NCBI RefSeq assembly: GCF_016901955.1
Contig: NZ_JACJLC010000004.1
Location: 1-64,000 of the forward strand
Source of the DNA: Pseudoflavonifractor phocaeensis
GTDB lineage: Bacteria; Bacillota; Clostridia; Oscillospirales; Oscillospiraceae
Direction: 5' to 3'
DNA length: 64,000 bases
The notes under the pieces are model-generated. The model saw only the letters and a program-made list of their open reading frames with translations. It was not told where the DNA came from and ran no database searches. A program made the translations under genes and the position numbers. Of the stretch, positions 1-64,000 are shown in pieces. Within the stretch, counting starts at the first letter, position 1, and each line of letters starts with the position of its first letter.

Positions 1-30
1 CAGCAAAAGGAGACGGATTCCCACGAAAAA

Positions 31-56
31 CGACCGCCCACTGGGCGGTCGTTTTT
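31..56. terminator. Rho-independent terminator (bidirectional form)
   Basis: A perfect 10-bp stem (31-40 with 42-51) with a one-base centre is followed by five T and preceded by five A, so it can work on either strand. It closes whatever gene lies left of the window. Confidence 0.85.
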
Positions 57-185
57 CTCGGAATGACGGGGGTTGTGCACTTTGCGTATTTTGCAACAGG
101 CCCTTTTTGTTTTCACCCCTTCGCTCCCTCCGGCGTATACTGGCCTGCGGGGAGTTCCCCGTCAATGAAATGGGGGTTACCAGAT

Positions 186-413
186 ATGTATTGCTGTAAC
201 AATCAGTCCTGCTGCTGCCGCCGCTGCTGTGGCGGCTCTTCCAACAGCGGCGACTCTTCCATCCTGTCCGTCCTGAACAGCGGCGTCTCCGGCTCCACCA
301 ACGGCTGGCCGGTGTATGTTTCCATCCCCACCACCCTGTGGGAGGGTGGCCAGGATTCCGACAGCTCCTGCGGCTGCAATTGCGGCTGCAACTGCGGTTG
401 TTCCTGGGGCTAA
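186..413 (+). CDS. Small Cys-rich peptide, unknown function
   Basis: I do not recognise this 75-residue product. It opens with clustered cysteines (CCNNQSCCCRRCC), has a Ser/Gly-rich middle, and ends in a CGC-N-CGC-N-CGC run, about a dozen cysteines in all. The start at 186 is chosen because a GGGGG stretch lies about 8 bases upstream; upstream in-frame ATGs at 63 and 165 lack a site. It has no signal peptide or membrane helix and is flanked by terminators at 31-56 and 465-502, so it is a single-gene unit. The pattern suggests metal binding, or a spore-coat or morphogenetic peptide; that is inference. A second Cys/Gly-rich mini-gene sits at 22592-22738. Confidence 0.55.
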   Translation: MYCCNNQSCCCRRCCGGSSNSGDSSILSVLNSGVSGSTNGWPVYVSIPTTLWEGGQDSDSSCGCNCGCNCGCSWG

Positions 414-464
414 GCCCCTCCGCCGCCCCTCCGCGGGCGGCTACTTAACCCCCTTTCTCGCCAG

Positions 465-502
465 CGTGCCTCAGAATCCTCCCTCTGAGGCACGCCTTTT
501 TT
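465..502 (+). terminator. Terminator after Cys-rich peptide
   Basis: An 11-bp stem (465-475 with 484-494) is followed by a T run at 497-502. It separates the Cys-rich peptide from the fatty-acid operon promoter. Confidence 0.85.
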
Positions 503-553
503 ATCAGTTATGGACAAAGTTTCCTCTTTAAGATTACAACTTGAAAAAAGCCC

Positions 554-581
554 TTGACAAATCTGTGGGGCCTGTTACAAT
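554..581 (+). promoter_or_regulatory. SigA-type promoter of the fatty-acid operon
   Basis: TTGACA at 554-559, a 16-base spacer and TACAAT at 576-581. It is the only good promoter seen for the 10-kb acpP-to-marR unit. A large palindrome begins four bases after the -10 box, where the transcript would start. Confidence 0.75.
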
Positions 582-584
582 ATG

Positions 585-628
585 GTTAAATTATTTTATT
601 TAAAAATTTTTAAGTAAAATGATTTAAC
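585..628. promoter_or_regulatory. Large AT-rich palindromic operator, candidate MarR/FabT-type site
   Basis: Two 19-base arms, GTTAAATTATTTTATTTAA at 585-603 and the complement of 610-628, match at 17 of 19 positions around an AAATTT centre. The left arm is itself an inverted repeat, TTAAAT-N6-ATTTAA. The site covers the expected start of transcription. The last gene of the operon (9967-10422) encodes a MarR-family regulator, so autoregulated repression as in FabT systems is the natural inference. Confidence 0.6.
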
Positions 629-664
629 TAAAAACTTTGAATGATTTATGTGAGGAGCATTACC

Positions 665-895
665 ATGGATTTTGAGCAGATCAAAGAGATCATTGTGGAG
701 ACCCTGAGCTGTGACGCCGACAAGGTGACTCCCGAGGCCCGTCTGGCCGAGGACCTGGAGGCCGACTCCCTGGCCGCTGTAGAGCTGTCCATGGCTCTGG
801 AGGAGGCCTTTGGCGTGACCATCGCCGACGAGGACCTGCCCAACATGAAGACCGTGGGCGACCTGATGAAGTACATTGAGGAGCACGCTGAGTAA
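665..895 (+). CDS. acpP: Acyl carrier protein
   Basis: A 76-residue acidic carrier protein that holds growing acyl chains on a 4'-phosphopantetheine arm. The attachment serine lies in the DSL motif near residue 37 (EADSLAAVE). Length and helical pattern are normal for AcpP. The start at 665 follows a GAGGAG site; an upstream in-frame ATG at 641 has no such site. It is the first gene of the fatty-acid operon, so carrier, malonyl-CoA synthesis and chain extension are made from one message. Confidence 0.95.
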   Translation: MDFEQIKEIIVETLSCDADKVTPEARLAEDLEADSLAAVELSMALEEAFGVTIADEDLPNMKTVGDLMKYIEEHAE

Positions 896-954
896 GCAAT
901 GGGAAAAAACGGGCATCGGTGCAAACCGGTGCCTTTTTTCCGAAAGGAGCAGCT

Positions 955-1392
955 ATGACCAATCAAGAAATTTTCGAGCTGATGGCTCGCTTTGATGCCA
1001 GCACCGCCGCCACCCTGAAGCTGTCCACCAAGGACTTCTCCCTGGAGCTGGGCAAGGCTGTGGCCGCCGCACCCGCCGCTGTGGCCGTGGCCCCCGTGGC
1101 CGCACCCGCCGCCGCGCCTGCCGCCGCACCCGCCCCTGCCGCCCAGCCTGAGGGCCCCTGCATCACCGCTCCCCTGGTGGGCACCTTCTACGCCGCCTCC
1201 GCCCCCGACGCCGAGCCCTTTGTCAAGGTGGGCGACAAGGTGAAGAAGGGCCAGACCGTCTGCCTCATGGAGGCCATGAAGATGATGAACGAGGTCCACG
1301 CCCCCTGCGACTGCACCATCGAGGCCATTCTCCAGGAGGACGGCGCCCTGGTGTCCTTCGGCGACCCCCTCATCCGCTACCGGGAAGGGTGA
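955..1392 (+). CDS. accB: Biotin carboxyl carrier protein of acetyl-CoA carboxylase
   Basis: A 145-residue BCCP. It has an N-terminal helical part, an Ala/Pro-rich flexible linker (about residues 40-65) and a C-terminal biotinyl domain with the EAMKMMNE motif, in which Lys109 is the biotinylation site. It carries CO2 from AccC to the AccDA transferase. The start at 955 follows AAAGGAG; an in-frame ATG at 919 does not. accC begins five bases after its stop codon. Confidence 0.95.
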   Translation: MTNQEIFELMARFDASTAATLKLSTKDFSLELGKAVAAAPAAVAVAPVAAPAAAPAAAPAPAAQPEGPCITAPLVGTFYAASAPDAEPFVKVGDKVKKGQTVCLMEAMKMMNEVHAPCDCTIEAILQEDGALVSFGDPLIRYREG

Positions 1393-1396
1393 TTCC

Positions 1397-2782
1397 ATGT
1401 TTAAGCGTATTTTGATCGCCAACCGGGGCGAGATCGCCGTCCGGGTGTTCCGGGCCTGCCGGGAGCTGGACATAGAGCCTGTGGTGGTATATTCCCAGGC
1501 CGATGTCAACGCCCTCCATGTGCAGTTGGCCGAGCGGGCCTACTGCATCGGCCCCGCTCGCTCCGCCGACAGCTACCTGAACGTGGACGCCATCCTCACT
1601 GTGGCCAAGGCCACCGGCTGCGACGCTATCCACCCTGGTTACGGCTTTCTGTCGGAAAATGATGAGTTCGCCGACGCCTGCGCTCAGGCCGGCATCGCCT
1701 TTATCGGCCCCTCCGGCGACGTGATCCGGGCCATGGGTAACAAGGCAGCCGCCCGTAAGCTGATGATGTCCGCCGGCGTGCCGGTGGTGCCCGGCTCCGA
1801 CGGCGCCGTGGAAACCGCCGAGCAGGCCAAAGAACTGGCCGATTCCATTGGTTATCCCGTGCTCATCAAGGCCTCTGCCGGCGGCGGCGGCCGAGGCATG
1901 CGCCGGGTATTTGAACCCGATCAGCTTATCCCCCTCTTTGAGGAGGCACGCAGCGAGTCCGTGGCCTGCTTCGGCAGCGGGGAGATGTACCTGGAAAAGC
2001 TGATCCTCAACCCTCGCCACATCGAGTTCCAGATCATGGCCGACCAGCAGGGCAACGTGATCCAGCTGGGGGACCGTGACTGCTCCATCCAGCGTCGCAA
2101 TCAGAAGCTCATTGAGGAGTCTCCCTCCAAGGCCCTCACCCCCGAGCTGCGGGAGCGCATGGGCGCCGCCGCCGTGGCCGCCGCCAAGGCCGCCCACTAT
2201 GTCAACGCCGGTACCATCGAATTTGTGCTGGACCCTGACGGCAATTTCTATTTCATTGAGATGAACACCCGCATCCAGGTGGAGCACCCGGTCACCGAGC
2301 TGGTCACCGGCATGGACCTGGTGCGTGAGCAGATCCGCATCGCCGCCGGCCTGCCCCTGTCGCGCACCCAGGAGGAGGTGGTCCAGAAAGGCCACGCCAT
2401 TGAGTGCCGTATCAACGCCGAGGACCCCGCCCACAACTTCCAGCCCTGCCCCGGCAAGATCGACTTTGTCCATCTCCCCGGCGGCTACGGCGTGCGGGTG
2501 GACACCGGCCTGTATTCCGGTTACACCCTGCCCCCTTATTATGATTCCCTCATGGCCAAACTCATCGTCTTTGCCCCCACCCGGCTGGAGGCCATCCGCC
2601 GGATGCGCCGGGCTCTGGAGGAGCTGGTCATTGAGGGCCCCGCCAACAACACCGATCTGCTCCACCAGATCATGCACCACCCTGACTTTGTCCGGGGCAA
2701 TTACACCACCGGCTATCTGGAGGCCAACATGGACACCCTGCTGTCCTGGAGCCGGGTGGGAGAGGAGGAAGCTAAGGCATGA
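1397..2782 (+). CDS. accC: Biotin carboxylase subunit of acetyl-CoA carboxylase
   Basis: A 461-residue ATP-grasp enzyme that carboxylates biotin on AccB with ATP and bicarbonate. It begins with the biotin-carboxylase N-domain (RILIANRGEIAVRV), has the glycine-rich ATP loop SAGGGGRGMR near residue 165, and the EMNTRIQVEHPVTE segment that holds metal and active-site residues. Length is slightly above the usual 445-450. Its last four bases overlap the start of accD (ATGA), indicating translational coupling. Confidence 0.96.
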   Translation: MFKRILIANRGEIAVRVFRACRELDIEPVVVYSQADVNALHVQLAERAYCIGPARSADSYLNVDAILTVAKATGCDAIHPGYGFLSENDEFADACAQAGIAFIGPSGDVIRAMGNKAAARKLMMSAGVPVVPGSDGAVETAEQAKELADSIGYPVLIKASAGGGGRGMRRVFEPDQLIPLFEEARSESVACFGSGEMYLEKLILNPRHIEFQIMADQQGNVIQLGDRDCSIQRRNQKLIEESPSKALTPELRERMGAAAVAAAKAAHYVNAGTIEFVLDPDGNFYFIEMNTRIQVEHPVTELVTGMDLVREQIRIAAGLPLSRTQEEVVQKGHAIECRINAEDPAHNFQPCPGKIDFVHLPGGYGVRVDTGLYSGYTLPPYYDSLMAKLIVFAPTRLEAIRRMRRALEELVIEGPANNTDLLHQIMHHPDFVRGNYTTGYLEANMDTLLSWSRVGEEEAKA

Positions 2783-3645
2783 GCAACGTCTTTGCCCAGC
2801 GGCGTCAGAAGCTGCTCTCCATGAAGGCCCTCCGGGGCTCCTCCCCCGCCCCCGCTCACACCGAGGAGACCTGCCCCCAGTGCGGCGGCACCTTCCGCCG
2901 CCGGGACCTGGTGATGGCCCGGTACGTCTGCCCCTTGTGCGGGCATCATTACCCCATCGGGGCCTACTACCGGCTCAGCCTGGTGCTGGACAAGGGCACC
3001 TTCCGGGAGCTGGACACCTCGCTTACCTCCAACGATCCCCTGTCCTTCCCCGGCTATTCCGCCAAACTGGATCAGGCCCGCCGCCGCACCGGCATGAACG
3101 AGGGCTTGGTCACCGCCACCGGTCGTATCGGCGGCCAGAAGGTGGCCATCGGCGCCCTGGACAGCCGGTTCTTCATGGGTAGTATGAGCGCAGCCCTGGG
3201 CGACAAGGTGACCCGGCTGGTGGAGTACGCGGAAAAATACAAGCTCCCCCTCATCCTGTTCTCCGCCAGCGGCGGGGCCCGGATGCAGGAGGGCATTCTG
3301 TCCCTGATGCAGATGGCCAAGACCTCCGCCGCCCTGGAGCGGTTCTCCCGGAAGGGCGGGCTGTACATCTCCGTGCTCACCCACCCTACCACCGGCGGCG
3401 TCACCGCCAGCTTCGCCAGCCTGGGGGACATCATGCTGGCCGAGCCCGGCGCACTCATCGGCTTTGCCGGCCCCCGGGTCATCGAGCAGACCATCGGCGA
3501 AAAGCTGCCCGAGGGCTTCCAGCGGGCGGAATACCTGCTGGAGCACGGCTTCCTGGACGCCATCGTCCCCCGCACCCAGCTGCGGGACACCCTGCTCCAG
3601 CTGCTGAAACTCCACGGGAAAGGAGGCAGTGACCGTGCGAAATAA
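2779..3645 (+). CDS. accD: Acetyl-CoA carboxylase carboxyltransferase, beta subunit
   Basis: A 288-residue carboxyltransferase beta subunit. A four-cysteine zinc finger (CPQC...CPLC) lies near residues 34-57, followed by a crotonase-like domain with the SGGARMQEG oxyanion segment. With AccA it moves CO2 from biotin to acetyl-CoA to give malonyl-CoA. It overlaps accC by four bases, and its end overlaps the accA start. Confidence 0.95.
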   Translation: MSNVFAQRRQKLLSMKALRGSSPAPAHTEETCPQCGGTFRRRDLVMARYVCPLCGHHYPIGAYYRLSLVLDKGTFRELDTSLTSNDPLSFPGYSAKLDQARRRTGMNEGLVTATGRIGGQKVAIGALDSRFFMGSMSAALGDKVTRLVEYAEKYKLPLILFSASGGARMQEGILSLMQMAKTSAALERFSRKGGLYISVLTHPTTGGVTASFASLGDIMLAEPGALIGFAGPRVIEQTIGEKLPEGFQRAEYLLEHGFLDAIVPRTQLRDTLLQLLKLHGKGGSDRAK

Positions 3646-4456
3646 TCTCACCCCCGCCCAGCGGGTGGCGCTGGCCCGTCATCAGGACCGGCCGGGCACC
3701 GCCGACTTCATCGACGCCCTGTTCACCGACTTCTTCGAGCAGCGGGGCGACCGACTGTGCCAGGACGACGGCAGCATCCTGGGGGGCGTGGCCCTCTTCC
3801 ACGGCCGCCCGGTCACTGTCATCGGCCACCGGAAGGGCCGCACTCTGGAGGAGCACCTGGCCTACCACTTCGGCATGCCCTCCCCCGAGGGCTACCGCAA
3901 GGCCCAGCGGCTCATGCTCCAGGCCGAGAAATTCGGCCGGCCCGTCATTACCTTTATCGACACCCCCGGCGCCTACCCCGGCCTGGAGGCCGAGGCCAGA
4001 GGTCAGGGAGAGGCCATTGCCCGCACCCTGGCCATCTCCTCCGCTCTCACCGTCCCGGTGATCTCCGTGGTCACCGGCGAGGGCGGCAGCGGCGGCGCCC
4101 TCGCCCTGGGCGTGGGCAACAAGGTGCTCATGCTGGAGAACGCCGTCTACTCCGTCCTCTCCCCCGAGGGCTTTGCCGCCATTCTGTGGAAGGACTCTTC
4201 CCGCAGCGACGAGGCCTGCGACGTGATGAAGCTCACCGCCGCCGATCTGCTGGAGCTGGGGGTCATCGACGAGATCATCCCCGAGCCGGAGGCCGGGGCC
4301 CATACCGACCTGCGGGCAGTGTGCCGGGCCCTGGACCCTGTGCTCACCCGGGAGCTCAACGCTCTGTGCAAGCAGAACGGCCAGGCCCTGGCCGCCGCCC
4401 GCTATAAAAAATTCCGTCTGATGGGCAGCAACGCCCTGAGAAAGGAGCGCCCATGA
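3635..4456 (+). CDS. accA: Acetyl-CoA carboxylase carboxyltransferase, alpha subunit
   Basis: A 273-residue alpha subunit, shorter than the proteobacterial form (about 319) as is common in Firmicutes. It shows GHRKGRTLEEH, FIDTPGAYPG and the EGGSGGALALG oxyanion segment. The GTG at 3635 is preferred because AGGAGG at 3621-3626 sits eight bases upstream; the in-frame GTG at 3629 would be too close to it. It overlaps accD by 11 bases and fabH by four. Confidence 0.94.
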   Translation: MRNNLTPAQRVALARHQDRPGTADFIDALFTDFFEQRGDRLCQDDGSILGGVALFHGRPVTVIGHRKGRTLEEHLAYHFGMPSPEGYRKAQRLMLQAEKFGRPVITFIDTPGAYPGLEAEARGQGEAIARTLAISSALTVPVISVVTGEGGSGGALALGVGNKVLMLENAVYSVLSPEGFAAILWKDSSRSDEACDVMKLTAADLLELGVIDEIIPEPEAGAHTDLRAVCRALDPVLTRELNALCKQNGQALAAARYKKFRLMGSNALRKERP

Positions 4457-5403
4457 ACGGGATCAAGCTGCTGAGCACCGGCTCAGCCCTGCCCCGCCAG
4501 GCCGTCACCAATGACGATATGGCCAAGCGGGTAGACACCAGCGACGAATGGATCGCCACCCGCACCGGCATCCGCAGCCGCTATCACTGCTCTGGCGACG
4601 AGACCCATATCGGTCTCTGCCTGGCCGCCGCCCGGCAGGCTCTGAACCGCTCCGGCATCGGCCCGGAGCAGATCGGGGTGTGCATCGTGGCCACCCTGTC
4701 CCAGGACTTCCTCACCCCTGCCACCGCCTGCATCCTGCAGCGGGACCTGGGGTTCCCGGAGGACACGGTATGCTTTGACCTGAACGCCGCCTGCTCCGGC
4801 TTTGTCTACGCCCTGCACACCGCCGAGTGCCTGCTTGCCGCCTCCCAGCGGAAGTACGGCCTCATCGTGGGCGCCGAGGCCCTCAGCCGCATCACCGACT
4901 TCACCGACCGCTCCACCTGCGTCCTCTTCGGGGACGGGGCTGGAGCTGCCCTGGTGGAGTGGCGGGCGGACTACCCCTCCCTTCACGCGGTGCTGGGCTG
5001 CCGGGGCAATCAGAAGGCTCTGTACGTCCCCGGCGCAAACTCCACCTCCCCCTCCTATATCCACATGGACGGCAAGGCCGTGTTCCGCTTCGCCGTGGAG
5101 GCTCTGCCCCATTGCGCCAAGGAGGTTGTGGAGAAGGCCGGCCTCACCCTGAGTGACGTGGACCGGTTCGTATTCCACCAGGCCAACCAGCGCATTATCG
5201 ACTTCTCGGTGAAAAAGCTGGGTGTGGACCCGGAGAAGTGCACCGGCAACATCGCCCGCACCGGCAACACCTCCGCCGCCAGCGTTCCCCTGCTGCTGGA
5301 CGAGCTCATTACCTCCGGCGTCCTGACCTCCGGCCAGAAGGCCCTGTGCGTGGGCTTCGGCGGAGGGCTCACCTGGGCGGGGGCCCTGCTGGAGCTGGCG
5401 TAA
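4453..5403 (+). CDS. fabH: 3-oxoacyl-ACP synthase III
   Basis: A 316-residue initiating condensing enzyme that joins acetyl-CoA (or a branched acyl-CoA) with malonyl-ACP. The catalytic Cys114 lies in NAACSGF, the histidine in FHQANQRI and the asparagine in GNTSAASV, the usual Cys-His-Asn set. It starts inside the end of accA (ATGA overlap). A 210-base structured spacer separates it from fabK, the only sizeable gap in the operon. Confidence 0.95.
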   Translation: MNGIKLLSTGSALPRQAVTNDDMAKRVDTSDEWIATRTGIRSRYHCSGDETHIGLCLAAARQALNRSGIGPEQIGVCIVATLSQDFLTPATACILQRDLGFPEDTVCFDLNAACSGFVYALHTAECLLAASQRKYGLIVGAEALSRITDFTDRSTCVLFGDGAGAALVEWRADYPSLHAVLGCRGNQKALYVPGANSTSPSYIHMDGKAVFRFAVEALPHCAKEVVEKAGLTLSDVDRFVFHQANQRIIDFSVKKLGVDPEKCTGNIARTGNTSAASVPLLLDELITSGVLTSGQKALCVGFGGGLTWAGALLELA

Positions 5404-5407
5404 GCCT

Positions 5408-5571
5408 CCAACCAGCGGCATAGCCGCTGGTTGGAATCGATGCAGCCCACTGCGCGCAGGCTTTGGCCGCAAGTCAACCAAAGCCCACACTTGTGGGCTG
5501 AGAAGTATTTTCGCCCACGCGCATGTCGCGGTCGAAAACAGATTAAAATTTTTTCGCGTCTGGGACGCGAA
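5408..5571. repeat. Structured spacer with several inverted repeats between fabH and fabK
   Basis: Within one operon this gap holds a perfect 12-bp stem with an ATA loop (5408-5419 with 5423-5434), a 7-bp pairing (5460-5466 with 5478-5484), an 8-bp AGCCCACA stem (5482-5489 with 5492-5499) and an 8-bp stem (5553-5560 with 5564-5571). None is followed by a T run, so they are not standard terminators. They could be mRNA processing or stability elements, an attenuator, or a small interspersed repeat. Confidence 0.55.
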
Positions 5572-5613
5572 CTCTGCCAGGCCATTTTCCCAAGGGCCTA
5601 AAAGGAGCTTAAT

Positions 5614-6534
5614 ATGAAACTGAATGAACTGTTGGGGGTTGAATTCCCCATTATCCAGGGCGGCATGGCCAACATCGCCACCGGCGCGTTTGCCGCCGCC
5701 GTATCCAACGCCGGCGCTCTGGGCCTGGTGGGCTCCGGCGGCATGGACGCCGAGACTCTGCGGGCTGAGATCCGCACCGCCAAGGCGGGTACCGACAAGC
5801 CCTTCGGCGTCAACCTGATGCTGATGAACCCCCACATTGACGAGCTGGCCAAAGTAGTGGTGGAAGAGGGCGTCCAGGTGGTGACCACCGGCGCCGGCAA
5901 CCCCGGCAAGTACGTCCCCGCCTGGAAGGAAGCCGGTATCAAGGTGTTCCCCGTAGTGGCCGCCCCCATCCTGGCCAAGCGGCTGGAGCGGTACGGCATT
6001 GACGGCGTCATCGCCGAGGGCACCGAGAGCGGCGGCCATGTGGGCGAGATGACCACCATGGCCCTGGTGCCCCAGGTGGTGGACGCGGTGAGCGTGCCCG
6101 TCATCGCCGCCGGCGGCATTGCCGACGGCCGCCAGCTGGCCGCCGCCTTCGCCCTGGGCGCCTGCGGCGTTCAGGTAGGCACCTGCCTGCTGGCCAGCGA
6201 AGAGTGTCCCATCCACGACAATTATAAGCAGGCCGTCATTAAGGCCGGCGCCAACGACACCACCGTCACCGGCCGCTCCGGCGGGGCTCCCGTTCGGGTG
6301 CTGAAGAACAAGATGGCCCGGGAGTACCTGCGGATGGAGAAGCAGAACCTGCCTCTGGCCGAGATGGAGAAGCTCACCCTGGGCTCCCTCCGCCGGGCGG
6401 TATTCGACGGCGACTGGGATACCGGCAGCTTCATGGCCGGTCAGGTGGCCGGTATGATGACTGAGATCCGCCCCCTGCGCCAGATTTTTGAGGAACTGAT
6501 GAGCGGCTATGAGGCCGTTGTGAAAGGACTGTAA
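5614..6534 (+). CDS. fabK: Enoyl-ACP reductase II (FMN-dependent)
   Basis: A 306-residue TIM-barrel flavoprotein of the FabK/nitronate monooxygenase family that does the last reduction of each elongation cycle. It starts LNELLGVEFPIIQGGMANIATG and has the GTESGGHVGE and AAGGIADGRQ phosphate-binding loops. A FabI-type enzyme is not encoded here. AGGAG lies upstream of the ATG, and fabD follows after two bases. Confidence 0.93.
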   Translation: MKLNELLGVEFPIIQGGMANIATGAFAAAVSNAGALGLVGSGGMDAETLRAEIRTAKAGTDKPFGVNLMLMNPHIDELAKVVVEEGVQVVTTGAGNPGKYVPAWKEAGIKVFPVVAAPILAKRLERYGIDGVIAEGTESGGHVGEMTTMALVPQVVDAVSVPVIAAGGIADGRQLAAAFALGACGVQVGTCLLASEECPIHDNYKQAVIKAGANDTTVTGRSGGAPVRVLKNKMAREYLRMEKQNLPLAEMEKLTLGSLRRAVFDGDWDTGSFMAGQVAGMMTEIRPLRQIFEELMSGYEAVVKGL

Positions 6535-6536
6535 TC

Positions 6537-7463
6537 ATGAGCCTTGCCTTTTTGTACGCCGGTCAGGGCAGTCAGCACCCCGGCATGGGTGCCGACCTCT
6601 ATGAGACCTACCCGATCTTCCGGGAGATCCTGGACAGCGCGGACGTAGACTTTGACCTGAAAACCGTCTCTTTTGCCGACCCTGACGGGGTGCTCAACCA
6701 GACCGAGTACACCCAGCCCTGCATGGTGGCCTTTGCCGTGGGCATGACCGCCATCCTGGCCCAGCTGGGCATCACCCCCGACTACGCTGCAGGCCTCAGC
6801 CTGGGCGAGTATTCCGCCCTCCAGGCCGCCGGGGTATTCACCCCCCAGCAGGCCATCTCCCTGGCCGCCTTCCGGGGCAAGGCCATGGCTTCCGCCTGTG
6901 CCGGTATGGCCTGCGGCATGACTGCCGTGCTGGGCCTGGATCGGGACAAGCTGCAACAGGCCTGCGACCAGGCCGCCGATCTGGGTGTGGTGGAGATCGC
7001 CAACTACAACTGCCCCGGCCAGCTGGTCATCGGCGGCCAGAAGGAGGCCGTGGACAAGGCCTCCGCACTGGCCAAGGAACTGGGCGCCAAGCGGTGTCTG
7101 CCTCTGAAGGTCAGCGGCCCCTTCCACACTTCCCTGCTTCGTCCCGCAGGCGACGCCCTGCGGGAAAAGTTCCGGGAGATCACCTTCGGCTCCATGGCCT
7201 TCCCGGTGCTCTTTAACTGCCTTGGCCGTGAGATGGGCGAAAACGACACCATCCCTGCCCTGCTGGAGCGCCAGGTCCAGTCCTCCGTATATATGGAAGA
7301 CACCATCCGCCGCCTGGAGCAGTTGGGCGTGGACACCATCGTGGAGATCGGGCCGGGCAAGGCCCTCAGCGGCTTTGTGAAAAAGACCGCTCCCTCCATC
7401 AAGACTTACGCCGTGGAGACCCCCGCCGACATTGAGGCGCTCTCCAAGGCTCTGAAAGGATAA
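6537..7463 (+). CDS. fabD: Malonyl-CoA:ACP transacylase
   Basis: A 308-residue alpha/beta hydrolase-like acyltransferase that loads malonyl groups on ACP. It opens with FLYAGQGSQHPGMG, has the nucleophile elbow GLSLGEYSAL (serine near residue 88) and the later SGPFHTSLL histidine motif. The length is normal. It lies between fabK and fabG with gaps of two and four bases. Confidence 0.95.
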   Translation: MSLAFLYAGQGSQHPGMGADLYETYPIFREILDSADVDFDLKTVSFADPDGVLNQTEYTQPCMVAFAVGMTAILAQLGITPDYAAGLSLGEYSALQAAGVFTPQQAISLAAFRGKAMASACAGMACGMTAVLGLDRDKLQQACDQAADLGVVEIANYNCPGQLVIGGQKEAVDKASALAKELGAKRCLPLKVSGPFHTSLLRPAGDALREKFREITFGSMAFPVLFNCLGREMGENDTIPALLERQVQSSVYMEDTIRRLEQLGVDTIVEIGPGKALSGFVKKTAPSIKTYAVETPADIEALSKALKG

Positions 7464-7467
7464 CGAT

Positions 7468-8211
7468 ATGAGCATGACTGGAAAGACCGCCGTGGTCACC
7501 GGCGGCAGCCGGGGCATCGGCAAGGCCATCTGCCTGGAGCTGGCCCGCCGGGGCGCCAACGTGGTGTTCTCCTACGCCGGCAACACCGCCGCCGCCGAGG
7601 AGACCCTGGCCGCCCTGAAGGAGCTGGGCGTAGAGGCCCGGGCTGTCCAGGGCAGCGTGGCCGACCCCGCCGCCGTGAAGGCCCTCATGGACACCGCCGT
7701 GAAGGAGCTGGGCGGGCTGCACATTCTGGTAAACAACGCCGGCATTACCCGGGACAACCTGGCCATGATGCTGAAGGAGGAGGACTTCGACGCGGTCATC
7801 GAGACCAACCTGAAGGGTACCTTCCTGTGCATGAAGGCCGCCGCCCGGCCCATGATGAAGGCCAAGTACGGCCGGATCATCAACCTGACCTCCGTGGTGG
7901 CCCTTCGGGGCAACCCGGGCCAGATCAACTACTGCGCCAGCAAGGCGGGCGTCATCGGTATGACCAAGTCCCTGGCCAAGGAGCTGGGCGGAAGAGGGGT
8001 CACCGTCAACGCCGTGGCTCCCGGTTACATTGCCACCGACATGACCGCTGCCCTGCCCGAGGCCGCCCGGGAGGCCATGCTGACCAGCATCCCCGCCGGC
8101 CGGCCCGGCACCCCCGAGGACGTAGCCGCCGCCGTGGCCTTCCTGGCCTCTGACGAGGCTGCCTACATCACCGGACAGATCCTTTCCGTCGATGGCGGAA
8201 TGGGCATGTAA
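7468..8211 (+). CDS. fabG: 3-oxoacyl-ACP reductase
   Basis: A 247-residue short-chain dehydrogenase that reduces 3-ketoacyl-ACP with NADPH. It has the TGGSRGIG cofactor loop, NNAG, the catalytic serine (TSVVAL), YCASKAG (Tyr/Lys) and the C-terminal SVDGGMGM. The start has AAAGGA nine bases upstream. Position between fabD and fabF fits the family. Confidence 0.95.
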   Translation: MSMTGKTAVVTGGSRGIGKAICLELARRGANVVFSYAGNTAAAEETLAALKELGVEARAVQGSVADPAAVKALMDTAVKELGGLHILVNNAGITRDNLAMMLKEEDFDAVIETNLKGTFLCMKAAARPMMKAKYGRIINLTSVVALRGNPGQINYCASKAGVIGMTKSLAKELGGRGVTVNAVAPGYIATDMTAALPEAAREAMLTSIPAGRPGTPEDVAAAVAFLASDEAAYITGQILSVDGGMGM

Positions 8212-8224
8212 GGAGGAACCTGAC

Positions 8225-9466
8225 ATGGAAAAACGCAGAGTTGTCATTACCGGTCTGGGCACCGTCAACCCCCTGGCCCACAACGTGGCCGACACCTGGC
8301 AGGCCGTCAAAAACGGGGTGTGCGGCATCGCCCCCATCACCCACTACGACTCCTCCAAGCAAAAGGTCCACCTGGCCGCCGAGGTAAAGGACTGGGACCC
8401 CACCACCGTGCTGGAGAAGAAGGAAGTGCGCCACATGGCCCGCTTCGCCCAGTTTGCCATGGCCTCCGCCAAGGAAGCTATGGCGGACAGCGGTCTGGAC
8501 CCCCAGACCCTGGACTCTAACCGCTGCGGCGTGATCGTCTCCAGCGGCATCGGCGGCATCGCCATGACCGAGACTGAGCAGGTTCGCTGCACCGAAAAGG
8601 GCTTTGACCGGGCCTCCCCCTTCTACATCCCCTCCGCCATCGCCAACATGGGCGCCGGCCTCATCGCCATTGCCTTCGGCTTCAAGGGGATGTGCACCTG
8701 CCCCGTCACCGCCTGCGCCGGCGGCTCCAACGCTGTGGGCGACGCCTTCCGGCACATCCGGGACGGCTACGCTGAGGTGATGCTGTGCGGCGGCGCCGAG
8801 GCCTCCGTCACCCCTCTGTCCATCGGCGGGTTCACCTCCATGCGGGCCCTCCACGTGGGGGACGACCCCAATCGGGCCTCCATCCCCTTTGACGCCAAGC
8901 GTTCCGGCTTTGTGCTGGGCGAGGGTGCCGGCATCCTGGTGCTGGAGGAGTACGAGCACGCCAAGGCCCGTGGTGCCAAGGTGTATGCCGAGGTCATGGG
9001 CTATGGCGCCACCTGCGACGCCTACCACATGACCGCTCCCGCCCCCAATGGGGAGGGTGGAGCCCGGGCCATGGCCCAGGCTCTGGCCGACGGCGGCGTG
9101 GCCCCCGAGCAGGTGGGCTACATCAACGCCCATGGCACCTCCACCCCTCTGAACGATTCCGGCGAGACTGCCGCCATCAAAACCGTGTTTGGCGATCACG
9201 CCTACAAGCTGGCCGTTAGCTCCACCAAGTCCATGACTGGCCATATGCTGGGGGCCGCCGGCGCGGTGGAGGCCATCTTCTCCGCTCTGGCGCTAAAGGA
9301 CGGTTACCTGCCCGCCACGATCAACTACCAGGAGGCCGACCCCGCCTGCGACCTGGATTACGTGCCCAACCAGGGCCGTGAGGCTCAGGTGGACTACGTT
9401 CTCTCCAACTCCCTGGGCTTCGGCGGCCACAACGCCTGTGTCCTGTTCAAGAAGTGGGAGGGCTGA
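8225..9466 (+). CDS. fabF: 3-oxoacyl-ACP synthase II
   Basis: A 413-residue chain-elongating condensing enzyme. The active-site cysteine is in VTACAGGSNAV and the two histidines are in NAHGTSTPLND and KSMTGHMLGAAG. The ATG at 8225 follows AAGGAGGAACCTGAC; an in-frame start at 8192 would lie inside fabG. fabZ begins four bases after the stop. Confidence 0.95.
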   Translation: MEKRRVVITGLGTVNPLAHNVADTWQAVKNGVCGIAPITHYDSSKQKVHLAAEVKDWDPTTVLEKKEVRHMARFAQFAMASAKEAMADSGLDPQTLDSNRCGVIVSSGIGGIAMTETEQVRCTEKGFDRASPFYIPSAIANMGAGLIAIAFGFKGMCTCPVTACAGGSNAVGDAFRHIRDGYAEVMLCGGAEASVTPLSIGGFTSMRALHVGDDPNRASIPFDAKRSGFVLGEGAGILVLEEYEHAKARGAKVYAEVMGYGATCDAYHMTAPAPNGEGGARAMAQALADGGVAPEQVGYINAHGTSTPLNDSGETAAIKTVFGDHAYKLAVSSTKSMTGHMLGAAGAVEAIFSALALKDGYLPATINYQEADPACDLDYVPNQGREAQVDYVLSNSLGFGGHNACVLFKKWEG

Positions 9467-9469
9467 GCC

Positions 9470-9901
9470 ATGATGCAGTATAATTCCAACCAGATTGCCG
9501 AGATCCTGCCTCACCGCTATCCCTTCGCCCTGGTGGACCGCATCGTGGACGGTGAAGAGGGCAAGTGGGCCAAGGGTATCAAGTGCGTCACCGTCAACGA
9601 GCCCTTCTTCCAGGGCCACTTTCCCCAGTACCACGTGATGCCCGGCGTCCTCATCCTGGAGGCTCTGGCCCAGGTGGGTGCGGTGGCCCTGCTGTCCATG
9701 CCGGAAAACAAGGGTAAGATCGCCTTCTTTGGCGGCATCAAAAACGCCCGGTTCCGCCGCCAGGTCACCCCCGGCGACGTGCTGGAACTGGAGTGCACCC
9801 TTACCAAGCAGAAGGGCCCCGTGGGCTTCGGCGAGGCCAAGGCCACGGTCAACGGTCAGGTGGCTGCCACCGCGGAGCTCACCTTCGCGCTGGGCAAATG
9901 A
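9470..9901 (+). CDS. fabZ: 3-hydroxyacyl-ACP dehydratase
   Basis: A 143-residue hotdog-fold dehydratase. The catalytic histidine is in [12 protein letters not shown] and the glutamate in [11 protein letters not shown]. No fabA, fabM or other isomerase gene is present in the window, so the route to unsaturated fatty acids cannot be seen here. Two adjacent ATGs (9470, 9473) are possible starts. Confidence 0.94.
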
Positions 9902-9966
9902 GACCCACCCCGCCCCGTCTGTCTGTCCCTTTACTCACCATCTATCGTCTGTGCGGAGGCTTGGGC

Positions 9967-10422
9967 ATGCTGGAAGAGAAATTTGACACTGTGTATACGA
10001 AATTCAAACTGCATTTTTATCAGGAGATCTTTGAGCGGTTCCAGAACAAAGAGGCCAGCCTGACCACTGTGGAGACCTTCGCCATGGAGACCATCCAGGC
10101 TCTGGGTTCGCCCACCGTCAACGAGTTTGCCTCTTTCATGCGCATCTCGCCCCCCAACGCCGCCTACAAGATCAACAGCCTGATCCGCAAGGGCTATATC
10201 CAGAAGATCCAGTCCGAGCATGACAAGCGGGAGTATCACCTACAGGTGACCCAGAAGTACCGGGACTACTATAACGTCAGCAACGACTATGTGCAGGTAG
10301 TCACCGAGCGGATGCGCCAGCGGTTCACCCCCGAGGAGTGCAAAAAACTGGAGGAGATGCTGGCCATCATCAGCAAGGAGCTGATGCCCGAGGTCAAGCT
10401 GGAGTCCGCGGAACCCACATAA
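9967..10422 (+). CDS. MarR-family transcriptional regulator, FabT-like
   Basis: A 151-residue winged-helix protein. The recognition region is visible as NEFASFMRISPPNAAYKINSLIRKGYIQKIQSEHDKREYHLQVT, broken here into its parts: a helix-turn-helix (NAAYKINSLIRKGYI) and a wing (SEHDKREYHL). The start at 9967 follows GGAGG by seven bases. As the last gene of the fatty-acid operon it most likely acts at the palindrome at 585-628 to set lipid synthesis, by analogy with FabT, whose corepressor is long-chain acyl-ACP. The ligand and target are inferred. Confidence 0.75.
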   Translation: MLEEKFDTVYTKFKLHFYQEIFERFQNKEASLTTVETFAMETIQALGSPTVNEFASFMRISPPNAAYKINSLIRKGYIQKIQSEHDKREYHLQVTQKYRDYYNVSNDYVQVVTERMRQRFTPEECKKLEEMLAIISKELMPEVKLESAEPT

Positions 10423-10430
10423 CATTGTAA

Positions 10431-10468
10431 CAACGCCCAACCGGCCAAAAGCCGGTTGGGCGTTGTTC
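10431..10468. terminator. Terminator between convergent genes
   Basis: A perfect 15-bp GC-rich stem (10431-10445 with 10451-10465) ends the fatty-acid operon and, read the other way, the RHH gene. The T tract is weak on the plus side (TTGTTCT). Confidence 0.75.
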
Positions 10469-10484
10469 TGTGCTTCCGTTCCGC

Positions 10485-10688
10485 TCATTTGATGTCCAAC
10501 TCCGGGGGGACGTCGATCTCGTCGGAGACATATTTGCCGTTCTTTTTCCGCTGGCGGACGCACTCGGTGAGGAGATACTCGATCTGACCATTCACCGAGC
10601 GGAAGTCGTCCTCCGCCCACGCGGCAATGGCAGCGTATAGCTTGGGGGACAGGCGCAGAGGCACCTGCTTCTTGCCGTCGCCAGCCAT
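10485..10688 (-). CDS. Arc-like ribbon-helix-helix DNA-binding protein
   Basis: A 67-residue basic protein with the RHH pattern: a short beta strand ([15 protein letters not shown]), helix, turn and second helix ([16 protein letters not shown]). Such proteins bind DNA as dimers and are often antitoxins or autoregulators. Its ATG lies one base after the stop of the SPFH gene (TGACATG), so the two are made together. The nested inverted repeats at the SPFH promoter are a likely target. Confidence 0.7.
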
Positions 10689-10689
10689 G

Positions 10690-11718
10690 TCAGTACAGGC
10701 TGCCGGAGTTGACTACCGGCTGGGCGTCCCGGTTTCCGCAGAGCACCACCAACAGGTTGGACACCATGGCGGCCTTCCGCTCCTCGTCCAGGTTCACCAC
10801 CTGCTTTTCACTCAGACGCTCCAGGGCCATCTCCACCATACCCACGGCCCCGTCCACGATCATCTTCCGGGCGTCAATGATGGCGCTGGCCTGCTGCCGC
10901 TGGAGCATAACGGCAGCGATCTCAGGGGCATAGGCCAGATAGGTGATGCGGGCCTCAATGATCTCCAGTCCAGCCTGGGCAACCTTGCTCTGGATCTCGT
11001 CCTTGATGCGGGATGCCACCACCTCACTGGAGCCCCGCAGGCTGCCCTCGTCGGCCACTCCGTCGCCGGTGGTGTCCACGTTGGGGGCCACGTCATAGGG
11101 GTAGATCCGCACGATGTTCCGCAGGGCACTGTCGCACTGGAGAGACAGGTACTCCTTGTAGTTGTCCACGTCGAACACTGCCTTGGCGGTGTCCACCACT
11201 CTCCACATAACGGCAATGCCGATCTCCACCGGGTTGCCCAGGCAGTCGTTGATCTTTTGGCGGTTGTTGTTCAGGGTCATGATCTTCAGGGAGATCTTCT
11301 TGCCCCCCGCCTGGGCCTCCGTCTTTTCCTTGCCCTTGGCACCCCCGTCCACGTCGCCGCTCTGGTTGAGCTTGGTCTGGGCAGCAGGGTTCACACCGGA
11401 GCAGAAGGGATTGACATAATAGAAGCCCTCTCCCTTAAGTGTACCGATGTACTTGCCAAACAGGGTAAGCACCAGGGCCTCCTGGGGCTTGAGCACCTTC
11501 AGTCCGCACAGGAAGATCCACCCCAGGGCCAGCCAGATGATGCACACCACTATGACTGTAATGGCCAGGGCGTCGGGTCCGCCAAACCAGGCGGCCTCCG
11601 CCTTGGCCTCCCGGATGGCCCCCCAGACCAGCCCCGCCACCGCCAGGGCATAGAGCGCCAGAATGAGCAGCAGCATGGGCATACCTTTCTTTTTACCGGT
11701 CAGGATCTTTTCTTCCAT
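10690..11718 (-). CDS. SPFH/Band 7 membrane protein
   Basis: A 342-residue protein with two N-terminal membrane helices (about residues 12-30 and 47-72), then an SPFH (stomatin/flotillin-like) domain beginning near [19 protein letters not shown], and a C-terminal helical part. Such proteins form membrane scaffolds or cages; no substrate is evident. The ATG at 11718 is chosen because AGGAGG ends eight bases upstream; a GTG at 11727 lies in the ribosome site. It is paired with the RHH gene and driven by a strong promoter with palindromes. Confidence 0.8.
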
Positions 11719-11732
11719 CACTGACACCTCCT

Positions 11733-11771
11733 TGATATCAAAATAATATCACTTCAATATTATAATGTCAA
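11733..11771 (-). promoter_or_regulatory. Promoter with nested inverted repeats for SPFH-RHH pair
   Basis: On the minus strand TTGACA (11771-11766), a 17-base spacer and TATTAT (11748-11743). Two inverted repeats overlap it: TGATAT-N7-ATATCA (11733-11751) and ATAATAT-N7-ATATTAT (11743-11763). This is the layout expected for autorepression by the small RHH protein. Confidence 0.65.
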
Positions 11772-11781
11772 GTGCTTTCCA

Positions 11782-11816
11782 CAAAAACAAGCGCGCCCAA
11801 AATGGGCGCGCTTGTT
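11782..11816 (-). terminator. Terminator of the clpE-type gene
   Basis: A 13-bp stem (11786-11798 with 11804-11816), read on the minus strand just after the unfoldase stop codon and followed by a T run. Confidence 0.85.
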
Positions 11817-11821
11817 GCAGG

Positions 11822-14365
11822 TTATTCCGCTGTCACAATGGCCTTCTTCCCGTCGGAAGTAGCGTGGAGGGCGGAGATGGGGCGGAGGTAGCTGTCGATG
11901 ATGAGGGTAGCGATCTGGTCCTCCAGGTCCTTCTGGATCTGGCGGCGCAGGTTGCGGGCCCCGTAGGTGAGGGAGTAGGACTTGCGGACCAGGTGGTCCA
12001 GCAGGGCCTCATCCCAGGAGAAGGTAATTCCCTTCTCCTTCAGGGTATCCCGCAGCTCTCCCAGCATGATGCCGGCGATGGCCTTGAAGTTGTCCTCAGT
12101 GAGCTTGTTGAAGTAGACGATCTCGTCCACCCGGTTGATGAACTCAGGCCGCAGGAAGGACTCCAGGGCCTTCATGGCCCGCTCCCTCCCCTGCTCGTCG
12201 GCGGTGCGGCCAAAGCCCACCGAGCCAGCGGACTTGGTGTCGCTGCCCGCGTTGGAGGTCATGACGATGACGGTGTTCTCAAAGTTGACGTTGCGACCCT
12301 GGGCGTCGGTGATGTGGCCGTCATCCAGGATCTGCAGCAGGATGTTGAGCACGTCGGGGTGGGCCTTCTCGATCTCGTCGAAGAGGATGACGCAGTAGGG
12401 CTTGCGGCGCACCTTCTCAGTGAGCTGCCCGGCCTCGTCATAGCCCACGTAGCCCGGCGGAGAGCCAATGATCCGGGACACGGCAAACTTCTCCATGAAC
12501 TCGCTCATGTCCAGCCGGATGAGGGACTCGGGAGAGTGGAACATATCCATGGCCAACCGCTTCACCAGCTCGGTCTTGCCTACGCCGGTAGAGCCCACGA
12601 AGATGAAGGACACCGGCTTGCGCTTGGAGGCGATACCCACCCGCCCCCGGCGGACGGCGGCAGCCACGGCGTGGACGGCCTCGTCCTGGCCGATGAGGTG
12701 CTCGCGCAGCCGCTCCTCCAGCTTGGCCAGGCGCTCGTACTCGGCCTCCTGGATCTGGCTGGCGGGGATCTTGGTCCACAGCTCGATGACCCGGGCCAGG
12801 TGACCCACCGTCAAGGGGGGGGCGCTCTGGGCGTCCAGCTTGTTCAACTCGTCCTGGAGACGCATCTCCCGGCTCTTGATCTCGGCCAGCCGCTCATAAT
12901 CCCGGCTGCTGCCCTGGTCGGCCAGCAATTCCGCCCGCTGGGCGGACAGGTTCTCCAGCTCCCGCTTGAAATTGGCCTGCCGCCGCTCGTTGGCCCCCAG
13001 AGCCTCGGTGGTGGCCGGGTTGCCCGTCAGAGCATCGTGCTCGGCGGTGAGCTTAGTCAACTCCCGGCGAATCTCGGTCTGGCGGCCCTCGTTGTTCTTC
13101 AGGGCGGTCTGCCGCTTGTAGTCCCGGTCGTTGGCCTCCACCATCAGGTTCTCCCGCTCCTGACCCAGGGACTCCAGCTCATTTTTCAGTTCCTGCTCCC
13201 GGGCCAGGTTCTTATTGTGCAGGTTCACATCGGAGCAGGCCTCATCAATGAGGTCGATGGCCTTATCCGGTAAAAAGCGGTCGGTGATATATCGCTCGCT
13301 CATAGTCACCGCCAGCCGGCATATCTCAGGAGAAATAGACACAAAGTGGTATTTCTCATAGTAAGGGGCGATCCCCTGGAGAATCTTGACGCTATCCTCG
13401 ATAGAGGGCTCCTCCACGATCACCGGCTGGAACCGGCGCTCCAGGGCAGAGTCCTTTTCAATATATTTGCGGTACTCGGTGAGGGTGGTGGCTCCGATGA
13501 CCTGAATCTCCCCCCGGCTCAGGGCAGGCTTCAGGATGTTGGCCGCGTTCATGGAGCCCTCGGCATCGCCCGCCCCCACGATGTTGTGGACCTCGTCGAT
13601 GACCAGGATGATGTTGCCCAGCTTCTTGATTTCCTCAATAAGGCCCTTCATCCGGCTCTCGAACTGGCCCCGGAACTGAGTGCCCGCCACCAGGGCGGTA
13701 AGGTCCAGCAGGTAGACCTCCTTGTCCAGCAGCTTGTAGGGCACCTCCCGGGCGTAGATCCGCTGGGCCAGACCCTCGGCGATAGCGGTCTTGCCCACGC
13801 CGGGCTCACCAATGAGGCAGGGATTGTTCTTTTGCCGACGGTTGAGGATCTGGATGGTGCGCTGGATTTCCTCCTCCCGGCCGATGATGTTGTCCAGCTT
13901 ACCCTCGGCGGCCTTTTGGGTCAGGGAGATGCAGTAGTTCTCCAAAAACTTCCGCTTGGGGGGCTTATCCCCCTTTTTCTCCTTGTCGCCCCGGTCGGCC
14001 CGACCTCCGTCCCGGTCGGGGGGCGGAGTCTGGGGATTGTTCTGGGCGGCCCCAAAGAGCTTGTTCAGGAAGGGGAAGGTGGCAGTCTTGCCCTCGTCCT
14101 CCTCCTCGCTGTCGGAGTCCTCCTGAGGCATCAGGCCTTCCGCCCCCTCGGCTCCGCCAAAGGCGGACATCATCTCGTGGGTCAATCCCTCCAGGTCCTC
14201 GTCGGTAATGCCCATTTTCTGCATCATATCCTCCACGGGCTTGATGCCAAGCTCCTTGGCGCACTTGAGGCAGAGGCCCTCGCTGACGGTATTGCCGCCC
14301 TCGATTTTCTGTATAAAGATCACAGCCACATTCTTGTGGCATCGGGAACAAAGTGTTGGTTGCAT
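11822..14365 (-). CDS. clpE: Clp ATPase, ClpE-type (N-terminal zinc finger)
   Basis: An 847-residue Hsp100 unfoldase. Instead of the ClpC N-domain it has a zinc finger, C6-x2-C9 and C33-x2-C36, the mark of ClpE. AAA domain 1 has GEPGVGKT near 185-192 and domain 2 has GSTGVGKT near 590-597. A VGF loop near residue 715 is the expected ClpP contact. Between the AAA domains is a Glu/Arg-rich coiled coil of roughly 150 residues (about 385-540), longer than the ClpC middle domain. It should feed misfolded proteins to ClpP. No CtsR-type repeat was seen upstream; AAAGGAG precedes the ATG. Confidence 0.88.
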
Positions 14366-14452
14366 ATATGTTCAGCTCCTTTGCAGGGGATGGACAAGGC
14401 CGCCACCCCTGGAGAGATGATTTTAATCCGAAATTGTGAACTGGGTATGAAA

Positions 14453-14992
14453 TCAGGCCGCTTTTCTCCCATAGACAGTCTTCCAGAACTGGATGATATA
14501 GCCTACCAGGGCGGCCAGGGTAAGGGCCAGGGCCCCCGCCATGAGCCCGGCAGACCAGGTTCTGGGCATGTCGTCAAAGAGCACCAGCGCCACGCACACC
14601 AGGAAAAACACCCCCGTGGACAGCTTGCCCAGCCAGTTGGAGGGGATCATATCGTGAATCTTTCGGTACATAATGGTACCGCCGATGGTCATGGTCAGCT
14701 CCTTACAGAAAAAGACCACCACCATCCACACAGGAATCACCTCGTCCACCGTCAGGCACACGATGACCGTAAAAGTCATCAGCTTGTCCGCCAGCGGGTC
14801 CAGGATCCGCCCCAGCCGGGTGATCTGGTTGAAGTGCCGGGCGATCCAGCCGTCGGCGATGTCGGTCAGGAAGGCCACCAGGTACACCAATGCCGCCCAC
14901 CGGTGGGCGTCGCTGTCCGGCTGGAAAAAGACTACCGCGAACACAGGCACCAGCACCAGCCGGAAGATGGATAGGATATTAGGCACTGTCAT
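14453..14992 (-). CDS. pgsA: CDP-diacylglycerol-glycerol-3-phosphate 3-phosphatidyltransferase
   Basis: A 179-residue membrane enzyme making phosphatidylglycerol phosphate. The CDP-alcohol phosphotransferase signature is complete: D-x2-DG-x2-AR with later G-x3-D-x3-D (DIADGWIARHFN ... GRILDPLADK). Four or five membrane helices are visible. It lies in the minus-strand series between cvpA and the clpE-type gene. Confidence 0.92.
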   Translation of the reverse strand: MTVPNILSIFRLVLVPVFAVVFFQPDSDAHRWAALVYLVAFLTDIADGWIARHFNQITRLGRILDPLADKLMTFTVIVCLTVDEVIPVWMVVVFFCKELTMTIGGTIMYRKIHDMIPSNWLGKLSTGVFFLVCVALVLFDDMPRTWSAGLMAGALALTLAALVGYIIQFWKTVYGRKAA

Positions 14993-15030
14993 TTGGAATC
15001 ACCTGATCTTCTCTCTTTCGTATTGCGGTT

Positions 15031-15735
15031 CTACCGTCCGACAAACAGGGCCATGGGGCTGCTGGTCATAAAGAATTTCAGCAGCACGGTCTGCTCCACC
15101 ACATCCGCCGGGATGGTCTTGCCCATAAACTGGATGGCCCAGGCCACCACGGACAGGACCAGGCAGCCCTGCACGAACCCGAATACTCCGCCCATGGTGC
15201 GGTTGAGGAAGTGGAGCACCGGCAGCCGAGCCACCAGATCCAGGGCGTGGCTCACAGCCTTCCATAGAATAATGATGACCAGAAAACCCACCAGAAACAG
15301 GATGAGATAGGCCACGGACTGGGCCATGGCGGCCGCTACCTGGGCGGCGGCGTTGGCAGCCACCTCGGTCATACCGTCCTCCACCGCCTGGTCAATGGTG
15401 TCGATCAGGCTCTCATACAGCCCCATCTCCCGAAGGGCGTCCAGCACCCCGGACAGGGGCACCTCCTCCGGCGTGGTGGCCACGCCTCCCTGGTCGGAGA
15501 TATACTCCGAATTTTGAATGGACTCGTTGAGCTGCTCCTCGATGGCGGCGGCAAAGTGTGGCTCCAGGGCGTTGGCCACCAGGGGAGACAGGGAACCGGC
15601 CAGAAAGCCGGCGCCGGCAAAGGCCACTACCACCCCCAGCAGGCCGCAGAGGGCCAGCACGAAGCCCCGCTTGATACCCAGGACCACGAAAAGAACAAGC
15701 ACTGCCGCTACGATCACTTCAAAGACGATTGCCAT
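15031..15735 (-). CDS. CvpA-family membrane protein
   Basis: A 234-residue protein with a CvpA-type N-terminus (two helices with a Gly-rich segment, FVLALCGLLGVVVAFAGAGF) and two more helices in the C-terminal half. An acidic, probably extracytoplasmic loop lies between (about residues 75-130). CvpA was linked to colicin V secretion in E. coli; its role in Firmicutes is unknown. Confidence 0.8.
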   Translation of the reverse strand: MAIVFEVIVAAVLVLFVVLGIKRGFVLALCGLLGVVVAFAGAGFLAGSLSPLVANALEPHFAAAIEEQLNESIQNSEYISDQGGVATTPEEVPLSGVLDALREMGLYESLIDTIDQAVEDGMTEVAANAAAQVAAAMAQSVAYLILFLVGFLVIIILWKAVSHALDLVARLPVLHFLNRTMGGVFGFVQGCLVLSVVAWAIQFMGKTIPADVVEQTVLLKFFMTSSPMALFVGR

Positions 15736-15759
15736 GGAATTTCCTCCGGAATTGGTTTG

Positions 15760-16986
15760 CTATTGGGGCAGATAGATCCGTGCCGTACTGTTGTCGATGA
15801 GCATGACACTGCCATCCACCCGCTGGAGCACCTTGCGGGCGCTCTGGGTCCCGTCCAGGGTGTGATACAGGTCCAGGTCCCGGTCATAAATGTCCAGCCG
15901 ATCAGCGGTGAGCAGCGCCACATACCGCCCCGCAGCTGAGATGGAGAGCACCTGCTCCTCCAGCGCCAGGGTGGCCTGGGCCTCCCCCTTGCTGTCCACC
16001 ACCACCAATTCGGCGGAGCTGCCCGCCCGGTACTTCCCCAGCAGCAGGGCGGCAGTACCGTCCCCGTCCAGAGAAAAGGCCTTCAGGTAGCGGCCAGAAT
16101 AGGAGTAGCTGCCAGTCAGATTACCCTCGTCGTCCAGATGGAAGAGGGTGTTCTCCCCCAGAGCCCAAATGCCCTGACTGTCCCATGTCAGCTCCAGAAC
16201 CACCTCGCTGCCCACCAGGCAGCTGGCCTGGGGCTGAACCTCCTCTCCCTCCCCGCCGCTGCCGGTAAGGGGATAAAGCTCTACCCGGCTGGCAAAGGCG
16301 CCCTCCTCCACTCCAACGGACAGCAGGGCCACTGACCCGCTGTCCGGAGAGAGGGCGGCGTCCATCACAAAGCGGCTGGACAGGTTCACCCGCATCCTGG
16401 GCTGAAACTGGCTGTCGTACACCGTGACTACACCCTTATAGCCGCTCTGCTGGGTCACCGTCACCAGCCAGCCGCTGTCGTTTACATCGGCTGAAAGGAT
16501 TTCCTCGTCCTCCCCCAGCTCCAGGGAGAAGGCCTCCTCTCGGTCCCGGCAGGCCAGCAGCATCCGACCGCCGGCATCGTAGGCCACAGCCACCCCACCC
16601 CTGGCCACTGCCACTGGGTTTTCCATGGCCACGGTACGGCTCACGTATACCTGCCCGCTGCCGGAATACAGCCGGATCCCGGTGGAGGAGCACACCAGCA
16701 GATCTCCGTCCACGCTGGCAAAGACGCTGGTGCCGTCCCCCTCATAGGGGAAGGATTCGGCCTGTCCGTTGTCGGTGGTCAGGTTGCGGTAGGAAAACCA
16801 CCGCTTGATGGAGTCAAAATTCAATTTATCATAATTGAGGATCAGGGCCACGGCGCCCAGCACCAGGACGGCGGTGACCAGGAGGGCCAGGAACCGTCCC
16901 AACACCGTCAGGGCCTTGGGCTTGGCTTTCCGCCGGCCCCCTCCCTCCATCTTATGCCCTTGTTCCGGCTTTATGAGGCGGAGCAT
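15760..16986 (-). CDS. DUF5711-like membrane-anchored beta-propeller protein
   Basis: A 408-residue protein with a basic N-terminus, one membrane helix (about residues 28-50) and a long exported domain of repeated beta-strand motifs (for example VFASVDGDLLVCSSTGIRLY), resembling WD/PQQ-type propellers. I assign it to the DUF5711-like group from memory; its function is unknown. The ATG at 16986 shares one base with the truA stop (TAATG), so translation is coupled. Confidence 0.65.
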   Translation of the reverse strand: MLRLIKPEQGHKMEGGGRRKAKPKALTVLGRFLALLVTAVLVLGAVALILNYDKLNFDSIKRWFSYRNLTTDNGQAESFPYEGDGTSVFASVDGDLLVCSSTGIRLYSGSGQVYVSRTVAMENPVAVARGGVAVAYDAGGRMLLACRDREEAFSLELGEDEEILSADVNDSGWLVTVTQQSGYKGVVTVYDSQFQPRMRVNLSSRFVMDAALSPDSGSVALLSVGVEEGAFASRVELYPLTGSGGEGEEVQPQASCLVGSEVVLELTWDSQGIWALGENTLFHLDDEGNLTGSYSYSGRYLKAFSLDGDGTAALLLGKYRAGSSAELVVVDSKGEAQATLALEEQVLSISAAGRYVALLTADRLDIYDRDLDLYHTLDGTQSARKVLQRVDGSVMLIDNSTARIYLPQ

Positions 16987-17735
16987 TACAACACATCCTC
17001 GTTGTACCACAATTTGGTCATGTATAATCCCCCCGCGGGGACCGTGGGCCCGGCGGCCGTTCTGTTCTTGCCCTCCAGGATGGCCGGCACATCGTCGGGA
17101 GAAAATTTCCCCTCAGCGGCGTAAACGCAGGTACCCACCATGGCCCGTACCATGTTGTACAGAAACCCATCTGCACACACTCTACACTGGATCATCAGCC
17201 CGTCACGGGTGATGTCAAAGTAGTGTACCGTCCGCACGGTGGTGCGGGTCTCAGTACCCACGGAGCGAACCGCGGCAAAGTCATGGGTCCCCACAAAGTG
17301 GGAAGCCGCCTGCTGCATCACCCGCTCGTCCAGATGCTTGGGATAGAACCAGGCCCGGTCCACATAGAATGCGTTGCGGATATGAGAATTATAAATACGA
17401 TAGGTATACTCCTTTTTCAAGCAGGAGCCGATGGCATTGAATTCCTCGGGTACCTCGGTGGCCTTGACTACCACAATGTCGTCAGGCAGCCGGGTATTTA
17501 CCGCCAGCGGCAACCGGTCACAGGGGATCCGGGAGGTGGTACGGAAGTTGGCCACATAGGTCTCGGCATGGACTCCGGCGTCGGTACGGCCCGCTCCGGT
17601 ACATTTCACCGGATGGCCCACCACCCAGGCCAGGGACTTCTCCAGAGTCTCTGCCACGGTGACCGCGTTCTTTTGCACCTGCCAGCCGTGATAGGCGGTA
17701 CCAACATACATCAATTTTAGCGCAATATTTCTCAT
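16986..17735 (-). CDS. truA: tRNA pseudouridine synthase A
   Basis: A 249-residue enzyme that makes pseudouridine at positions 38-40 of the tRNA anticodon arm. The catalytic aspartate is in GAGRTDAGVHA near residue 54; the C-terminal FLYNMVRAMVGT motif is also present. Length is normal. It follows ecfT, a conserved neighbourhood in Firmicutes (usually with ribosomal protein genes, absent here). Confidence 0.95.
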   Translation of the reverse strand: MRNIALKLMYVGTAYHGWQVQKNAVTVAETLEKSLAWVVGHPVKCTGAGRTDAGVHAETYVANFRTTSRIPCDRLPLAVNTRLPDDIVVVKATEVPEEFNAIGSCLKKEYTYRIYNSHIRNAFYVDRAWFYPKHLDERVMQQAASHFVGTHDFAAVRSVGTETRTTVRTVHYFDITRDGLMIQCRVCADGFLYNMVRAMVGTCVYAAEGKFSPDDVPAILEGKNRTAAGPTVPAGGLYMTKLWYNEDVL

Positions 17736-17777
17736 AAAAGCTTAAAATCACCTTAATATTCGGTTAAGAAACCGACT

Positions 17778-18590
17778 TTACCAGCCATAGCGACCCAGAA
17801 CCCCCACACCTACGCACAGGGCCAGGGAGAGCAGCAGGGCGGCCACATCCATACCCCCCAGTTTCAGCTGACGCAGGCGGGTGCGTCCCGCGCCGCCGTG
17901 GTAACAGCGGCACTCCATGGCCACCGCCAGCTCGTCGGCCCGGCGAAAGGCGGAGATGAACAGAGGCACCAGCAGGGGCACCAAGGCCTTGGCTTTCCGG
18001 ATCAGGCTGCCACTGTCAAAATCAGCCCCTCTGGCCTTCTGGGCGGACATGATCTTGTCAGTCTCCTCAATCAGGGTGGGGATGAACCGCAGGGCGATGG
18101 ACATCATCATAGCCAGCTCGTGGATGGGAACATGGACCACCTTCAGAGGGCTGAGCAGCTTTTCCAGCCCGTCGGTGAGCATGATGGGAGAGGTGGTATA
18201 GGTCAGCAAAAAGGTACAGGTAATAAGCATGGCGATCCGCAGGATCATGAACACCGCCGCCCAAATACCCTCTGCATAGATGGTGAAAATCCAAAAGGAC
18301 GTCAAAGGCTCTCCTTCACCGGGGGTATAAAACAGGTTGAGCACCGCCGTGATGGCGATGATGATAAGCACGGGCCGCATTCCCCGCATGATGCTTTTGA
18401 TCCCCACCTTGGAGATGGCGATGAGGGCGGCCAGCACCGCCAGCAGGATGGCGTAGGTCACCACATGGCTGGCCAGAAAAAGAGCCACGATATAGGCAAC
18501 GGTGCCCAGCAGCTTGGTCCGGGGGTCCAGCCGATGGATAATGGTCTTTCCGGGGAAATACTGCCCCAGAGTAATGTCTTTCAGGGCCAT
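17778..18590 (-). CDS. ecfT: ECF transporter transmembrane subunit EcfT
   Basis: A 270-residue integral membrane subunit of an energy-coupling-factor vitamin transporter. It opens with the EcfT motif GQYFPGKTIIHRLDPRTKLL. The two coupling-helix signatures (A-R-G type) appear as SAQKARGADFD and AMECRCYHGG. It couples the two ATPases to interchangeable substrate-binding S proteins; none is encoded here, as usual for group II systems. Confidence 0.93.
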   Translation of the reverse strand: MALKDITLGQYFPGKTIIHRLDPRTKLLGTVAYIVALFLASHVVTYAILLAVLAALIAISKVGIKSIMRGMRPVLIIIAITAVLNLFYTPGEGEPLTSFWIFTIYAEGIWAAVFMILRIAMLITCTFLLTYTTSPIMLTDGLEKLLSPLKVVHVPIHELAMMMSIALRFIPTLIEETDKIMSAQKARGADFDSGSLIRKAKALVPLLVPLFISAFRRADELAVAMECRCYHGGAGRTRLRQLKLGGMDVAALLLSLALCVGVGVLGRYGW

Positions 18591-18591
18591 C

Positions 18592-19458
18592 TCACTGTCC
18601 CCCTTTCCGCTTTAGGGCCGCCAGAACAGCGTCTCTGGCCTGCTCAATGGTGTACACCGAGGGGTCAATGTCCACACCCATGCTTTTCAGCCGGTGGAAT
18701 ACCCGGGTCATGGCGGGCACCCCCAGGCCCATCTGCTCCAACTGGTCCCCGTGGGCGAAAACCTCCCGGGGGGAGCCGGAGAAGGGGATCTTCCCGTCAT
18801 TGACTACCACGATCCGGTCCACCGTCCGGGCCATCTCCTCCATGGAGTGGGAAACGATGATGATGGTAGCGTTTTTGGCCACGTGGTAGTCGTGAATGTT
18901 GCCCAGAATAGACTCCACCCCCACCGGGTCCAGCCCGGCAGTGGGCTCGTCCAGGATGAGCACCGAGGGCTCCATGGCAATGACTCCGGCGATAGCCACC
19001 CGGCGCTTCTGGCCACCGGAGAGCTCAAAGGGAGATTGAGCTAGAGTTTCTTCCTTCAAACCCACGAACTGAGCGGCCTGCCTTACCCGGCGGTCAATCT
19101 CCGCCGGATCCAGTCCCATATTGCCCGGACCAAAGGCAATATCCTTATAGACCGTCTCCTCAAAAAGCTGGTACTCCGGGTATTGAAACACCAGCCCCAC
19201 CTGGAATCGGATCTGGCGGGTGCGTTCCTTGGTCTCCCAGATATCGTTCCCCTCAAAGAGCACCTTGCCGGAGGTGGGCTTCAACAGGCCGTTGAGATGT
19301 TGGATCAGTGTGGACTTACCCGAGCCGGTGTGGCCAATGATGCCCAGGTACTCTCCGCGGTAGGCGGTGAAGTCCACGTCCACCAGAGCCCCGTGCTCAA
19401 AGGGGGTGCCGGCGGAATAGATATGGCTCAGGCGCTCCGTCTGAATGATCGGTTCCAA
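18592..19458 (-). CDS. ecfA2: ECF transporter ATPase EcfA2
   Basis: A 288-residue ABC ATPase. Walker A is GHTGSGKST, the signature is FELSGGQKRRVAIAG and Walker B is VLILDEPTAGLD. It pairs with EcfA1 under EcfT to power uptake of vitamins or trace metals. One base separates its stop from the ecfT start. Confidence 0.93.
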   Translation of the reverse strand: MEPIIQTERLSHIYSAGTPFEHGALVDVDFTAYRGEYLGIIGHTGSGKSTLIQHLNGLLKPTSGKVLFEGNDIWETKERTRQIRFQVGLVFQYPEYQLFEETVYKDIAFGPGNMGLDPAEIDRRVRQAAQFVGLKEETLAQSPFELSGGQKRRVAIAGVIAMEPSVLILDEPTAGLDPVGVESILGNIHDYHVAKNATIIIVSHSMEEMARTVDRIVVVNDGKIPFSGSPREVFAHGDQLEQMGLGVPAMTRVFHRLKSMGVDIDPSVYTIEQARDAVLAALKRKGGQ

Positions 19459-19511
19459 TTGGCTTCATTCCTTTATCTCAGTGGTGCATGCTCCCATCCG
19501 GGAGTCACGCC

Positions 19512-20357
19512 CTATTGCAGCAGGTCCTTCAGGACCTTGGCGCATTCCTCGTCGCTGAGGGCGTCCAAAGGCACATCCACTCCTGCCTGACGCAGCTCCC
19601 ACAGCAGTTCAGTGGTTTCTGGCACGGTGAGTCCCACCGCCTTCAGTTCCTCTACCTGCTGAAATACCTCTCTGGGAACGCCATCGGCAATGACCTTGCC
19701 CTTGGACATGACCACCAACCGGTCAGCCTGGGCGGCCTCGTCCATGTGGTGGGTAATGAGCACAACCGTCACCCCGGAGGTTCGGTTGAGCTCCTTGATG
19801 GTCTTGAGCACCTCCGCCCGGCCTATGGGGTCCAGCATGGCGGTGGGCTCGTCCAGCACAATGCAGCGTGGACGCATGGCAATGACCCCAGCGATGGCCA
19901 CTCGCTGCTTCTGGCCACCGGAGAGCAGGTGAGGGGCGTGCTCCCGATAGTCATACATCCCCACCGCCTTCAGGGCGTCATCCACCCTGCGGCGGATCTC
20001 CTCGGGGGGGACGCCCAGATTCTCCGGGGCGAAGGCCACATCCTCCTCCACCACGTTGGCCACGATCTGGTTGTCCGGGTTCTGGAACACCATGCCTACG
20101 GTACGACGGATGTCCAACAGCCTGTCCTCGTCGGCAGTATCGACGCCGTCTACCAGCACCTGCCCCCCTGATGGCAACAGAATAGCGTTCATATGCTTGG
20201 CTAGGGTGGATTTGCCCGAGCCGTTGTGGCCCAGCACCGCCACAAAGCTGCCCTCCCGAATCTTCAGGTCCACCCCATCCAGTACCACCGGAGTGGGGCC
20301 CTCCACATCCTCATAACGGAACCGCAGGTCCCTGGTCTCAATGATCGGTTGTGTCAT
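19512..20357 (-). CDS. ecfA1: ECF transporter ATPase EcfA1
   Basis: A 281-residue ABC ATPase, first of the two. Walker A is GHNGSGKST, the signature [14 protein letters not shown] and Walker [13 protein letters not shown]. Order ecfA1-ecfA2-ecfT-truA matches the conserved Firmicute cluster. It starts 12 bases after the methyltransferase stop. Confidence 0.93.
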
Positions 20358-20369
20358 GGTATCTCCTTC

Positions 20370-21233
20370 TCAGTCGCAGGTCCATCGGCCGGTAGCCCCG
20401 CAGGGCAGAGCCAGACCGGTGGAGGTCACCGGCAAACCCAGCTCCTGGCTGTCGGTATGTCCACCGTGCCGGCGAGCCACCAAGGTCTCCAGCAAATAGG
20501 TGAGTACCGAGGCTGACAGGCCAGTGGTGTAAGAGTTGATGAGGAAAAACAGGGGTCGATCGGACAGCACGCCGGTGACCAGTTCCACAAAGGGGAACAG
20601 ATTCTCCTCCAGCTTCCAGATCTCTCCCGACGGGCCCCGGCCGTAGGAGGGCGGGTCCATGATGACCGCATCGTAGGTCCGGCCCCGGCGGATCTCCCGC
20701 TCCACAAACTTGGCGCAGTCGTCCACAATCCATCGAATGGGGGCCTCGGACAGGCCGGAGGAGGTGGCGTTCTCCCTGGCCCAGCTCACCATCCCCTTGG
20801 CGGCATCCACATGGCACACACTGGCTCCCGCCGCGGCGCAGGCCACGGTGGCCCCGCCGGTATAGGCAAAGAGGTTGAGCACCCAGATGGGACGGCCGGC
20901 GGTGCGGATGCGTTCCATGGCAAAATCCCAGTTCGCCGCCTGCTCGGGAAAAAGACCGGTGTGTTTAAAGTTCATAGGTTTTATGTTAAAGGTAAGCACC
21001 CCATATCCCAGAGTCCAGCGGGGGGGCAGCTCCTTCTTTACCCACTGACCGCCGCCGGTGGAAGAACGCTGGTATCTGGCGTCATACTTCCGCCACCCCG
21101 GGTGTTTTCCCTCCGGACGCCAGATGGCCTGGGGATCAGGCCGCACCAGGATATGCTTCCCCCAGCGTTCCAGCCGCTCCCCATTGCCGCAGTCCAATAG
21201 CTCATAGTCCTTCCATCCATCCGAACGCCACAT
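20370..21233 (-). CDS. Class I SAM-dependent methyltransferase (RlmI/RlmK-like)
   Basis: A 287-residue Rossmann-fold methyltransferase. The SAM loop is LNLFAYTGGATVACAAAGA with the acidic HVDAAKG following, and the catalytic-type motif is DPPSYGRG. It resembles the C-terminal catalytic half of RlmI/RlmK rRNA cytosine/guanine methyltransferases but lacks a clear PUA domain. ATG 21233 is chosen because GGAGG lies five bases upstream; an in-frame GTG is at 21245. The RNA substrate is not known. Confidence 0.8.
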   Translation of the reverse strand: MWRSDGWKDYELLDCGNGERLERWGKHILVRPDPQAIWRPEGKHPGWRKYDARYQRSSTGGGQWVKKELPPRWTLGYGVLTFNIKPMNFKHTGLFPEQAANWDFAMERIRTAGRPIWVLNLFAYTGGATVACAAAGASVCHVDAAKGMVSWARENATSSGLSEAPIRWIVDDCAKFVEREIRRGRTYDAVIMDPPSYGRGPSGEIWKLEENLFPFVELVTGVLSDRPLFFLINSYTTGLSASVLTYLLETLVARRHGGHTDSQELGLPVTSTGLALPCGATGRWTCD

Positions 21234-21319
21234 ACTATCCTCCACGCCTCTCTGGCTATACTTGTCATAATCATGTTATTATATCACTGGGGTTCTGTTG
21301 AGTCAACGAGAAGAAAGAA

Positions 21320-21348
21320 TTGTCTTATGGCGGAAACTGTGTTAAAAT
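21320..21348 (+). promoter_or_regulatory. Promoter of divIVA-like gene
   Basis: TTGTCT (21320-21325), a 17-base spacer and TAAAAT (21343-21348), about 70 bases before the start codon. Confidence 0.55.
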
Positions 21349-21420
21349 GGTATGAACTGTACAGGCCTCCCGGCCTGCCCATCTGCCACACGGCTAATTT
21401 GTGAAAACGAGGTGTCCCCT

Positions 21421-22101
21421 ATGAGCGCCACTGAGCTTCAATTCCGCACCGCTGCCATCGGCGGCTTTCAAAAGCAGGATGTCCTAAGCTATATCGAATC
21501 CTCCAACCAGATCCATCTGGAAAGGCTGGAATCCATCCAGCGGGAGCGGGATCAGTTGACTCAGGAGATGGAAGAGCTGCGCCGCCAGGCTGCTGACGCC
21601 CAGGGCCATACTGCCCATCTGGAGGAGGAAAACACCCGTCTGAGCGCGGAGTTGACCGCCGCCCGTCAGGAACTGGAAGCTATGCGAAAGGATTTTGACC
21701 AGCAGAAGCAGGCTATGGAAGCCATGAAGATCCGCTTGGAACGGGCGGAGCCTGCCGCCCAGGCTTATGAGCAGGTCAAGGATCGCACCGCCGGCATTGA
21801 GCTGGAGGCCCACTGCCGGGCCCAGGAGGTCCAGCGTCTGTCGGAAGAGAAGGTGCTAAAGACCCGGACCGAGGTGGAGCAATGGCTGCACAAGGTAAAG
21901 GCGGGATATGATCTGCTGCGGGCCGATATGGACACCGCGATCAACCGCACCGGCCAGGAGTTGGATAAGGCCTACGATATTCTCACCCAGCTCTCCGGCA
22001 ATTTTGCCGCCCAGAGCGAGCACCTGGACAAACTGACCCGGAATTGCGTGGACGAACTCACCCCCAAGGCTCCGGAACCCCTGCCTCTGGATGAAGGCTG
22101 A
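21421..22101 (+). CDS. DivIVA-domain coiled-coil protein
   Basis: A 226-residue protein. The N-terminal residues (FRTAAIGGFQKQDVLSYIE) match the DivIVA/GpsB lipid-binding head, followed by a long Glu/Gln-rich coiled coil to about residue 165. Such proteins sit at curved membranes and the division septum. The start at 21421 follows GAGGTG; the longer frame from 21352 lacks a site. It precedes a metalloregulator gene on the same strand. Confidence 0.75.
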   Translation: MSATELQFRTAAIGGFQKQDVLSYIESSNQIHLERLESIQRERDQLTQEMEELRRQAADAQGHTAHLEEENTRLSAELTAARQELEAMRKDFDQQKQAMEAMKIRLERAEPAAQAYEQVKDRTAGIELEAHCRAQEVQRLSEEKVLKTRTEVEQWLHKVKAGYDLLRADMDTAINRTGQELDKAYDILTQLSGNFAAQSEHLDKLTRNCVDELTPKAPEPLPLDEG

Positions 22102-22139
22102 CCGTTCCGGACTTATCTGTAACAGAACAGGAGCGCACA

Positions 22140-22511
22140 ATGAATATTTACGAATCATCTGAAAACTATCTGGAGGCCATCCTAAGCCTGCGGGAGCAGC
22201 ACGGCATGGTGCGCTCCATTGACATTGCCAATCAGCTCCATTTCTCCAAGCCCAGCGTCAGCGTGGCCATGAAAAAGCTGCGGGAAAGCGGGTATATTGA
22301 AATGGATAAGGACGGTTTGATTTCCCTGCTCCCCGCCGGCGAGGAGATCGCCCGCCGGATCTTTGAACGGCACCAGTTGCTCACCCAGTTTTTCATTCAC
22401 CTGGGCGTCAGCCCTGAGGTAGCCGCCGCAGATGCCTGCAAGGTGGAGCATGACCTAAGCGAAGAGACCTTCCAGAAGATTAAGGCCCACGCCCTGGGCT
22501 CCCATGACTGA
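22140..22511 (+). CDS. DtxR/MntR-family metal-dependent regulator
   Basis: A 123-residue regulator. The N-terminal winged helix (SSENYLEAILSL ... IANQLHFSKPSVSVAMKKLRESGYI) and a dimer domain with metal-ligand candidates (ERHQLLTQFFIHLGV, KVEHDLSEET) follow MntR/IdeR architecture; the SH3-like third domain is absent, as in MntR. It may sense Mn or Fe. Boxes of the TTAG-N6-CTAA type at 32958-33021 are possible targets. Confidence 0.85.
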   Translation: MNIYESSENYLEAILSLREQHGMVRSIDIANQLHFSKPSVSVAMKKLRESGYIEMDKDGLISLLPAGEEIARRIFERHQLLTQFFIHLGVSPEVAAADACKVEHDLSEETFQKIKAHALGSHD

Positions 22512-22522
22512 CTGTTTTACGC

Positions 22523-22571
22523 ATGAAAAAGCGAGGGACCGCTGTTCCGCAGCGGCCCCACGCTTTTTCAT
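22523..22571. terminator. Bidirectional terminator
   Basis: A long interrupted hairpin: outer arms ATGAAAAAGCG and CGCTTTTTCAT enclose a GC-rich inner stem (CCGCTG with CAGCGG). It ends the metalloregulator gene on the plus strand and the small Gly/Cys-rich gene on the minus strand. Confidence 0.75.
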
Positions 22572-22591
22572 GGCTTATGGAGTCTATGAAC

Positions 22592-22738
22592 TCAGCAGCA
22601 GCTGTTGCAGCCACAGCCGCAGCCGTTTCCACAGCCGTTCCCCCCGCAGCAGCAGCACAGCAGGATGATGATCAGAATGATCCACAGGCAGCCATTGCCG
22701 CCGAAACCATTACCACAGCCATTGTTGCACCCCATCAT
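22592..22738 (-). CDS. Tiny Gly/Cys-rich membrane peptide (YjcZ-like)
   Basis: A 48-residue product. It starts MMGCNNGCGNGFGGNGC, has one hydrophobic helix (LWIILIIILL, residues 18-27) and ends in a Cys/Gly-rich tail (CGNGCGCGC then CCC). AGGAGG lies eight bases before the ATG and a terminator follows, which argues for a real gene. The layout recalls YjcZ-type sporulation peptides (Gly-rich head plus one hydrophobic helix) but with many more cysteines. Plus-strand Ala/Gln-rich frames here are shadows. Function is inferred only by resemblance. Confidence 0.65.
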   Translation of the reverse strand: MMGCNNGCGNGFGGNGCLWIILIIILLCCCCGGNGCGNGCGCGCNSCC

Positions 22739-22983
22739 AGGAAGTACCTCCTGTTTCAAGATGGAAACCCGACTTCGGCGGCGGTTTATCCCGCTGTCCG
22801 GCCCGGTCTCGCACCATACTATGCCTCTTCCCTGTTCTGGTGTGAATGGCGGAAAATTTACTTTTTTCGGACAATCTTACTCAATTAGCCTACTTGCGTC
22901 CCCCTTCTCCCCGTGTTATCATAAGGATACGGCAGGCCTTCGCTCTGCCAGGAAAAAAAGTCCCCTCAAATCGAAAAAAAGAC

Positions 22984-23040
22984 TTGACGGAAAAGTTAAG
23001 TTGTGCTATCTTAATATCAGAAATGATAATCATTACTGAT
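22984..23040 (+). promoter_or_regulatory. Rubrerythrin promoter with Fur/PerR-like palindrome
   Basis: TTGACG (22984-22989), a 17-base spacer and TATCTT (23007-23012). A 25-base palindrome centred on 23028 (23016-23040) begins three bases after the -10 box; its 12-base arms, ATCAGAAATGAT and the complement of ATCATTACTGAT, match at 11 of 12. The core AATGATAATCATT resembles Fur-family boxes, fitting peroxide or iron control. Confidence 0.65.
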
Positions 23041-23103
23041 TAGCACTTCAGATAATCCCAAGTCAATATAAATATTATCATATGAATGTAGGAGGAAAAT
23101 CAC

Positions 23104-23646
23104 ATGAAAAAGTGGGTCTGCTCTGTCTGCGGTTATGTTCATGAAGGGGATTCCGCCCCTGACTTCTGCCCCATCTGTAAGGCTCCCAAGGAGAAGTTTG
23201 TCCTCCAGGGCGGCGATCGCACCTGGGCTGCCGAGCATGTGGTGGGCGTGGCCAAGGGCGCTCCCGAGGAGATTATCCAGGGCCTGCGCGAGAACTTCCA
23301 GGGCGAGTGCTCTGAGGTTGGTATGTATCTGGCCATGAGCCGTGTGGCTCACCGTGAGGGCTATCCTGAGATCGGCCTGTACTGGGAGAAGGCCGCTCTG
23401 GAGGAGGCCGAGCACGCCGCCAAGTTTGCCGAGTTGCTGGGCGAGGTCCTGACCGACTCTACCAAGAAGAACCTGGAGATGCGTGTGGACGCTGAGAACG
23501 GCGCCACCATGGGCAAGTTTGAGCTGGCCAAGAAGGCCAAGGAGCTGAACCTGGACGCCATCCACGACACCGTGCACGAGATGGCTCGCGACGAGGCCCG
23601 CCACGGCAAGGCCTTTGAGGGCCTGCTGAAGCGCTACTTCGGCTAA
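23104..23646 (+). CDS. Rubrerythrin, reverse-domain type
   Basis: A 180-residue peroxide-reducing protein. The rubredoxin-like iron site comes first ([10 protein letters not shown] ... CPICKAP, residues 5-28), followed by a four-helix ferritin-like diiron domain with EC-type ligands ([35 protein letters not shown]). This order is that of clostridial reverse rubrerythrins, which act as NADH peroxidases through rubredoxin. The gene stands alone behind a strong AGGAGG site. Confidence 0.9.
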
Positions 23647-23727
23647 TCGCTCAGGCAAAAATAGCGAAACCTAGATACAATTAAATACCCGTATTTCTCC
23701 TGATTTCAAGAGATTTACGAACAAAGT

Positions 23728-23780
23728 ACACGGGACTTGATGATCCAATGATCGCAAATCAAGTCCCGTGTTATTTATTT
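23728..23780 (+). terminator. Long hairpin between rubrerythrin and integrase
   Basis: A perfect 14-bp stem (23728-23741 with 23758-23771) is followed by TATTTATTT. It may end the rubrerythrin message although it sits 80 bases downstream. It is also a possible left boundary mark of the integrated element, but no matching copy was found elsewhere in the window. Confidence 0.5.
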
Positions 23781-23881
23781 GTATTTTCCCGCACTGTGGG
23801 AAAAGCGTGGGAAAAACTTTGTCATTCGTCAAACGCCACGCTATGCTGCGTCCAGATCATTTGGGCTAGGAGGCGGCGCCG

Positions 23882-25099
23882 ATGAAAGGCAGTGGAAGCG
23901 TAAGATTACGCGGTAAGACCTGGTCATACCGTGTCGGTCTTGGGAAAATGAAAATAGATGGCAAAAGAAAGCAGATCGAAGGCAGCGGTTTCAGGACGCA
24001 AAAAGAAGCCGTGAAAGCCATGCATGAAATTCTGGCCCAGTATCATAAAACCGGCGAATATGTGGATAACAAAAAGATCACATTCCAGCAGAACTCCGAG
24101 GAATTTATCCAAGTCGAGTCGTCAGCTACCCGTGCCTACGCCACCATCTTGCGATACGAATCAATTTACCGCAATCATTTGCAGAATGAATTTGGCCCTC
24201 TGTATCTATATCAGATCGACTCCAAAAGGATACAAACATTTTTGCACGAAAAGTCCAGCAAGTACAGCGAGTCCTTTGTGAAGAGCCTGTACAAAGCGTT
24301 CAATGTCCTGTTTTCCTACGCTTACCGGAATAAGGTCATAAAGGTGAATCCCATGGACGATGTCGCGCCTCCTCCCGATCCCAGGCACCGTTCCGACGTG
24401 GTAATCTACTCCGCTCAGGAACGGGAGAAGATCCAAGAACGCATCGAAAGCACCAATGTGAAAAGCGCGTATTACATCGGCTTGAATACCGGCGTCCGAG
24501 TAAGTGAGTGCTTTGCACTGCGCTGGTCAGACATAGACTTTGAGAAGAGAACCGTCCGGATCGACAAACAGCTCAGGTTCCAGGATAAAAAATGGTGCTT
24601 TACCCCCCTGAAAACCAGAAACTCTTACCGGACGATTGATGTTTCAGCCCCATTTGTTCAGTACCTCACCGAACTCAAAAAGGCCCAGGAAGCCGCCGCA
24701 CTTGTGTATGGTACGTCCTATCAAAAAACAAATGTCGTCTGGGACCGAAGGCTGCGCCATCAGGACGATCCATTGGAAATCGACGACTTTATTAACATTA
24801 AGCAAAACGGAAAAATGATGACCTCAGACAGCGAAAAATTTATGGCCAAAATCATCAAGCAGGATTGCGACATCTACTTCAAATTCCATAATCTTCGGCA
24901 CACATACGCCACGTTGTTAGCCGAGAGCGGCGTAAGTCCACGCTATGCGCAGGAGCAGCTTGGTCACGCTAAAATGGAATTTACCCTGCGGTACTATACC
25001 CACCTGACAGAATCTATGAAAAATACCGCCATGAACCTGCTTTCCGCCAAAATATCCCTTCCTCATGGTGATACGGATGAAGAGGCGGACACCGAATAA
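23882..25099 (+). CDS. Tyrosine site-specific integrase
   Basis: A 405-residue recombinase of the phage/ICE type. It has an N-terminal arm-binding domain (GSVRLRGKTWSYRVG), a SAM-like core-binding domain (about 65-165) and a catalytic domain with Arg (LNTGVRVSE), HNLRH, LGHA and the nucleophile Tyr (RYYTHL). All key residues are present, so it looks intact. Base and codon use are AT-richer than the flanks. No excisionase, relaxase or replication genes follow, so the element appears eroded. Confidence 0.9.
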   Translation: MKGSGSVRLRGKTWSYRVGLGKMKIDGKRKQIEGSGFRTQKEAVKAMHEILAQYHKTGEYVDNKKITFQQNSEEFIQVESSATRAYATILRYESIYRNHLQNEFGPLYLYQIDSKRIQTFLHEKSSKYSESFVKSLYKAFNVLFSYAYRNKVIKVNPMDDVAPPPDPRHRSDVVIYSAQEREKIQERIESTNVKSAYYIGLNTGVRVSECFALRWSDIDFEKRTVRIDKQLRFQDKKWCFTPLKTRNSYRTIDVSAPFVQYLTELKKAQEAAALVYGTSYQKTNVVWDRRLRHQDDPLEIDDFINIKQNGKMMTSDSEKFMAKIIKQDCDIYFKFHNLRHTYATLLAESGVSPRYAQEQLGHAKMEFTLRYYTHLTESMKNTAMNLLSAKISLPHGDTDEEADTE

Positions 25100-25112
25100 A
25101 ATCATACAAAAC

Positions 25113-25166
25113 GGAGCAATCAAATCCTCGTCCCTTGAGGCGCAGGATTGAATTGCTCCTTTTTTT
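25113..25166 (+). terminator. Terminator after integrase
   Basis: GGAGCAAT (25113-25120) pairs with ATTGCTCC (25152-25159), with a further inner stem, then seven T. Confidence 0.85.
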
Positions 25167-25178
25167 AGGAGAATATCT

Positions 25179-25292
25179 ATGATTCAATATGAACTGAAGC
25201 TCCAGCAGCTGGTAGACTACCCACGCTGCCGCGTCTATCGAGACTTTATCCGGATCCTGATGGCAGACCGAAGCATCCGCCGTTGCTGTTAA
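25179..25292 (+). pseudogene. N-terminal remnant of a mobile-element protein
   Basis: AGGAG at 25167-25171 and an ATG at 25179 open a 37-residue frame, MIQYELKLQQLVDYPRCRVY and onward, which stops at 25292. The opening resembles helix-turn-helix replication-type proteins of roughly 250-300 residues carried by gut Firmicute ICEs (recalled, not searched). The remainder is missing, so this looks like a deletion scar. Confidence 0.5.
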
Positions 25293-25358
25293 ACAGCGGC
25301 TTTTATGCGAAGTATAGTTTTTCTTTTATACAGAGCTGTTTCTGCCAGCAACGGAGAA

Positions 25359-26597
25359 CTATTTGCCGTTTTCCAACTGGCTAAATATCCTTTTGGAATA
25401 TAAAGAAATCAAAAGTGCTGCGACTGCGGCACCAATTAAAACTATCCATGTGTGCATGGCGAAAAGATCAAATAAGACTCCATAAATCGCCTGCCCTATC
25501 GGTTGGCCACACATCGCAATCGAAATCAGCGCCGCCATAATTTTCCCGACTAATTGCGGCGGTGTTTGTGTCTGCACCATTGTATAAATCTGTACCATGA
25601 AGAGAGTAGAAGCACCCATAGCCGCAAAGCTCATTAAAGTGATTGCCCAATATGATACAATAGCGGGCATATTCAAAAAGAGGGATATTCCCATAATTGC
25701 CACAGCCGCAGAGCAAGCCAAAAGTAGCACATACGAATTTTGAATTTTCAGCTTTTCCGATACGAATGCGGTTAAAATTCCGCCGCACAAACCACCCAAT
25801 GCCAGCGCCCCCTGCGTGAAGCCGTACATGGTGTCAGACATCCCTAACACTTGTGTAATGAGAATGGGAGTTCCGACAATCATCACCGCGCTTAAAACCA
25901 AGTTGAAGATAGACACCAGAAAGACCACCGAAAAGAAAATGGGCTTTTCTGTTTTTACAAACTGATAGCTTTCTTTCAGATCCATTCCGACTACCTGAAA
26001 TACGCCGACTTCACGCGGGCGCTTTTCATGCGGGATGTGGATAAAGATTTCCATGATGGCGGAAAAAGTAAAACACGCCGCACTCAAAAGCAAAATCGGA
26101 TAAATACCCCAAAGAGTAAACATTACGCCGCCGATCACCGGCCCTAACAGACCGGAAAGTGTATTGACTTGATTGATGACAGCGTTCCCAGCCATCAACT
26201 TATCTTTCGTTACCAGCAAAGGGACGCTTGCCTGTACTGCTGGCTGGTATGTACCGGAAATACCATAAAGCAACATCAAGACAATGATAAAAAGCGGAAC
26301 TGTTGGGATTTTCCCCAGCGAAAAGTAAAACAGCATGATAATAGCCGCCGTGGAGAAGTCCAGCCCCACCATAATGTCACGCTTGTTCACACGGTCAGCC
26401 AGTACACCGCCGACCATCGAAAGAATAACCATCGGTGCAAAAGAGCAGGCGGTCACTACGCCAAACAATGTAGACGATCCTGTTTCTCGCAACAGGTACA
26501 GTGGTAAGGCAAAGCGCAAGATAGCGTTGCCAAAGAGAGAAATGATCTGGCCGATCACGACGAGAGTAAAATCACGTCTGAAAAGTTTTGTCTGCAT
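25359..26597 (-). CDS. MFS efflux transporter
   Basis: A 412-residue, about 12-helix major facilitator. The loop 2-3 motif appears as GGVLADRVNKRDIM. The start LFRRDFTLVVIGQIISLFGNAILRFALPLYL is typical of the macrolide-efflux-like MFS group (NarK/Mef-type). GGAGG lies seven bases before the ATG. It follows a TetR gene on the same strand and has a TetR-type palindrome in its leader, so an exported inducer (drug or metabolite) is likely. Confidence 0.85.
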   Translation of the reverse strand: MQTKLFRRDFTLVVIGQIISLFGNAILRFALPLYLLRETGSSTLFGVVTACSFAPMVILSMVGGVLADRVNKRDIMVGLDFSTAAIIMLFYFSLGKIPTVPLFIIVLMLLYGISGTYQPAVQASVPLLVTKDKLMAGNAVINQVNTLSGLLGPVIGGVMFTLWGIYPILLLSAACFTFSAIMEIFIHIPHEKRPREVGVFQVVGMDLKESYQFVKTEKPIFFSVVFLVSIFNLVLSAVMIVGTPILITQVLGMSDTMYGFTQGALALGGLCGGILTAFVSEKLKIQNSYVLLLACSAAVAIMGISLFLNMPAIVSYWAITLMSFAAMGASTLFMVQIYTMVQTQTPPQLVGKIMAALISIAMCGQPIGQAIYGVLFDLFAMHTWIVLIGAAVAALLISLYSKRIFSQLENGK

Positions 26598-26622
26598 AAA
26601 GAACCTCCATTATTCGATTATT

Positions 26623-26639
26623 AAACCGACCGTCGGTTT
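26623..26639. promoter_or_regulatory. TetR-type operator before the MFS gene
   Basis: A perfect palindrome AAACCGA-CCG-TCGGTTT lies between the tetR terminator and the MFS start codon. A related 17-mer (13 of 17 matching) lies at the tetR promoter (27358-27374). Confidence 0.75.
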
Positions 26640-26650
26640 GATATGTGTCT

Positions 26651-26679
26651 AAAATAAACTGCCCTTTAGGGGAGCAGTT
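26651..26679 (-). terminator. Terminator after the TetR gene
   Basis: On the minus strand AACTGC and GCAGTT arms enclose a CCCC/GGG inner stem and are followed by TTTATTTT. It lets the MFS gene be controlled from its own operator. Confidence 0.65.
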
Positions 26680-26691
26680 CATTTTAGGGAG

Positions 26692-27342
26692 TTAGGCCGT
26701 GTGCTGAGATTTGCAGTAGCTGATATAGCCATCTATCATTTCGTTGTCCAAAAGCTGGTTGATACCAGCACCTTGCAACAGGTCATTAAATGTTTGGCAC
26801 CGATTACGCATCCCTGTTTCGTCTGTCATACTAACCAGCGGATTGAGCCATACATTCGACAAGACCATGATAGCCTCTGCCAGTGCATGAGGATTTGTCG
26901 CTTGAATAGAACCATCGTCAATTCCTTGCTGTAAGATCGGCTGGATAAACTTTGGAGCAACAATCTGATAGAGCTGTGCAATCTGCATCGCCAAAAAGCG
27001 CGGATTATCCAATAGGCAGGGTGTAACTGTCAACATTAAACTCTGGTTAGAATTAAACAAAGCAGCCTTAAAGATTGCCCGCAGTTTTTCCAGCCCATTC
27101 AAAGATTTATCATCCCGTACTTTTGCCAACGCACTTGTGTTTTCTTCCCCTATACGCTGAAAGATCGCTTCAAAGATTTCTTCTTTGGACGAAAAGTGAT
27201 GGTAAATTGCGCCTTTTGAAAGATTTGTTTCGTTGATAATGTCCTGCAAAGATGTTGCATCATATCCTTTTTCAACAAACAGATGGGTGGCAACATCCAA
27301 AATCAGCTTTACGGTTTCCTCCGGGTATTTGTTTCTTGCCAT
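26692..27342 (-). CDS. TetR-family repressor of the efflux gene
   Basis: A 216-residue regulator with the TetR DNA-binding domain (ILDVATHLFVEKGYDATSLQDIINETNLSKGAIYHHFSSKEE) seen in pieces: helix, turn and recognition helix KGAIYHHF. The rest is a helical ligand-binding domain. ATG 27342 is chosen because GGAGGTG lies six bases upstream; the longer frame from 27405 would overlap the promoter. Matching operators at its own promoter and before the MFS gene support joint repression. Confidence 0.88.
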   Translation of the reverse strand: MARNKYPEETVKLILDVATHLFVEKGYDATSLQDIINETNLSKGAIYHHFSSKEEIFEAIFQRIGEENTSALAKVRDDKSLNGLEKLRAIFKAALFNSNQSLMLTVTPCLLDNPRFLAMQIAQLYQIVAPKFIQPILQQGIDDGSIQATNPHALAEAIMVLSNVWLNPLVSMTDETGMRNRCQTFNDLLQGAGINQLLDNEMIDGYISYCKSQHTA

Positions 27343-27357
27343 CCCGCACCTCCATAC

Positions 27358-27405
27358 AAACCAACGGTCTGTATAAAGCATAACAGAGTACAATCTGTTT
27401 GTCAA
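27358..27405 (-). promoter_or_regulatory. tetR promoter and operator
   Basis: TTGACA (27405-27400), a 17-base spacer and TATGCT (27382-27377) on the minus strand, with the imperfect TetR box AAACCAACGGTCTGTAT at 27358-27374 over the start region. Confidence 0.7.
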
Positions 27406-27484
27406 CCCTTATATGTATTGCCCGCTATCGAAACACGAAAATAAATAGTCAGTAGCATGAAATAAGCAATCGTTCAAATAATAA

Positions 27485-27512
27485 CACCTGAAATGTAAAA
27501 TTACATTAGGTG
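27485..27512. promoter_or_regulatory. Inverted repeat before XRE gene
   Basis: CACCT (27485-27489) plus AATGTAA (27492-27498) pair with TTACATT (27501-27507) plus AGGTG (27508-27512); only two bases on the left are unpaired. The right end doubles as the ribosome site of the regulator gene, so binding would give autorepression. Confidence 0.5.
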
Positions 27513-27517
27513 ATATT

Positions 27518-27802
27518 ATGAAGATTGAGAGAGATGAACGACGATTTGATTTTCACGATATAGGACTCGCCATCAAGCGGGCGCGGGAGGCCAGCGGAAT
27601 GACGCAGGAGCAACTGGCTTATATTGTTGACCGGGCTCCGCGCACCATCATGTATAACGAGAATGACGGCCAGCACCCCAGCCTCAACACCTTTTATCAG
27701 ATGGTGACAATGTTTGATATATCGGTATTGCTACGCAAATCACTACGGGTATGTGCAAGCACCCCCGAGCGTGGATTGCGACGTGTTGGGGCCGCCTCTT
27801 AA
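27518..27802 (+). CDS. XRE-type regulator with replaced C-terminus
   Basis: A 94-residue frame. Residues 13-70 form a Cro/CI helix-turn-helix (IGLAIKRAREASGMTQEQLAYIV, then RAPRTIMYNENDGQHPSLNTFYQMV). After about residue 70 the sequence turns into Arg-rich residues unlike the family, so a deletion near 27727 seems to have joined it to the tail of another gene upstream of metK. It is probably a truncated, perhaps still DNA-binding, regulator. Confidence 0.6.
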   Translation: MKIERDERRFDFHDIGLAIKRAREASGMTQEQLAYIVDRAPRTIMYNENDGQHPSLNTFYQMVTMFDISVLLRKSLRVCASTPERGLRRVGAAS

Positions 27803-27837
27803 CGGAAACGAAAAAATAAAGCAAAGGAACTGATACC

Positions 27838-28632
27838 ATGATCGAGAAAGTAAACCCGTCCCACTCGGACAAAATTGCCGACAGGATTGCCGGCGCAATC
27901 GTTGACATCGCCTATCAGGTCCAGCCCGACCCGAAGATCGCGGTGGAGGTGCTCATCGGTCATGGCGTGTGTCACGTCATTGTGGAGACCACGGCTCCCC
28001 TGCTCATGCCGGAGGCCGTCAGAGCCATTCACAACGCTATCCACCGCATCGCCGGTCTGATTCAGGTTGACCTGACCATCGTGCCGCAGGACGCGCACCT
28101 CAGCAACAACCAGAGCAAGGGGTTCCGCTGCGGCGACAACGGCATCTTCAAGGGTATGCCGCTGACGGACGAGCAGAAGACGCTCTCCGCAGTTGCCCGT
28201 GAGATCTACGAGGCCCACCCGTTCGACGGAAAGTATATCCTCGACGGGAATCGGATCATCATCTGCCAGAGCAACGCTGCAAAGGCAGACATCCAGAGGT
28301 TGTACCCGACGGCGGAAATCAATCCGCTGGGCGATTGGACCGGCGGAACCGATGTGGACACCGGCGCGACCAATCGCAAGCTCGGGTCTGATATGGCGGA
28401 TTCCGTCACCGGTGGCGGGCTGCATGGCAAAGACCTGTCCAAAGCCGATGTGTCCGTCAACATCTACGCTTTCCTCAAAGCGCAGGAGACCGGCAAGCCT
28501 GTCGAGCTGTGCTGCGCCATTGGCGACGATGAAATCGACGGAAAACCCTACGAGGAAATCGTAGAGGTGGCGCGTCAGTTTATCCAATCTGCGGGAGGCT
28601 TCGAGGCTTTTGCAGCTTGGGGGCTGTTCTAA
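27838..28632 (+). CDS. Compact S-adenosylmethionine synthetase-like protein
   Basis: A 264-residue MetK homologue, against 380-400 for housekeeping MetK. It keeps the N-terminal ATP motif in altered form (HSDKIADRIAGAIVD), the metal/methionine-type GTDVDTGA and the C-terminal GGGLHGKDLSKADVS, which parallels the MetK GGGAFSGKDxxKVDRS motif. It lies in the mobile region with AAAGGA upstream. Short MetK-like proteins occur on ICEs and phages, possibly to feed SAM to element methylases; that role is inference. Confidence 0.75.
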   Translation: MIEKVNPSHSDKIADRIAGAIVDIAYQVQPDPKIAVEVLIGHGVCHVIVETTAPLLMPEAVRAIHNAIHRIAGLIQVDLTIVPQDAHLSNNQSKGFRCGDNGIFKGMPLTDEQKTLSAVAREIYEAHPFDGKYILDGNRIIICQSNAAKADIQRLYPTAEINPLGDWTGGTDVDTGATNRKLGSDMADSVTGGGLHGKDLSKADVSVNIYAFLKAQETGKPVELCCAIGDDEIDGKPYEEIVEVARQFIQSAGGFEAFAAWGLF

Positions 28633-28692
28633 CGGAAATTAAATACTCGTCATAATCTGGAGCCTTCCGTTCTATGTGAAGGCTCCCTTTTT

Positions 28693-28968
28693 TATGCTCA
28701 GTACAAGGAGGACAAAACAGAATGGAAGTATCCCATCTGGTGGGGACAGGCACCCAAGGTACTCTATACCTTTCTGGAGAACTGTGACTTTGGCGACGCC
28801 ACCATCGTTCCCTTCTGCACCTCCGGCTCCAGCGGCATCAACGGCAGCTTGGATGACCTTCACGCTTTGGCTCCGGAGGCCACCTGGATGGACGGCCAGC
28901 GGTTCAGCAGTGAGGTCAGCCAGGATGAAGTGGCCCAATGGGTGGACGGCCTGGGTCTTGACCTCTGA
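28693..28968 (+). pseudogene. Flavodoxin C-terminal remnant
   Basis: An open frame without a start codon reads YPIWWGQAPKVLYTFLE, then TIVPFCTSGSSGI and ends QDEVAQWVDGLGLDL. This is the C-terminal half of a flavodoxin of the YPIWW type. The FMN P-loop half is missing. Confidence 0.75.
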
Positions 28969-28991
28969 TTTCAGGAAGGAAAAGAGCGCTT

Positions 28992-29434
28992 ATAAAACGT
29001 TGGGCGTCCCTTGTCCTCTCAGCTCTTCTGATCTTCTCCCTTGCCTCCTGTGGCAGCGAAGATACCAGCAGCGCACCACCGGTGGAATCAGATGAGAACA
29101 TCCATACTCCTCAGGCTCCTTCCGGCACCACCTCCCTGACCCATCTGAGCCGGTCAACAGTCAGGAACCTGCCGGTCAGGAGAATGCAGAGGAGCGCCAT
29201 ACCCTTATCGCCTACTTCATCTGGGCGGACAACGCCGTCTTTCTGGGACTCCCCAACTGGCGGTACCCCCTGCCCATGTCGGTACTAACCATTTTAGAGG
29301 GGTATGACTGGTCTGGAAAAACTATGGTACCCTTTGTGACCCACGGGACAGGAGACCTGTCCCGCACCATTCGGGATCTGACCACCGCACTGCCTGAGAA
29401 TACCACGATTCTGGAACCCATCGGCGGCTATTGA
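28992..29434 (+). pseudogene. Broken flavodoxin-like lipoprotein
   Basis: The first frame encodes a lipoprotein signal (KRWASLVLSALLIFSLASC) beginning with ATA in place of a start codon. After a frame change the text continues as AYFIWADNAV, then FLGLPNWRYPLPMSVL and MVPFVTHGTGDL, which are flavodoxin motifs with an internal deletion. Lost start, frameshift and deletion make it non-functional. Confidence 0.7.
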
Positions 29435-29485
29435 CGCTCGCCTTGGATCTGGACCGCCAGATCCAGGTGCCCGGCATCCGCTTCG

Positions 29486-29539
29486 ATATACGCCAACCAA
29501 CGAATTGGTGGTCCCCAAATCAATTTCAAGAATCGCCAT
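29486..29539 (-). pseudogene. Hsp70 N-terminal scrap
   Basis: A minus-strand ATG at 29539 opens MAILEIDLGTTNSLVGVY, the phosphate-1 motif of the DnaK/Hsp70 ATPase domain. The following frame leaves the family at once. GGAGG lies upstream, so this was once a gene start. Confidence 0.6.
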
Positions 29540-29565
29540 CGGCCTCCAGCCTCCTCCCCTTGGGG

Positions 29566-29739
29566 TTATATCTCGCCCTTTCTATCAAATGATCGCCGCA
29601 CCCACTTGCCAAAGAGGGTCTTTTTGTAGTGCCGCAGCTCCTGCTTGGCGCCGGGGTCGTCACCGACCTTCTGGAGGTATTCCGCTCCTTTGGCGATACC
29701 CACCGGGACACCCAGACCGTTGCAGTACAGCTTGAACAA
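29566..29739 (-). pseudogene. Sel1-like repeat C-terminal scrap
   Basis: The minus-strand frame reads YCNGLGVPVGIAKGAEYLQK followed by about 35 residues (KTLFGKWVRR). The G-x-G-V-P-x-D/G-x-x-K-A pattern is that of a Sel1/TPR repeat. Only the tail remains, just upstream of the Hsp70 scrap on the same strand. Confidence 0.5.
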
Positions 29740-29775
29740 ACACAAACGCCGCCGGAATCCGGCGGCGTTTGTGTT
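29739..29775 (-). terminator. Terminator of the pyrophosphatase gene
   Basis: A perfect 17-bp stem (29739-29755 with 29759-29775) with a three-base loop lies 14 bases after the pyrophosphatase stop codon. Confidence 0.8.
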
Positions 29776-29788
29776 CTTGAAGACAAGC

Positions 29789-31468
29789 CTACTGCTCCTC
29801 CTCCCGGATCGCATTGATGATCCTGGGGAGCAACTGTATCTTCCGGCTGACCACCCCGGGCAGGACGGCCAACCCATCCTGGACTTCTACCTGGAAGGCC
29901 CGGGATATCAGGGACTCAGCTCCCTTTCCAGCCATCAGCAGTTCTGTGCTGGAGCCTCGCACATCAGTGAACATATAGAAGATGTAATCCAGTCCCTGTT
30001 TCTCCAGTGCCACCGGCAGGTATGGGGCGATAAGGGCTTCGCTGGCCTTCCGATTGCGCTCTACCATGTAGCTGCCCTGGCCTATACCGAAACGGATTGC
30101 TCCGCTGTCAAAGATCTTATAGTCAGTATTGAAGAGTTCTTCCGCAGTCTTGCCGCTCACGTCCCCGCCGTGCTCAAACATAGCGTCGGCGTAGGCCTCC
30201 AGCTCCACACCTGCCAGTTCGGCCAGCCTCCAAGCTGCGCGCTCATCCGCGGTGGTGCAGGTGGGGCTGCGGAACATCAGCGTATCGGACAAAATAGCCG
30301 AGAGCATAAGGCCTGCGGTGGTCCGGTCGATCTCTACGCCGTTTTCCTCATACATCTGATAGATAATAGTAGACGTACAGCCCACGGGCACATTGCGGAA
30401 ATAGACTGGTCCGTCGGTCTCTATGGAGCCGATGCGGTGGTGGTCAATGATCTCCAGGACCTCTGCCTGCTCAATTCCCTCTACCGCCTGGTTCTTCTCG
30501 TTGTGATCCACCAGGATGAGCTGCTTTTTATGCAGGCCCATCATGTTCCGGCGGGACACCACGCCTACATACCGCCCATCATCGTCCAGGACGGGGAAAT
30601 ACCGGTAGCGCACGGAGGTCATGACTTTGGTGGCCGCCTCCACAGGGCTGTTCAGATTGAAGGTCAGCAGATCGTTCTCGGTCATGTAGTGACGGATAGG
30701 CGCCGCCTGGCTGATCATCTGTCCGGCCACATAGGTGCTCTTGGGCGTGCTGATCATCATACATCCCTGCTCCTCGGCCAGCATGCGGATGGTCCGGGAG
30801 ACCTTGCTGTCGGCGCATACCACTACGCAGCCCGCCCCCATCTCAATGGCGGCCAGCTGGCTTTCGCTGCGGTTGGCAACAATGACGATATCCCCTGGAG
30901 AGATAGACTTTTCGATTTGCTCGGCACTGCCTGAGCCGATGATGATTCGCCCCTTGACCTGTTTGCCCTCGATGCTACCCACCAGAACGGTTCCCTCTAG
31001 AATGTCCAAAATATTCTGGTAGCTGGTTTCCGCCTTTTCCAGAATGGCGGTATCCAGGCCGTCCATGTTGGCAGTGGCCACGTCCTTTACGGTGATAACG
31101 CCCTTGAGCCGCTGCTCGTGGTCCACGATACACAGGGTGTCAATCTGCTGGTCCCGCATAATCATCCAGGCCCGGCGCAAGCTTGTCTCCCCATCCACAC
31201 CTTCCATGCTCCGGATATCCACGTCCCGGATCTGGGGACTTACATCCGTATAGAGCTGCGGGGCGGGAACCTGGAAATAATCCAGGACAAATTCTGTCTC
31301 CCGGTTCAAAAGCCCTGCCCGACAGGGCTTACAGGGATGCTCCGGGTCCAAGATATTTTTTAGGCGGCTGTATGCAATGGCTGAACAGATGGAATCCGTG
31401 TCTGGGTTGCGGTGTCCGATGACTTTGATGGCGCGGAGATTTTCTTGACTATTCATAGGCTGCCTCAT
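29789..31468 (-). CDS. Family II inorganic pyrophosphatase with CBS-DRTGG regulatory insert
   Basis: A 559-residue Mn/Co-dependent pyrophosphatase of the DHH family. The catalytic part is split: HRNPDTDSICSA near residue 17 and IIDHHRIGS with the DHHA2 domain in the C-terminal half. Between them lie two CBS motifs (SLRRAWMIMRDQQIDTLCIVD; later RYFPVLDDDGRYVGVV) flanking a DRTGG domain, the CBS-PPase layout controlled by adenine nucleotides. ATG 31468 follows GGAGGAGAG; ATG 31456 (MNSQ) is an alternative. It hydrolyses pyrophosphate to drive biosynthesis. Confidence 0.92.
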   Translation of the reverse strand: MRQPMNSQENLRAIKVIGHRNPDTDSICSAIAYSRLKNILDPEHPCKPCRAGLLNRETEFVLDYFQVPAPQLYTDVSPQIRDVDIRSMEGVDGETSLRRAWMIMRDQQIDTLCIVDHEQRLKGVITVKDVATANMDGLDTAILEKAETSYQNILDILEGTVLVGSIEGKQVKGRIIIGSGSAEQIEKSISPGDIVIVANRSESQLAAIEMGAGCVVVCADSKVSRTIRMLAEEQGCMMISTPKSTYVAGQMISQAAPIRHYMTENDLLTFNLNSPVEAATKVMTSVRYRYFPVLDDDGRYVGVVSRRNMMGLHKKQLILVDHNEKNQAVEGIEQAEVLEIIDHHRIGSIETDGPVYFRNVPVGCTSTIIYQMYEENGVEIDRTTAGLMLSAILSDTLMFRSPTCTTADERAAWRLAELAGVELEAYADAMFEHGGDVSGKTAEELFNTDYKIFDSGAIRFGIGQGSYMVERNRKASEALIAPYLPVALEKQGLDYIFYMFTDVRGSSTELLMAGKGAESLISRAFQVEVQDGLAVLPGVVSRKIQLLPRIINAIREEEQ

Positions 31469-31470
31469 CT

Positions 31471-31510
31471 CTCCTCCAGTACAGGAGGTGCTGTTTTTTT
31501 TATTATACCA
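31471..31510 (-). promoter_or_regulatory. Extended -10 promoter and RBS-masking hairpin
   Basis: On the minus strand TGGTATAAT (31510-31502) is a good extended -10 box without a clear -35. In the short leader CACCTCC and GGAGGAG (31490-31471) can pair around a TGTACT loop, hiding the ribosome site of the pyrophosphatase gene. Confidence 0.45.
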
Positions 31511-32916
31511 TGTCCAGGTGGTTCCGTCTGGAAAAAAATACTCATTTTCTGCGTTATCTTGCCTTTTATAAAAAATGCCCCTCCACAATGGGCGGCCTTC
31601 GCCCTATCTCTCGGGACCAAATCTTGCCTTAAATGGATCAGAAAGTGTTTTAAAAAACACAAAAAAACAATATCTCCATTCTGAAAATTTCCAAAACCAT
31701 TGGGGCGCAAGACTTTGCCTGGATATCTCTTTCAGCGGCAGAAGGCGAAACAAAGGGTGCGGGATAACGGTCTGACATGAGTCCTTACTTCACGGCCCGT
31801 GGTCGGTACATCTGACAGCCCTGCCTTGCAGCAGACCAGCTCACGCCGCCGCTTGCCCTTCGGCTACCCTCAAACGACGGCGAACGGGGCGGAGTGCTTG
31901 CGCGTCCCGTCCCGTTCCCCATTTGCCAGCCTATGGCTGATTTTCCCGTGATGTATATAAGGGTGGCAACCTCCTATACCCCTATGATAAATAGCTATGG
32001 TGCTCAGCACAACAGTCCAAGTAACTACACTGTAGCCTCATTATACCCATATATACCGATTTTTGCAAGGGTGAAAGGGAAATGGGGCCTATTGTGTTGC
32101 GCTATGAAAACCCCGAATCTGGCAAGTGAAGTGCTTGCCGTTTTGTAGCAAGCACTCCGCACTCCATAATGCGGATGATGATGTTGTCCTGCTCCATAGC
32201 CTTCTCCTCTCATCTTCAAGGGGGGTAGTCTTAGTTTGCTCAGCAGAGCGCCGCGTCCCGCAGGAAACCGGCACAGCCCGGTTCATTGTAGGTCGTGGAC
32301 CGCTCATCCACCGCATACGGTTCCGCAATCCCCTGGTGCGCTCACCGTTGGCCTCGCGCCCAGCCTCCTTTTATTATCAATTACCCGGCGCCTATTTTTA
32401 CATGCGGCGCAAGTCTACATGTCGTCTTATATCTGTCAGGAACCTATGGTAGGATGCAGTTACTCCATTTTGGACAAAGGGGACGAGGCAGATGATCTGC
32501 GGAACAGGGATTGAGAATATCACCTGAGTTCTGATCGGGTCGCCCACACTGCGCAGAAGAACAGATATATCCTCCCTTTTTTTCAGTTTCCCATATGACA
32601 GCACACGGTATTTTTGCACATACCATAGGAGGATCCGGTATACCTTTGCAGTGCGCTGAATTTCCTGGCGACTCGAAAGGCTTTTCGCTTTCCTGAAAAG
32701 GTTTCATGGCCGGGTAGAGATACCATTGTTCCTTTATTGATCTCGAAATCTCTTACTTGCAGCTCCAGAAGCATAACTCGTTGGATACTATCACCTCCTG
32801 GACCAACCTGCACTTCCCCATGCAAATCCCTGTAAATAAAAAGAACTGGGATTTTGCTTATTATAAACATAGATATCCTGCATTGCCACTTTTCTGGCAG
32901 ACAAGTTCATCTCCTA
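31511..32916. other. 1.4 kb without a recognisable gene
   Basis: Only short frames without ribosome sites or family motifs are seen. The minus-strand run from about 32198 (MEQDNIIIRIMECGVL) recalls scraps common in gut Firmicute mobile elements, but I cannot name it. Base composition shifts along the stretch. It is best read as decayed accessory DNA. Confidence 0.5.
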
Positions 32917-33023
32917 TTGACAATCCGGAATGTACCGTATATAATTATATCACACGGTTAGTTGCAGCTAATCACAGGTCATGGATGAATTATTTTTTAC
33001 ACATTGGTTAGCTTTAACTAACT
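32917..33023 (+). promoter_or_regulatory. Consensus promoter with two DtxR/MntR-like boxes
   Basis: TTGACA (32917-32922), a 17-base spacer and TATAAT (32940-32945) form a perfect SigA promoter. Just downstream are two TTAG-N6-CTAA boxes: within GGTTAGTTGCAGCTAATC (32956-32973) and GTTAGCTTTAACTAAC (33007-33022). They resemble DtxR-family iron or manganese operators. The next gene is a flavodoxin, a usual iron-starvation product, and a DtxR-type regulator is encoded at 22140. Confidence 0.65.
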
Positions 33024-33287
33024 CCAAGGGATGGTCTCTCGCTCATCTTGCTCTGTCTGTGCTAACCATTCCTCCGCACAGTTTAGCTGTGACCATGACT
33101 TGCAAGGGAAGAAGCCTGTGTCCGCAGAACCGCTCAATCGTCGCTGCTCTCACGCCCCAGTGGGGATTAAGATGCGCGGCAAGATCTCCTCCCGACAGCG
33201 GCAGCAAAAGAAATCCATCGAGCAGCTCACCGTAGCTGGTTGATGTTTCTACCATAACAAATCCAGAAAGAAAGGTCGTTGAGTCTT

Positions 33288-33710
33288 ATGAGTAAAGTTG
33301 CAGTAGTGTATTGGAGCGGCACAGGGAACACCGAGGCCATGGCCATGGCGGTGGCTGAAGGTGCCAAGGACAAGGGCGCCGAGGTATCTGTGGTCACTGC
33401 CGCTGAGTTCTCGCCGGAGCAGGTCGGCCAGTATGACGCCATCGCCTTTGGGTGCCCCTCCATGGGGGCGGAACAACTGGAGGAGATCGAGTTCGAGCCC
33501 ATGTTCACCGCCTGTGAGGGCAGGCTGAGTGGGAAGAACATTGCTCTGTTCGGCTCCTACGGCTGGGGCGACGGCGAATGGATGCGCAGCTGGGAGTCCC
33601 GCTGCAATGATGATGGGGCCAATCTGGCCTGCAACAGCGTGATCTGCAACGAGGCTCCGGATGATGACGCTCTTGCGGCTTGCCGCGAGCTGGGCGCGTC
33701 ACTGGCCTGA
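33288..33710 (+). CDS. Flavodoxin, short-chain
   Basis: A 140-residue FMN protein with Rossmann-like order. The FMN phosphate loop is YWSGTGNTEAMA near residues 8-19, and later FMN-contacting loops are CPSMGAEQLEE and GSYGWGDGEWM. It can replace ferredoxin as an electron carrier. The ribosome site is weak (AAAGG, 12 bases away). The strong promoter with metal-box operators lies 340 bases upstream, with no clear gene between. Confidence 0.92.
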   Translation: MSKVAVVYWSGTGNTEAMAMAVAEGAKDKGAEVSVVTAAEFSPEQVGQYDAIAFGCPSMGAEQLEEIEFEPMFTACEGRLSGKNIALFGSYGWGDGEWMRSWESRCNDDGANLACNSVICNEAPDDDALAACRELGASLA

Positions 33711-33724
33711 CAAAACCACATCGC

Positions 33725-33765
33725 AGAAGGCAGGAGGCGAACCGTTCGTCTTCTGCCTTCTTTTT
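33725..33765 (+). terminator. Flavodoxin terminator
   Basis: AGAAGGCAG (33725-33733) pairs with CTGCCTTCT (33753-33761), followed by TTTT. Confidence 0.85.
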
Positions 33766-34137
33766 GTATCCCCAGTCAGCACAGGCAAGAGAAATAGGTC
33801 GTGGAAAATCATGTTGAAAGAATACTTACTGAGCCAAGACTCCGGTACGGGCCGCTGGATCAGCAGCATGCCGTAGGTACAAATCTGCCACTTTTCCTTG
33901 CCGGAGCCAGATCAAGAACCTCTGCGGCCCATCCTGGTGTGCAGCGCGCCGCTCCAGTTTAGGGCGTTTTTTTGCCTAACCAACCGTCTTGCCGTCTCGC
34001 CAGTGCAGGGTACTCCCTATTCGGTGGAGGCGCCGGGACCTGCGTCACAAGGAATATCACTCCAAGGTGGAATACCTGGTGACCCACGGCATCGCCGGCA
34101 CCCTCAACAGGGAGGTACTCATCTGCAGCGCCCGCTT
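33766..34137. other. 370 bases without a supported gene
   Basis: Short overlapping frames only. One run (KVEYLVTHGIAGTLNREVLI) looks protein-like but has no start or ribosome site and I cannot place it. Probably gene debris. Confidence 0.45.
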
Positions 34138-34368
34138 CTACTCAATCTGCATATCCGGCCAGCAGCAAATCCCCACCTCCAGGGCCACCGGATGCTTCAG
34201 ATGAAAATCTGCATAGCGGCAAAACCAGCACTGACTACCCTCTATGGGCAGGTGCTCCTTTCTGGGGATAAATATTGGACAGCTCTGCCGGGGCCACACG
34301 CTGCCGCCTGATTTTGGAGCGGGCAAGGAATCCCGCCGGTCAAAATATGCTTTACAGTCATACCGCAT
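34138..34368 (-). CDS. Small Cys-rich protein, unknown
   Basis: A 76-residue protein I cannot name. It has six cysteines, including CWFCRYADFH near residue 49 and a terminal GICCWPDMQIE, suggesting a metal site. A segment SVWPRQSCPIFIPRKEHLPI is Pro/aromatic-rich. ATG 34368 is chosen because GGAGG ends seven bases upstream; a longer frame from 34416 has no site. The good ribosome site and uniform composition argue for a real gene among debris. Confidence 0.55.
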   Translation of the reverse strand: MRYDCKAYFDRRDSLPAPKSGGSVWPRQSCPIFIPRKEHLPIEGSQCWFCRYADFHLKHPVALEVGICCWPDMQIE

Positions 34369-34701
34369 GGCCAGTCCTCCTTTTGACAGCTCCTCTTGAC
34401 GTTTTTTTGCTTCCATGCTATTTTCATTTTACAAGTGGCTGCGAAATTGGAAAGTGGTTGTTCAGAATCTGATGTTATATACGTAAAATTCTCACTCTGC
34501 TGTGGATTGCCGACAGAGCTGCCGGATCGCATCTCCGGTCCCGCGCCACCGGCAGGCGCTTTCGCCTTTGCAGAGCAAGCTTTGCGTTGAATTTCCTGCA
34601 TATATGACCGGAGTCAACAGCCGGACCATGGCGCCGCCCCAATCTCCGGCAACGAACTCTAGGAAAGTTTGGGGCAGCTACTGGCTGGAGGAGCATTCGC
34701 T
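34369..34701. other. 330-base spacer
   Basis: No gene is supported. GGAGGAG at 34687-34693 is the ribosome site of the next gene. No response-regulator or AgrD-like peptide frame is seen. Confidence 0.4.
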
Positions 34702-35979
34702 ATGGCAAATATGATTTTTCTTGTTTTCCGCGCCTTCTTTATCACAATGATGACCGTTGGAATGATGGCAACCCTGACCGAATTTCGCTTTGGACGCAGA
34801 AAGTTGCTGTTAATTCTGGCGGTTTACGGCCTTTGGGTGATCGGCTCCAGCATGGTTTTGCTGTGGCTGGGCGGGGAATTGCTGCTGCTCCGTCTGTTTT
34901 ATCTCACCATTTCTATTCCGGCCACAGTGCTTACCTACTGGGCGGCCAACGACACTCCCGTACAGGCCGTTTTTAACCACATGACACAGATTCTGCTGTC
35001 TGTCCTGGTGGTTTCTATAATCCGTTTACTGACAGATTACCTTGATCTGGCCGGCTTTGTGAATGTCCTTCTGATGGGAGCATTCTATTTGACCATAATC
35101 TATTTGGAGCGACGCTTTTTGCGCCAGCCCTTTCGTGTGCTGATTCAGATCATCCCTACCCGCTGGGGTGTTCTTACCCTGATTCCCTGTGTGTTCTGTG
35201 CCTATTTCATCTTTGTGGCTTCCTGGCCGGGCAGTTATCTCCAAAACGATTCGCAGATCGTCTATGTTTACGCTGCTGTCATTCCTCTGATTATTGTTTA
35301 TATTGCAGTATTTAAAAGTCTCTATGACCTGTACCGTATTCAGGTAGAGCAACACAGCGCCGCGCTGCTGGCAGTGCAGATCACAGCTCTGAAAGAGAAG
35401 CTTCAAAAGGTAAAAGAAGTAGAGGAAGGAATCCGAATTCAGCGCCATGATCTGCGTCACCAGCTCCAGACCGTTACAGAATTGGTGGCACAGGGCGACA
35501 GGGACGCCGCTCTGAAGTTTTTGGATGCCGCGCAAACCCGGTTGGATGAGCATACCGTAACACGATGGTGCCGTCCGCCTGTGCTGGACGCAGTCTTTTC
35601 CTCCTATTTTGATCAGGCCAAAAATAATGGTATTCCGGTGGAGGCACGAATTTCCCTATCCGATACTCTCTCAGTGGACGAGGGAGAATTGGCCATTGTC
35701 CTGGCTAACGCTCTGGAAAACGCCATCCACGCCAATCTGGAGCTACCCCGGGACCAACGAAAGATCCTCTGCAAGATAGTGGGCTCCCCCAGCGTCATGC
35801 TGGAAATTTCCAATCCATGTACCGACAATATTTCCTTTGACAGCAACGGCCTGCCGGTCGCCCAAAGAGAGGGTCATGGTCTTGGGGTACAATCGATCTC
35901 CGCTTTTTGCCGGAAAAATAGAGCCATCTGCCAATTTGATCTGGCAGATGGCTGGTTCCGGTTTAGACTGATACTGTAA
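34702..35979 (+). CDS. AgrC-like sensor histidine kinase (GHKL type)
   Basis: A 425-residue membrane kinase. The first ~205 residues contain about six membrane helices. A linker coiled coil leads to the phospho-acceptor His249 in IRIQRHDLRHQLQTV. The ATP domain shows the N box VLANALENAIHAN and a G box in GHGLGVQSI. This matches the AgrC/quorum-peptide class. The ATG follows GGAGGAG by eight bases. No LytTR response regulator or signal-peptide gene is adjacent, so it is an orphan here. Confidence 0.85.
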   Translation: MANMIFLVFRAFFITMMTVGMMATLTEFRFGRRKLLLILAVYGLWVIGSSMVLLWLGGELLLLRLFYLTISIPATVLTYWAANDTPVQAVFNHMTQILLSVLVVSIIRLLTDYLDLAGFVNVLLMGAFYLTIIYLERRFLRQPFRVLIQIIPTRWGVLTLIPCVFCAYFIFVASWPGSYLQNDSQIVYVYAAVIPLIIVYIAVFKSLYDLYRIQVEQHSAALLAVQITALKEKLQKVKEVEEGIRIQRHDLRHQLQTVTELVAQGDRDAALKFLDAAQTRLDEHTVTRWCRPPVLDAVFSSYFDQAKNNGIPVEARISLSDTLSVDEGELAIVLANALENAIHANLELPRDQRKILCKIVGSPSVMLEISNPCTDNISFDSNGLPVAQREGHGLGVQSISAFCRKNRAICQFDLADGWFRFRLIL

Positions 35980-36079
35980 AATGATACGGCTTACACGACG
36001 CCTGACACATATTTTAATAGAAGAGCCACCCGGATGTCCACATTGGAACGGAAACGCCTTGCGCTTTCTCCCGGACTAT

Positions 36080-36304
36080 AAGCTGCTGGGAGGGCTCCGG
36101 CCCAATCTGCCTCAGGCTTCCTTCAACGACCAGGCACAGATCTCCTCCTGGGCCCTGGACGCGGTGTCCACCTTCTCCTCCCGTGAGTCCGGCAGCGTCA
36201 AGCTGATGAACGGTACCAACGGCAATCCGTTCTTCCCCAAGGCAACCTATACCAGAGAGCAATCCTTCCTCACCATACACCGCCTCAGCAACTATCTGAG
36301 CTGA
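36080..36304 (+). pseudogene. SLH-domain C-terminal scrap
   Basis: The frame reads SFNDQAQISSWALDAVSTF, then LMNGTNGNPFFPKATYTREQ and ends in a stop. This is the pattern of a surface-layer homology or related cell-wall repeat (F-x-D ... I-x-x-W-A ... G-x-x-N-G ... F-x-P ... R-E-Q). It has no start of its own. Confidence 0.65.
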
Positions 36305-36342
36305 CTACCAGCTAGTGGAGGGATTTTACCCCGAAAAGGCGG

Positions 36343-36370
36343 TTGACAACGGCCCAAAATGTGATAAAAT
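36343..36370 (+). promoter_or_regulatory. alaS promoter
   Basis: TTGACA (36343-36348), a 16-base spacer and TAAAAT (36365-36370), just before the T-box leader. Confidence 0.75.
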
Positions 36371-36384
36371 AGTACAGCTAAAGG

Positions 36385-36610
36385 CCGTGATGAAACCAAG
36401 CGGATCGCGCCGCGTTCAGCGAGAGGGGATGGTGCAAGCCCTCCGCGATACGGGTCCGCAAGCCACTTCTGAGCCGCCCGGGAGGACCGGGACGAATCAT
36501 CCCCGTTATTGGATGCAATGAGATGCGCCTTTTCCGGCGCAGATCAGGGTGGTACCGTGGAGTCAACATTGCTTCGCCCCTGACATGGGGGCGAAGCTTA
36601 TTTTTTTGCA
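36385..36610 (+). ncRNA. T-box leader of alaS
   Basis: The conserved T-box core AGGGTGGTACCG is at 36546-36557. It is followed by a terminator hairpin (36571-36580 with 36588-36597) and a T run to 36607. Upstream is a long structured Stem I region with the GGTGCAAGCC element. Uncharged tRNA-Ala would stabilise the antiterminator and allow alaS expression. I did not fix the specifier codon. Confidence 0.92.
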
Positions 36611-36625
36611 AGAGGAGTTTTTTTC

Positions 36626-39304
36626 ATGCACAAGAAGTATGGTCTGAACGAACTGCGCGAGATGTTTCTGTCTTTTTTTGAGACCAAGGGACACCTGCGC
36701 CTGCCCAGCTTTTCCCTGATCCCCCAGAACGACGCCTCCCTGCTGCTCATCAACAGCGGCATGGCACCCATGAAGCCCTTCTTCACCGGTGAGCAGGAGC
36801 CTCCCCGCCACCGTGTGACCACCTGCCAGAAGTGCATCCGCACCGGCGACATCGAGAACATCGGCCACACCGCCCGCCACGGCACCTACTTTGAGATGCT
36901 GGGCAACTTCTCCTTCGGAGACTACTTCAAGAAGGAGGCCATTCACTGGGCCTGGGAGTTCCTGACCAGCCCCGAGTGGGTGGGCCTGGATCCCAACCGC
37001 CTGTACCCCTCCGTGTTCGCCGGCAATGAGACCACTCCCGCCGACGATGAGGCCTTCCGCATCTGGAACGAGGAGATCGGCATCCCCGCCGACCGGATCT
37101 TCAAGTTCGGCAAGGAGGACAACTTCTGGGAGCACGGCTCCGGCCCCTGCGGCCCCTGCTCCGAGATCTACTATGACCGCGGCGAGCAGTGGGGCTGCGG
37201 CAAGCCCGGCTGCACCGTGGGCTGCGACTGCGACCGCTATATCGAGGTGTGGAACGTGGTGTTCTCCCAGTTCGACAACGACGGCGAGGGCCACTACACC
37301 GAGCTCAAGCAGAAGAACATCGACACCGGCATGGGCCTGGAGCGTCTGGCCTGCGTGTGCCAGGACGTGGCCTCCCTGTTTGACGTGGACACCGTCATGA
37401 ACATCACCAACAAGGTGAGCGAGATCACCCACGCCCACTACGGCGAGACCGCCGCCAAGGACGTGTCCCTGCGGGTCATCACCGACCACATCCGCTCCGC
37501 CACCTTCATGATCTGCGACGGCGTGCTCCCCTCCAACGAGGGCCGGGGCTACGTGCTGCGCCGCCTGCTCCGCCGGGCCGCCCGCCACGGCAAGCTGCTG
37601 GGGGTCAACGATCCCTTCCTGTATGAGGTGTGCGACACCGTCATCCACGAGAACGAGGGCCACTACCCCGAGCTGCGGGAGCGTCAGGACTATATCACCA
37701 AGGTCATCCGCACCGAGGAGGAGAACTTCGCCCGCACCATCGACGGCGGCCTGAAGATTTTTAACGACATGCTGGAGGATCACAAGGCCAAGGGCGAGAA
37801 GGTCTTCTCCGGCGCCGACGCTTTCAAGCTGTATGACACCTACGGCTTCCCCATCGACCTGACCATCGAGATGGTGGAGGAGCAGGACATGACCGTGGAC
37901 CAGAAGTCCTTCCAGCAGCTGATGCAGGAGCAGAAGGAGCGCGCCCGCAAGGCCCGGGAGGCCCTGGGCGACCTGGGCTGGGCCGGCGTGGAGTTCGGCA
38001 AGGACGTGCCGGAGACCGAATTTGTGGGCTACACCGAAAACACCATCACCGGCGCCCGTGTGGTGGCCCTGGTGGTGGAGAACGAGCAGGCCGAGGAGCT
38101 GATGCCCGGCGTGGAGGGCATCGTGGTGCTGGACAGGACCCCCTTCTACGCCGAGATGGGCGGCCAGGTGGCCGACCACGGCACCATCGCCAGGAGCGGG
38201 GAGAACGGCTGCCTGTTCCAGGTCACCGACGTGCAGAAGAACAAGGGCGGCAAGTATATGCACTACGGCAAGGTGACCGAGGGCGTGCTCAAGCTGGGGG
38301 ACACCGTCACCGCCGCCATCGACCAGGAGCGCCGGCGGGCCGTCATGCGCGCCCACAGCGCCACCCACCTGCTGGACGCCGCCCTGCGCACCGTCCTGGG
38401 GGACCACGTGCACCAGGCCGGCTCCCTGGTGGAGCCCGACCGGCTGCGCTTCGACTTCACCCACTTCTCCGCCATGACGCCGGAGGAGCTCTCCGAGGTG
38501 AGCCGCGTGGTCAACGAGGCCGTGCTGGAGGGCTATGACATCCAGACCAAGGTCATGTCCCTGGAGGAGGCCAAGCAGACCGGGGCCATCGCCCTGTTCG
38601 GCGAGAAGTACGGCGACACCGTCCGGGTGGTGGACATGGGGGATGGGTACTCCGTGGAGTTCTGCGGCGGCACCCACCTGGACAACACCGCCAAGGTTGG
38701 CGTATTCCACATTGAAAGCGAGTTCTCCGTGGCCTCCGGCGTCCGCCGGATCGAGGCCACCACCGGCGCCCAGTCCCTGAAGATCATGAACCAGAACCAG
38801 CAGAAGCTGTTCGAGGCCGCCGCCGTGCTCAAGACCAAGCCCAGCGAGCTGCGGGAGAAGGCGGAGCAGACCATCTGCGAGCTGCGGGAGCTGCGCCACA
38901 TGGTGGAGAAGTTCAAGGCCAAGGAGGCCGCCGGTGAGACCGAGCGGTTCCTCATGGGCTGCCACCCGGTGGGGGATCTGAAGGTGCTCACCGCCACCCT
39001 GCCCAATGCCGACGCCGCCAAGCTGCGCCAGATGGGCGATATGCTCCGGGACAAGCAGCCCGGCATCGTGGCGGTGCTCTCCGCCGTCAACGATGGCAAG
39101 ATCACCTTCCTGGCCGTGTGCGGCAAGGAGGCCGTTGCCAAGGGCATCAAGGCCGGCGACCTGGTGAAGCAGGTGTGCTGCTGCTGCGGCGGCAAGGGCG
39201 GCGGCAAGCCAGACAGCGCCATGGGCGGCGGCTCCGACATCCTCAAGCTGGATGACGCTCTGGCCAAGGTAGACGACTACGTGGCTGAGAAGCTGGGGGT
39301 GTGA
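36626..39304 (+). CDS. alaS: Alanyl-tRNA synthetase
   Basis: An 892-residue class II synthetase with its editing and C-Ala parts. It opens with NELREMFLSFFETKGH, shows HTARHGTYFEMLGNFSFGDY (motif 2 area), HSATHLLDAAL and the zinc-type CGGTH of the editing domain, and ends with the Cys/Gly-rich CCCCGGKGGG segment. Length is normal. It is controlled by a T-box leader and is followed two bases later by a DUF4250 gene. Confidence 0.97.
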   Translation: MHKKYGLNELREMFLSFFETKGHLRLPSFSLIPQNDASLLLINSGMAPMKPFFTGEQEPPRHRVTTCQKCIRTGDIENIGHTARHGTYFEMLGNFSFGDYFKKEAIHWAWEFLTSPEWVGLDPNRLYPSVFAGNETTPADDEAFRIWNEEIGIPADRIFKFGKEDNFWEHGSGPCGPCSEIYYDRGEQWGCGKPGCTVGCDCDRYIEVWNVVFSQFDNDGEGHYTELKQKNIDTGMGLERLACVCQDVASLFDVDTVMNITNKVSEITHAHYGETAAKDVSLRVITDHIRSATFMICDGVLPSNEGRGYVLRRLLRRAARHGKLLGVNDPFLYEVCDTVIHENEGHYPELRERQDYITKVIRTEEENFARTIDGGLKIFNDMLEDHKAKGEKVFSGADAFKLYDTYGFPIDLTIEMVEEQDMTVDQKSFQQLMQEQKERARKAREALGDLGWAGVEFGKDVPETEFVGYTENTITGARVVALVVENEQAEELMPGVEGIVVLDRTPFYAEMGGQVADHGTIARSGENGCLFQVTDVQKNKGGKYMHYGKVTEGVLKLGDTVTAAIDQERRRAVMRAHSATHLLDAALRTVLGDHVHQAGSLVEPDRLRFDFTHFSAMTPEELSEVSRVVNEAVLEGYDIQTKVMSLEEAKQTGAIALFGEKYGDTVRVVDMGDGYSVEFCGGTHLDNTAKVGVFHIESEFSVASGVRRIEATTGAQSLKIMNQNQQKLFEAAAVLKTKPSELREKAEQTICELRELRHMVEKFKAKEAAGETERFLMGCHPVGDLKVLTATLPNADAAKLRQMGDMLRDKQPGIVAVLSAVNDGKITFLAVCGKEAVAKGIKAGDLVKQVCCCCGGKGGGKPDSAMGGGSDILKLDDALAKVDDYVAEKLGV

Positions 39305-39305
39305 T

Positions 39306-39485
39306 ATGCTGCCTCAGGATCCTGTTCTCCTGCTCAGTGTAGTGAACACCAAGCTGCGGGACTGCTATGCCAACCTGGACGACCTTTGCGATGATCTCCA
39401 GGCGGATCAATCAGACCTATGCCAACGGCTGGCTCAGCTGGGATATCGGTATGCCACTGAGCTGAATCAGTTTACCGCCTGCTGA
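39306..39485 (+). CDS. DUF4250-domain small protein
   Basis: A 59-residue protein beginning MLPQDPVLLLSVVNTKLRD and ending GYRYATELNQFTAC, which matches the DUF4250 family as I recall it. That family is found in Firmicutes and has no known function; the fold looks helical. It starts one base after the alaS stop (TGATATG), so it is translated from the alaS message, and a terminator follows. Confidence 0.8.
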   Translation: MLPQDPVLLLSVVNTKLRDCYANLDDLCDDLQADQSDLCQRLAQLGYRYATELNQFTAC

Positions 39486-39522
39486 AACCAAATATCCTTT
39501 AACGCATATCCCCCGACAATAC

Positions 39523-39566
39523 AAAGTGGACCGGACAGCCCAAAGGGCTGCCCGGTCCACTTTTTT
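39523..39566. terminator. Bidirectional terminator after alaS-DUF4250 and glgA
   Basis: AAAGTGGACCGG pairs with CCGGTCCACTTT; inside, CAGCCC pairs with GGGCTG around AAA, and six T follow. Confidence 0.88.
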
Positions 39567-39627
39567 CAAGTTCAGATCCTATCTGTTTTCGCATATCACC
39601 CTCTGGGCTCGGCTTGCGAGGCGGGGC

Positions 39628-41595
39628 TCACCACGGCGTCAGCTCCAGGTACAGGTTCTTATACTGTCTGGCAGACTGCTCCCAGGACACATCCTTGGCC
39701 ATATCCCGCTGGACGACCTCGTCCCAGTGATAGCGGTTATTGAAGTAGAGGGTCTTGGCCCGGTTGATGGCGTCCAGCAGCAGACCTGCGTCATAGCGGT
39801 CAAAGGTAAAGCCGTTTCCGTCTCCAGTGAATTCATTATAGGGCTCCACGGTGTCCTTCAGGCCGCCGGTCTCCCGGACGATGGGTATGGTACCGTAGTG
39901 CATGGCGTTGAGCTGGGTTAAACCGCAGGGCTCAAAGCGGGAGGGCACCAGCAGCACATCGGCGCCGGCATAGATGCGGTGGGCCCGGGATTCGTCGTAC
40001 TGGATACAGGCACTGAAGGTGCCCTTGTAGGTATGCTCATAATACCGGAAGGCATCCTCATATTCCTTGTCGCCGGTTCCCAGCACCACCACCTGGGTGT
40101 TGCCGTCCAGAACCTGGGTCATGATAGCATTGACCAGGTCCAAGCCTTTCTGGTTGGTGAGCCGGGAAATCAGACCAATGACAAACTTTCCGGTATCCTC
40201 CTCCAGGCCCAGCTCCTTCTGGAGGGCCAGCTTGTTCTCCATCTTATGATCCAGCACGTTGCCCAGGCCATAGTTGGCCGCCAGAGCCGGATCGGTCTCC
40301 GGATTCCACATGCCGTAGTCGATCCCGTTGACGATGCCCCGGAGTTTACCGCTGTGATAGCGCAGATGGTTCTCCAGCCCCTCGCCGTACTCGCTGGTCT
40401 GGATCTCCCAGGCATAGGTGCCGCTGACGGTGGTAATGCGGTCAGCATAGGCCAAACCACCCTTGAGCATGTTGGCATCCACCCAGTTCTGCTTCAGCGC
40501 CCCCATTTCAAAGACCTCCTTGGGCAGGCCGGACCAGTACTGGATCGTGGGGATGTTGTAGACCCCCTGGAAGCGGAGGTTGTGGATGGTGATCACCGAC
40601 TTGGCCCGACCCACCGGGGAATTCTGGAACAGGGTGCGCAGGTACACCGGAACCAGCCCCGCCTGCCAGTCATGGCAATGGATGATATCGGGGATCCAGT
40701 CCATAAAGTTCAGGGCAGCCAGGGCTGCTTTGCTAAAGAAGCAATACTTTGGGATATCGTCCACCAGATTGGTGTAGGGCTTCCCAATGGAGAAGAATTC
40801 CTGGTTATCAATAAAGTCGTACACCACGCCATCGTTGATGTACTCCATAATTCCCACGTAGTATTCCCGTCCGGTCTTGCCCAGGTCCATATAGAATTCA
40901 CCCCGGTAGACCATCTTGTCCTGGTACTCCTGGGGGATACAGGCATAGCGGGGCAGGATGACCCGCACGTCACAGTTCAGTCGGGCAAGTTCCCGGGGTA
41001 AAGCGTACATTACATCCCCCAGACCGCCCGTTTTAACAAAGGGATGACATTCTGAGCCAATAAACGCAATGCTCCTCCGGGGCAGATTGGACATCTCATT
41101 CACAGGCGAAGCCTCCTCTACAACAGAGACAGTTTCCTCTACTACGGGAGCAGCTTCCTCCGCCGCGGGGACGGGCTCCTTTGCGGCAGGCGCTTTCTTT
41201 TTTGAGGTTGGCGCCTTCTTTTTCCCGGCCGTCGCCGCAGCCTTTTCCGTAGCAGGCTTTTTCCCAGTGGCGGTTTTTTTCCTGGTGGCGGCAGTTTTCT
41301 TTTCCGTGGTCCCCTTCTCCTCCGCGGCAACCGCTTCCTTTTCCACGGAAGCCTTCTCCCCGGCGGGCTCCTGTTCAACAGCAGCAGCCTTCTTCTCCGC
41401 GGCAGCAGTCTTTTTCGTAGCGGAAGCAGCCCGCTTTCTGGTAGAGGCAACCTTCTTTTCAGCGGGCTCAGCCTGTTCTGCGACAGACGCAGCCTGTTCC
41501 GCGCGGACGGGATCCACTGCGGCAGGCACTTCTGTTTCCACTGCTGAGACCGCAGCTGCCGTTTCCTTTACAGGATCCGCTTTTTTACGTGCCAT
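39628..41595 (-). CDS. glgA: Glycogen synthase with histone-H1-like N-terminal tail
   Basis: A 655-residue protein. Residues 1 to about 170 are almost only Ala, Lys, Glu, Val and Thr with repeated K-K-x-A and T-R-K-K motifs, like histone H1 or AlgP tails. The GT5 starch/glycogen synthase starts at RRSIAFIGSECHPFVKTGGLGDV (KTGGL binds ADP-glucose) and runs normally to the end, with a later SRFEPCGLTQL motif. Ordinary GlgA is about 475-480 residues, so the tail is an addition. It makes alpha-1,4-glucan; malQ lies at 59351. The tail may bind nucleic acid or self-associate (inference). Confidence 0.92.
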   Translation of the reverse strand: MARKKADPVKETAAAVSAVETEVPAAVDPVRAEQAASVAEQAEPAEKKVASTRKRAASATKKTAAAEKKAAAVEQEPAGEKASVEKEAVAAEEKGTTEKKTAATRKKTATGKKPATEKAAATAGKKKAPTSKKKAPAAKEPVPAAEEAAPVVEETVSVVEEASPVNEMSNLPRRSIAFIGSECHPFVKTGGLGDVMYALPRELARLNCDVRVILPRYACIPQEYQDKMVYRGEFYMDLGKTGREYYVGIMEYINDGVVYDFIDNQEFFSIGKPYTNLVDDIPKYCFFSKAALAALNFMDWIPDIIHCHDWQAGLVPVYLRTLFQNSPVGRAKSVITIHNLRFQGVYNIPTIQYWSGLPKEVFEMGALKQNWVDANMLKGGLAYADRITTVSGTYAWEIQTSEYGEGLENHLRYHSGKLRGIVNGIDYGMWNPETDPALAANYGLGNVLDHKMENKLALQKELGLEEDTGKFVIGLISRLTNQKGLDLVNAIMTQVLDGNTQVVVLGTGDKEYEDAFRYYEHTYKGTFSACIQYDESRAHRIYAGADVLLVPSRFEPCGLTQLNAMHYGTIPIVRETGGLKDTVEPYNEFTGDGNGFTFDRYDAGLLLDAINRAKTLYFNNRYHWDEVVQRDMAKDVSWEQSARQYKNLYLELTPW

Positions 41596-41793
41596 TATGA
41601 ACCTTCTCCTTTCTCGTATCCGCCCCTATGGGGCTGTGTCTCTGCCGCTCCGCCGGTCGTGGGACGGCGTGGACGGGGCGCTTTGGTATTGGCAAAAGTA
41701 TACCGCATTTGCGCCGATTTTGACAGCCCTTTTTGGCAAAAATCTGGGAAAGTTCCACCGCCTTCTTGGACGCCCCAGAAAGGAATCGTAAGC

Positions 41794-43212
41794 TTATCGG
41801 GACGTTCCGGAATGCTGGGGCCAGAAGGTCTCCACAGCCTGTTCCGCCGTATGACGGATGCGGTCTGTATAGCCGTTTTTCCAGGCAAAACACATCTGGC
41901 GGTCGCAGCCCATAAGCTGACAGTCTCCATCGATGAGCGCGGTAGCCCGACAACCACCGCCGCAGTAATAGCGATACTTGCAGGCGGCGCACTCTTTATT
42001 CGCTGCCATCAGATCCCGTACCCGGCTATTGACAAATTGCATATAGTAGCTGTCGCTGAGCCCCTGGCGAAGCCCGATGTCCTGGATTTTGGGGAACAGT
42101 TCCTGATAGGGACTGGACGTCATGGGCATACAGGGCAGTAGCCGTCCCTCAGGGGTGATGTAGCAGGCGAAACGAGCGGCTTGGCACAAATGGTGGTCAA
42201 GGCAGCTTTCGGTACCGTCATACGGGGCAGGGACAATCACATAGGGAGAATCCTGGGACAGAACAATGATGCCTCCCAAAGTGAGCCGACGAATAGGCCG
42301 TCCTGTACGGTAGTACCAAGAAATATATGGGAGCATTCCTTCAACATATTCCCGCTGTGTTAAGGCATTGCCCTGGCTGTGCCGCTGCCAGAGCGGAGTC
42401 GCAGAGACATTGGAGACTTTGAGCTCATCCACGCCCACCGTCTGGAGCACCTCGATCGTCTGGGGCAGGGTGTTGATATTTCCCCGGTGAATGCACATCT
42501 CAGCATCTGTTTTCAAACCGTAGTCCCGGCACAGTCGAAAAGCCCGCAGGGCGGCTTGCTCTGCGCCGGAGATTCCTCGCATCCAGTCATGCCAGCCTGT
42601 CCCATCAAAACTTATGGAAATATCCGGACTGATACCTCGGCGCGCAAATTGTTCTATTACAGTATCATCTAATAGCCAGCCATTGGTATATAGTTTGCCG
42701 ACTATCATTTTGTGCTCAAGGATGCGGTCGATCAGCTGCCACAGGTCCTTGCGCACCAGAGGTTCACCGCCTGTAAGATCTACCTGCAAAACGCCGCACT
42801 GGGCCATCTGGTCAATCAGATCGAGCGCCTCGGTGGTAGACAATTCACCCAGCCTGGCATCGGGGGCGTCCATAAAACAATGCCTGCATCGATAATTACA
42901 GCGCCCAGTCACAGACCAGAAAATACTCCGGACAAAGCGGTTGTGGTAATATTGATAATATTGCTCCGTTTCCAGTGGAACTGGCTGTGTACAAGCCGCA
43001 ACGACCCCCTCGGCCTCATACGCATGGAGCGTCGCCTCCATTTCCGGCGTAACAGGAAAACCGGTCAGATCAGTTTCCCCATCGCAGAGTAGCAACGTTT
43101 GAAGCTCATTTGCTGTCAGCGGGCGAATCTGATTGCCCTGTTGGAAAACCAGTGCCTGAGTGAGCTTTTCCCAGCCGCGGAGCCTATAACCAGGGTTAAG
43201 TCTATAAAACAT
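41794..43212 (-). CDS. Radical SAM/SPASM peptide maturase
   Basis: A 472-residue enzyme. Residues 1-80 resemble a PqqD-like recognition fold (YRLNPGYRLRGWEKL ... PLTANELQTLLLCDG). The 4Fe-4S SAM cluster motif is C105-x3-C109-x2-C112 (GRCNYRCRHCFM), followed by DLTGGEPLVRKD. The C-terminal SPASM region has many cysteines (ECAACKYRYYCGGGC, later MGCDRQMC) for auxiliary clusters. Such enzymes install crosslinks in RiPP precursors. ATG 43212 follows GGAGG by nine bases; the frame to 43290 is in the attenuator. It lies just after the precursor-like gene. Confidence 0.88.
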   Translation of the reverse strand: MFYRLNPGYRLRGWEKLTQALVFQQGNQIRPLTANELQTLLLCDGETDLTGFPVTPEMEATLHAYEAEGVVAACTQPVPLETEQYYQYYHNRFVRSIFWSVTGRCNYRCRHCFMDAPDARLGELSTTEALDLIDQMAQCGVLQVDLTGGEPLVRKDLWQLIDRILEHKMIVGKLYTNGWLLDDTVIEQFARRGISPDISISFDGTGWHDWMRGISGAEQAALRAFRLCRDYGLKTDAEMCIHRGNINTLPQTIEVLQTVGVDELKVSNVSATPLWQRHSQGNALTQREYVEGMLPYISWYYRTGRPIRRLTLGGIIVLSQDSPYVIVPAPYDGTESCLDHHLCQAARFACYITPEGRLLPCMPMTSSPYQELFPKIQDIGLRQGLSDSYYMQFVNSRVRDLMAANKECAACKYRYYCGGGCRATALIDGDCQLMGCDRQMCFAWKNGYTDRIRHTAEQAVETFWPQHSGTSR

Positions 43213-43260
43213 AGCCAAAAGCCTCCGTTTCTCGTTGCGTCCAACACAGAATGGCTGCGA

Positions 43261-43307
43261 AGAATAAAACCGGCAAACACGACAAATCAAGTCGTGTTTG
43301 CCGGTTT
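43261..43307 (-). terminator. Attenuator hairpin between precursor and maturase genes
   Basis: A perfect 17-bp stem (43267-43283 with 43291-43307), followed on the minus strand by TTTTATTCTT. Placed between precursor and enzyme genes it would make much more precursor message than enzyme message, a usual RiPP arrangement. Confidence 0.75.
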
Positions 43308-43342
43308 CTTGCGTTTTGGGTTATTCTATCAGAGAAATTGTA

Positions 43343-43519
43343 TTAGGAAGCGGTCAGGCCATAATGACACGCTACGCCACTCTGGTTCGACCATGTGGCG
43401 CATCCACCGCTCACAGTGCCGCCGCTCACAGCGCCGGAGGTAGTGATCACGTCACTGTTGTCAAAGAGGATCACTTCAGCAACAGCGGAAACATATGCCT
43501 TCTTCTCAGTCATTGTCAT
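43343..43519 (-). CDS. Putative RiPP precursor peptide
   Basis: A 58-residue peptide. The leader part MTMTEKKAYVSAVAEVILFD continues with NSDVITTSG, and the core is Gly/Ser-rich: a repeated V-S-G-G unit (residues 31-39), then C40-ATWSNQSGVA-C51 and HYGLTAS. The last residue is Ser58. AAGGAG lies five bases before ATG 43519; ATG 43513 is an alternative. It sits directly upstream of a radical SAM/SPASM gene and downstream of PqqD-like and kinase genes, so it is the likely substrate. The core is unlike subtilosin or SCIFF peptides. Confidence 0.72.
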   Translation of the reverse strand: MTMTEKKAYVSAVAEVILFDNSDVITTSGAVSGGTVSGGCATWSNQSGVACHYGLTAS

Positions 43520-43541
43520 GACAACTCCTTTCAAAATATAC

Positions 43542-43558
43542 ATTATTTAATAAATAAT
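43542..43558. promoter_or_regulatory. AT palindrome upstream of precursor gene
   Basis: A perfect palindrome ATTATTTA-A-TAAATAAT lies in the 60-base AT-rich gap before the precursor gene, a place for an internal promoter or operator. Confidence 0.4.
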
Positions 43559-43580
43559 TTAAAACTAAATTGCTTTCCGC

Positions 43581-44018
43581 TCACCGGAAAGAAAACAACT
43601 TGTTTCGTATCCGTCCGGGCAATGCCCGAAACCAAAGGCGGCGGTACCGCCCCTTCAGGGTATGCAGGTAGGCCTGATAGGCAGAACTATCACAGGAGAC
43701 GTACGCCTCGCTCTGATCGGCATAAAATCCGGTCATGACCCCGATGATCCAAGATCGAGGCACCCGCTCCCGCCAGATCCGGTTGTCCCCGCAAATCAGA
43801 TAGGCCCCGTCCAGCACCTTCACCACCCGGTGAAGCACGTACTCTCCGGTGGGACGGCGGTAAAGGGCTACATCATAGGGTTTTAAGGGACCGCTGACAG
43901 CTTCGATGACCACGGTACTCTGCCGATGGTGGAGCAGCGGCTCCATACTGTCGCCCTCGGTATGAAAGAATCCCCGTCCCTGCTGGGCCAGAACCTGTTC
44001 AATAGTCTGTCTGGTCAC
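43581..44018 (-). CDS. Soluble S26/S24-type serine peptidase in RiPP operon
   Basis: A 145-residue peptidase-like protein. Ser24 lies in TEGDSMEPLL, His63 in VLHRVV and Asp78 in CGDNRIW, the Ser/His/Asp set of SipW/ER-type signal peptidases rather than Ser/Lys. No membrane helix is visible, unusual for S26. GTG 44018 gives the usual short N-terminus and overlaps PqqD by 20 bases; ATG 44060 is possible; neither has a good ribosome site, suggesting coupling. It could remove the leader of the peptide at 43343. Confidence 0.7.
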   Translation of the reverse strand: MTRQTIEQVLAQQGRGFFHTEGDSMEPLLHHRQSTVVIEAVSGPLKPYDVALYRRPTGEYVLHRVVKVLDGAYLICGDNRIWRERVPRSWIIGVMTGFYADQSEAYVSCDSSAYQAYLHTLKGRYRRLWFRALPGRIRNKLFSFR

Positions 44019-44280
44019 GGTCCAGGGCAAAGGAGATAGCTTGCAGAAAGGCCTCCACATCCCGGCAGGCAGTCTCTTGGTCTACTCCGTCATACATCTC
44101 CAGCGTTTTTGCCACCAGGTCCTCCCGGGTGGTGCCTCTCTCTATCATATTCCAGTAGAAGGCGCCGGTGGCATTGAGCCGGACCATACCGTTGAACTGC
44201 TGGCTGGCCTCTCCAATGGCGACGATCATGTGATCATCGCCCAACTTGCGCATCAGAAATCCCGGCTTTGCATGGATCAT
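43999..44280 (-). CDS. PqqD-like RiPP recognition protein
   Basis: A 93-residue PqqD-family protein with winged-helix pattern (GFLMRKLGDDHMIVAIGEAS ... VRLNATGAFYWNMIE ... TTREDLVAKTLEMYDGV). Such proteins bind precursor leaders and present them to the modifying enzyme. AGGAGG precedes the ATG by seven bases. It overlaps the kinase gene by 47 bases and the peptidase gene by 20. Confidence 0.82.
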   Translation of the reverse strand: MIHAKPGFLMRKLGDDHMIVAIGEASQQFNGMVRLNATGAFYWNMIERGTTREDLVAKTLEMYDGVDQETACRDVEAFLQAISFALDRDQTDY

Positions 44281-44980
44281 GGGCAGGCCTCCTCATTGTT
44301 TGATATGCCAGCTGGGCGGACGCCAGCTCCCGGTTACACCGGAGCAGATAGAACGGAACGGTATCCAACATGCGCTCCACCAAGGCCCAGAACCGGTCGA
44401 AATCCTGTTGGTCCTTTGGTAAAAGCATCTGGTGAAAGATCCGGCCCGTAACCTCCCTTGTTGACAGAGCCCTGATCTCATTGACAGGGCTCTGCTCCAA
44501 AAAGCATATCCCCGCAACCGGACACATCAGGTTGTCACCCAGCCGCTCCTTGCCCATCCATGGGGTTCCGAAAGCGTACAGGACCCCGTCCATAAAACGA
44601 AAGATGGGCTTGTCGCCGTTGACCACCTTGGCCCGGGATCCAAACTGCTCCAGCCACAGCTTCATGTGAGTGGTTTTCCCCACCCCACTGGGCGCGGCAA
44701 AGACATAAGCCACTCCATCCACAGCCACCACCGCGGCATGCATTAAAAAGGCGTCATACCGGGGCAATCGCATACAGATCTTCCGGTAGAGGCACAGGCT
44801 TTCACAATACCACAGATGGGAGTCTGGGTCTGCGGCCCGCTGGGCCTGAAGTTCCTCTTCTGTGGCCCGGACGGTAAACACAGGAGGCTGGTCGGTGAGA
44901 TAGGCGTGACAGAGATCGGAAACATAGGGGTACCGAGCGTCAATCCCTATGGGGATTCCGGCCAGCTTGATACGAAACAC
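44234..44980 (-). CDS. HPr-kinase-like protein of RiPP operon
   Basis: A 248-residue kinase-like protein. The P-loop is A96-PSGVGKTT (residues 97-104), preceded by LMHAAVVAVDG, and a later acidic NGDKPIFRF segment fits an HPr kinase C-domain. It lacks the HprK N-domain. Relatives in lasso-peptide clusters (ThcoK/PadeK type) phosphorylate the C-terminal serine of the precursor; the peptide at 43343 also ends in serine. First gene of the operon; GTG start with AAGGAG nine bases upstream. Confidence 0.75.
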   Translation of the reverse strand: MFRIKLAGIPIGIDARYPYVSDLCHAYLTDQPPVFTVRATEEELQAQRAADPDSHLWYCESLCLYRKICMRLPRYDAFLMHAAVVAVDGVAYVFAAPSGVGKTTHMKLWLEQFGSRAKVVNGDKPIFRFMDGVLYAFGTPWMGKERLGDNLMCPVAGICFLEQSPVNEIRALSTREVTGRIFHQMLLPKDQQDFDRFWALVERMLDTVPFYLLRCNRELASAQLAYQTMRRPAHDPCKAGISDAQVGR

Positions 44981-45032
44981 GAAAACCGACTCCTTGCAGG
45001 GCAGGCATAGTCAAACACAATTTACCAGTTCT

Positions 45033-45060
45033 ATTCTACCATTCGAATCCAGAATGTCAA
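45033..45060 (-). promoter_or_regulatory. Promoter of the RiPP operon
   Basis: TTGACA (45060-45055), a 16-base spacer and TAGAAT (45038-45033) on the minus strand, about 50 bases before the kinase start. Confidence 0.7.
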
Positions 45061-45143
45061 GTGATGAACAGCCTTTTGCAAATAAGTTGGCCCGCCTTGT
45101 GCAAATTCTGCCCATAGGTATCCTCAAGTGCTCCCAATGGATT

Positions 45144-45178
45144 GAGGGGGTGCGCCGCATTTTACGGCGCACCCCCTC
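45144..45178 (-). terminator. Hairpin after lysE-like gene
   Basis: A perfect 14-bp GC-rich stem (45144-45157 with 45165-45178), placed just after the LysE stop codon. There is no T tract on either side, so termination may be partial. Confidence 0.6.
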
Positions 45179-45182
45179 AGAA

Positions 45183-45794
45183 TCAAATCATCATTTGAAA
45201 AAACTTCCACAACAGTTTGCCCCCGTAGAAAATAATGATGATCCCGCAGACCACATTGATGACCCGGAGGATTTTATCATTGAACTTGGCAGAAAACAGG
45301 GAAATCAATACCGTAATACCGAAAAACCACAGAAAGGAAGCGGTAGAAGAGCCTAAAATCAGCTGGGTGCTCACCGCCCCAGGGTTATCAGCCCGGAAAC
45401 CGCCGAAGAGCATGGTGCCGTCCAGAATAGCCTGAGGATTGAACCATGTGACCACGCAGGCCCGGGCGGCCACCTTGGGCAGAGAGATATTCACATCCAC
45501 GCTGTGGTCCATGGTGGGCTTATCCCGCAGCAGGCCGATACCGATCCACACCACGATGGCGCCGCCCACCAGCAAAATCACCAGCTGGAGCCAGGTAAAC
45601 CGCTCCATCAGGGCCCCAATGCCAAAGAAGCAGGCCAGTGCCAGGGTGATATCAAAGAAAATCACGATCAGGGCCGTCAGCAGGGCCTTGTGCCGGGGCT
45701 GGGTGAGGGCAGAGTTGATGACAAACAGGTTCTGCATTCCGATGGGAGCCACATAGGCAAGACCTATGGTCAAACCGGTGAGATAGGGTGGCAT
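45183..45794 (-). CDS. LysE-family amino-acid exporter
   Basis: A 203-residue membrane protein with about six helices. It opens with LTIGLAYVAPIGMQNLFVIN, the LysE/ArgO N-terminal motif (G-P-x-G/GMQN type). It probably exports basic amino acids or related solutes. ATG 45794 follows AGGAGGGG by seven bases; the longer frame to 45830 would overlap the operator. It is divergent from an HxlR regulator with shared operators. Confidence 0.87.
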   Translation of the reverse strand: MPPYLTGLTIGLAYVAPIGMQNLFVINSALTQPRHKALLTALIVIFFDITLALACFFGIGALMERFTWLQLVILLVGGAIVVWIGIGLLRDKPTMDHSVDVNISLPKVAARACVVTWFNPQAILDGTMLFGGFRADNPGAVSTQLILGSSTASFLWFFGITVLISLFSAKFNDKILRVINVVCGIIIIFYGGKLLWKFFQMMI

Positions 45795-45831
45795 AGGATC
45801 CCCTCCTGAAAAAACTCTTTTCTTTTTCATG

Positions 45832-45894
45832 ACCTGGTAGTATTATATTACCTATATTTCCCCTACGCAAGAACGCAGATAAAAACTACCAGGT
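45832..45894. promoter_or_regulatory. Divergent promoter region with paired operators
   Basis: ACCTGGTAGT at 45832-45841 and its exact complement ACTACCAGGT at 45885-45894 flank the region. For lysE, TTGCGT, a 17-base spacer and TATAAT (45848-45843) form a promoter directly next to the left box. The right box abuts the hxlR ribosome site. Both are probable HxlR sites. Confidence 0.65.
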
Positions 45895-45911
45895 AAGGAG
45901 GAACTGACCTG

Positions 45912-46238
45912 ATGGCCGTCAACCACGACAACTGTCCCTGTATGGACTCCTGCCCCCTGAACCACGCTCTGGCCCTCATCGGCGGCAAATGGAAGATGCA
46001 GATCCTCTGTTCCCTTTACAACAACGGCCCCACCCGGTACAACCAGCTGAAAAAGACCCTGGACGGGGTGTCCAACACGGTGCTGGCCAACGCCCTGCGG
46101 GAGCTGGAGGAGGACGGCCTGGTGGAGCGTCAGGAGTACCTGGAGGTGCCGGTGCGGGTGGAGTACCGCATCACCGAACCCTGCCAGCGGCTCATCCCCA
46201 TCCTGGATGAGTTGGGCAACTGGAGCATGGAGCTGTAA
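45912..46238 (+). CDS. HxlR-family transcriptional regulator
   Basis: A 108-residue winged-helix protein with the family pattern CPLNHALALIGGKWKMQIL, RYNQLKKTLDGVSNTVLANALRELEEDGLVER and a wing ending EYRITEPCQRL. N-terminal cysteines (CPCMDSC) may sense redox or electrophiles, as in some HxlR proteins. It most likely controls the divergent LysE exporter. AAGGAGG precedes the ATG. Confidence 0.88.
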   Translation: MAVNHDNCPCMDSCPLNHALALIGGKWKMQILCSLYNNGPTRYNQLKKTLDGVSNTVLANALRELEEDGLVERQEYLEVPVRVEYRITEPCQRLIPILDELGNWSMEL

Positions 46239-46264
46239 AAAAAGCCGCGGGCGCTGCCCGCGGC
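46237..46264 (-). terminator. Terminator for small minus-strand gene
   Basis: A 9-bp stem GCCGCGGGC/GCCCGCGGC (46244-46252 with 46256-46264) with a T tract on the minus strand; it also lies directly after hxlR. Confidence 0.75.
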
Positions 46265-46275
46265 AATGAGTAATA

Positions 46276-46467
46276 TCAATCCTTATGAGTCATACAGAAC
46301 CTGACCTTGTTCCAAAAGGTATCCTTCTCATAGCCCTTGGACACCCGGAACTTCCACTCAGCGTCTCTGGCCCGCCTGCGGCAGACCTTCTCATCATGGG
46401 CCATCCATCCCCCGGGAATCAGGCTCTGGCTCATTTTGATCTGCATTCCGGTCAGTAAGAACAACAT
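46276..46467 (-). CDS. Small protein, unknown function
   Basis: A 63-residue basic protein I do not recognise. It begins MLFLLTGMQIKMSQSLIPGG, with no true membrane helix, then a charged part (RRRARDAEWKFRVSKGYEKD) and ends NKVRFCMTHKD. AAAGGAG lies seven bases before the ATG and a terminator follows, which supports expression. No partner gene is evident. Confidence 0.5.
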   Translation of the reverse strand: MLFLLTGMQIKMSQSLIPGGWMAHDEKVCRRRARDAEWKFRVSKGYEKDTFWNKVRFCMTHKD

Positions 46468-46593
46468 AGGGAGCTCCTTTCTATGTCAGTGCGGAAGGAC
46501 CTCTTGTCATCCTCAACATAGCAGAGAGAGCAAGGAAAGTCAAGGCTGGAGAAGCCCTGAAAACGCCGGTTTTCGGCGGTTAGGAGATGTTAT

Positions 46594-48780
46594 ATGGCAA
46601 AAACACTGGTTTTAGCGGAAAAGCCCTCGGTAGGTCGGGAATTGGCCCGGGTGCTGGGGTGTAAAAAATCCGGCGAGGGCTGCCTGGAGGGGGACCGGTA
46701 CATCGTTACCTGGGCCCTGGGCCATCTGGTGGAGCTGGCGCCCCCGGAGGATTACGACAAGGCCTGGGCCAAGTGGGACCTACTCACCCTGCCCATGCTG
46801 CCGGAGCGCATGAAAACGGTGGTCATTCCCCAGTCCGGGCGGCAGTTCCGTGCGGTGCAAACCCTCATGCGCCGGGGGGACGTGTCCGACCTGGTCATCG
46901 CCACCGATGCCGGCCGGGAGGGGGAACTGGTGGCCCGGTGGATCATGGAGAAGGCCGGGTGGAAGAAGCCGGCCCGCCGGCTGTGGATCTCCTCCCAGAC
47001 CGACAAGGCCATCCAGGAAGGGTTTGCCCACCTGCGCCCCGCCGCCGACTACGATAACCTGTACCACTCCGCCCGGGCCCGCAGCGTGGCCGACTGGGTG
47101 GTGGGCCTCAACGTGACCCGGGCCCTCACCTGCAAATACAACGCTCAGCTCTCCGCCGGGCGGGTCCAGACCCCCACTCTGGCCCTCATCGTGGACCGCG
47201 AGGAGGAGATCCGTCACTTCCAGCCCAAGGAATTCTACACCATTTCTGCAAAGTTAGACGGCTTTACAGCAACCTGGCGGGATCAGAACGGCCAAGCCCG
47301 TATTTTCGACAAGGAGCAAGCGGAAGCACTTGTCAGCAAATTGGCAGGCAAGCCCGCCCTGCTCACCGAGGTGAAACGGACCTGGAAGCAGACCCCGCCC
47401 CCGGCGGCCTACGACCTGACCGAGCTCCAGCGGGACGCCAACAAGAAGTACGCCTATTCCGCCAAGGAAACTCTCTCGGTCATGCAGAACCTGTACGAGG
47501 TCCACAAGATCCTCACCTACCCCCGCACCGACTCCCGGTATATCTCCGACGACGTGGTACCCACCCTGCCTGAGCGGCTGCGCAGCGTGATGATCGACGA
47601 ATACGCCCCCCTGGCCCGGCAGATCATGACTCACCGGCCCCTCCAAACCCGCTACCTGATAAACAACGCCAAGGTCAGCGACCACCACGCCATTATCCCC
47701 ACCGAGGAGCAGGTGGACCTGTGGCGGCTGTCCGGCCCGGAGCGCAACATCTTTGACCTGGTGGCCCGCCGGTTCCTGGCGGTGCTGCTGCCCCCCTTTG
47801 AGTACGAGGAGGTCACCCTAAGGCTGACCATCGACGGAGAGAGCTTCCACGCCCGGGGGAGGATCGTCAGGGAGCCGGGGTGGAAATCGGCCTATGACCG
47901 CACCTTCGCCCTGGAGGACGAGGAGGAAGCTGACCCGGAGGACCGGGAGCAATCCCTTCCCGACCTGCGCCAGGGAGACAAGCTACCGGTGCTGGGAACC
48001 AAGGTTATCGTGGGCAAGACCGCCCCTCCCAAGCGGTACACCGAGGCTACCCTGCTCACCGCCATGGAGCACCCAGCCGCCCAGGTCAGCGACAAGGCCC
48101 AGAGCAGGATCCTGGAGGAGACTGGCGGCCTGGGCACCCCTGCCACCCGGGCAGACATCATCGAAAAGCTGTTCTCCGCCTTCTATATTGAACGGCGGGG
48201 GAAAGAACTTGTCCCCACCTCCAAGGGGATCCAGGTGGTTGGGTTGGCCCCCGCCGACCTGCGCTCGGCCTCCCTCACCGCAAAATGGGAAAAGCGGCTG
48301 GGGGACATCGCCCAGGGTAAGGAGCGAGAGGACGCCTTTGTGGAAGAGATGCGGGGCTACGCCTCTCATCTGGTGTCAGAGGTGAAGGCCAGCGACGCCA
48401 CCTACACCCACGACAACGTGACCCGGGAAAAGTGTCCCGACTGCGGTAAGTTCCTGCTCAGCGTTAAGGGCAAGCGGGGCAAGCTGCTGGTGTGTCCCGA
48501 CCGGGAATGCGGTTACCGCCGCTCCGTGACCCAGACCACCAACGCCCGCTGCCCCAACTGCCACAAGAAAATGGAGCTGCGGGGGGAGGGCGACAAGCAG
48601 CTCTTTGCCTGCGTGTGCGGCTATCGGGAACGGCTCAGCGATTTCAAAAAGCGTCGTGAGTCCAAATCCGCCGGCAAAGGAGACGTGCGCCGCTACCTCC
48701 AGCAGCAGGAGCGGAACCAGGACACCGGCAATTCCGCCATGGCAGAACAGCTGAAAAAATGGCTGGAGCAAAATAAATAA
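46594..48780 (+). CDS. topB: DNA topoisomerase III (type IA)
   Basis: A 728-residue enzyme that cuts and passes single strands. The toprim start is KTLVLAEKPSVGRELA with ATDAGREGELVAR; the catalytic Tyr309 lies in LTYPRTDSRY. The C-terminus carries zinc-ribbon motifs (CPDCGKF ... CPDRECGY, CPNCHKK ... CVCGY). Length fits Firmicute TopB. It may be chromosomal rather than ICE-borne, since composition matches the core genome. Confidence 0.94.
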   Translation: MAKTLVLAEKPSVGRELARVLGCKKSGEGCLEGDRYIVTWALGHLVELAPPEDYDKAWAKWDLLTLPMLPERMKTVVIPQSGRQFRAVQTLMRRGDVSDLVIATDAGREGELVARWIMEKAGWKKPARRLWISSQTDKAIQEGFAHLRPAADYDNLYHSARARSVADWVVGLNVTRALTCKYNAQLSAGRVQTPTLALIVDREEEIRHFQPKEFYTISAKLDGFTATWRDQNGQARIFDKEQAEALVSKLAGKPALLTEVKRTWKQTPPPAAYDLTELQRDANKKYAYSAKETLSVMQNLYEVHKILTYPRTDSRYISDDVVPTLPERLRSVMIDEYAPLARQIMTHRPLQTRYLINNAKVSDHHAIIPTEEQVDLWRLSGPERNIFDLVARRFLAVLLPPFEYEEVTLRLTIDGESFHARGRIVREPGWKSAYDRTFALEDEEEADPEDREQSLPDLRQGDKLPVLGTKVIVGKTAPPKRYTEATLLTAMEHPAAQVSDKAQSRILEETGGLGTPATRADIIEKLFSAFYIERRGKELVPTSKGIQVVGLAPADLRSASLTAKWEKRLGDIAQGKEREDAFVEEMRGYASHLVSEVKASDATYTHDNVTREKCPDCGKFLLSVKGKRGKLLVCPDRECGYRRSVTQTTNARCPNCHKKMELRGEGDKQLFACVCGYRERLSDFKKRRESKSAGKGDVRRYLQQQERNQDTGNSAMAEQLKKWLEQNK

Positions 48781-48800
48781 GAGAGAAAAGAGGAGATAAC

Positions 48801-50186
48801 GTGGAAGCATTCAACCAATTCCTGACCTGGCTGGACGACTACATCTGGGGTATCCCCATGATCGTGCTGCTGCTGGGCACCCACCTGTTCATGACGGTGC
48901 GCACCGGCTTCATCCAGCGCAAGACCTTCACCGGCATTCGTCTATCGGTGACCCGTGACCCGGACGCCCCTGGCGACGTGAGCCAGTTCCAGGCCCTCAC
49001 CACCGCTCTGGCCTCCACCATCGGCACCGGCAACATCATCGGCGTGGGCACCGCCATCTTCCTGGGCGGTCCAGGTGCCGTGTTCTGGTGCTGGATCGCC
49101 GGTATCTTCGGCATCGCCACTAAGTATGCCGAATCTCTGATTGCCGTAAAGTACCGGGTGCGCACCCCCGACGGTAAGATGCAGGGCGGCGCCATGTACG
49201 CCCTGGAGCGGGGCCTGAACCTGAAGTGGTTGGCTATCCTCTTCGCCGCCTTGGCAACCCTGGCCTCTTTTGGCATCGGCTGCGGTACTCAGATCAACGC
49301 CATTGCAGAGGTAGTTGAGAATAACATTCCTCTTGGCATCCCTCCTATCGCCGTAGGCATCGTAGGCGGCATCTTCACCGCCATCGTTATCATCGGCGGC
49401 ATCAAGTCCATCGCCAGCGTGTGCGAGAAGCTGGTGCCCTTTATGGCCGTTTTCTATGTGCTGGGCTGCATCATCATCCTGGGCATCAACTATGACTTCA
49501 TCATTCCCGCCATCGCCGCCATCCTTAACCTGGCCTTCCAGCCCGGCGCTGTGGCCGGCGGCCTGGTGGGCCAGGGCCTGATGATCGCCATGCGCTTCGG
49601 CGTGGCCCGGGGCCTGTTCTCTAACGAGTCCGGCATGGGCTCCGCCCCCCTTGTGGCCTCCGCCGCCCAGACCCGCAACCCGGTGCGCCAGGCTCTGGTG
49701 TCCGCCACCGGCACCTTCTGGGATACCGTGGTGGTGTGTCTCATGACCGGCCTGGTGCTGGTGTCCACCATCATGAAAAACCCCGCCATCAACATGGATT
49801 CCATCGAAAACGGCGGCCAGCTTACCACCGCCGCCTTCTCCCAGATCCCCGTGCTGGGCCCCATCATTCTGGTCGTGGGCATCATCACCTTCGCCTGGTC
49901 CACCATTTTGGGCTGGTCCTACTATGGTGAGCGGTGCGCCCAGTATCTGTGGGGCAAAAAAGCCATCCTGGTCTATAAGATCATCTTTGTGGCCATCGTG
50001 GTGGTGGGCCCGGTGCTGGCCCTGGATCTGGTGTGGACCATCGCTGACATCCTCAACGCCTTCATGGCCATCCCCAACCTGATCGCAGTCCTGCTGCTGT
50101 CCAACGTCATCGCCAAGGACACCAAGTATTACCTCCAGCACCTGGACGAGGTGGACACCACCGAGATTCCCAGCGTGGATAAATAA
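48801..50186 (+). CDS. Sodium:alanine/glycine symporter (AgcS family)
   Basis: A 461-residue transporter with about 11 helices. Family marks are the GTGNIIGVGTAIFLGGPGA segment near residue 75 and the GLFSNESGMGSAPLV loop near 270. It imports alanine or glycine with sodium. Start is GTG with GAGGAG seven bases upstream. Confidence 0.92.
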   Translation: MEAFNQFLTWLDDYIWGIPMIVLLLGTHLFMTVRTGFIQRKTFTGIRLSVTRDPDAPGDVSQFQALTTALASTIGTGNIIGVGTAIFLGGPGAVFWCWIAGIFGIATKYAESLIAVKYRVRTPDGKMQGGAMYALERGLNLKWLAILFAALATLASFGIGCGTQINAIAEVVENNIPLGIPPIAVGIVGGIFTAIVIIGGIKSIASVCEKLVPFMAVFYVLGCIIILGINYDFIIPAIAAILNLAFQPGAVAGGLVGQGLMIAMRFGVARGLFSNESGMGSAPLVASAAQTRNPVRQALVSATGTFWDTVVVCLMTGLVLVSTIMKNPAINMDSIENGGQLTTAAFSQIPVLGPIILVVGIITFAWSTILGWSYYGERCAQYLWGKKAILVYKIIFVAIVVVGPVLALDLVWTIADILNAFMAIPNLIAVLLLSNVIAKDTKYYLQHLDEVDTTEIPSVDK

Positions 50187-50190
50187 CCGG

Positions 50191-50219
50191 TTGACATCTC
50201 TTTTCCACGGTGCTATGAT
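50191..50219 (+). promoter_or_regulatory. Riboflavin operon promoter
   Basis: TTGACA (50191-50196), a 17-base spacer and TATGAT (50214-50219), just before the FMN riboswitch. Confidence 0.8.
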
Positions 50220-50243
50220 AATTGCAACAAGTTCATACACAGT

Positions 50244-50438
50244 CTTCAGGGCAGGGTGAAATTCCCGATCGGCGGTAAAGTCCGCGAGCGCGTCAGCGCA
50301 GGATTTGGTGAGATTCCAAAACCGACAGTATAGTCTGGATGGAAGAAGACGCCGGCGGGTATGGTTTTTTAGCCAATCTTTTTATCCCGCCTGCACCTGT
50401 TTTCTCAGCGCCCCGAAGGTATTCGGGGCGCTTTTTTT
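50244..50438 (+). ncRNA. FMN riboswitch (RFN element) with terminator
   Basis: Conserved RFN segments are visible: AGGGCAGGGTGAAATTCCCG, CGGCGGTAAAGTCCGCGAGC, GGATTTGGTGAGATTCC and CCGACAGTATAGTCTGGATG (50244-50349). An expression-platform terminator (50407-50417 with 50422-50432, then T run) follows. FMN binding should stop transcription of ribD-E-BA-H. Confidence 0.96.
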
Positions 50439-50460
50439 GCCCCGGAAAGGAAGGGACACC

Positions 50461-51567
50461 ATGAACGATCAGCAATACATGGCCCTGGCCATCGACCTGG
50501 CCCGCCGGGGCATGGGCTGGACCAGCCCCAACCCGCTGGTGGGAGCAGTACTGGTGAAGGACGGCAGGCTCATCGGCCAGGGGTGGCACCAAAGGTGCGG
50601 CGGGCTCCACGCCGAGCGGGAAGCTCTGGCTGCCTGCACCGAGGACCCGGCGGGAGCCACCTTGTACGTCACCCTGGAGCCCTGCTGCCACCAGGGCCGC
50701 CAGCCTCCCTGCACCCAGGCGGTGCTGGAGGCGGGTATTTCCCGGGTGGTCATCGGCTCCCGGGACCCCAACCCCCTGGTCCACGGCAAGGGAGCCGCCC
50801 TGCTGCGGCAGGCAGGGGTGCGAGTGGAGGAAGACTTTATGCGGGGGGCGTGCGACGCCCTCAACCCAGTATTTTTCCACTACATCACCCACAAGACCCC
50901 CTATGTGGCCATGAAATACGCCATGACCGCCGACGGTAAAATCGCCTGCCATACCGGCCTGTCCCAGTGGGTCACCGGCGAGACCGCCCGGACCCACGTC
51001 CAGACCCTCCGCCACCAATACCGGGGCATTTTGGTGGGCATCGGCACAGTACTCCAGGACGACCCCCGGCTCACCTGCCGGATGGACGGAGGGCGGAATC
51101 CGGTACGGATCGTCTGCGACTCCCACCTGCGCATCCCCCTGGAGTCCAACCTGTGCCGCACCGCCGGAGAGGTACCCACCATCGTGGCCTGCGCCTCTCC
51201 CCCGCCCCAGAAAAAACAGGCCCTGGAGGACCTGGGGGTGACGGTGCTGGAGCTGCCCGGCCCCGACGGAAAGGTGGATCTGCCCACCCTCATGGCAGAG
51301 CTGGGAAAGCGGGAGATCGACGGCCTGCTGCTGGAGGGGGGCGGCGGTCTCAACGAGTCCATGCTGCGGCAGGGTTTGGTACACAAGGTATACTGCTACC
51401 TTGCCCCCAAGCTCTTCGGGGGAGCGGACGCCAAGAGCCCGGTGGAAGGCCGGGGGGTGGACTCCCCCAACCAGTGCTGGCGGCTGACCCCGCCGGTGTG
51501 CACCCCCATGGGGGAGGACCTGCTGCTGGAATATGAGGTGATACAGGATGTTCACAGGGATCATTGA
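50461..51567 (+). CDS. ribD: Riboflavin biosynthesis deaminase/reductase
   Basis: A 368-residue two-domain enzyme. The N-terminal deaminase has HAEREAL and the zinc motif TLEPCCHQGRQPPC; the C-terminal reductase starts near VAMKYAMTADGKIA. It converts the first pathway pyrimidine in two steps. ATG 50461 follows GGAAGGG and lies after the riboswitch terminator. It overlaps ribE by 20 bases. Confidence 0.95.
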   Translation: MNDQQYMALAIDLARRGMGWTSPNPLVGAVLVKDGRLIGQGWHQRCGGLHAEREALAACTEDPAGATLYVTLEPCCHQGRQPPCTQAVLEAGISRVVIGSRDPNPLVHGKGAALLRQAGVRVEEDFMRGACDALNPVFFHYITHKTPYVAMKYAMTADGKIACHTGLSQWVTGETARTHVQTLRHQYRGILVGIGTVLQDDPRLTCRMDGGRNPVRIVCDSHLRIPLESNLCRTAGEVPTIVACASPPPQKKQALEDLGVTVLELPGPDGKVDLPTLMAELGKREIDGLLLEGGGGLNESMLRQGLVHKVYCYLAPKLFGGADAKSPVEGRGVDSPNQCWRLTPPVCTPMGEDLLLEYEVIQDVHRDH

Positions 51568-52177
51568 GGAACTGGGCACCGTCCGCCACGTGGCGCCGGG
51601 CCGGCTGGAGCTGGCCGCCCGGACGGTGTTGGAGGGTACCAAGCTGGGGGACTCCATCGCAGTCAACGGAGTGTGCCTGACGGTGACCCACCTGGCCACC
51701 GGGGGCTTCACCGCCGACGTGATGCCCGAGACCCTCCGCCGCACCGGCCTGGGGGCTCTGCGCCCCGGCTCCAGGGTCAATCTGGAGCGGGCCATGGCCG
51801 CCGACGGCCGGTTCGGGGGGCACATTGTCTCCGGGCACATCGACGGCACCGGCACGGTGGCCTCCCTCCGGCGGGAGGGCAACGCGGTGTGGGTCACCAT
51901 CTCCACCCCGGTCGAACTGCTGGCGGGCATTGTGGAGAAGGGCTCCATCGCCATTGACGGCATCAGCCTGACGGTGGCCTCTGTCACCGACAAGGATTTC
52001 GCGGTATCCATTATCCCTCACACCGGAGCCCAGACCACCCTGCTGGAGCGCAAACCTGGGGACACCGTCAATCTGGAAACCGACATCATCGGCAAATATG
52101 TGGCCAAGCTCATGGGCAGGCCGGAGCAGTCCTCCGGCGGCATCACCATGGAGTTTCTGGCCCGGCACGGATTTTAA
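51548..52177 (+). CDS. ribE: Riboflavin synthase, alpha chain
   Basis: A 209-residue protein made of two similar lumazine-binding barrels: MFTGIIEELGTV with NGVCLTV in the first, and GHIDGTGTV with DGISLTV in the second. It dismutates two lumazines to riboflavin. Its start lies inside the end of ribD, and ribBA follows after 15 bases. Confidence 0.95.
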   Translation: MFTGIIEELGTVRHVAPGRLELAARTVLEGTKLGDSIAVNGVCLTVTHLATGGFTADVMPETLRRTGLGALRPGSRVNLERAMAADGRFGGHIVSGHIDGTGTVASLRREGNAVWVTISTPVELLAGIVEKGSIAIDGISLTVASVTDKDFAVSIIPHTGAQTTLLERKPGDTVNLETDIIGKYVAKLMGRPEQSSGGITMEFLARHGF

Positions 52178-52192
52178 AGGAGGAGAGCCATT

Positions 52193-53404
52193 ATGGCATA
52201 CGCTACCATCGAGGAGGCCCTGGAGGAGCTGCGGGCCGGTCATCTCATCATGTGTATCGACGACCCCGACCGGGAGAACGAGGGGGACCTGATCTGCGCT
52301 GCCCAGTTCGCCACCACGGAGAACGTCAACTTTATGGCGGTTCACGCCAAGGGGCTCATCTGCACCCCCATGTCCGCCGCGGTGGCCACCCGGCTGGGGC
52401 TGGAACAGATGGTGAAGGTGAACACCGACAACCACCAGACCGCCTTTACCGTGTCCATCGACCATGCTGACACCACCACCGGCATCTCCGCCGAGGAGCG
52501 GGGCTATACCTGCCGCCGGTGCGCCGCCCCAGACGCCCGCCCCGAGGAGTTCCGCCGGCCCGGCCACGTGTTCCCCCTGGTGGCCCGCCGGGGAGGCGTG
52601 CTGGCCCGCAACGGCCACACCGAGGCCACGGTGGATCTCTGCCGTCACGCCGGACTGGCTGAGTGCGGCCTGTGCTGCGAGATCATGCGGGAAGACGGCA
52701 CCATGATGCGGACCACCGAGCTTTTGCAGCACGCGGAGCAGTGGGGTGTCAAGGTCATCACCATCAAAGACCTGCAGGACTACTGCCGCCTCCACGACAA
52801 GCACGTGGTGCGGGAGGCGGTGGCCAAAATGCCCACCAAGTTCGGGGACTTCACCATCTACGGCTACACCAACGACTTGACCGGGGAGAGCCATGTAGCC
52901 CTGGTAAAGGGAGACATTGGAGACGGCATGGGGGTGCTGTGCCGGGTCCATTCCGAGTGCCTCACCGGAGACGTGTTCGGCTCCCAGCGGTGCGACTGCG
53001 GCCAGCAGCTGGCCGCCGCCATGGAGCGCATCAACCAGGAGGGCCGGGGCGTAGTGCTCTATATGCGCCAGGAGGGCCGGGGCATCGGCCTGATCAACAA
53101 GCTGAAAACCTACACCCTCCAGGAGCAGGGCTACGACACGGTGGAGGCCAACATCAAGCTGGGCTTCGCCCCCGACCTGCGGGAGTACTGGATCGGGGCC
53201 CAGATCCTCCGGGACCTAGGAGTGCGTCAGCTCCGGCTGCTCACCAACAACCCGGACAAGATCTACGGCCTGTCCGGCTTTGGCCTGGAGATCACCGAGC
53301 GGGTACCCATCGAAATCGCGCCCCAGGAGCACGACCACTTCTATCTGTGGACCAAACGGGAAAAAATGGGACACCTGCTGGAGCAGGTGTCCGACGAGGC
53401 ATAA
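52193..53404 (+). CDS. ribBA: DHBP synthase/GTP cyclohydrolase II
   Basis: A 403-residue bifunctional enzyme. The RibB half has [12 protein letters not shown] and a GHTEATVDL motif; the RibA half has the zinc site [15 protein letters not shown] and RQEGRGIGL. It supplies both precursors of the pathway. AAAGGAGGAG precedes the ATG. Confidence 0.96.
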
Positions 53405-53423
53405 TATAGAGGAGGAACATACT

Positions 53424-53890
<467 letters not shown>

Positions 53891-53891
<1 letters not shown>

Positions 53892-53974
53892 AACCTGTAT
53901 TCACAACCGTTGAACGCTGTCTGGACGGCCTTTTCCTCGTCTATCCAGTATCCCCCGACTATGAATACAGGTTC
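53891..53974. mobile_element. 84-bp MITE-like element
   Basis: Perfect 13-base terminal inverted repeats, GAACCTGTATTCA (53891-53903) and its complement (53962-53974), are flanked by TTA on both sides (53888-53890 and 53975-53977), a TNA-type target duplication as in the IS1031 group of IS5. The interior has no coding capacity. It sits exactly between convergent ribH and the RluA-type gene and supplies the ends of both. Confidence 0.65.
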
Positions 53975-54873
53975 TTAAACAGCGCCGCCATATCAGTGGG
54001 GAGAGGCTGGGTCCAGCTCAGCTTCTCCCCGCTGATGGGCTGTAGAAGAGAGAGCTTCCAGGAGTGGAGTGCGGGCCGGGAGATAAGGGTCTGGTCCTCC
54101 CTGCCGTAAAGAAAATCCCCGGTGAGGGGACAGCCCAGGTGGGCCATGTGGACCCGGATCTGGTGGGTACGGCCGGTGTCCAGCTCCAGCTCCACCAACG
54201 CCCGGCCCTCCCCGGCGTGGACCACCCGGTAGTGGGTACGGGCCGCCTGCCCCAGCGAGTCCACCTGCCGCTCCATCAGGGAGCCGGGTACCCGGCCGAT
54301 GGGGGCATCCACCGTCCCTTGGGCAGGGCTGGGCGCCCCGTCGCATACCGCCAGGTAGATCCGCCGGAATTGGGGGGTGTGGAGCTGGGCCTTCAGCTTT
54401 TCCTGGGCATGGGGGTGCTTGGCCACCACCATCAGGCCGGAGGTGCCCTTGTCCAGCCGCTGCACCGGGTGTACATCGGCCACGATACCCTGCTGCTGAT
54501 AGTAGTGGGCAATAAAGTTGCACATGGTGTCGGCGTAATGTCCGGGGCCGGGATGCACCAACACCCCGGGCGCCTTGTTGAGCACCAGCAGGTCCCCGTC
54601 CTCGTACACGATATCCAGGGGGCCGGGAGTGGGTACCATATCCCCCCGATGGGCAGGATCGGCCACCCGGACGGAGAGCACCTGACCCGCTTTCACCCGC
54701 TGGCCGGTGATGGCCCGGACACCGTCCAACAGGATGCCGTCCTCCAGCCACTTGATCCGCTTGATCACCGTACCCGACAATCCCAGCTCCCGCCGCAGAA
54801 GGGTGTCGATTTTTTGTCCCACTTGGTCAGCCGACACCGTCAGCGTCAGCCGCCGGGGCCCAAGCTCCTCCAT
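53959..54873 (-). CDS. RluA-family pseudouridine synthase
   Basis: A 304-residue rRNA/tRNA pseudouridine synthase. An S4-like RNA-binding domain lies at about residues 20-80; the catalytic aspartate is in VQRLDKGTSGLMV (usually HRLD). Later motifs are FRRIYLAV and GRTHQIRVHMAHLG. The last residues (KNLYS) and stop are encoded by the inserted MITE-like element. The target uridine is unknown; RluD-like action is possible. Confidence 0.88.
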   Translation of the reverse strand: MEELGPRRLTLTVSADQVGQKIDTLLRRELGLSGTVIKRIKWLEDGILLDGVRAITGQRVKAGQVLSVRVADPAHRGDMVPTPGPLDIVYEDGDLLVLNKAPGVLVHPGPGHYADTMCNFIAHYYQQQGIVADVHPVQRLDKGTSGLMVVAKHPHAQEKLKAQLHTPQFRRIYLAVCDGAPSPAQGTVDAPIGRVPGSLMERQVDSLGQAARTHYRVVHAGEGRALVELELDTGRTHQIRVHMAHLGCPLTGDFLYGREDQTLISRPALHSWKLSLLQPISGEKLSWTQPLPTDMAALFKNLYS

Positions 54874-54994
54874 GCCGTTCCCTCCCTTTCGGTTTTTTTC
54901 AGTATACCACCGCCGTCCCGCTTTTCAAAGCGGGTTTTTTGTTGTATACTAGTAGGAAAAGCAGATTCGTACCACAGGAAGCGAGGCGCCGCCT

Positions 54995-56197
54995 ATGGCA
55001 GAAAAACTGGGCATCTATATCCACATCCCCTTTTGCCGCAGCAAGTGTGATTACTGCGACTTCTATTCTCTGGCGGGACAGGAGGGGCGGATGGACGATT
55101 ACCAGAAGGCTCTGTTGGCCCATATGAAGGAAACCGCACCCTTGACCCGGGGCTGGCAGGTGGACACCGTCTATTTTGGCGGGGGCACCCCCAGCTTCTA
55201 CGGGGAAAAACGACTGCGGGAGTTGCTGCGGTTTATCGCCAAGCGGTTCGACCTGGCCAAGGACGCCGAGATCACCGTAGAGTGCAACCCGGACAGCGTG
55301 GACCAGAAAATGCTCCAGGTCCTCCGGCGGGCCGGCTTCAACCGGCTCTCCCTGGGGGTGCAGTCGGCCTGCGACTGCGAGCTTCAAAGCCTCCACCGGC
55401 CCCACAGCTACCAGCAGGCGGTGGAGGCGGTGAAGGCCGCCCGGGCGGCAAAATTTCAGAACCTGAGCCTGGACCTGATCTACGGCCTGCCCGGCCAGAC
55501 CATGGAGGGCTGGCAGAATACGTTGGAGCAGGTGCTGACGCTGAAGCCGGAGCACCTGAGTTGCTACGGCCTGAAGGTGGAGGAGGGCACCCCCCTGGAC
55601 TACCGGGTGTCCCGGGGGGAGGTCCTTCCCGACGACGATGCTCAGGCCGACATGTACCTGTGGACGGTGGAGCGGCTGGCCCGGGAGGGTTTCCGCCAAT
55701 ATGAGATCTCCAACTTTGCCAGGCCCGGTTGTCAGTCCCGGCACAACCTGCGCTACTGGATGGGCCGGCCCTACATTGGCTTCGGCCCCGGGGCCCACTC
55801 CGATTTCGGTGGCCGGCGGTACTCCTTTGTCCGGGATCTGGAGACCTATATCTCCGGCGTGCTGGGCGGCGGGGTTGTCATCGATTCCTCCGACCTGATT
55901 CCCGCCCGAGAGCGGGGCAGCGAATACCTGATGCTCCGGCTGCGCACCACCCGGGGCATTGAGGAGTGGGAATACCGGCGGGAGTTTTTCCTCAACTTCG
56001 ATCCCATCGAGCAGAAGCTGGAGGAGTACGAGCGTCAGGGCTGGGCCGAGCGCCACGACCGCCGGTGGAACCTGACCCCCAAGGGCTTTCTGGTGTCCAA
56101 CCAGCTCATCAGTGACCTGCTGGTGATCCAGGAGGAGGCCACCCTGGAAAAGACCCTTCCCCGACTGAAGCAGGGGATGCCACCCAAGGAACCATAA
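54995..56197 (+). CDS. hemW: Radical SAM heme chaperone HemW-like
   Basis: A 400-residue radical SAM protein. The cluster motif is IHIPFCRSKCDYCDF (C-x3-C-x2-C) with the extra Phe typical of HemN/HemW, and GGGTPSF and ECNPDS follow. It is shorter than HemN and has the HemW C-terminal layout, so heme handling rather than coproporphyrinogen oxidation is likely. A terminator follows at 56214. Confidence 0.88.
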   Translation: MAEKLGIYIHIPFCRSKCDYCDFYSLAGQEGRMDDYQKALLAHMKETAPLTRGWQVDTVYFGGGTPSFYGEKRLRELLRFIAKRFDLAKDAEITVECNPDSVDQKMLQVLRRAGFNRLSLGVQSACDCELQSLHRPHSYQQAVEAVKAARAAKFQNLSLDLIYGLPGQTMEGWQNTLEQVLTLKPEHLSCYGLKVEEGTPLDYRVSRGEVLPDDDAQADMYLWTVERLAREGFRQYEISNFARPGCQSRHNLRYWMGRPYIGFGPGAHSDFGGRRYSFVRDLETYISGVLGGGVVIDSSDLIPARERGSEYLMLRLRTTRGIEEWEYRREFFLNFDPIEQKLEEYERQGWAERHDRRWNLTPKGFLVSNQLISDLLVIQEEATLEKTLPRLKQGMPPKEP

Positions 56198-56213
56198 TCA
56201 AGCGGTTTTCTGA

Positions 56214-56247
56214 AAAACCCTCCGCCTTTACAAGCGGAGGGTTTTGT
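56214..56247 (+). terminator. Terminator after hemW
   Basis: AAAACCCTCCGC (56214-56225) pairs with GCGGAGGGTTTT (56234-56245). Confidence 0.8.
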
Positions 56248-56293
56248 GTTAACATAATGTAAGTCTATCTTTTTACCACTTAGGAGGATCCCC

Positions 56294-59200
56294 ATGAAGC
56301 ATTTCTTCCGGCGGGCGGCCGCCCTGGCGCTGGCGGTGGCTGTTACCGTTACCGCTGTATCCGCATCATACGCCTTGGGATGGGACGTACACACCGCCCA
56401 GCTTCCTCTGTCCCAAGGCACAAGTCTGGGGGAAAACATTTTCTGGAGCGACACCTACGGCGATCTGCGCCATGAGTACTACATAGCCTACACCCCCAAT
56501 ACTGACGTCACCCCCACCGTGGCCTACGGCAACAAGGTGTTGGACCGGATGACTCTCAGCGCCATGGCCCGCAATCTGGAGAGCCAGGGCAAAAACGTGG
56601 TGTCCGGGGTCAATGGGGACTGGTATGTCCTGTCTACCGGGGCCACCGTGGGCCTGCTGGTCACCGACGGGGTGATCCGGGCTACCCCCTATTACAAAAA
56701 CGCCTGGGCCATCGGCTTCAACGCCGACGGCACAGCCTTTATCGGCCAGCCCACCCTCACCACCACCGTCACCTTTGGGGGGCAGACCTATAACCTGAGC
56801 GGCGCCATCAACAAGGTGCGCAAGGTCACTGCCTCCGACACCACCGGCGGTCTGACTCTGCTGACCTCCGACTTTGCCTCCAAGACCCAGAATACCGCCG
56901 CCGGAGTGGACGTAATCCTGTCCCCGGTGGACGACGGCACCGGCGCTTACGCCACCCAGCCCACCATCGGCAAGCAGGTGCAGTACACCGTGGAGCAGGT
57001 GCTGGAATCCACCGGCAGCATTGCCATTCCTGAGGGGAAGGCGGTGCTCACCATGAATGGAGCGGACAAGGCCGAGATCCTGGCCAAGCTCCGGGCCCTC
57101 CAGCCCGGAGATACCGTTACCCTGTCGGTGACCAGCACCGACGCCCGGTGGAATAATGTGGACCAGGCCATCGGCGGCACCTACCACATCGTCTCCAACG
57201 GCCAGGCTGTCTCCGGCCTGCCCACCGAACGCACCGCCTGGACCGCTGTGGGAGTTAAAGCCGACGGCACCGTGATCCTGTACACCCTGGACGGCAAGCA
57301 AAACGGCTACAGCGTAGGTTGTACCCTGAGTCAGGTGGCCCAACGGCTCATTGAGCTGGGCTGTGTGGAGGCACTGAGCATGGACGGGGGCGGCTCCACA
57401 ACCATCGGCGCCACCTATCCCGACGGCGAGGGCATGCAGATCGTCAACCGCCCCTCCGACGGCTCTCAGCGGGCCAACAGCACCGCCATTTTCCTCACCA
57501 CCAACCTGGAGCCCACCGGCGTGGTGGGGAGCTATTACGTCACCCCCACCGACGATATGGTGCTGGCAGGCGCCTCAGTACAGCTGTCCGCCGCCGGAGT
57601 GGATACTGGCTACTATCCCACCGCCGGCAATCCGGTGAGCTGGTCGGTATCCGAGGGAGGCGGCACGGTCAACAGCACCGGTCTGTACACCGCCGGCAGC
57701 CAAAGCGGCACCTATCTGGTCACCGCCTCTGACGGCGCCGCCTCCGGCTCGGCCTGGATGACGGTGGTCCGGACCCCCGCCACCATCACCGTGAAAAACC
57801 AGTCCACCGGCAAGCAGGTGACCTCCCTTAGCCTGGAGCCCGGCCAACAGGTGGACCTGACCGCCTCCGCCACCTACCGTACCCTGGCCCTCACCGCCCA
57901 GGATTCCTGCTTTACCTGGACCCTGGATCCGTCAGTAGGCACGGTGGACGCCAACGGCCTGCTCACCGCCGGACAGTCCAGCGGCAGCGGTAATCTCACC
58001 GTCACCGCCGGAGATAAAACGGTGACCATCCCAGTGACGGTAGCCAGCCATATCAAGACCCTGGACACCCTCGAGGGAGATCTGTCCGCCTATATAAGCT
58101 CCGCCACCGCCACCGCCTCGGCGGAAACCAGCCTGGACTACGTCCACAACGGCCGCCAGAGCCTGAAGCTGTCCTATAACGTATCTGACGCTTCCGCCAG
58201 TCTGTCCACCAGCCTGACCATCCCCAGTGGCGAAAGCTGGCTGGGGGTGTGGGTGTACGGCGACGGCTCGGGCAACCAGCTGAAAGCCACCGCCCTGAAC
58301 AGCCAGGGCCAGACCAGCCAGTTTCTGCTTGCCACCTTGAATTTCACCGGCTGGCAGCATGTGCTGGTCCAGCTCCCCGCCGGAACCGTCTCCCTGTCCA
58401 GTCTGGATATAAGCTACGGCGGAATTGCCGGCCGTCAGACGGGGGCCATTTGGCTGGATCAGTTTACCGCGGCCAATCAGCAGATCACCGACACCACCGC
58501 CCCCACGGTGACGGTAAATGTGGTGGGCAATCAGGTGACAGCCACCGTCTCAGATAACTTTGACCGTACTATTGCCCGGGAAAACGTCACCCTTACCTAT
58601 GACGGGGACGTCCTGACCGCCAGTTGGAACGAGAGCACCGGCACCCTCACCGCCACCCTGCCCGCCGCCGACGGCGGCTATCACCGGGTCACCGTCACCG
58701 CATCCGATGCCAGCGGTAACCTAGGCCGTGGCTCAGCAGACCGGAAGCCTGATCCCATCCCTGTCAGCCCCTTCGGAGACATGACCGGTAACTGGGCAGA
58801 GCCCTATGCCACTTTCCTGTACGACCAGGGGATCTCTCAGGGCACCGGCGGGGATACCCCTCTGTATCAACCCGGCAAAAACATCACTCGGGCGGAGTTC
58901 TTTGCTCTGGTGGCCCGGTGGATGGACCTGGATCTGGAATCCTACGCCGACGTGGAGCTTCCCTTCGCCGATACCGACGAGATCCCCGCCTGGGCTCTGA
59001 ACGAGATAAAGGCCATGTACAGCCTGGGCATCCTACAGGGAGCCTCCGGCGATGGGCAGCTGTGGGCCAACCCCATGTCCACCATCTCCCGGGCGGAGGT
59101 CATGACCATCCTGGGCCGCACTCTGGCCCAGGGTTACCCTGCGGAGCGCCTCACGTTTGCTGACGCCGGTTCCGTACCCACCTGGTCCCTGACTTATGTG

Positions 59201-59308
59201 CGCACTCTGGTGACCCTGGGGGTGGTCACCGGTAACAACAACCAGATTCGCCCCAATGATCCCATCACCCGGGGCGAAGTGGCAAAGCTGCTGTACGCTA
59301 TGCTGTAA
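56294..59308 (+). CDS. Exported phosphodiester glycosidase (NAGPA) protein with SLH repeats
   Basis: A 1004-residue surface protein. A signal peptide covers residues 1-28. A NAGPA domain runs to about residue 405 (VVSGVNGDWYV ... LSMDGGGSTTIGATY ... NRPSDGSQRANSTAIFL). Ig/BIG-like domains follow (about 410-800), then three SLH repeats (FGDMTGNWAEPYATFL, PFADTDEIPAWALNEIKAM, FADAGSVPTWSLTYVRTL) that bind secondary wall polymer. It probably removes phosphate-linked GlcNAc groups from glycans. AGGAGG precedes the ATG. Confidence 0.88.
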   Translation: MKHFFRRAAALALAVAVTVTAVSASYALGWDVHTAQLPLSQGTSLGENIFWSDTYGDLRHEYYIAYTPNTDVTPTVAYGNKVLDRMTLSAMARNLESQGKNVVSGVNGDWYVLSTGATVGLLVTDGVIRATPYYKNAWAIGFNADGTAFIGQPTLTTTVTFGGQTYNLSGAINKVRKVTASDTTGGLTLLTSDFASKTQNTAAGVDVILSPVDDGTGAYATQPTIGKQVQYTVEQVLESTGSIAIPEGKAVLTMNGADKAEILAKLRALQPGDTVTLSVTSTDARWNNVDQAIGGTYHIVSNGQAVSGLPTERTAWTAVGVKADGTVILYTLDGKQNGYSVGCTLSQVAQRLIELGCVEALSMDGGGSTTIGATYPDGEGMQIVNRPSDGSQRANSTAIFLTTNLEPTGVVGSYYVTPTDDMVLAGASVQLSAAGVDTGYYPTAGNPVSWSVSEGGGTVNSTGLYTAGSQSGTYLVTASDGAASGSAWMTVVRTPATITVKNQSTGKQVTSLSLEPGQQVDLTASATYRTLALTAQDSCFTWTLDPSVGTVDANGLLTAGQSSGSGNLTVTAGDKTVTIPVTVASHIKTLDTLEGDLSAYISSATATASAETSLDYVHNGRQSLKLSYNVSDASASLSTSLTIPSGESWLGVWVYGDGSGNQLKATALNSQGQTSQFLLATLNFTGWQHVLVQLPAGTVSLSSLDISYGGIAGRQTGAIWLDQFTAANQQITDTTAPTVTVNVVGNQVTATVSDNFDRTIARENVTLTYDGDVLTASWNESTGTLTATLPAADGGYHRVTVTASDASGNLGRGSADRKPDPIPVSPFGDMTGNWAEPYATFLYDQGISQGTGGDTPLYQPGKNITRAEFFALVARWMDLDLESYADVELPFADTDEIPAWALNEIKAMYSLGILQGASGDGQLWANPMSTISRAEVMTILGRTLAQGYPAERLTFADAGSVPTWSLTYVRTLVTLGVVTGNNNQIRPNDPITRGEVAKLLYAML

Positions 59309-59314
59309 TCGTTT

Positions 59315-59356
59315 GAATAAGAAAAAAGTGCGCTGACGCGCACTTTTTTCTTATTC
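59315..59356. terminator. Bidirectional terminator between surface protein and malQ
   Basis: A 19-bp stem (59315-59333 with 59338-59356) with A-rich left and T-rich right arms; the right arm overlaps the malQ stop. Confidence 0.88.
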
Positions 59357-60841
59357 TTGCGGTAATCTGCCATAGAGCTCCATCTGCCGGTGAAGCTTCC
59401 CCGCCAGGGCGGGACTGTCAAAACCGGGCAGGGCCCGCCAGCGCCAGTTACCCTTGGTGGTGGCAGGGGTGTTCATCCGGCTGCCGCTCCCCAGTCCCAG
59501 CAGATCCTGCATCTGGGCTACCGCCCACTTGGCAGGACTGGCCCAGATCGCCCGCAGCATACCCCAGTGCTCCCCCTCTTCCCGATCCAGATGGAGGTAT
59601 TCCCGAGCCCGGGCCACGTCCCCCGGCGGACCGCTGGTGAGCCAGCCCTGGACAGTATCGTTATCGTGGGTACCCACATAGGCCACGCAGTTGACAGGAT
59701 AGTTATAAGGCAGATAAGCCGCCCCCTCCCCGTCCCGGCTGTCAAAGGCAAACTGGAGCACCTTCATCCCGGGAAAGCCGGTACGCTCCCGGAGCTGGTG
59801 GACAGAAGGAGTGAGAAAGCCCAAATCCTCCGCGATGATATTCTTTTTCCCCAGGTCGTGCTCCACCGCCTGGAAAAGCTTCAGCCCCGGCCCCGGCCGC
59901 CAGCGACCGCCGGCGGCAGTAGTCTGGCCGCCGGGGATAGCGTAATAGCTGTCAAACCCCCGGAAGTGATCGATGCGCAGCACATCATACAGCCGGAACT
60001 GGTAGGCGATCCGGTCCACCCACCAGCGGTAACCCTCCCGTTCCATCCGGTCCCAGTCGAACAGGGGATTGCCCCACAGCTGACCGTCCGAGGAAAAGCC
60101 GTCAGGGGGACAGCCCGCCACCTCCATGGGGCGGAGATCCTCATCCAGCTGGAACTGCTCCCGCCCGGCCCACAGATCCGCGCTGTCCCCTGGGACGTAG
60201 ATGGGTAGATCCCCCACGATATAGACCCCGTGCCGGTTGGCGTACTCCTTCAAGGCCTTCCACTGGCGGAAAAAGAGGAACTGCACCCCCTTCCAGAAGG
60301 CCAGGTCCTCCTCCAGGGCCTGCCCCACCCGTGCCAGAACCGCCGGGTCCCGCGCCCGCAGAGGCAGCTCCCACTCGGTCCAGGGCTGGCCCCCGTGGGC
60401 TTCCTTGAACGCCATGAACCGGGCGTAGTCCTCCAGCCAGAAGCTGTTCTCCCGGCAGAAATGCTCAAATTCCGCCGGTGGATCCTCCAGCAGCCGTCCG
60501 CAGGCCCGCCGCAGCACCGGGAACCGACGGCGATACATCTTACCGTAGTCCACCTCCGCCGGATCGGCTCCCCAGTCCAACGACCGGTATTCCCCCGGCT
60601 CCAGCAGTCCCTCCTCTGCCAGCAAATCCAGGTCAATGAGATAGGGGTTGCCGGCAAAGGTGGAAAAGCTATGGTAAGGGGAGTCGCCATAGCCGGTGGG
60701 TCCTAAGGGAAGCAGCTGCCAAAGGGACTGGCCCGCCGCCTGCAAAAAATCCACAAACCGCCGGGCGCAGCCCCCCATGGTGCCCACTCCATAGGGAGCG
60801 GGCAGCGAAGTGATGTGCATCAGCACCCCGCCCCGTCTCAT
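59351..60841 (-). CDS. malQ: 4-alpha-glucanotransferase
   Basis: A 496-residue GH77 amylomaltase that moves maltosyl units. It starts RRGGVLMHITSLPAPYGVGTMG; the catalytic region has VLRIDHFRGFD (nucleophile Asp), IIAEDLGFLT (acid Glu) and YVGTHDNDT. It works with the glycogen synthase at 39628. Its ATG overlaps the cca stop by four bases. Confidence 0.93.
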   Translation of the reverse strand: MRRGGVLMHITSLPAPYGVGTMGGCARRFVDFLQAAGQSLWQLLPLGPTGYGDSPYHSFSTFAGNPYLIDLDLLAEEGLLEPGEYRSLDWGADPAEVDYGKMYRRRFPVLRRACGRLLEDPPAEFEHFCRENSFWLEDYARFMAFKEAHGGQPWTEWELPLRARDPAVLARVGQALEEDLAFWKGVQFLFFRQWKALKEYANRHGVYIVGDLPIYVPGDSADLWAGREQFQLDEDLRPMEVAGCPPDGFSSDGQLWGNPLFDWDRMEREGYRWWVDRIAYQFRLYDVLRIDHFRGFDSYYAIPGGQTTAAGGRWRPGPGLKLFQAVEHDLGKKNIIAEDLGFLTPSVHQLRERTGFPGMKVLQFAFDSRDGEGAAYLPYNYPVNCVAYVGTHDNDTVQGWLTSGPPGDVARAREYLHLDREEGEHWGMLRAIWASPAKWAVAQMQDLLGLGSGSRMNTPATTKGNWRWRALPGFDSPALAGKLHRQMELYGRLPQE

Positions 60842-61866
60842 GGAATCTTCCTCCCTTCCAACCTCTGTTGAGCCAGTTCCACCAGCACCTCCCGCAGGTT
60901 ATCCTCCGGATGGTCCAGCACATGGACGGCCAGCTCCCGCTGGACAGCCCCGATCTCCGCTCCCTTCAGGCCCAGGGTGGCCAGTTCCCCTCCGGACAGG
61001 GCCAGCCGGCGGATCACCTCCAGCTCCGGGTGATATACCCCCCGCTTCAGTGCCCGCTCCACCGGCAGGCACTCCAGAGGGAAGCCGGTGGCCTGGCAGA
61101 ACCCCCGCCACCGCGGGATGGGCTCCTGAGGCAGCTCCGCCAACCCGGTCAGGTCGGGGCAGTCCCGTACCGGCCACAAGTGAACCAACAGCCCCCAGCG
61201 CAGCAGCTCTCCTACCCAGGCCGGGCGGGGAGAGAGCAGGATCTTTTCCACCTCGCCTTTGATCCGCTCCCCCGATACCAACGCCATCCGCCCGGCGTTG
61301 CGGAGAATAGCCGCCCGGGTGTCCGGCTCGATAATATAGTCCAGCTTGGCGGCGAAACGCACTGCCCGCAGCATCCGCAGGGCATCCTCCCGGAATCGGG
61401 TATCCGGATCGCCCACACAGCGGATGATCCCGGCGGCCAGGTCAACCCTCCCGCCAAAGGGGTCGATGATCTCCCGGTCAGGCCCCAGGGCCATGGCGTT
61501 GACGGTGAAATCCCGCCGGGCCAGATCCTCCTCCAGCCCCACGTCAAAGGCCACCCCATCCGGGTGTCTGCCGTCGGCGTAACCTCCCTCCCGGCGGAAG
61601 GTGGTCACCTCCACCGGCCCGTCCTCTGTCAGCACAGTGACGGTACCGTGCTTCAACCCGGTGGGAATCGTCCTATCAAATAGATCCATGACCTGCTCCG
61701 GCAGCGCGGAGGTGCACACGTCGTAGTCCTCCGGCCGCTCTCCACGCAGCAGATCCCGGACGCATCCTCCTACCGGGTGGGCGGCGTGCCCCGACTGCCG
61801 CAGCCGTTCCAGACAGAACGCCACCCCCACCGGAATGGACCATAAGGCCATTTTTTCAGCGTTCAC
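60838..61866 (-). CDS. cca: CCA tRNA nucleotidyltransferase
   Basis: A 342-residue class II nucleotidyltransferase. The head domain has HPVGGCVRDLLRG and the metal pair EDYDVCTSA; RRDFTVNAMAL and RFREDALRMLRAVRFAAKL follow. It is short (usual 400-450), lacking much of the tail, so A-adding or CC-adding specialisation is possible. Start is GTG with AAGGGGAAG upstream; ATG 61851 is an alternative. Confidence 0.88.
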   Translation of the reverse strand: MNAEKMALWSIPVGVAFCLERLRQSGHAAHPVGGCVRDLLRGERPEDYDVCTSALPEQVMDLFDRTIPTGLKHGTVTVLTEDGPVEVTTFRREGGYADGRHPDGVAFDVGLEEDLARRDFTVNAMALGPDREIIDPFGGRVDLAAGIIRCVGDPDTRFREDALRMLRAVRFAAKLDYIIEPDTRAAILRNAGRMALVSGERIKGEVEKILLSPRPAWVGELLRWGLLVHLWPVRDCPDLTGLAELPQEPIPRWRGFCQATGFPLECLPVERALKRGVYHPELEVIRRLALSGGELATLGLKGAEIGAVQRELAVHVLDHPEDNLREVLVELAQQRLEGRKIP

Positions 61867-61878
61867 GGTATCTTCCCC

Positions 61879-61906
61879 TTGCTATTTGCCTATAATGCTT
61901 TATAAT
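61879..61906 (+). promoter_or_regulatory. murC promoter
   Basis: TTGCTA (61879-61884), a 16-base spacer and TATAAT (61901-61906), about 45 bases before murC and divergent from cca. Confidence 0.6.
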
Positions 61907-61951
61907 AGTTCTGGCAACATTATAATCTGAAGAAAAGGGTGTGTAAACCCC

Positions 61952-63322
61952 ATGGAACAGACCAACATCCATGATTATATCGCCGCCGGTCATCATGCCC
62001 ATCTGGTGGGTATTGGCGGCGTATCCATGTCCCCCCTGGCAGAGGTCCTCCACAAGGCCGGCATGAAAATCACCGGCTCTGACATGAACGAAAGCGCCAC
62101 CGTGGAGCATCTGCGCTCCCTGGGCATCTCCGTGGCTATCGGCCACCGGGCGGAGAACATCCAGGGGGCCGAGCTGGTGATCCGCACCGCCGCCGTTCAC
62201 GATTCCAACCCGGAGATCGCCGCCGCCCGGGCCCAGGGTATCCCCGTCTTTGAGCGGGCCCAGGCCTGGGGTTCCATTATGCGCGGATATAAAAACGCCC
62301 TGTGCATCTCCGGCACCCACGGCAAGACCACCACCACCTCCATGTGTACCCACATCATCATGGCCGCCCAGATGGACCCCACCGTCATGATCGGCGGCAC
62401 CCTTCCTTTGCTTGGCTCCGGTTACCGGGTGGGCCACGGGGACACCATCATTCTGGAGAGCTGCGAGTACTGCAACTCCTTCCTGTCCTTCTTCCCCACC
62501 GTAGCGGTGATCCTCAACATCGAGGCCGATCACCTGGATTTCTTCAAGGACCTGGACGACGTGGAGCACTCCTTCCGGGCCTTTGCCGATCTGGTCCCGG
62601 AAAACGGCCTCATCGTGGCCAACGCCGACGACGCCAACACCATGCACACCCTGGAGGGGGAGTCCCGGCCCATCCTCACCTTCGGCCTGGAGGCGGGGGA
62701 CGTCCACGCCGCCAACCTGACCTGGCACCGGGGCCTGCCCACCTTTGACATCATCTACCGGGATCAGGTCTTTACCCGGGTGGGCCTGCGGGTGCCCGGG
62801 GAACACAACGTGAAAAACGCCCTGGCCGCCGCCGCCGCCGCCATCGCCCTTGCGGTGTCCCCCAAGGCGGTGAGCCAGGGGCTCAACGCCTTCCGGGGCG
62901 CCGGCCGCCGGTTCGAACACAAGGGCAGCTACAACGGCGCCGAGGTGTACGACGACTACGCCCATCACCCCGGGGAGCTCCAGGCCCTCCTGTCCGCAGC
63001 CCACACCCTGGGCTATGAGCGGGTGATCTGCGCCTTCCAGCCCCACACCTACACCCGCACCAAGGCCCTCTTTGACGACTTTGTCCAGGTGCTCCGCCAG
63101 CCCGACCTGACCATCCTGGCGGAGATCTTCGCCGCCCGGGAGGTCAACGACATCGGCATCTCCTCCAAGGACCTGACCGACCGGATCCCCGGCAGCATCT
63201 ACTGTTCCACCCTGGAGGAGGTCACCGCCAGGCTGCGGGAGGTGGCTCAGCCCGGGGACCTGATCCTCACCGTGGGAGCCGGGGACATCTACACCGCCGG
63301 GGAGGCTCTCGTGAACGGCTGA
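61952..63322 (+). CDS. murC: UDP-N-acetylmuramate-L-alanine ligase
   Basis: A 456-residue Mur ligase that adds the first alanine to the peptidoglycan stem. It opens HLVGIGGVSMSPLAEVL; the ATP loop is SGTHGKTTTTSM; EADHLDFF and DDYAHHPGE are typical of MurC. Length is normal. It stands alone rather than in a dcw cluster. Confidence 0.95.
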   Translation: MEQTNIHDYIAAGHHAHLVGIGGVSMSPLAEVLHKAGMKITGSDMNESATVEHLRSLGISVAIGHRAENIQGAELVIRTAAVHDSNPEIAAARAQGIPVFERAQAWGSIMRGYKNALCISGTHGKTTTTSMCTHIIMAAQMDPTVMIGGTLPLLGSGYRVGHGDTIILESCEYCNSFLSFFPTVAVILNIEADHLDFFKDLDDVEHSFRAFADLVPENGLIVANADDANTMHTLEGESRPILTFGLEAGDVHAANLTWHRGLPTFDIIYRDQVFTRVGLRVPGEHNVKNALAAAAAAIALAVSPKAVSQGLNAFRGAGRRFEHKGSYNGAEVYDDYAHHPGELQALLSAAHTLGYERVICAFQPHTYTRTKALFDDFVQVLRQPDLTILAEIFAAREVNDIGISSKDLTDRIPGSIYCSTLEEVTARLREVAQPGDLILTVGAGDIYTAGEALVNG

Positions 63323-63370
63323 TCTCCTTTTTTGCACTAAAGAGATAAATTATAGCACAACTTTCTCCTG

Positions 63371-63399
63371 TTGACAAGCCCGTCATTTGGACGTACAAT
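63371..63399 (+). promoter_or_regulatory. Promoter of kal
   Basis: TTGACA (63371-63376), a 17-base spacer and TACAAT (63394-63399), about 60 bases before the start codon. Confidence 0.8.
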
Positions 63400-63461
63400 A
63401 AGGGTATAAGCCCTGTCCCTTTTGTTCTGTTCTCACAAAATGACGAAGGAGTGGAATCGAC

Positions 63462-63863
63462 ATGGAAGAGAAAAAGTATACCTCGATGATCCGCCTGCGC
63501 ATGTCCGCCAAGGACGCCCACTACGGCGGCAATCTGGTGGACGGCGCCCACATGGTACATCTCTTTGGCGATGTGGCCACCGAGTTGCTGATCCAGTGCG
63601 ACGGCGACGAGGGCCTGTTCTGTGCCTACAACAACATTGAGTTCAAGGCCCCCGTGTATGCGGGCGACTTCATCGAGGCGTACGGCGAGATCACCCATAT
63701 CGGCAACACCTCCCGCAAGATGAAGTTTGAGGCCCGCAAGGTGGCCGTCCCCCGGCCCGACATCAGCGATTCCGCCGCCGATTTCCTGGATGAACCCATT
63801 GTGGTTGCCATCGCCGAGGGAACCTGCGTCACCCCCAAAAAATGCCAGCGCAAGGAACACTGA
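63462..63863 (+). CDS. kal: 3-Aminobutyryl-CoA ammonia-lyase
   Basis: A 133-residue hotdog-fold protein. The string [22 protein letters not shown] with [22 protein letters not shown] and the ending [10 protein letters not shown] matches Kal of anaerobic lysine fermentation as I know it (the first string is 22 residues, split here in sense at SAKD). Kal removes ammonia from 3-aminobutyryl-CoA to give crotonyl-CoA, which feeds butyrate formation. Kal is usually with kamA/D/E, kdd and kce; here it is alone with its own promoter and terminator. GAAGGAG precedes the ATG. A generic hotdog thioesterase is less likely. Confidence 0.82.
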
Positions 63864-63902
63864 GTTTCCCTTTTGGATTTTTAAAGCGTCTAACCTTTAC
63901 AC

Positions 63903-63950
63903 AAAAGCGGCAGAGGGCTGTCTGTATGACAGCCCTCTGCCGCTTTTTAC
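63903..63950. terminator. Bidirectional terminator after kal
   Basis: A perfect 20-bp stem (63903-63922 with 63928-63947) with a five-base loop, ending in T. Confidence 0.9.
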
Positions 63951-64000
63951 AGAAATTCTTATATTCCCTGGAAGTCCTTTTGCTGGCTTACACCACGGCA

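Follow-up and report, generated by a model that had tools for sequence, protein, structure and literature searches.

Do five adjacent minus-strand genes of Pseudoflavonifractor phocaeensis encode a single RiPP pathway, and if so, of what kind? The genes occupy positions 41794–44980 of the window, that is, of the whole 64,000-nucleotide stretch of DNA that was analyzed. An initial annotation, made from the sequence alone, had read them as a compact operon under one promoter with overlapping starts. The features are as follows, in the order of transcription.

45033..45060, minus strand: promoter-like site upstream of the operon, matching the consensus at 11 of 12 positions (a match alone, no evidence of function)
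44234..44980, minus strand: HPr-kinase-like (HPrK-like) P-loop protein, 248 aa, GTG start at 44980
43999..44280, minus strand: PqqD-like leader-binding protein, 93 aa, identified by Pfam PqqD
43581..44018, minus strand: S24/S26-like protease, 145 aa, GTG start at 44018, the reading frame being open from ATG 44060
43343..43519, minus strand: precursor peptide, 58 aa, in a set of 16 homologues from 10 loci
43267..43307, minus strand: hairpin of 17–18 pairs in the gap between the precursor and radical SAM genes
41794..43212, minus strand: radical SAM/SPASM enzyme, 472 aa, with Pfam and PDB matches

All five open reading frames are real and are also conserved in relatives. The radical SAM enzyme likely starts at ATG 43212 and not at TTG 43290, because an MFYRL-type start is conserved, and the protease probably starts at GTG 44018, since its conserved part begins there. 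Overlapping starts were seen for the first three genes, but the peptide and radical SAM genes lie 61 and 130 nt behind the preceding gene, respectively. A single promoter at 45060–45033 is plausible, but a weaker match also stands directly before the peptide gene (43563–43535, 9 of 12 positions), and 8 promoter-like matches were counted across the region versus 2.6 in shuffles. The hairpin between precursor and radical SAM gene is strong (z = −6.06), and the terminator scan reported it on the plus strand only.

Ten genomes, the window's included, carried close relatives of the radical SAM enzyme, with 12 copies spread over 11 loci, and the carriers of the cassette are gut Clostridia-type bacteria. 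The five-gene set was complete in 9 of the 11 loci and the gene order of the window was kept in 8; PqqD was not detected in one locus (L101), the radical SAM gene of another (L103) had no partner genes, and that of a third (L002) has a stop at codon 14. Nine other genomes have same-leader homologues of the 58-aa peptide next to these genes, so that it is no mere chance reading frame, and the proposal of the initial annotation withstood the neighbourhood comparison that could have overturned it. The distribution is patchy: the enzyme was found in 7 of the 31 genomes of one genus (g207), and the cassette was absent from all 8 other glgA loci examined. An Accumulibacter match (L003; 32% over residues 74–270) was dropped. 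A mobile element was rejected: plasmids and phages gave no relative of the enzyme at E 1e-30, and none of the 115 stretches of viral contigs that fit a pattern was confirmed. A defence system was likewise rejected: viperin models covered the radical SAM core only, and a weak match of PqqD to Cas8g (E = 0.0063) was set aside.

The leader is common to all 16 precursors, with six invariant positions and the pattern Y..A..E...F.N.D, and its mean pairwise identity was 68%, compared to about 30% for the cores. In the window peptide the leader extends to about ‘DVITTS’ and is followed by a core with two Cys residues. The peptide had been described by a V-S-G-G repeat and this two-Cys core; Cys was indeed present in 16/16 cores (34 of 471 residues), but the repeat occurred in none of the 15 other precursors. 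The spacing C-x10-C was shared by 10 of the 16, and one core (L102) contained a single Cys. Two precursors (L063b and L064b), which are without the usual start, were excluded from the NCBIfam scan and from one precursor alignment; for the other 14 of 16, the best NCBIfam match (E = 0.13) was put down to chance, so that no known leader family was found. Next to the enzyme gene stands a short precursor whose leader is constant and whose core varies, as expected of a RiPP pathway with a radical SAM maturase. The cassette is a conserved unit, with a constant leader, a variable Cys-bearing core and conserved motifs, and exporter genes are present beside some of the loci and elsewhere in this genome.

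The assignment of the last gene as a radical SAM/SPASM enzyme was borne out by Pfam Radical_SAM (E = 4.5e-18) and by the presence of the SPASM cysteines; the Pfam SPASM profile itself stayed under its cut-off (14.7 of 21.5 bits). C105-x3-C109-x2-C112 and the SPASM cysteines are conserved among relatives, and three cysteines are nearly restricted to the close clade. The enzyme resembles PqqE, NirJ and mycofactocin maturases across the core (NCBIfam), and its profile matches in the PDB, PqqE and SkfB, cover the radical SAM core. Its first 96 aa had no Pfam match, and the N-terminal ~90 aa, judged by eye, may be a candidate leader-binding domain. Cores with W-x-x-Q adjoin 6 of the 7 radical SAM enzymes of one branch and 0 of the 4 others having an adjacent precursor. 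Pairing of enzyme and peptide is supported by a locus (L091) with two copies of the enzyme, each behind its own core type.

Among the partner proteins, the PqqD-like protein was assigned by Pfam PqqD (E = 3.9e-14) and shows weak likeness to lasso B1 proteins. For the protease, a model weakly resembled SPase/LexA folds (Foldseek, best E = 2.9e-3), and assignment by sequence was weak, with Pfam S24 at E = 0.13 (12.5 of 23.3 bits) and NCBIfam matches below cut-off. Foldseek gave no match at E ≤ 0.001, and of the five models one alone was confident. The motifs SM, HR and GDN were present in 14/14 aligned proteases, SM and HR being of catalytic type, and both of these align in a weak match to SEC11A (E = 0.034). 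The HPr-kinase-like protein likewise had no Pfam match and stayed below the NCBIfam cut-off, but its model resembles HprK/P. Since the sequence search against the PDB was weak, giving two weak chains of which neither was an HPrK, a fold search was used, in which the top Foldseek matches were HprK/P (E = 2.7e-6, probability 1.00, TM 0.31–0.38 of the query, which is low). The P-loop and His81 were present in 15/15 aligned HPrK-like proteins, whereas Gly122 is Asp in 4 of the 15. The catalytic Asp of HprK/P is Asp178 in Lactobacillus casei and would correspond to the position of Gly in this protein. At this presumed catalytic position, matched by spacing only, Gly was found in 10/10 copies linked to a radical SAM gene, and Asp in most of the relatives free of it. 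Because Gly replaces Asp there, a kinase role is doubtful.

The view that these parts are rarely found together did not hold. HPrK, PqqD and S24 co-occurred without the radical SAM gene in 9 of 18 other stretches examined, some with related leaders, an ABC exporter or a nucleotidyltransferase, and a split B1 (PqqD) alongside an HPr kinase is reported for lasso peptide clusters (PMC7533575). These three genes, HPrK-PqqD-S24, form a module that can be reused. In one case (L158) it stood with an exporter, without the radical SAM gene or a detected precursor. The initial annotation saw no ABC exporter, but an exporter gene adjoins the radical SAM gene in 3 of the 11 loci and another is carried by a different contig of this genome; none was found next to the enzyme in the other 8, some of which end at contig edges. 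A peptide with a related leader adjoins this genome's exporter and may be that exporter's own cargo.

Several known systems share features with the cassette. Sactipeptide and ranthipeptide pathways (SkfB, PapB) likewise combine a radical SAM/SPASM enzyme with a short precursor having core cysteines, and SkfB was the second-best PDB match by profile; however, no maturase model of these classes reached its cut-off among the best 25 of 83 families (StsB 99.8 of 625 bits, PapB 57.9 of 340 bits), and the window cassette has a separate PqqD, a signal-peptidase-like protease and an HPrK-like protein. With the lasso clusters as described in PMC7533575, it shares a B1-resembling PqqD, an HPrK-like protein and, in some relatives, a nucleotidyltransferase, whereas the window cassette has a radical SAM enzyme and a Cys-bearing core; among the Pfam and NCBIfam matches listed, none of the five products matched lasso protease B2 or the asparagine-synthetase-like cyclase C. 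The Nif11-class maturase model TIGR04103 matched nearly the full length of the enzyme (97.5 bits, cut-off 725), and of 27 loci with distant relatives, at least 8 have adjoining peptides with ..LD.VAGG leaders, Nif11-like by eye, but the leader of the window precursor differs and the three cysteines are nearly specific to the close clade. Among archaeal/ER type I signal peptidases (TIGR02228, SEC11A), SEC11A has the SM and HR motifs in common with the protease, which scored 21.2 of 51.85 bits with TIGR02228, under cut-off; unlike these peptidases, it lies in a RiPP-like operon and shows no membrane segment by eye.

The best reading of these sequence data is an uncharacterised radical SAM RiPP subfamily; a small modified peptide is very probably the product, and its class may be new, as the initial annotation proposed. 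We give a probability of roughly 0.7 to a pathway in which the enzyme crosslinks the Cys core, PqqD hands the leader to the protease, an ABC transporter exports the product and the HPrK-like protein acts as a helper. The constant leader would bind the radical SAM enzyme, probably via its N-terminal part, and the enzyme would introduce at least one crosslink into the variable core, most likely at cysteines. Cys in every core is compatible with a thioether, and no more than that; we propose this linkage tentatively, at somewhat less than even odds. PqqD would then hand the leader to the protease, presumably a soluble cytosolic Ser-His enzyme, which would cut close to the end of the ..TTS motif, and the product would probably leave through the type of ABC exporter adjoining the enzyme in some relatives. 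The HPrK-like protein may act on the peptide in an ATP-dependent step, or it may regulate the complex; the usual HPr-kinase chemistry is doubtful.

Alternatively, the enzyme could form three-residue C–C rings, i.e. triceptide-like cyclophanes linking an aromatic residue to residue +2, with the Cys pair serving as a disulfide or metal site. Triceptides use aromatic-x-x motifs of the W-S-N, W-D-R or H-G-Q kind, and recurrent triplets of this type were found in 11/16 cores (W-[SA]-[NS] in 7, W-D-R in 2 and H-G-Q in 2). However, no single aromatic-x-x motif runs through all cores, such triplets can be expected to be common by chance, and the 5 cores without a shared triplet still contain Cys, so we consider cyclophanes unlikely, albeit the strongest competitor. 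A peptide that stays inside as a small cofactor or internal signal, as in PQQ and mycofactocin, would suit the resemblance of the enzyme core to PqqE, NirJ and mycofactocin maturases, the presence of PqqD and the 8 loci, some cut by contig ends, in which no exporter was found by the enzyme; hypervariable cores, the exporter type at three loci and the patchy distribution (7/31 in g207, 0/8 other glgA loci) make it improbable. Less probable still is that the HPrK-PqqD-S24 module serves another precursor of the genome and has the radical SAM gene merely as a neighbour: the module is known without this gene, as in L158 beside an exporter, but order is conserved, with the precursor between protease and enzyme in 9 of 11 loci, and presence of the two proteins matches in g207, where 8 of 31 genomes had a protease above 170 bits, among them all 7 with the enzyme.

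Returning to the RiPP pathway, the string ‘DVITTSG’ did not occur in papers of the searched literature collection; ‘ITTSG’ did, with none on RiPPs among the titles listed. Among the listed titles and abstract starts, no description of the five-gene combination was found, and a 2022 JACS ‘Bioinformatic atlas’ of radical SAM RiPPs may include the group. In one review of RiPP leader proteases (PMC10885120), the words S24, S26, signal peptidase and LexA had no match, and S24 matches in the covered text of PMC12257519 were figure numbers.

A bolder extension, which we regard as speculative and rather unlikely, is a combinatorial RiPP platform in which a constant leader and a constant module of PqqD, a cytosolic Ser-His signal-peptidase-like protease and an Asp-less HPrK-like ATPase are kept, and lineages add core enzymes of different kinds. 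Here this would be a tolerant radical SAM enzyme, whose SPASM region has up to three cysteines specific to the clade, and it would form a ring of undescribed linkage, set by the C-x10-C spacing, in hypervariable cores. If the pathway reading is true, gut bacteria would possess a compact radical SAM peptide pathway in which the natural variety of cores shows the tolerance of the enzyme, and the protease would be a candidate RiPP leader peptidase of signal-peptidase type. It would also open the role of the HPrK-PqqD-S24 module, which recurs in these bacteria, to direct testing.

The five genes that the initial annotation had grouped into one operon are present as ORFs in the window:

41794-44980, minus strand: five-gene cassette encoding an HPrK-like protein, a PqqD protein, an S24/S26-like protein, a 58-aa peptide and a radical SAM (rSAM)/SPASM enzyme

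PqqD and radical SAM gave firm Pfam matches, the protease a weak one and the HPrK-like protein none, and the cassette proteins had only below-cut-off matches in NCBIfam. AlphaFold models of the HPrK-like protein and the protease, built from three-sequence alignments and of middling quality, reached a mean pLDDT of 71.3 (five models, range 46.5-71.3) and 73.3 (remaining four models, 35-44), respectively. HprK/P structures were the best matches of the former (E 2.7e-6, query TM 0.31), with PEPCK also among its matches. The top structural matches of the latter were SipA, lambda repressor, SPase and LexA (best E 2.9e-3, none at E <= 0.001); the S24/S26-like gene likely encodes a protease.

A contig scan with the window rSAM enzyme retrieved two loci, L001 (82% in the best segment) and L002 (60%; Candidatus Blautia MAG, G761); a third match covered only the core and was dropped. 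A profile built from the enzymes of the window, L001 and L002 was then searched against overlapping draws of genomes, giving matches in 17 of 400 genomes from the window's family (E 1e-45), 13 of 394 from the order (E 1e-60), 4 of 297 from the family to which genome G717 belongs (E 1e-130), 7 of 31 from its genus (E 1e-60) and, at class level, 1 of 391 (E 1e-130), the last being the window's own genome; since at most four candidates were scored per genome in the 400-, 394- and 391-genome searches, relatives may be missed there. In the rSAM tree a close clade stood apart from distant relatives (support 1.000), comprising 12 copies at 11 loci in 10 genomes: the window, L001, L002 and, in seven genomes of g207, a genus in another family of the order, L063, L064, L091 (two copies), L099, L100, L101, L102 and the partial L103. 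The neighbourhood proved to be conserved: by profile mapping, the order HPrK-PqqD-S24-precursor(s)-rSAM was kept in 8 of the 11 loci. L002 has all five genes in a different order, PqqD was not found in L101, and L103 showed no partner gene within 13 kb.

The rSAM enzyme carries the radical SAM and SPASM cysteines, and its best PDB matches in a profile search, over the core, were PqqE and SkfB. Further cysteines mark the close clade, namely C436 (12/12 close copies, 0/8 distant relatives), C337 (11/12, 1/8) and C350 (11/12, 0/8). The N-terminal 90 residues gave no Pfam match; by eye they look like a leader-binding (RRE) domain. In L002 the enzyme's reading frame is interrupted by a stop at codon 14.

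Homologues of the 58-aa peptide beside such genes, which the initial annotation had suggested looking for, amounted to 16 precursors from 10 loci. Six leader positions were invariant in all 16, and mean pairwise identity was 68% in the leader (20 columns) versus about 30% in the cores. No core lacked Cys, and two or more were present in 15 of 16; over all cores, Cys made up 34 of the 471 residues (binomial against 3% Cys, 3.4e-6, overstated because the cores are related). The spacing C-x10-C occurred in 10 of 16 cores, seven of which are W-x-x-Q, so that it represents three distinct core types (W-x-x-Q, W-D-R and that of L100). Second precursors with H-G-Q cores, L063b (L063 7775-7924, minus strand) and L064b (L064 7863-8003, minus strand), have no usual in-frame start codon and may be decayed; without them, Cys-bearing cores were 14 of 14. 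Near-identical cores (WSSQNGYEC.GGLQ.SGGDLNPPL) were seen in L002 (9195-9356) and in L099 (9164-9334), a genome of another family, which may reflect transfer or a misbinned contig.

Core type tended to go with the enzyme branch. In one branch of seven rSAMs, six (window, L001, L063, L064, L091a and L099; not L101) adjoined a W-x-x-Q core, as did none of the four remaining rSAMs with a neighbouring precursor (L002, L091b, L100 and L102); the support for this branch was modest (0.792; 0.348 inside it). At L091, each of two rSAM copies was preceded by a different core type. L002b, a W-x-x-Q core, lies at a contig end, with no rSAM in the sequence available there.

RNAfold predicted a hairpin in all 11 precursor-rSAM gaps, a strict stem search found a stem in 9 of 11, and 7 of 11 gaps combined 11 or more stem pairs with 5 or more terminal T, versus 0 of 2000 base shuffles (window hairpin, z -6.06). 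A terminator scan placed the window hairpin on the plus strand only, with 3 terminator-like sites versus 3.8 in shuffles. We infer that attenuation by the hairpin would hold the enzyme level below that of the peptide.

The HPrK-PqqD-S24 trio also occurs outside the cassette. HPrK relatives were found in 30 of 150 family genomes (E 1e-12), and among 18 fetched stretches (14 around HPrK and 4 around protease matches) the trio was present in nine (L146, L147, L148, L151, L153, L156, L157, L158 and L162), an rSAM at 40 bits in none, and a clearly related leader peptide in four (L148, L151, L159 and L160; weak match in L162). By Pfam, L148 has an ABC exporter and a PF14907 nucleotidyltransferase, L158 the exporter and L159 the nucleotidyltransferase. 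In g207 the protease exceeded 170 bits in 8 of 31 genomes, seven of them being the seven rSAM genomes; in the remaining one, G1036 (L158), the trio of HPrK, PqqD and protease is accompanied by the exporter, with neither rSAM nor precursor detected. Around distant rSAM relatives no trio member was found in 29 stretches, several ending at contig ends; at L066, L067 and L073 such relatives adjoin peptides whose leaders contain ..LD.VAGG and whose Cys patterns in some cases resemble zinc ribbons.

This ABC exporter type lies beside the rSAM in 3 of 11 loci (L063, L099 and L100; several flanks are short). At E 1e-150 it was present in 10 of 11 genomes tested and absent from G1045, the lower matches of G677, G1018 and G1046 (604-633 bits) possibly being other transporters. 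The window's genome has it on contig C238, adjoining a small peptide whose leader is related and which may be the exporter's own cargo. Gly/Asn-rich peptides with an ..EDI(I/V)TTSG leader, in this genome (C238) and G009, adjoin genes for an ABC transporter and a nucleotidyltransferase-like protein, with no rSAM (L075 5883-6092 with 4040-5731; L077 8004-8180; all minus strand). Upstream of the L002 cassette lie an ORF that by eye resembles asparagine synthetase and a nucleotidyltransferase gene (1204-2676, plus strand; 2756-3919, minus strand).

In the HPrK-like alignment the P-loop and His81 were conserved (15/15). The position after Asn121, which by spacing would correspond to the catalytic Asp of Lactobacillus casei HprK/P, was Gly in all 10 rSAM-linked copies; among 16 rSAM-free copies (L076 and 15 from the fetched stretches) it was Asp in 12 and Gly in three (L145, L150 and L158), L154 not being read. 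Gly is thus typical of the rSAM-linked clade, not restricted to it. The Gly variant of L145 (3811-4518, minus strand) is flanked by methionine synthase-like and CooC-type ATPase-like genes (by eye), with no PqqD or S24 found nearby.

The flanking glgA was found in 10 genomes of the window's genus (copy G008:C58 left out). Of these, G000 and G009 carry the cassette upstream of the gene, and in the other eight no window sequence past about 41751 was found within roughly 1.5 kb. A mobile element carrying the cassette was looked for and none was found. Other features of the window are as follows:

23882-25099, plus strand: phage-type integrase gene (Pfam), about 17 kb from the cassette
41100-41595, minus strand: Ala/Lys/Glu-rich N-terminal extension (about 165 aa) of the neighbouring glycogen synthase ORF
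50238-50354, plus strand: FMN riboswitch, the sole Rfam match of the window

Among the literature matches listed, no description of the leader, the gene combination or the candidate leader protease was found; the parts and the logic of the cassette are of known kinds. The five-gene unit is real and conserved, and it is very probably a RiPP pathway.
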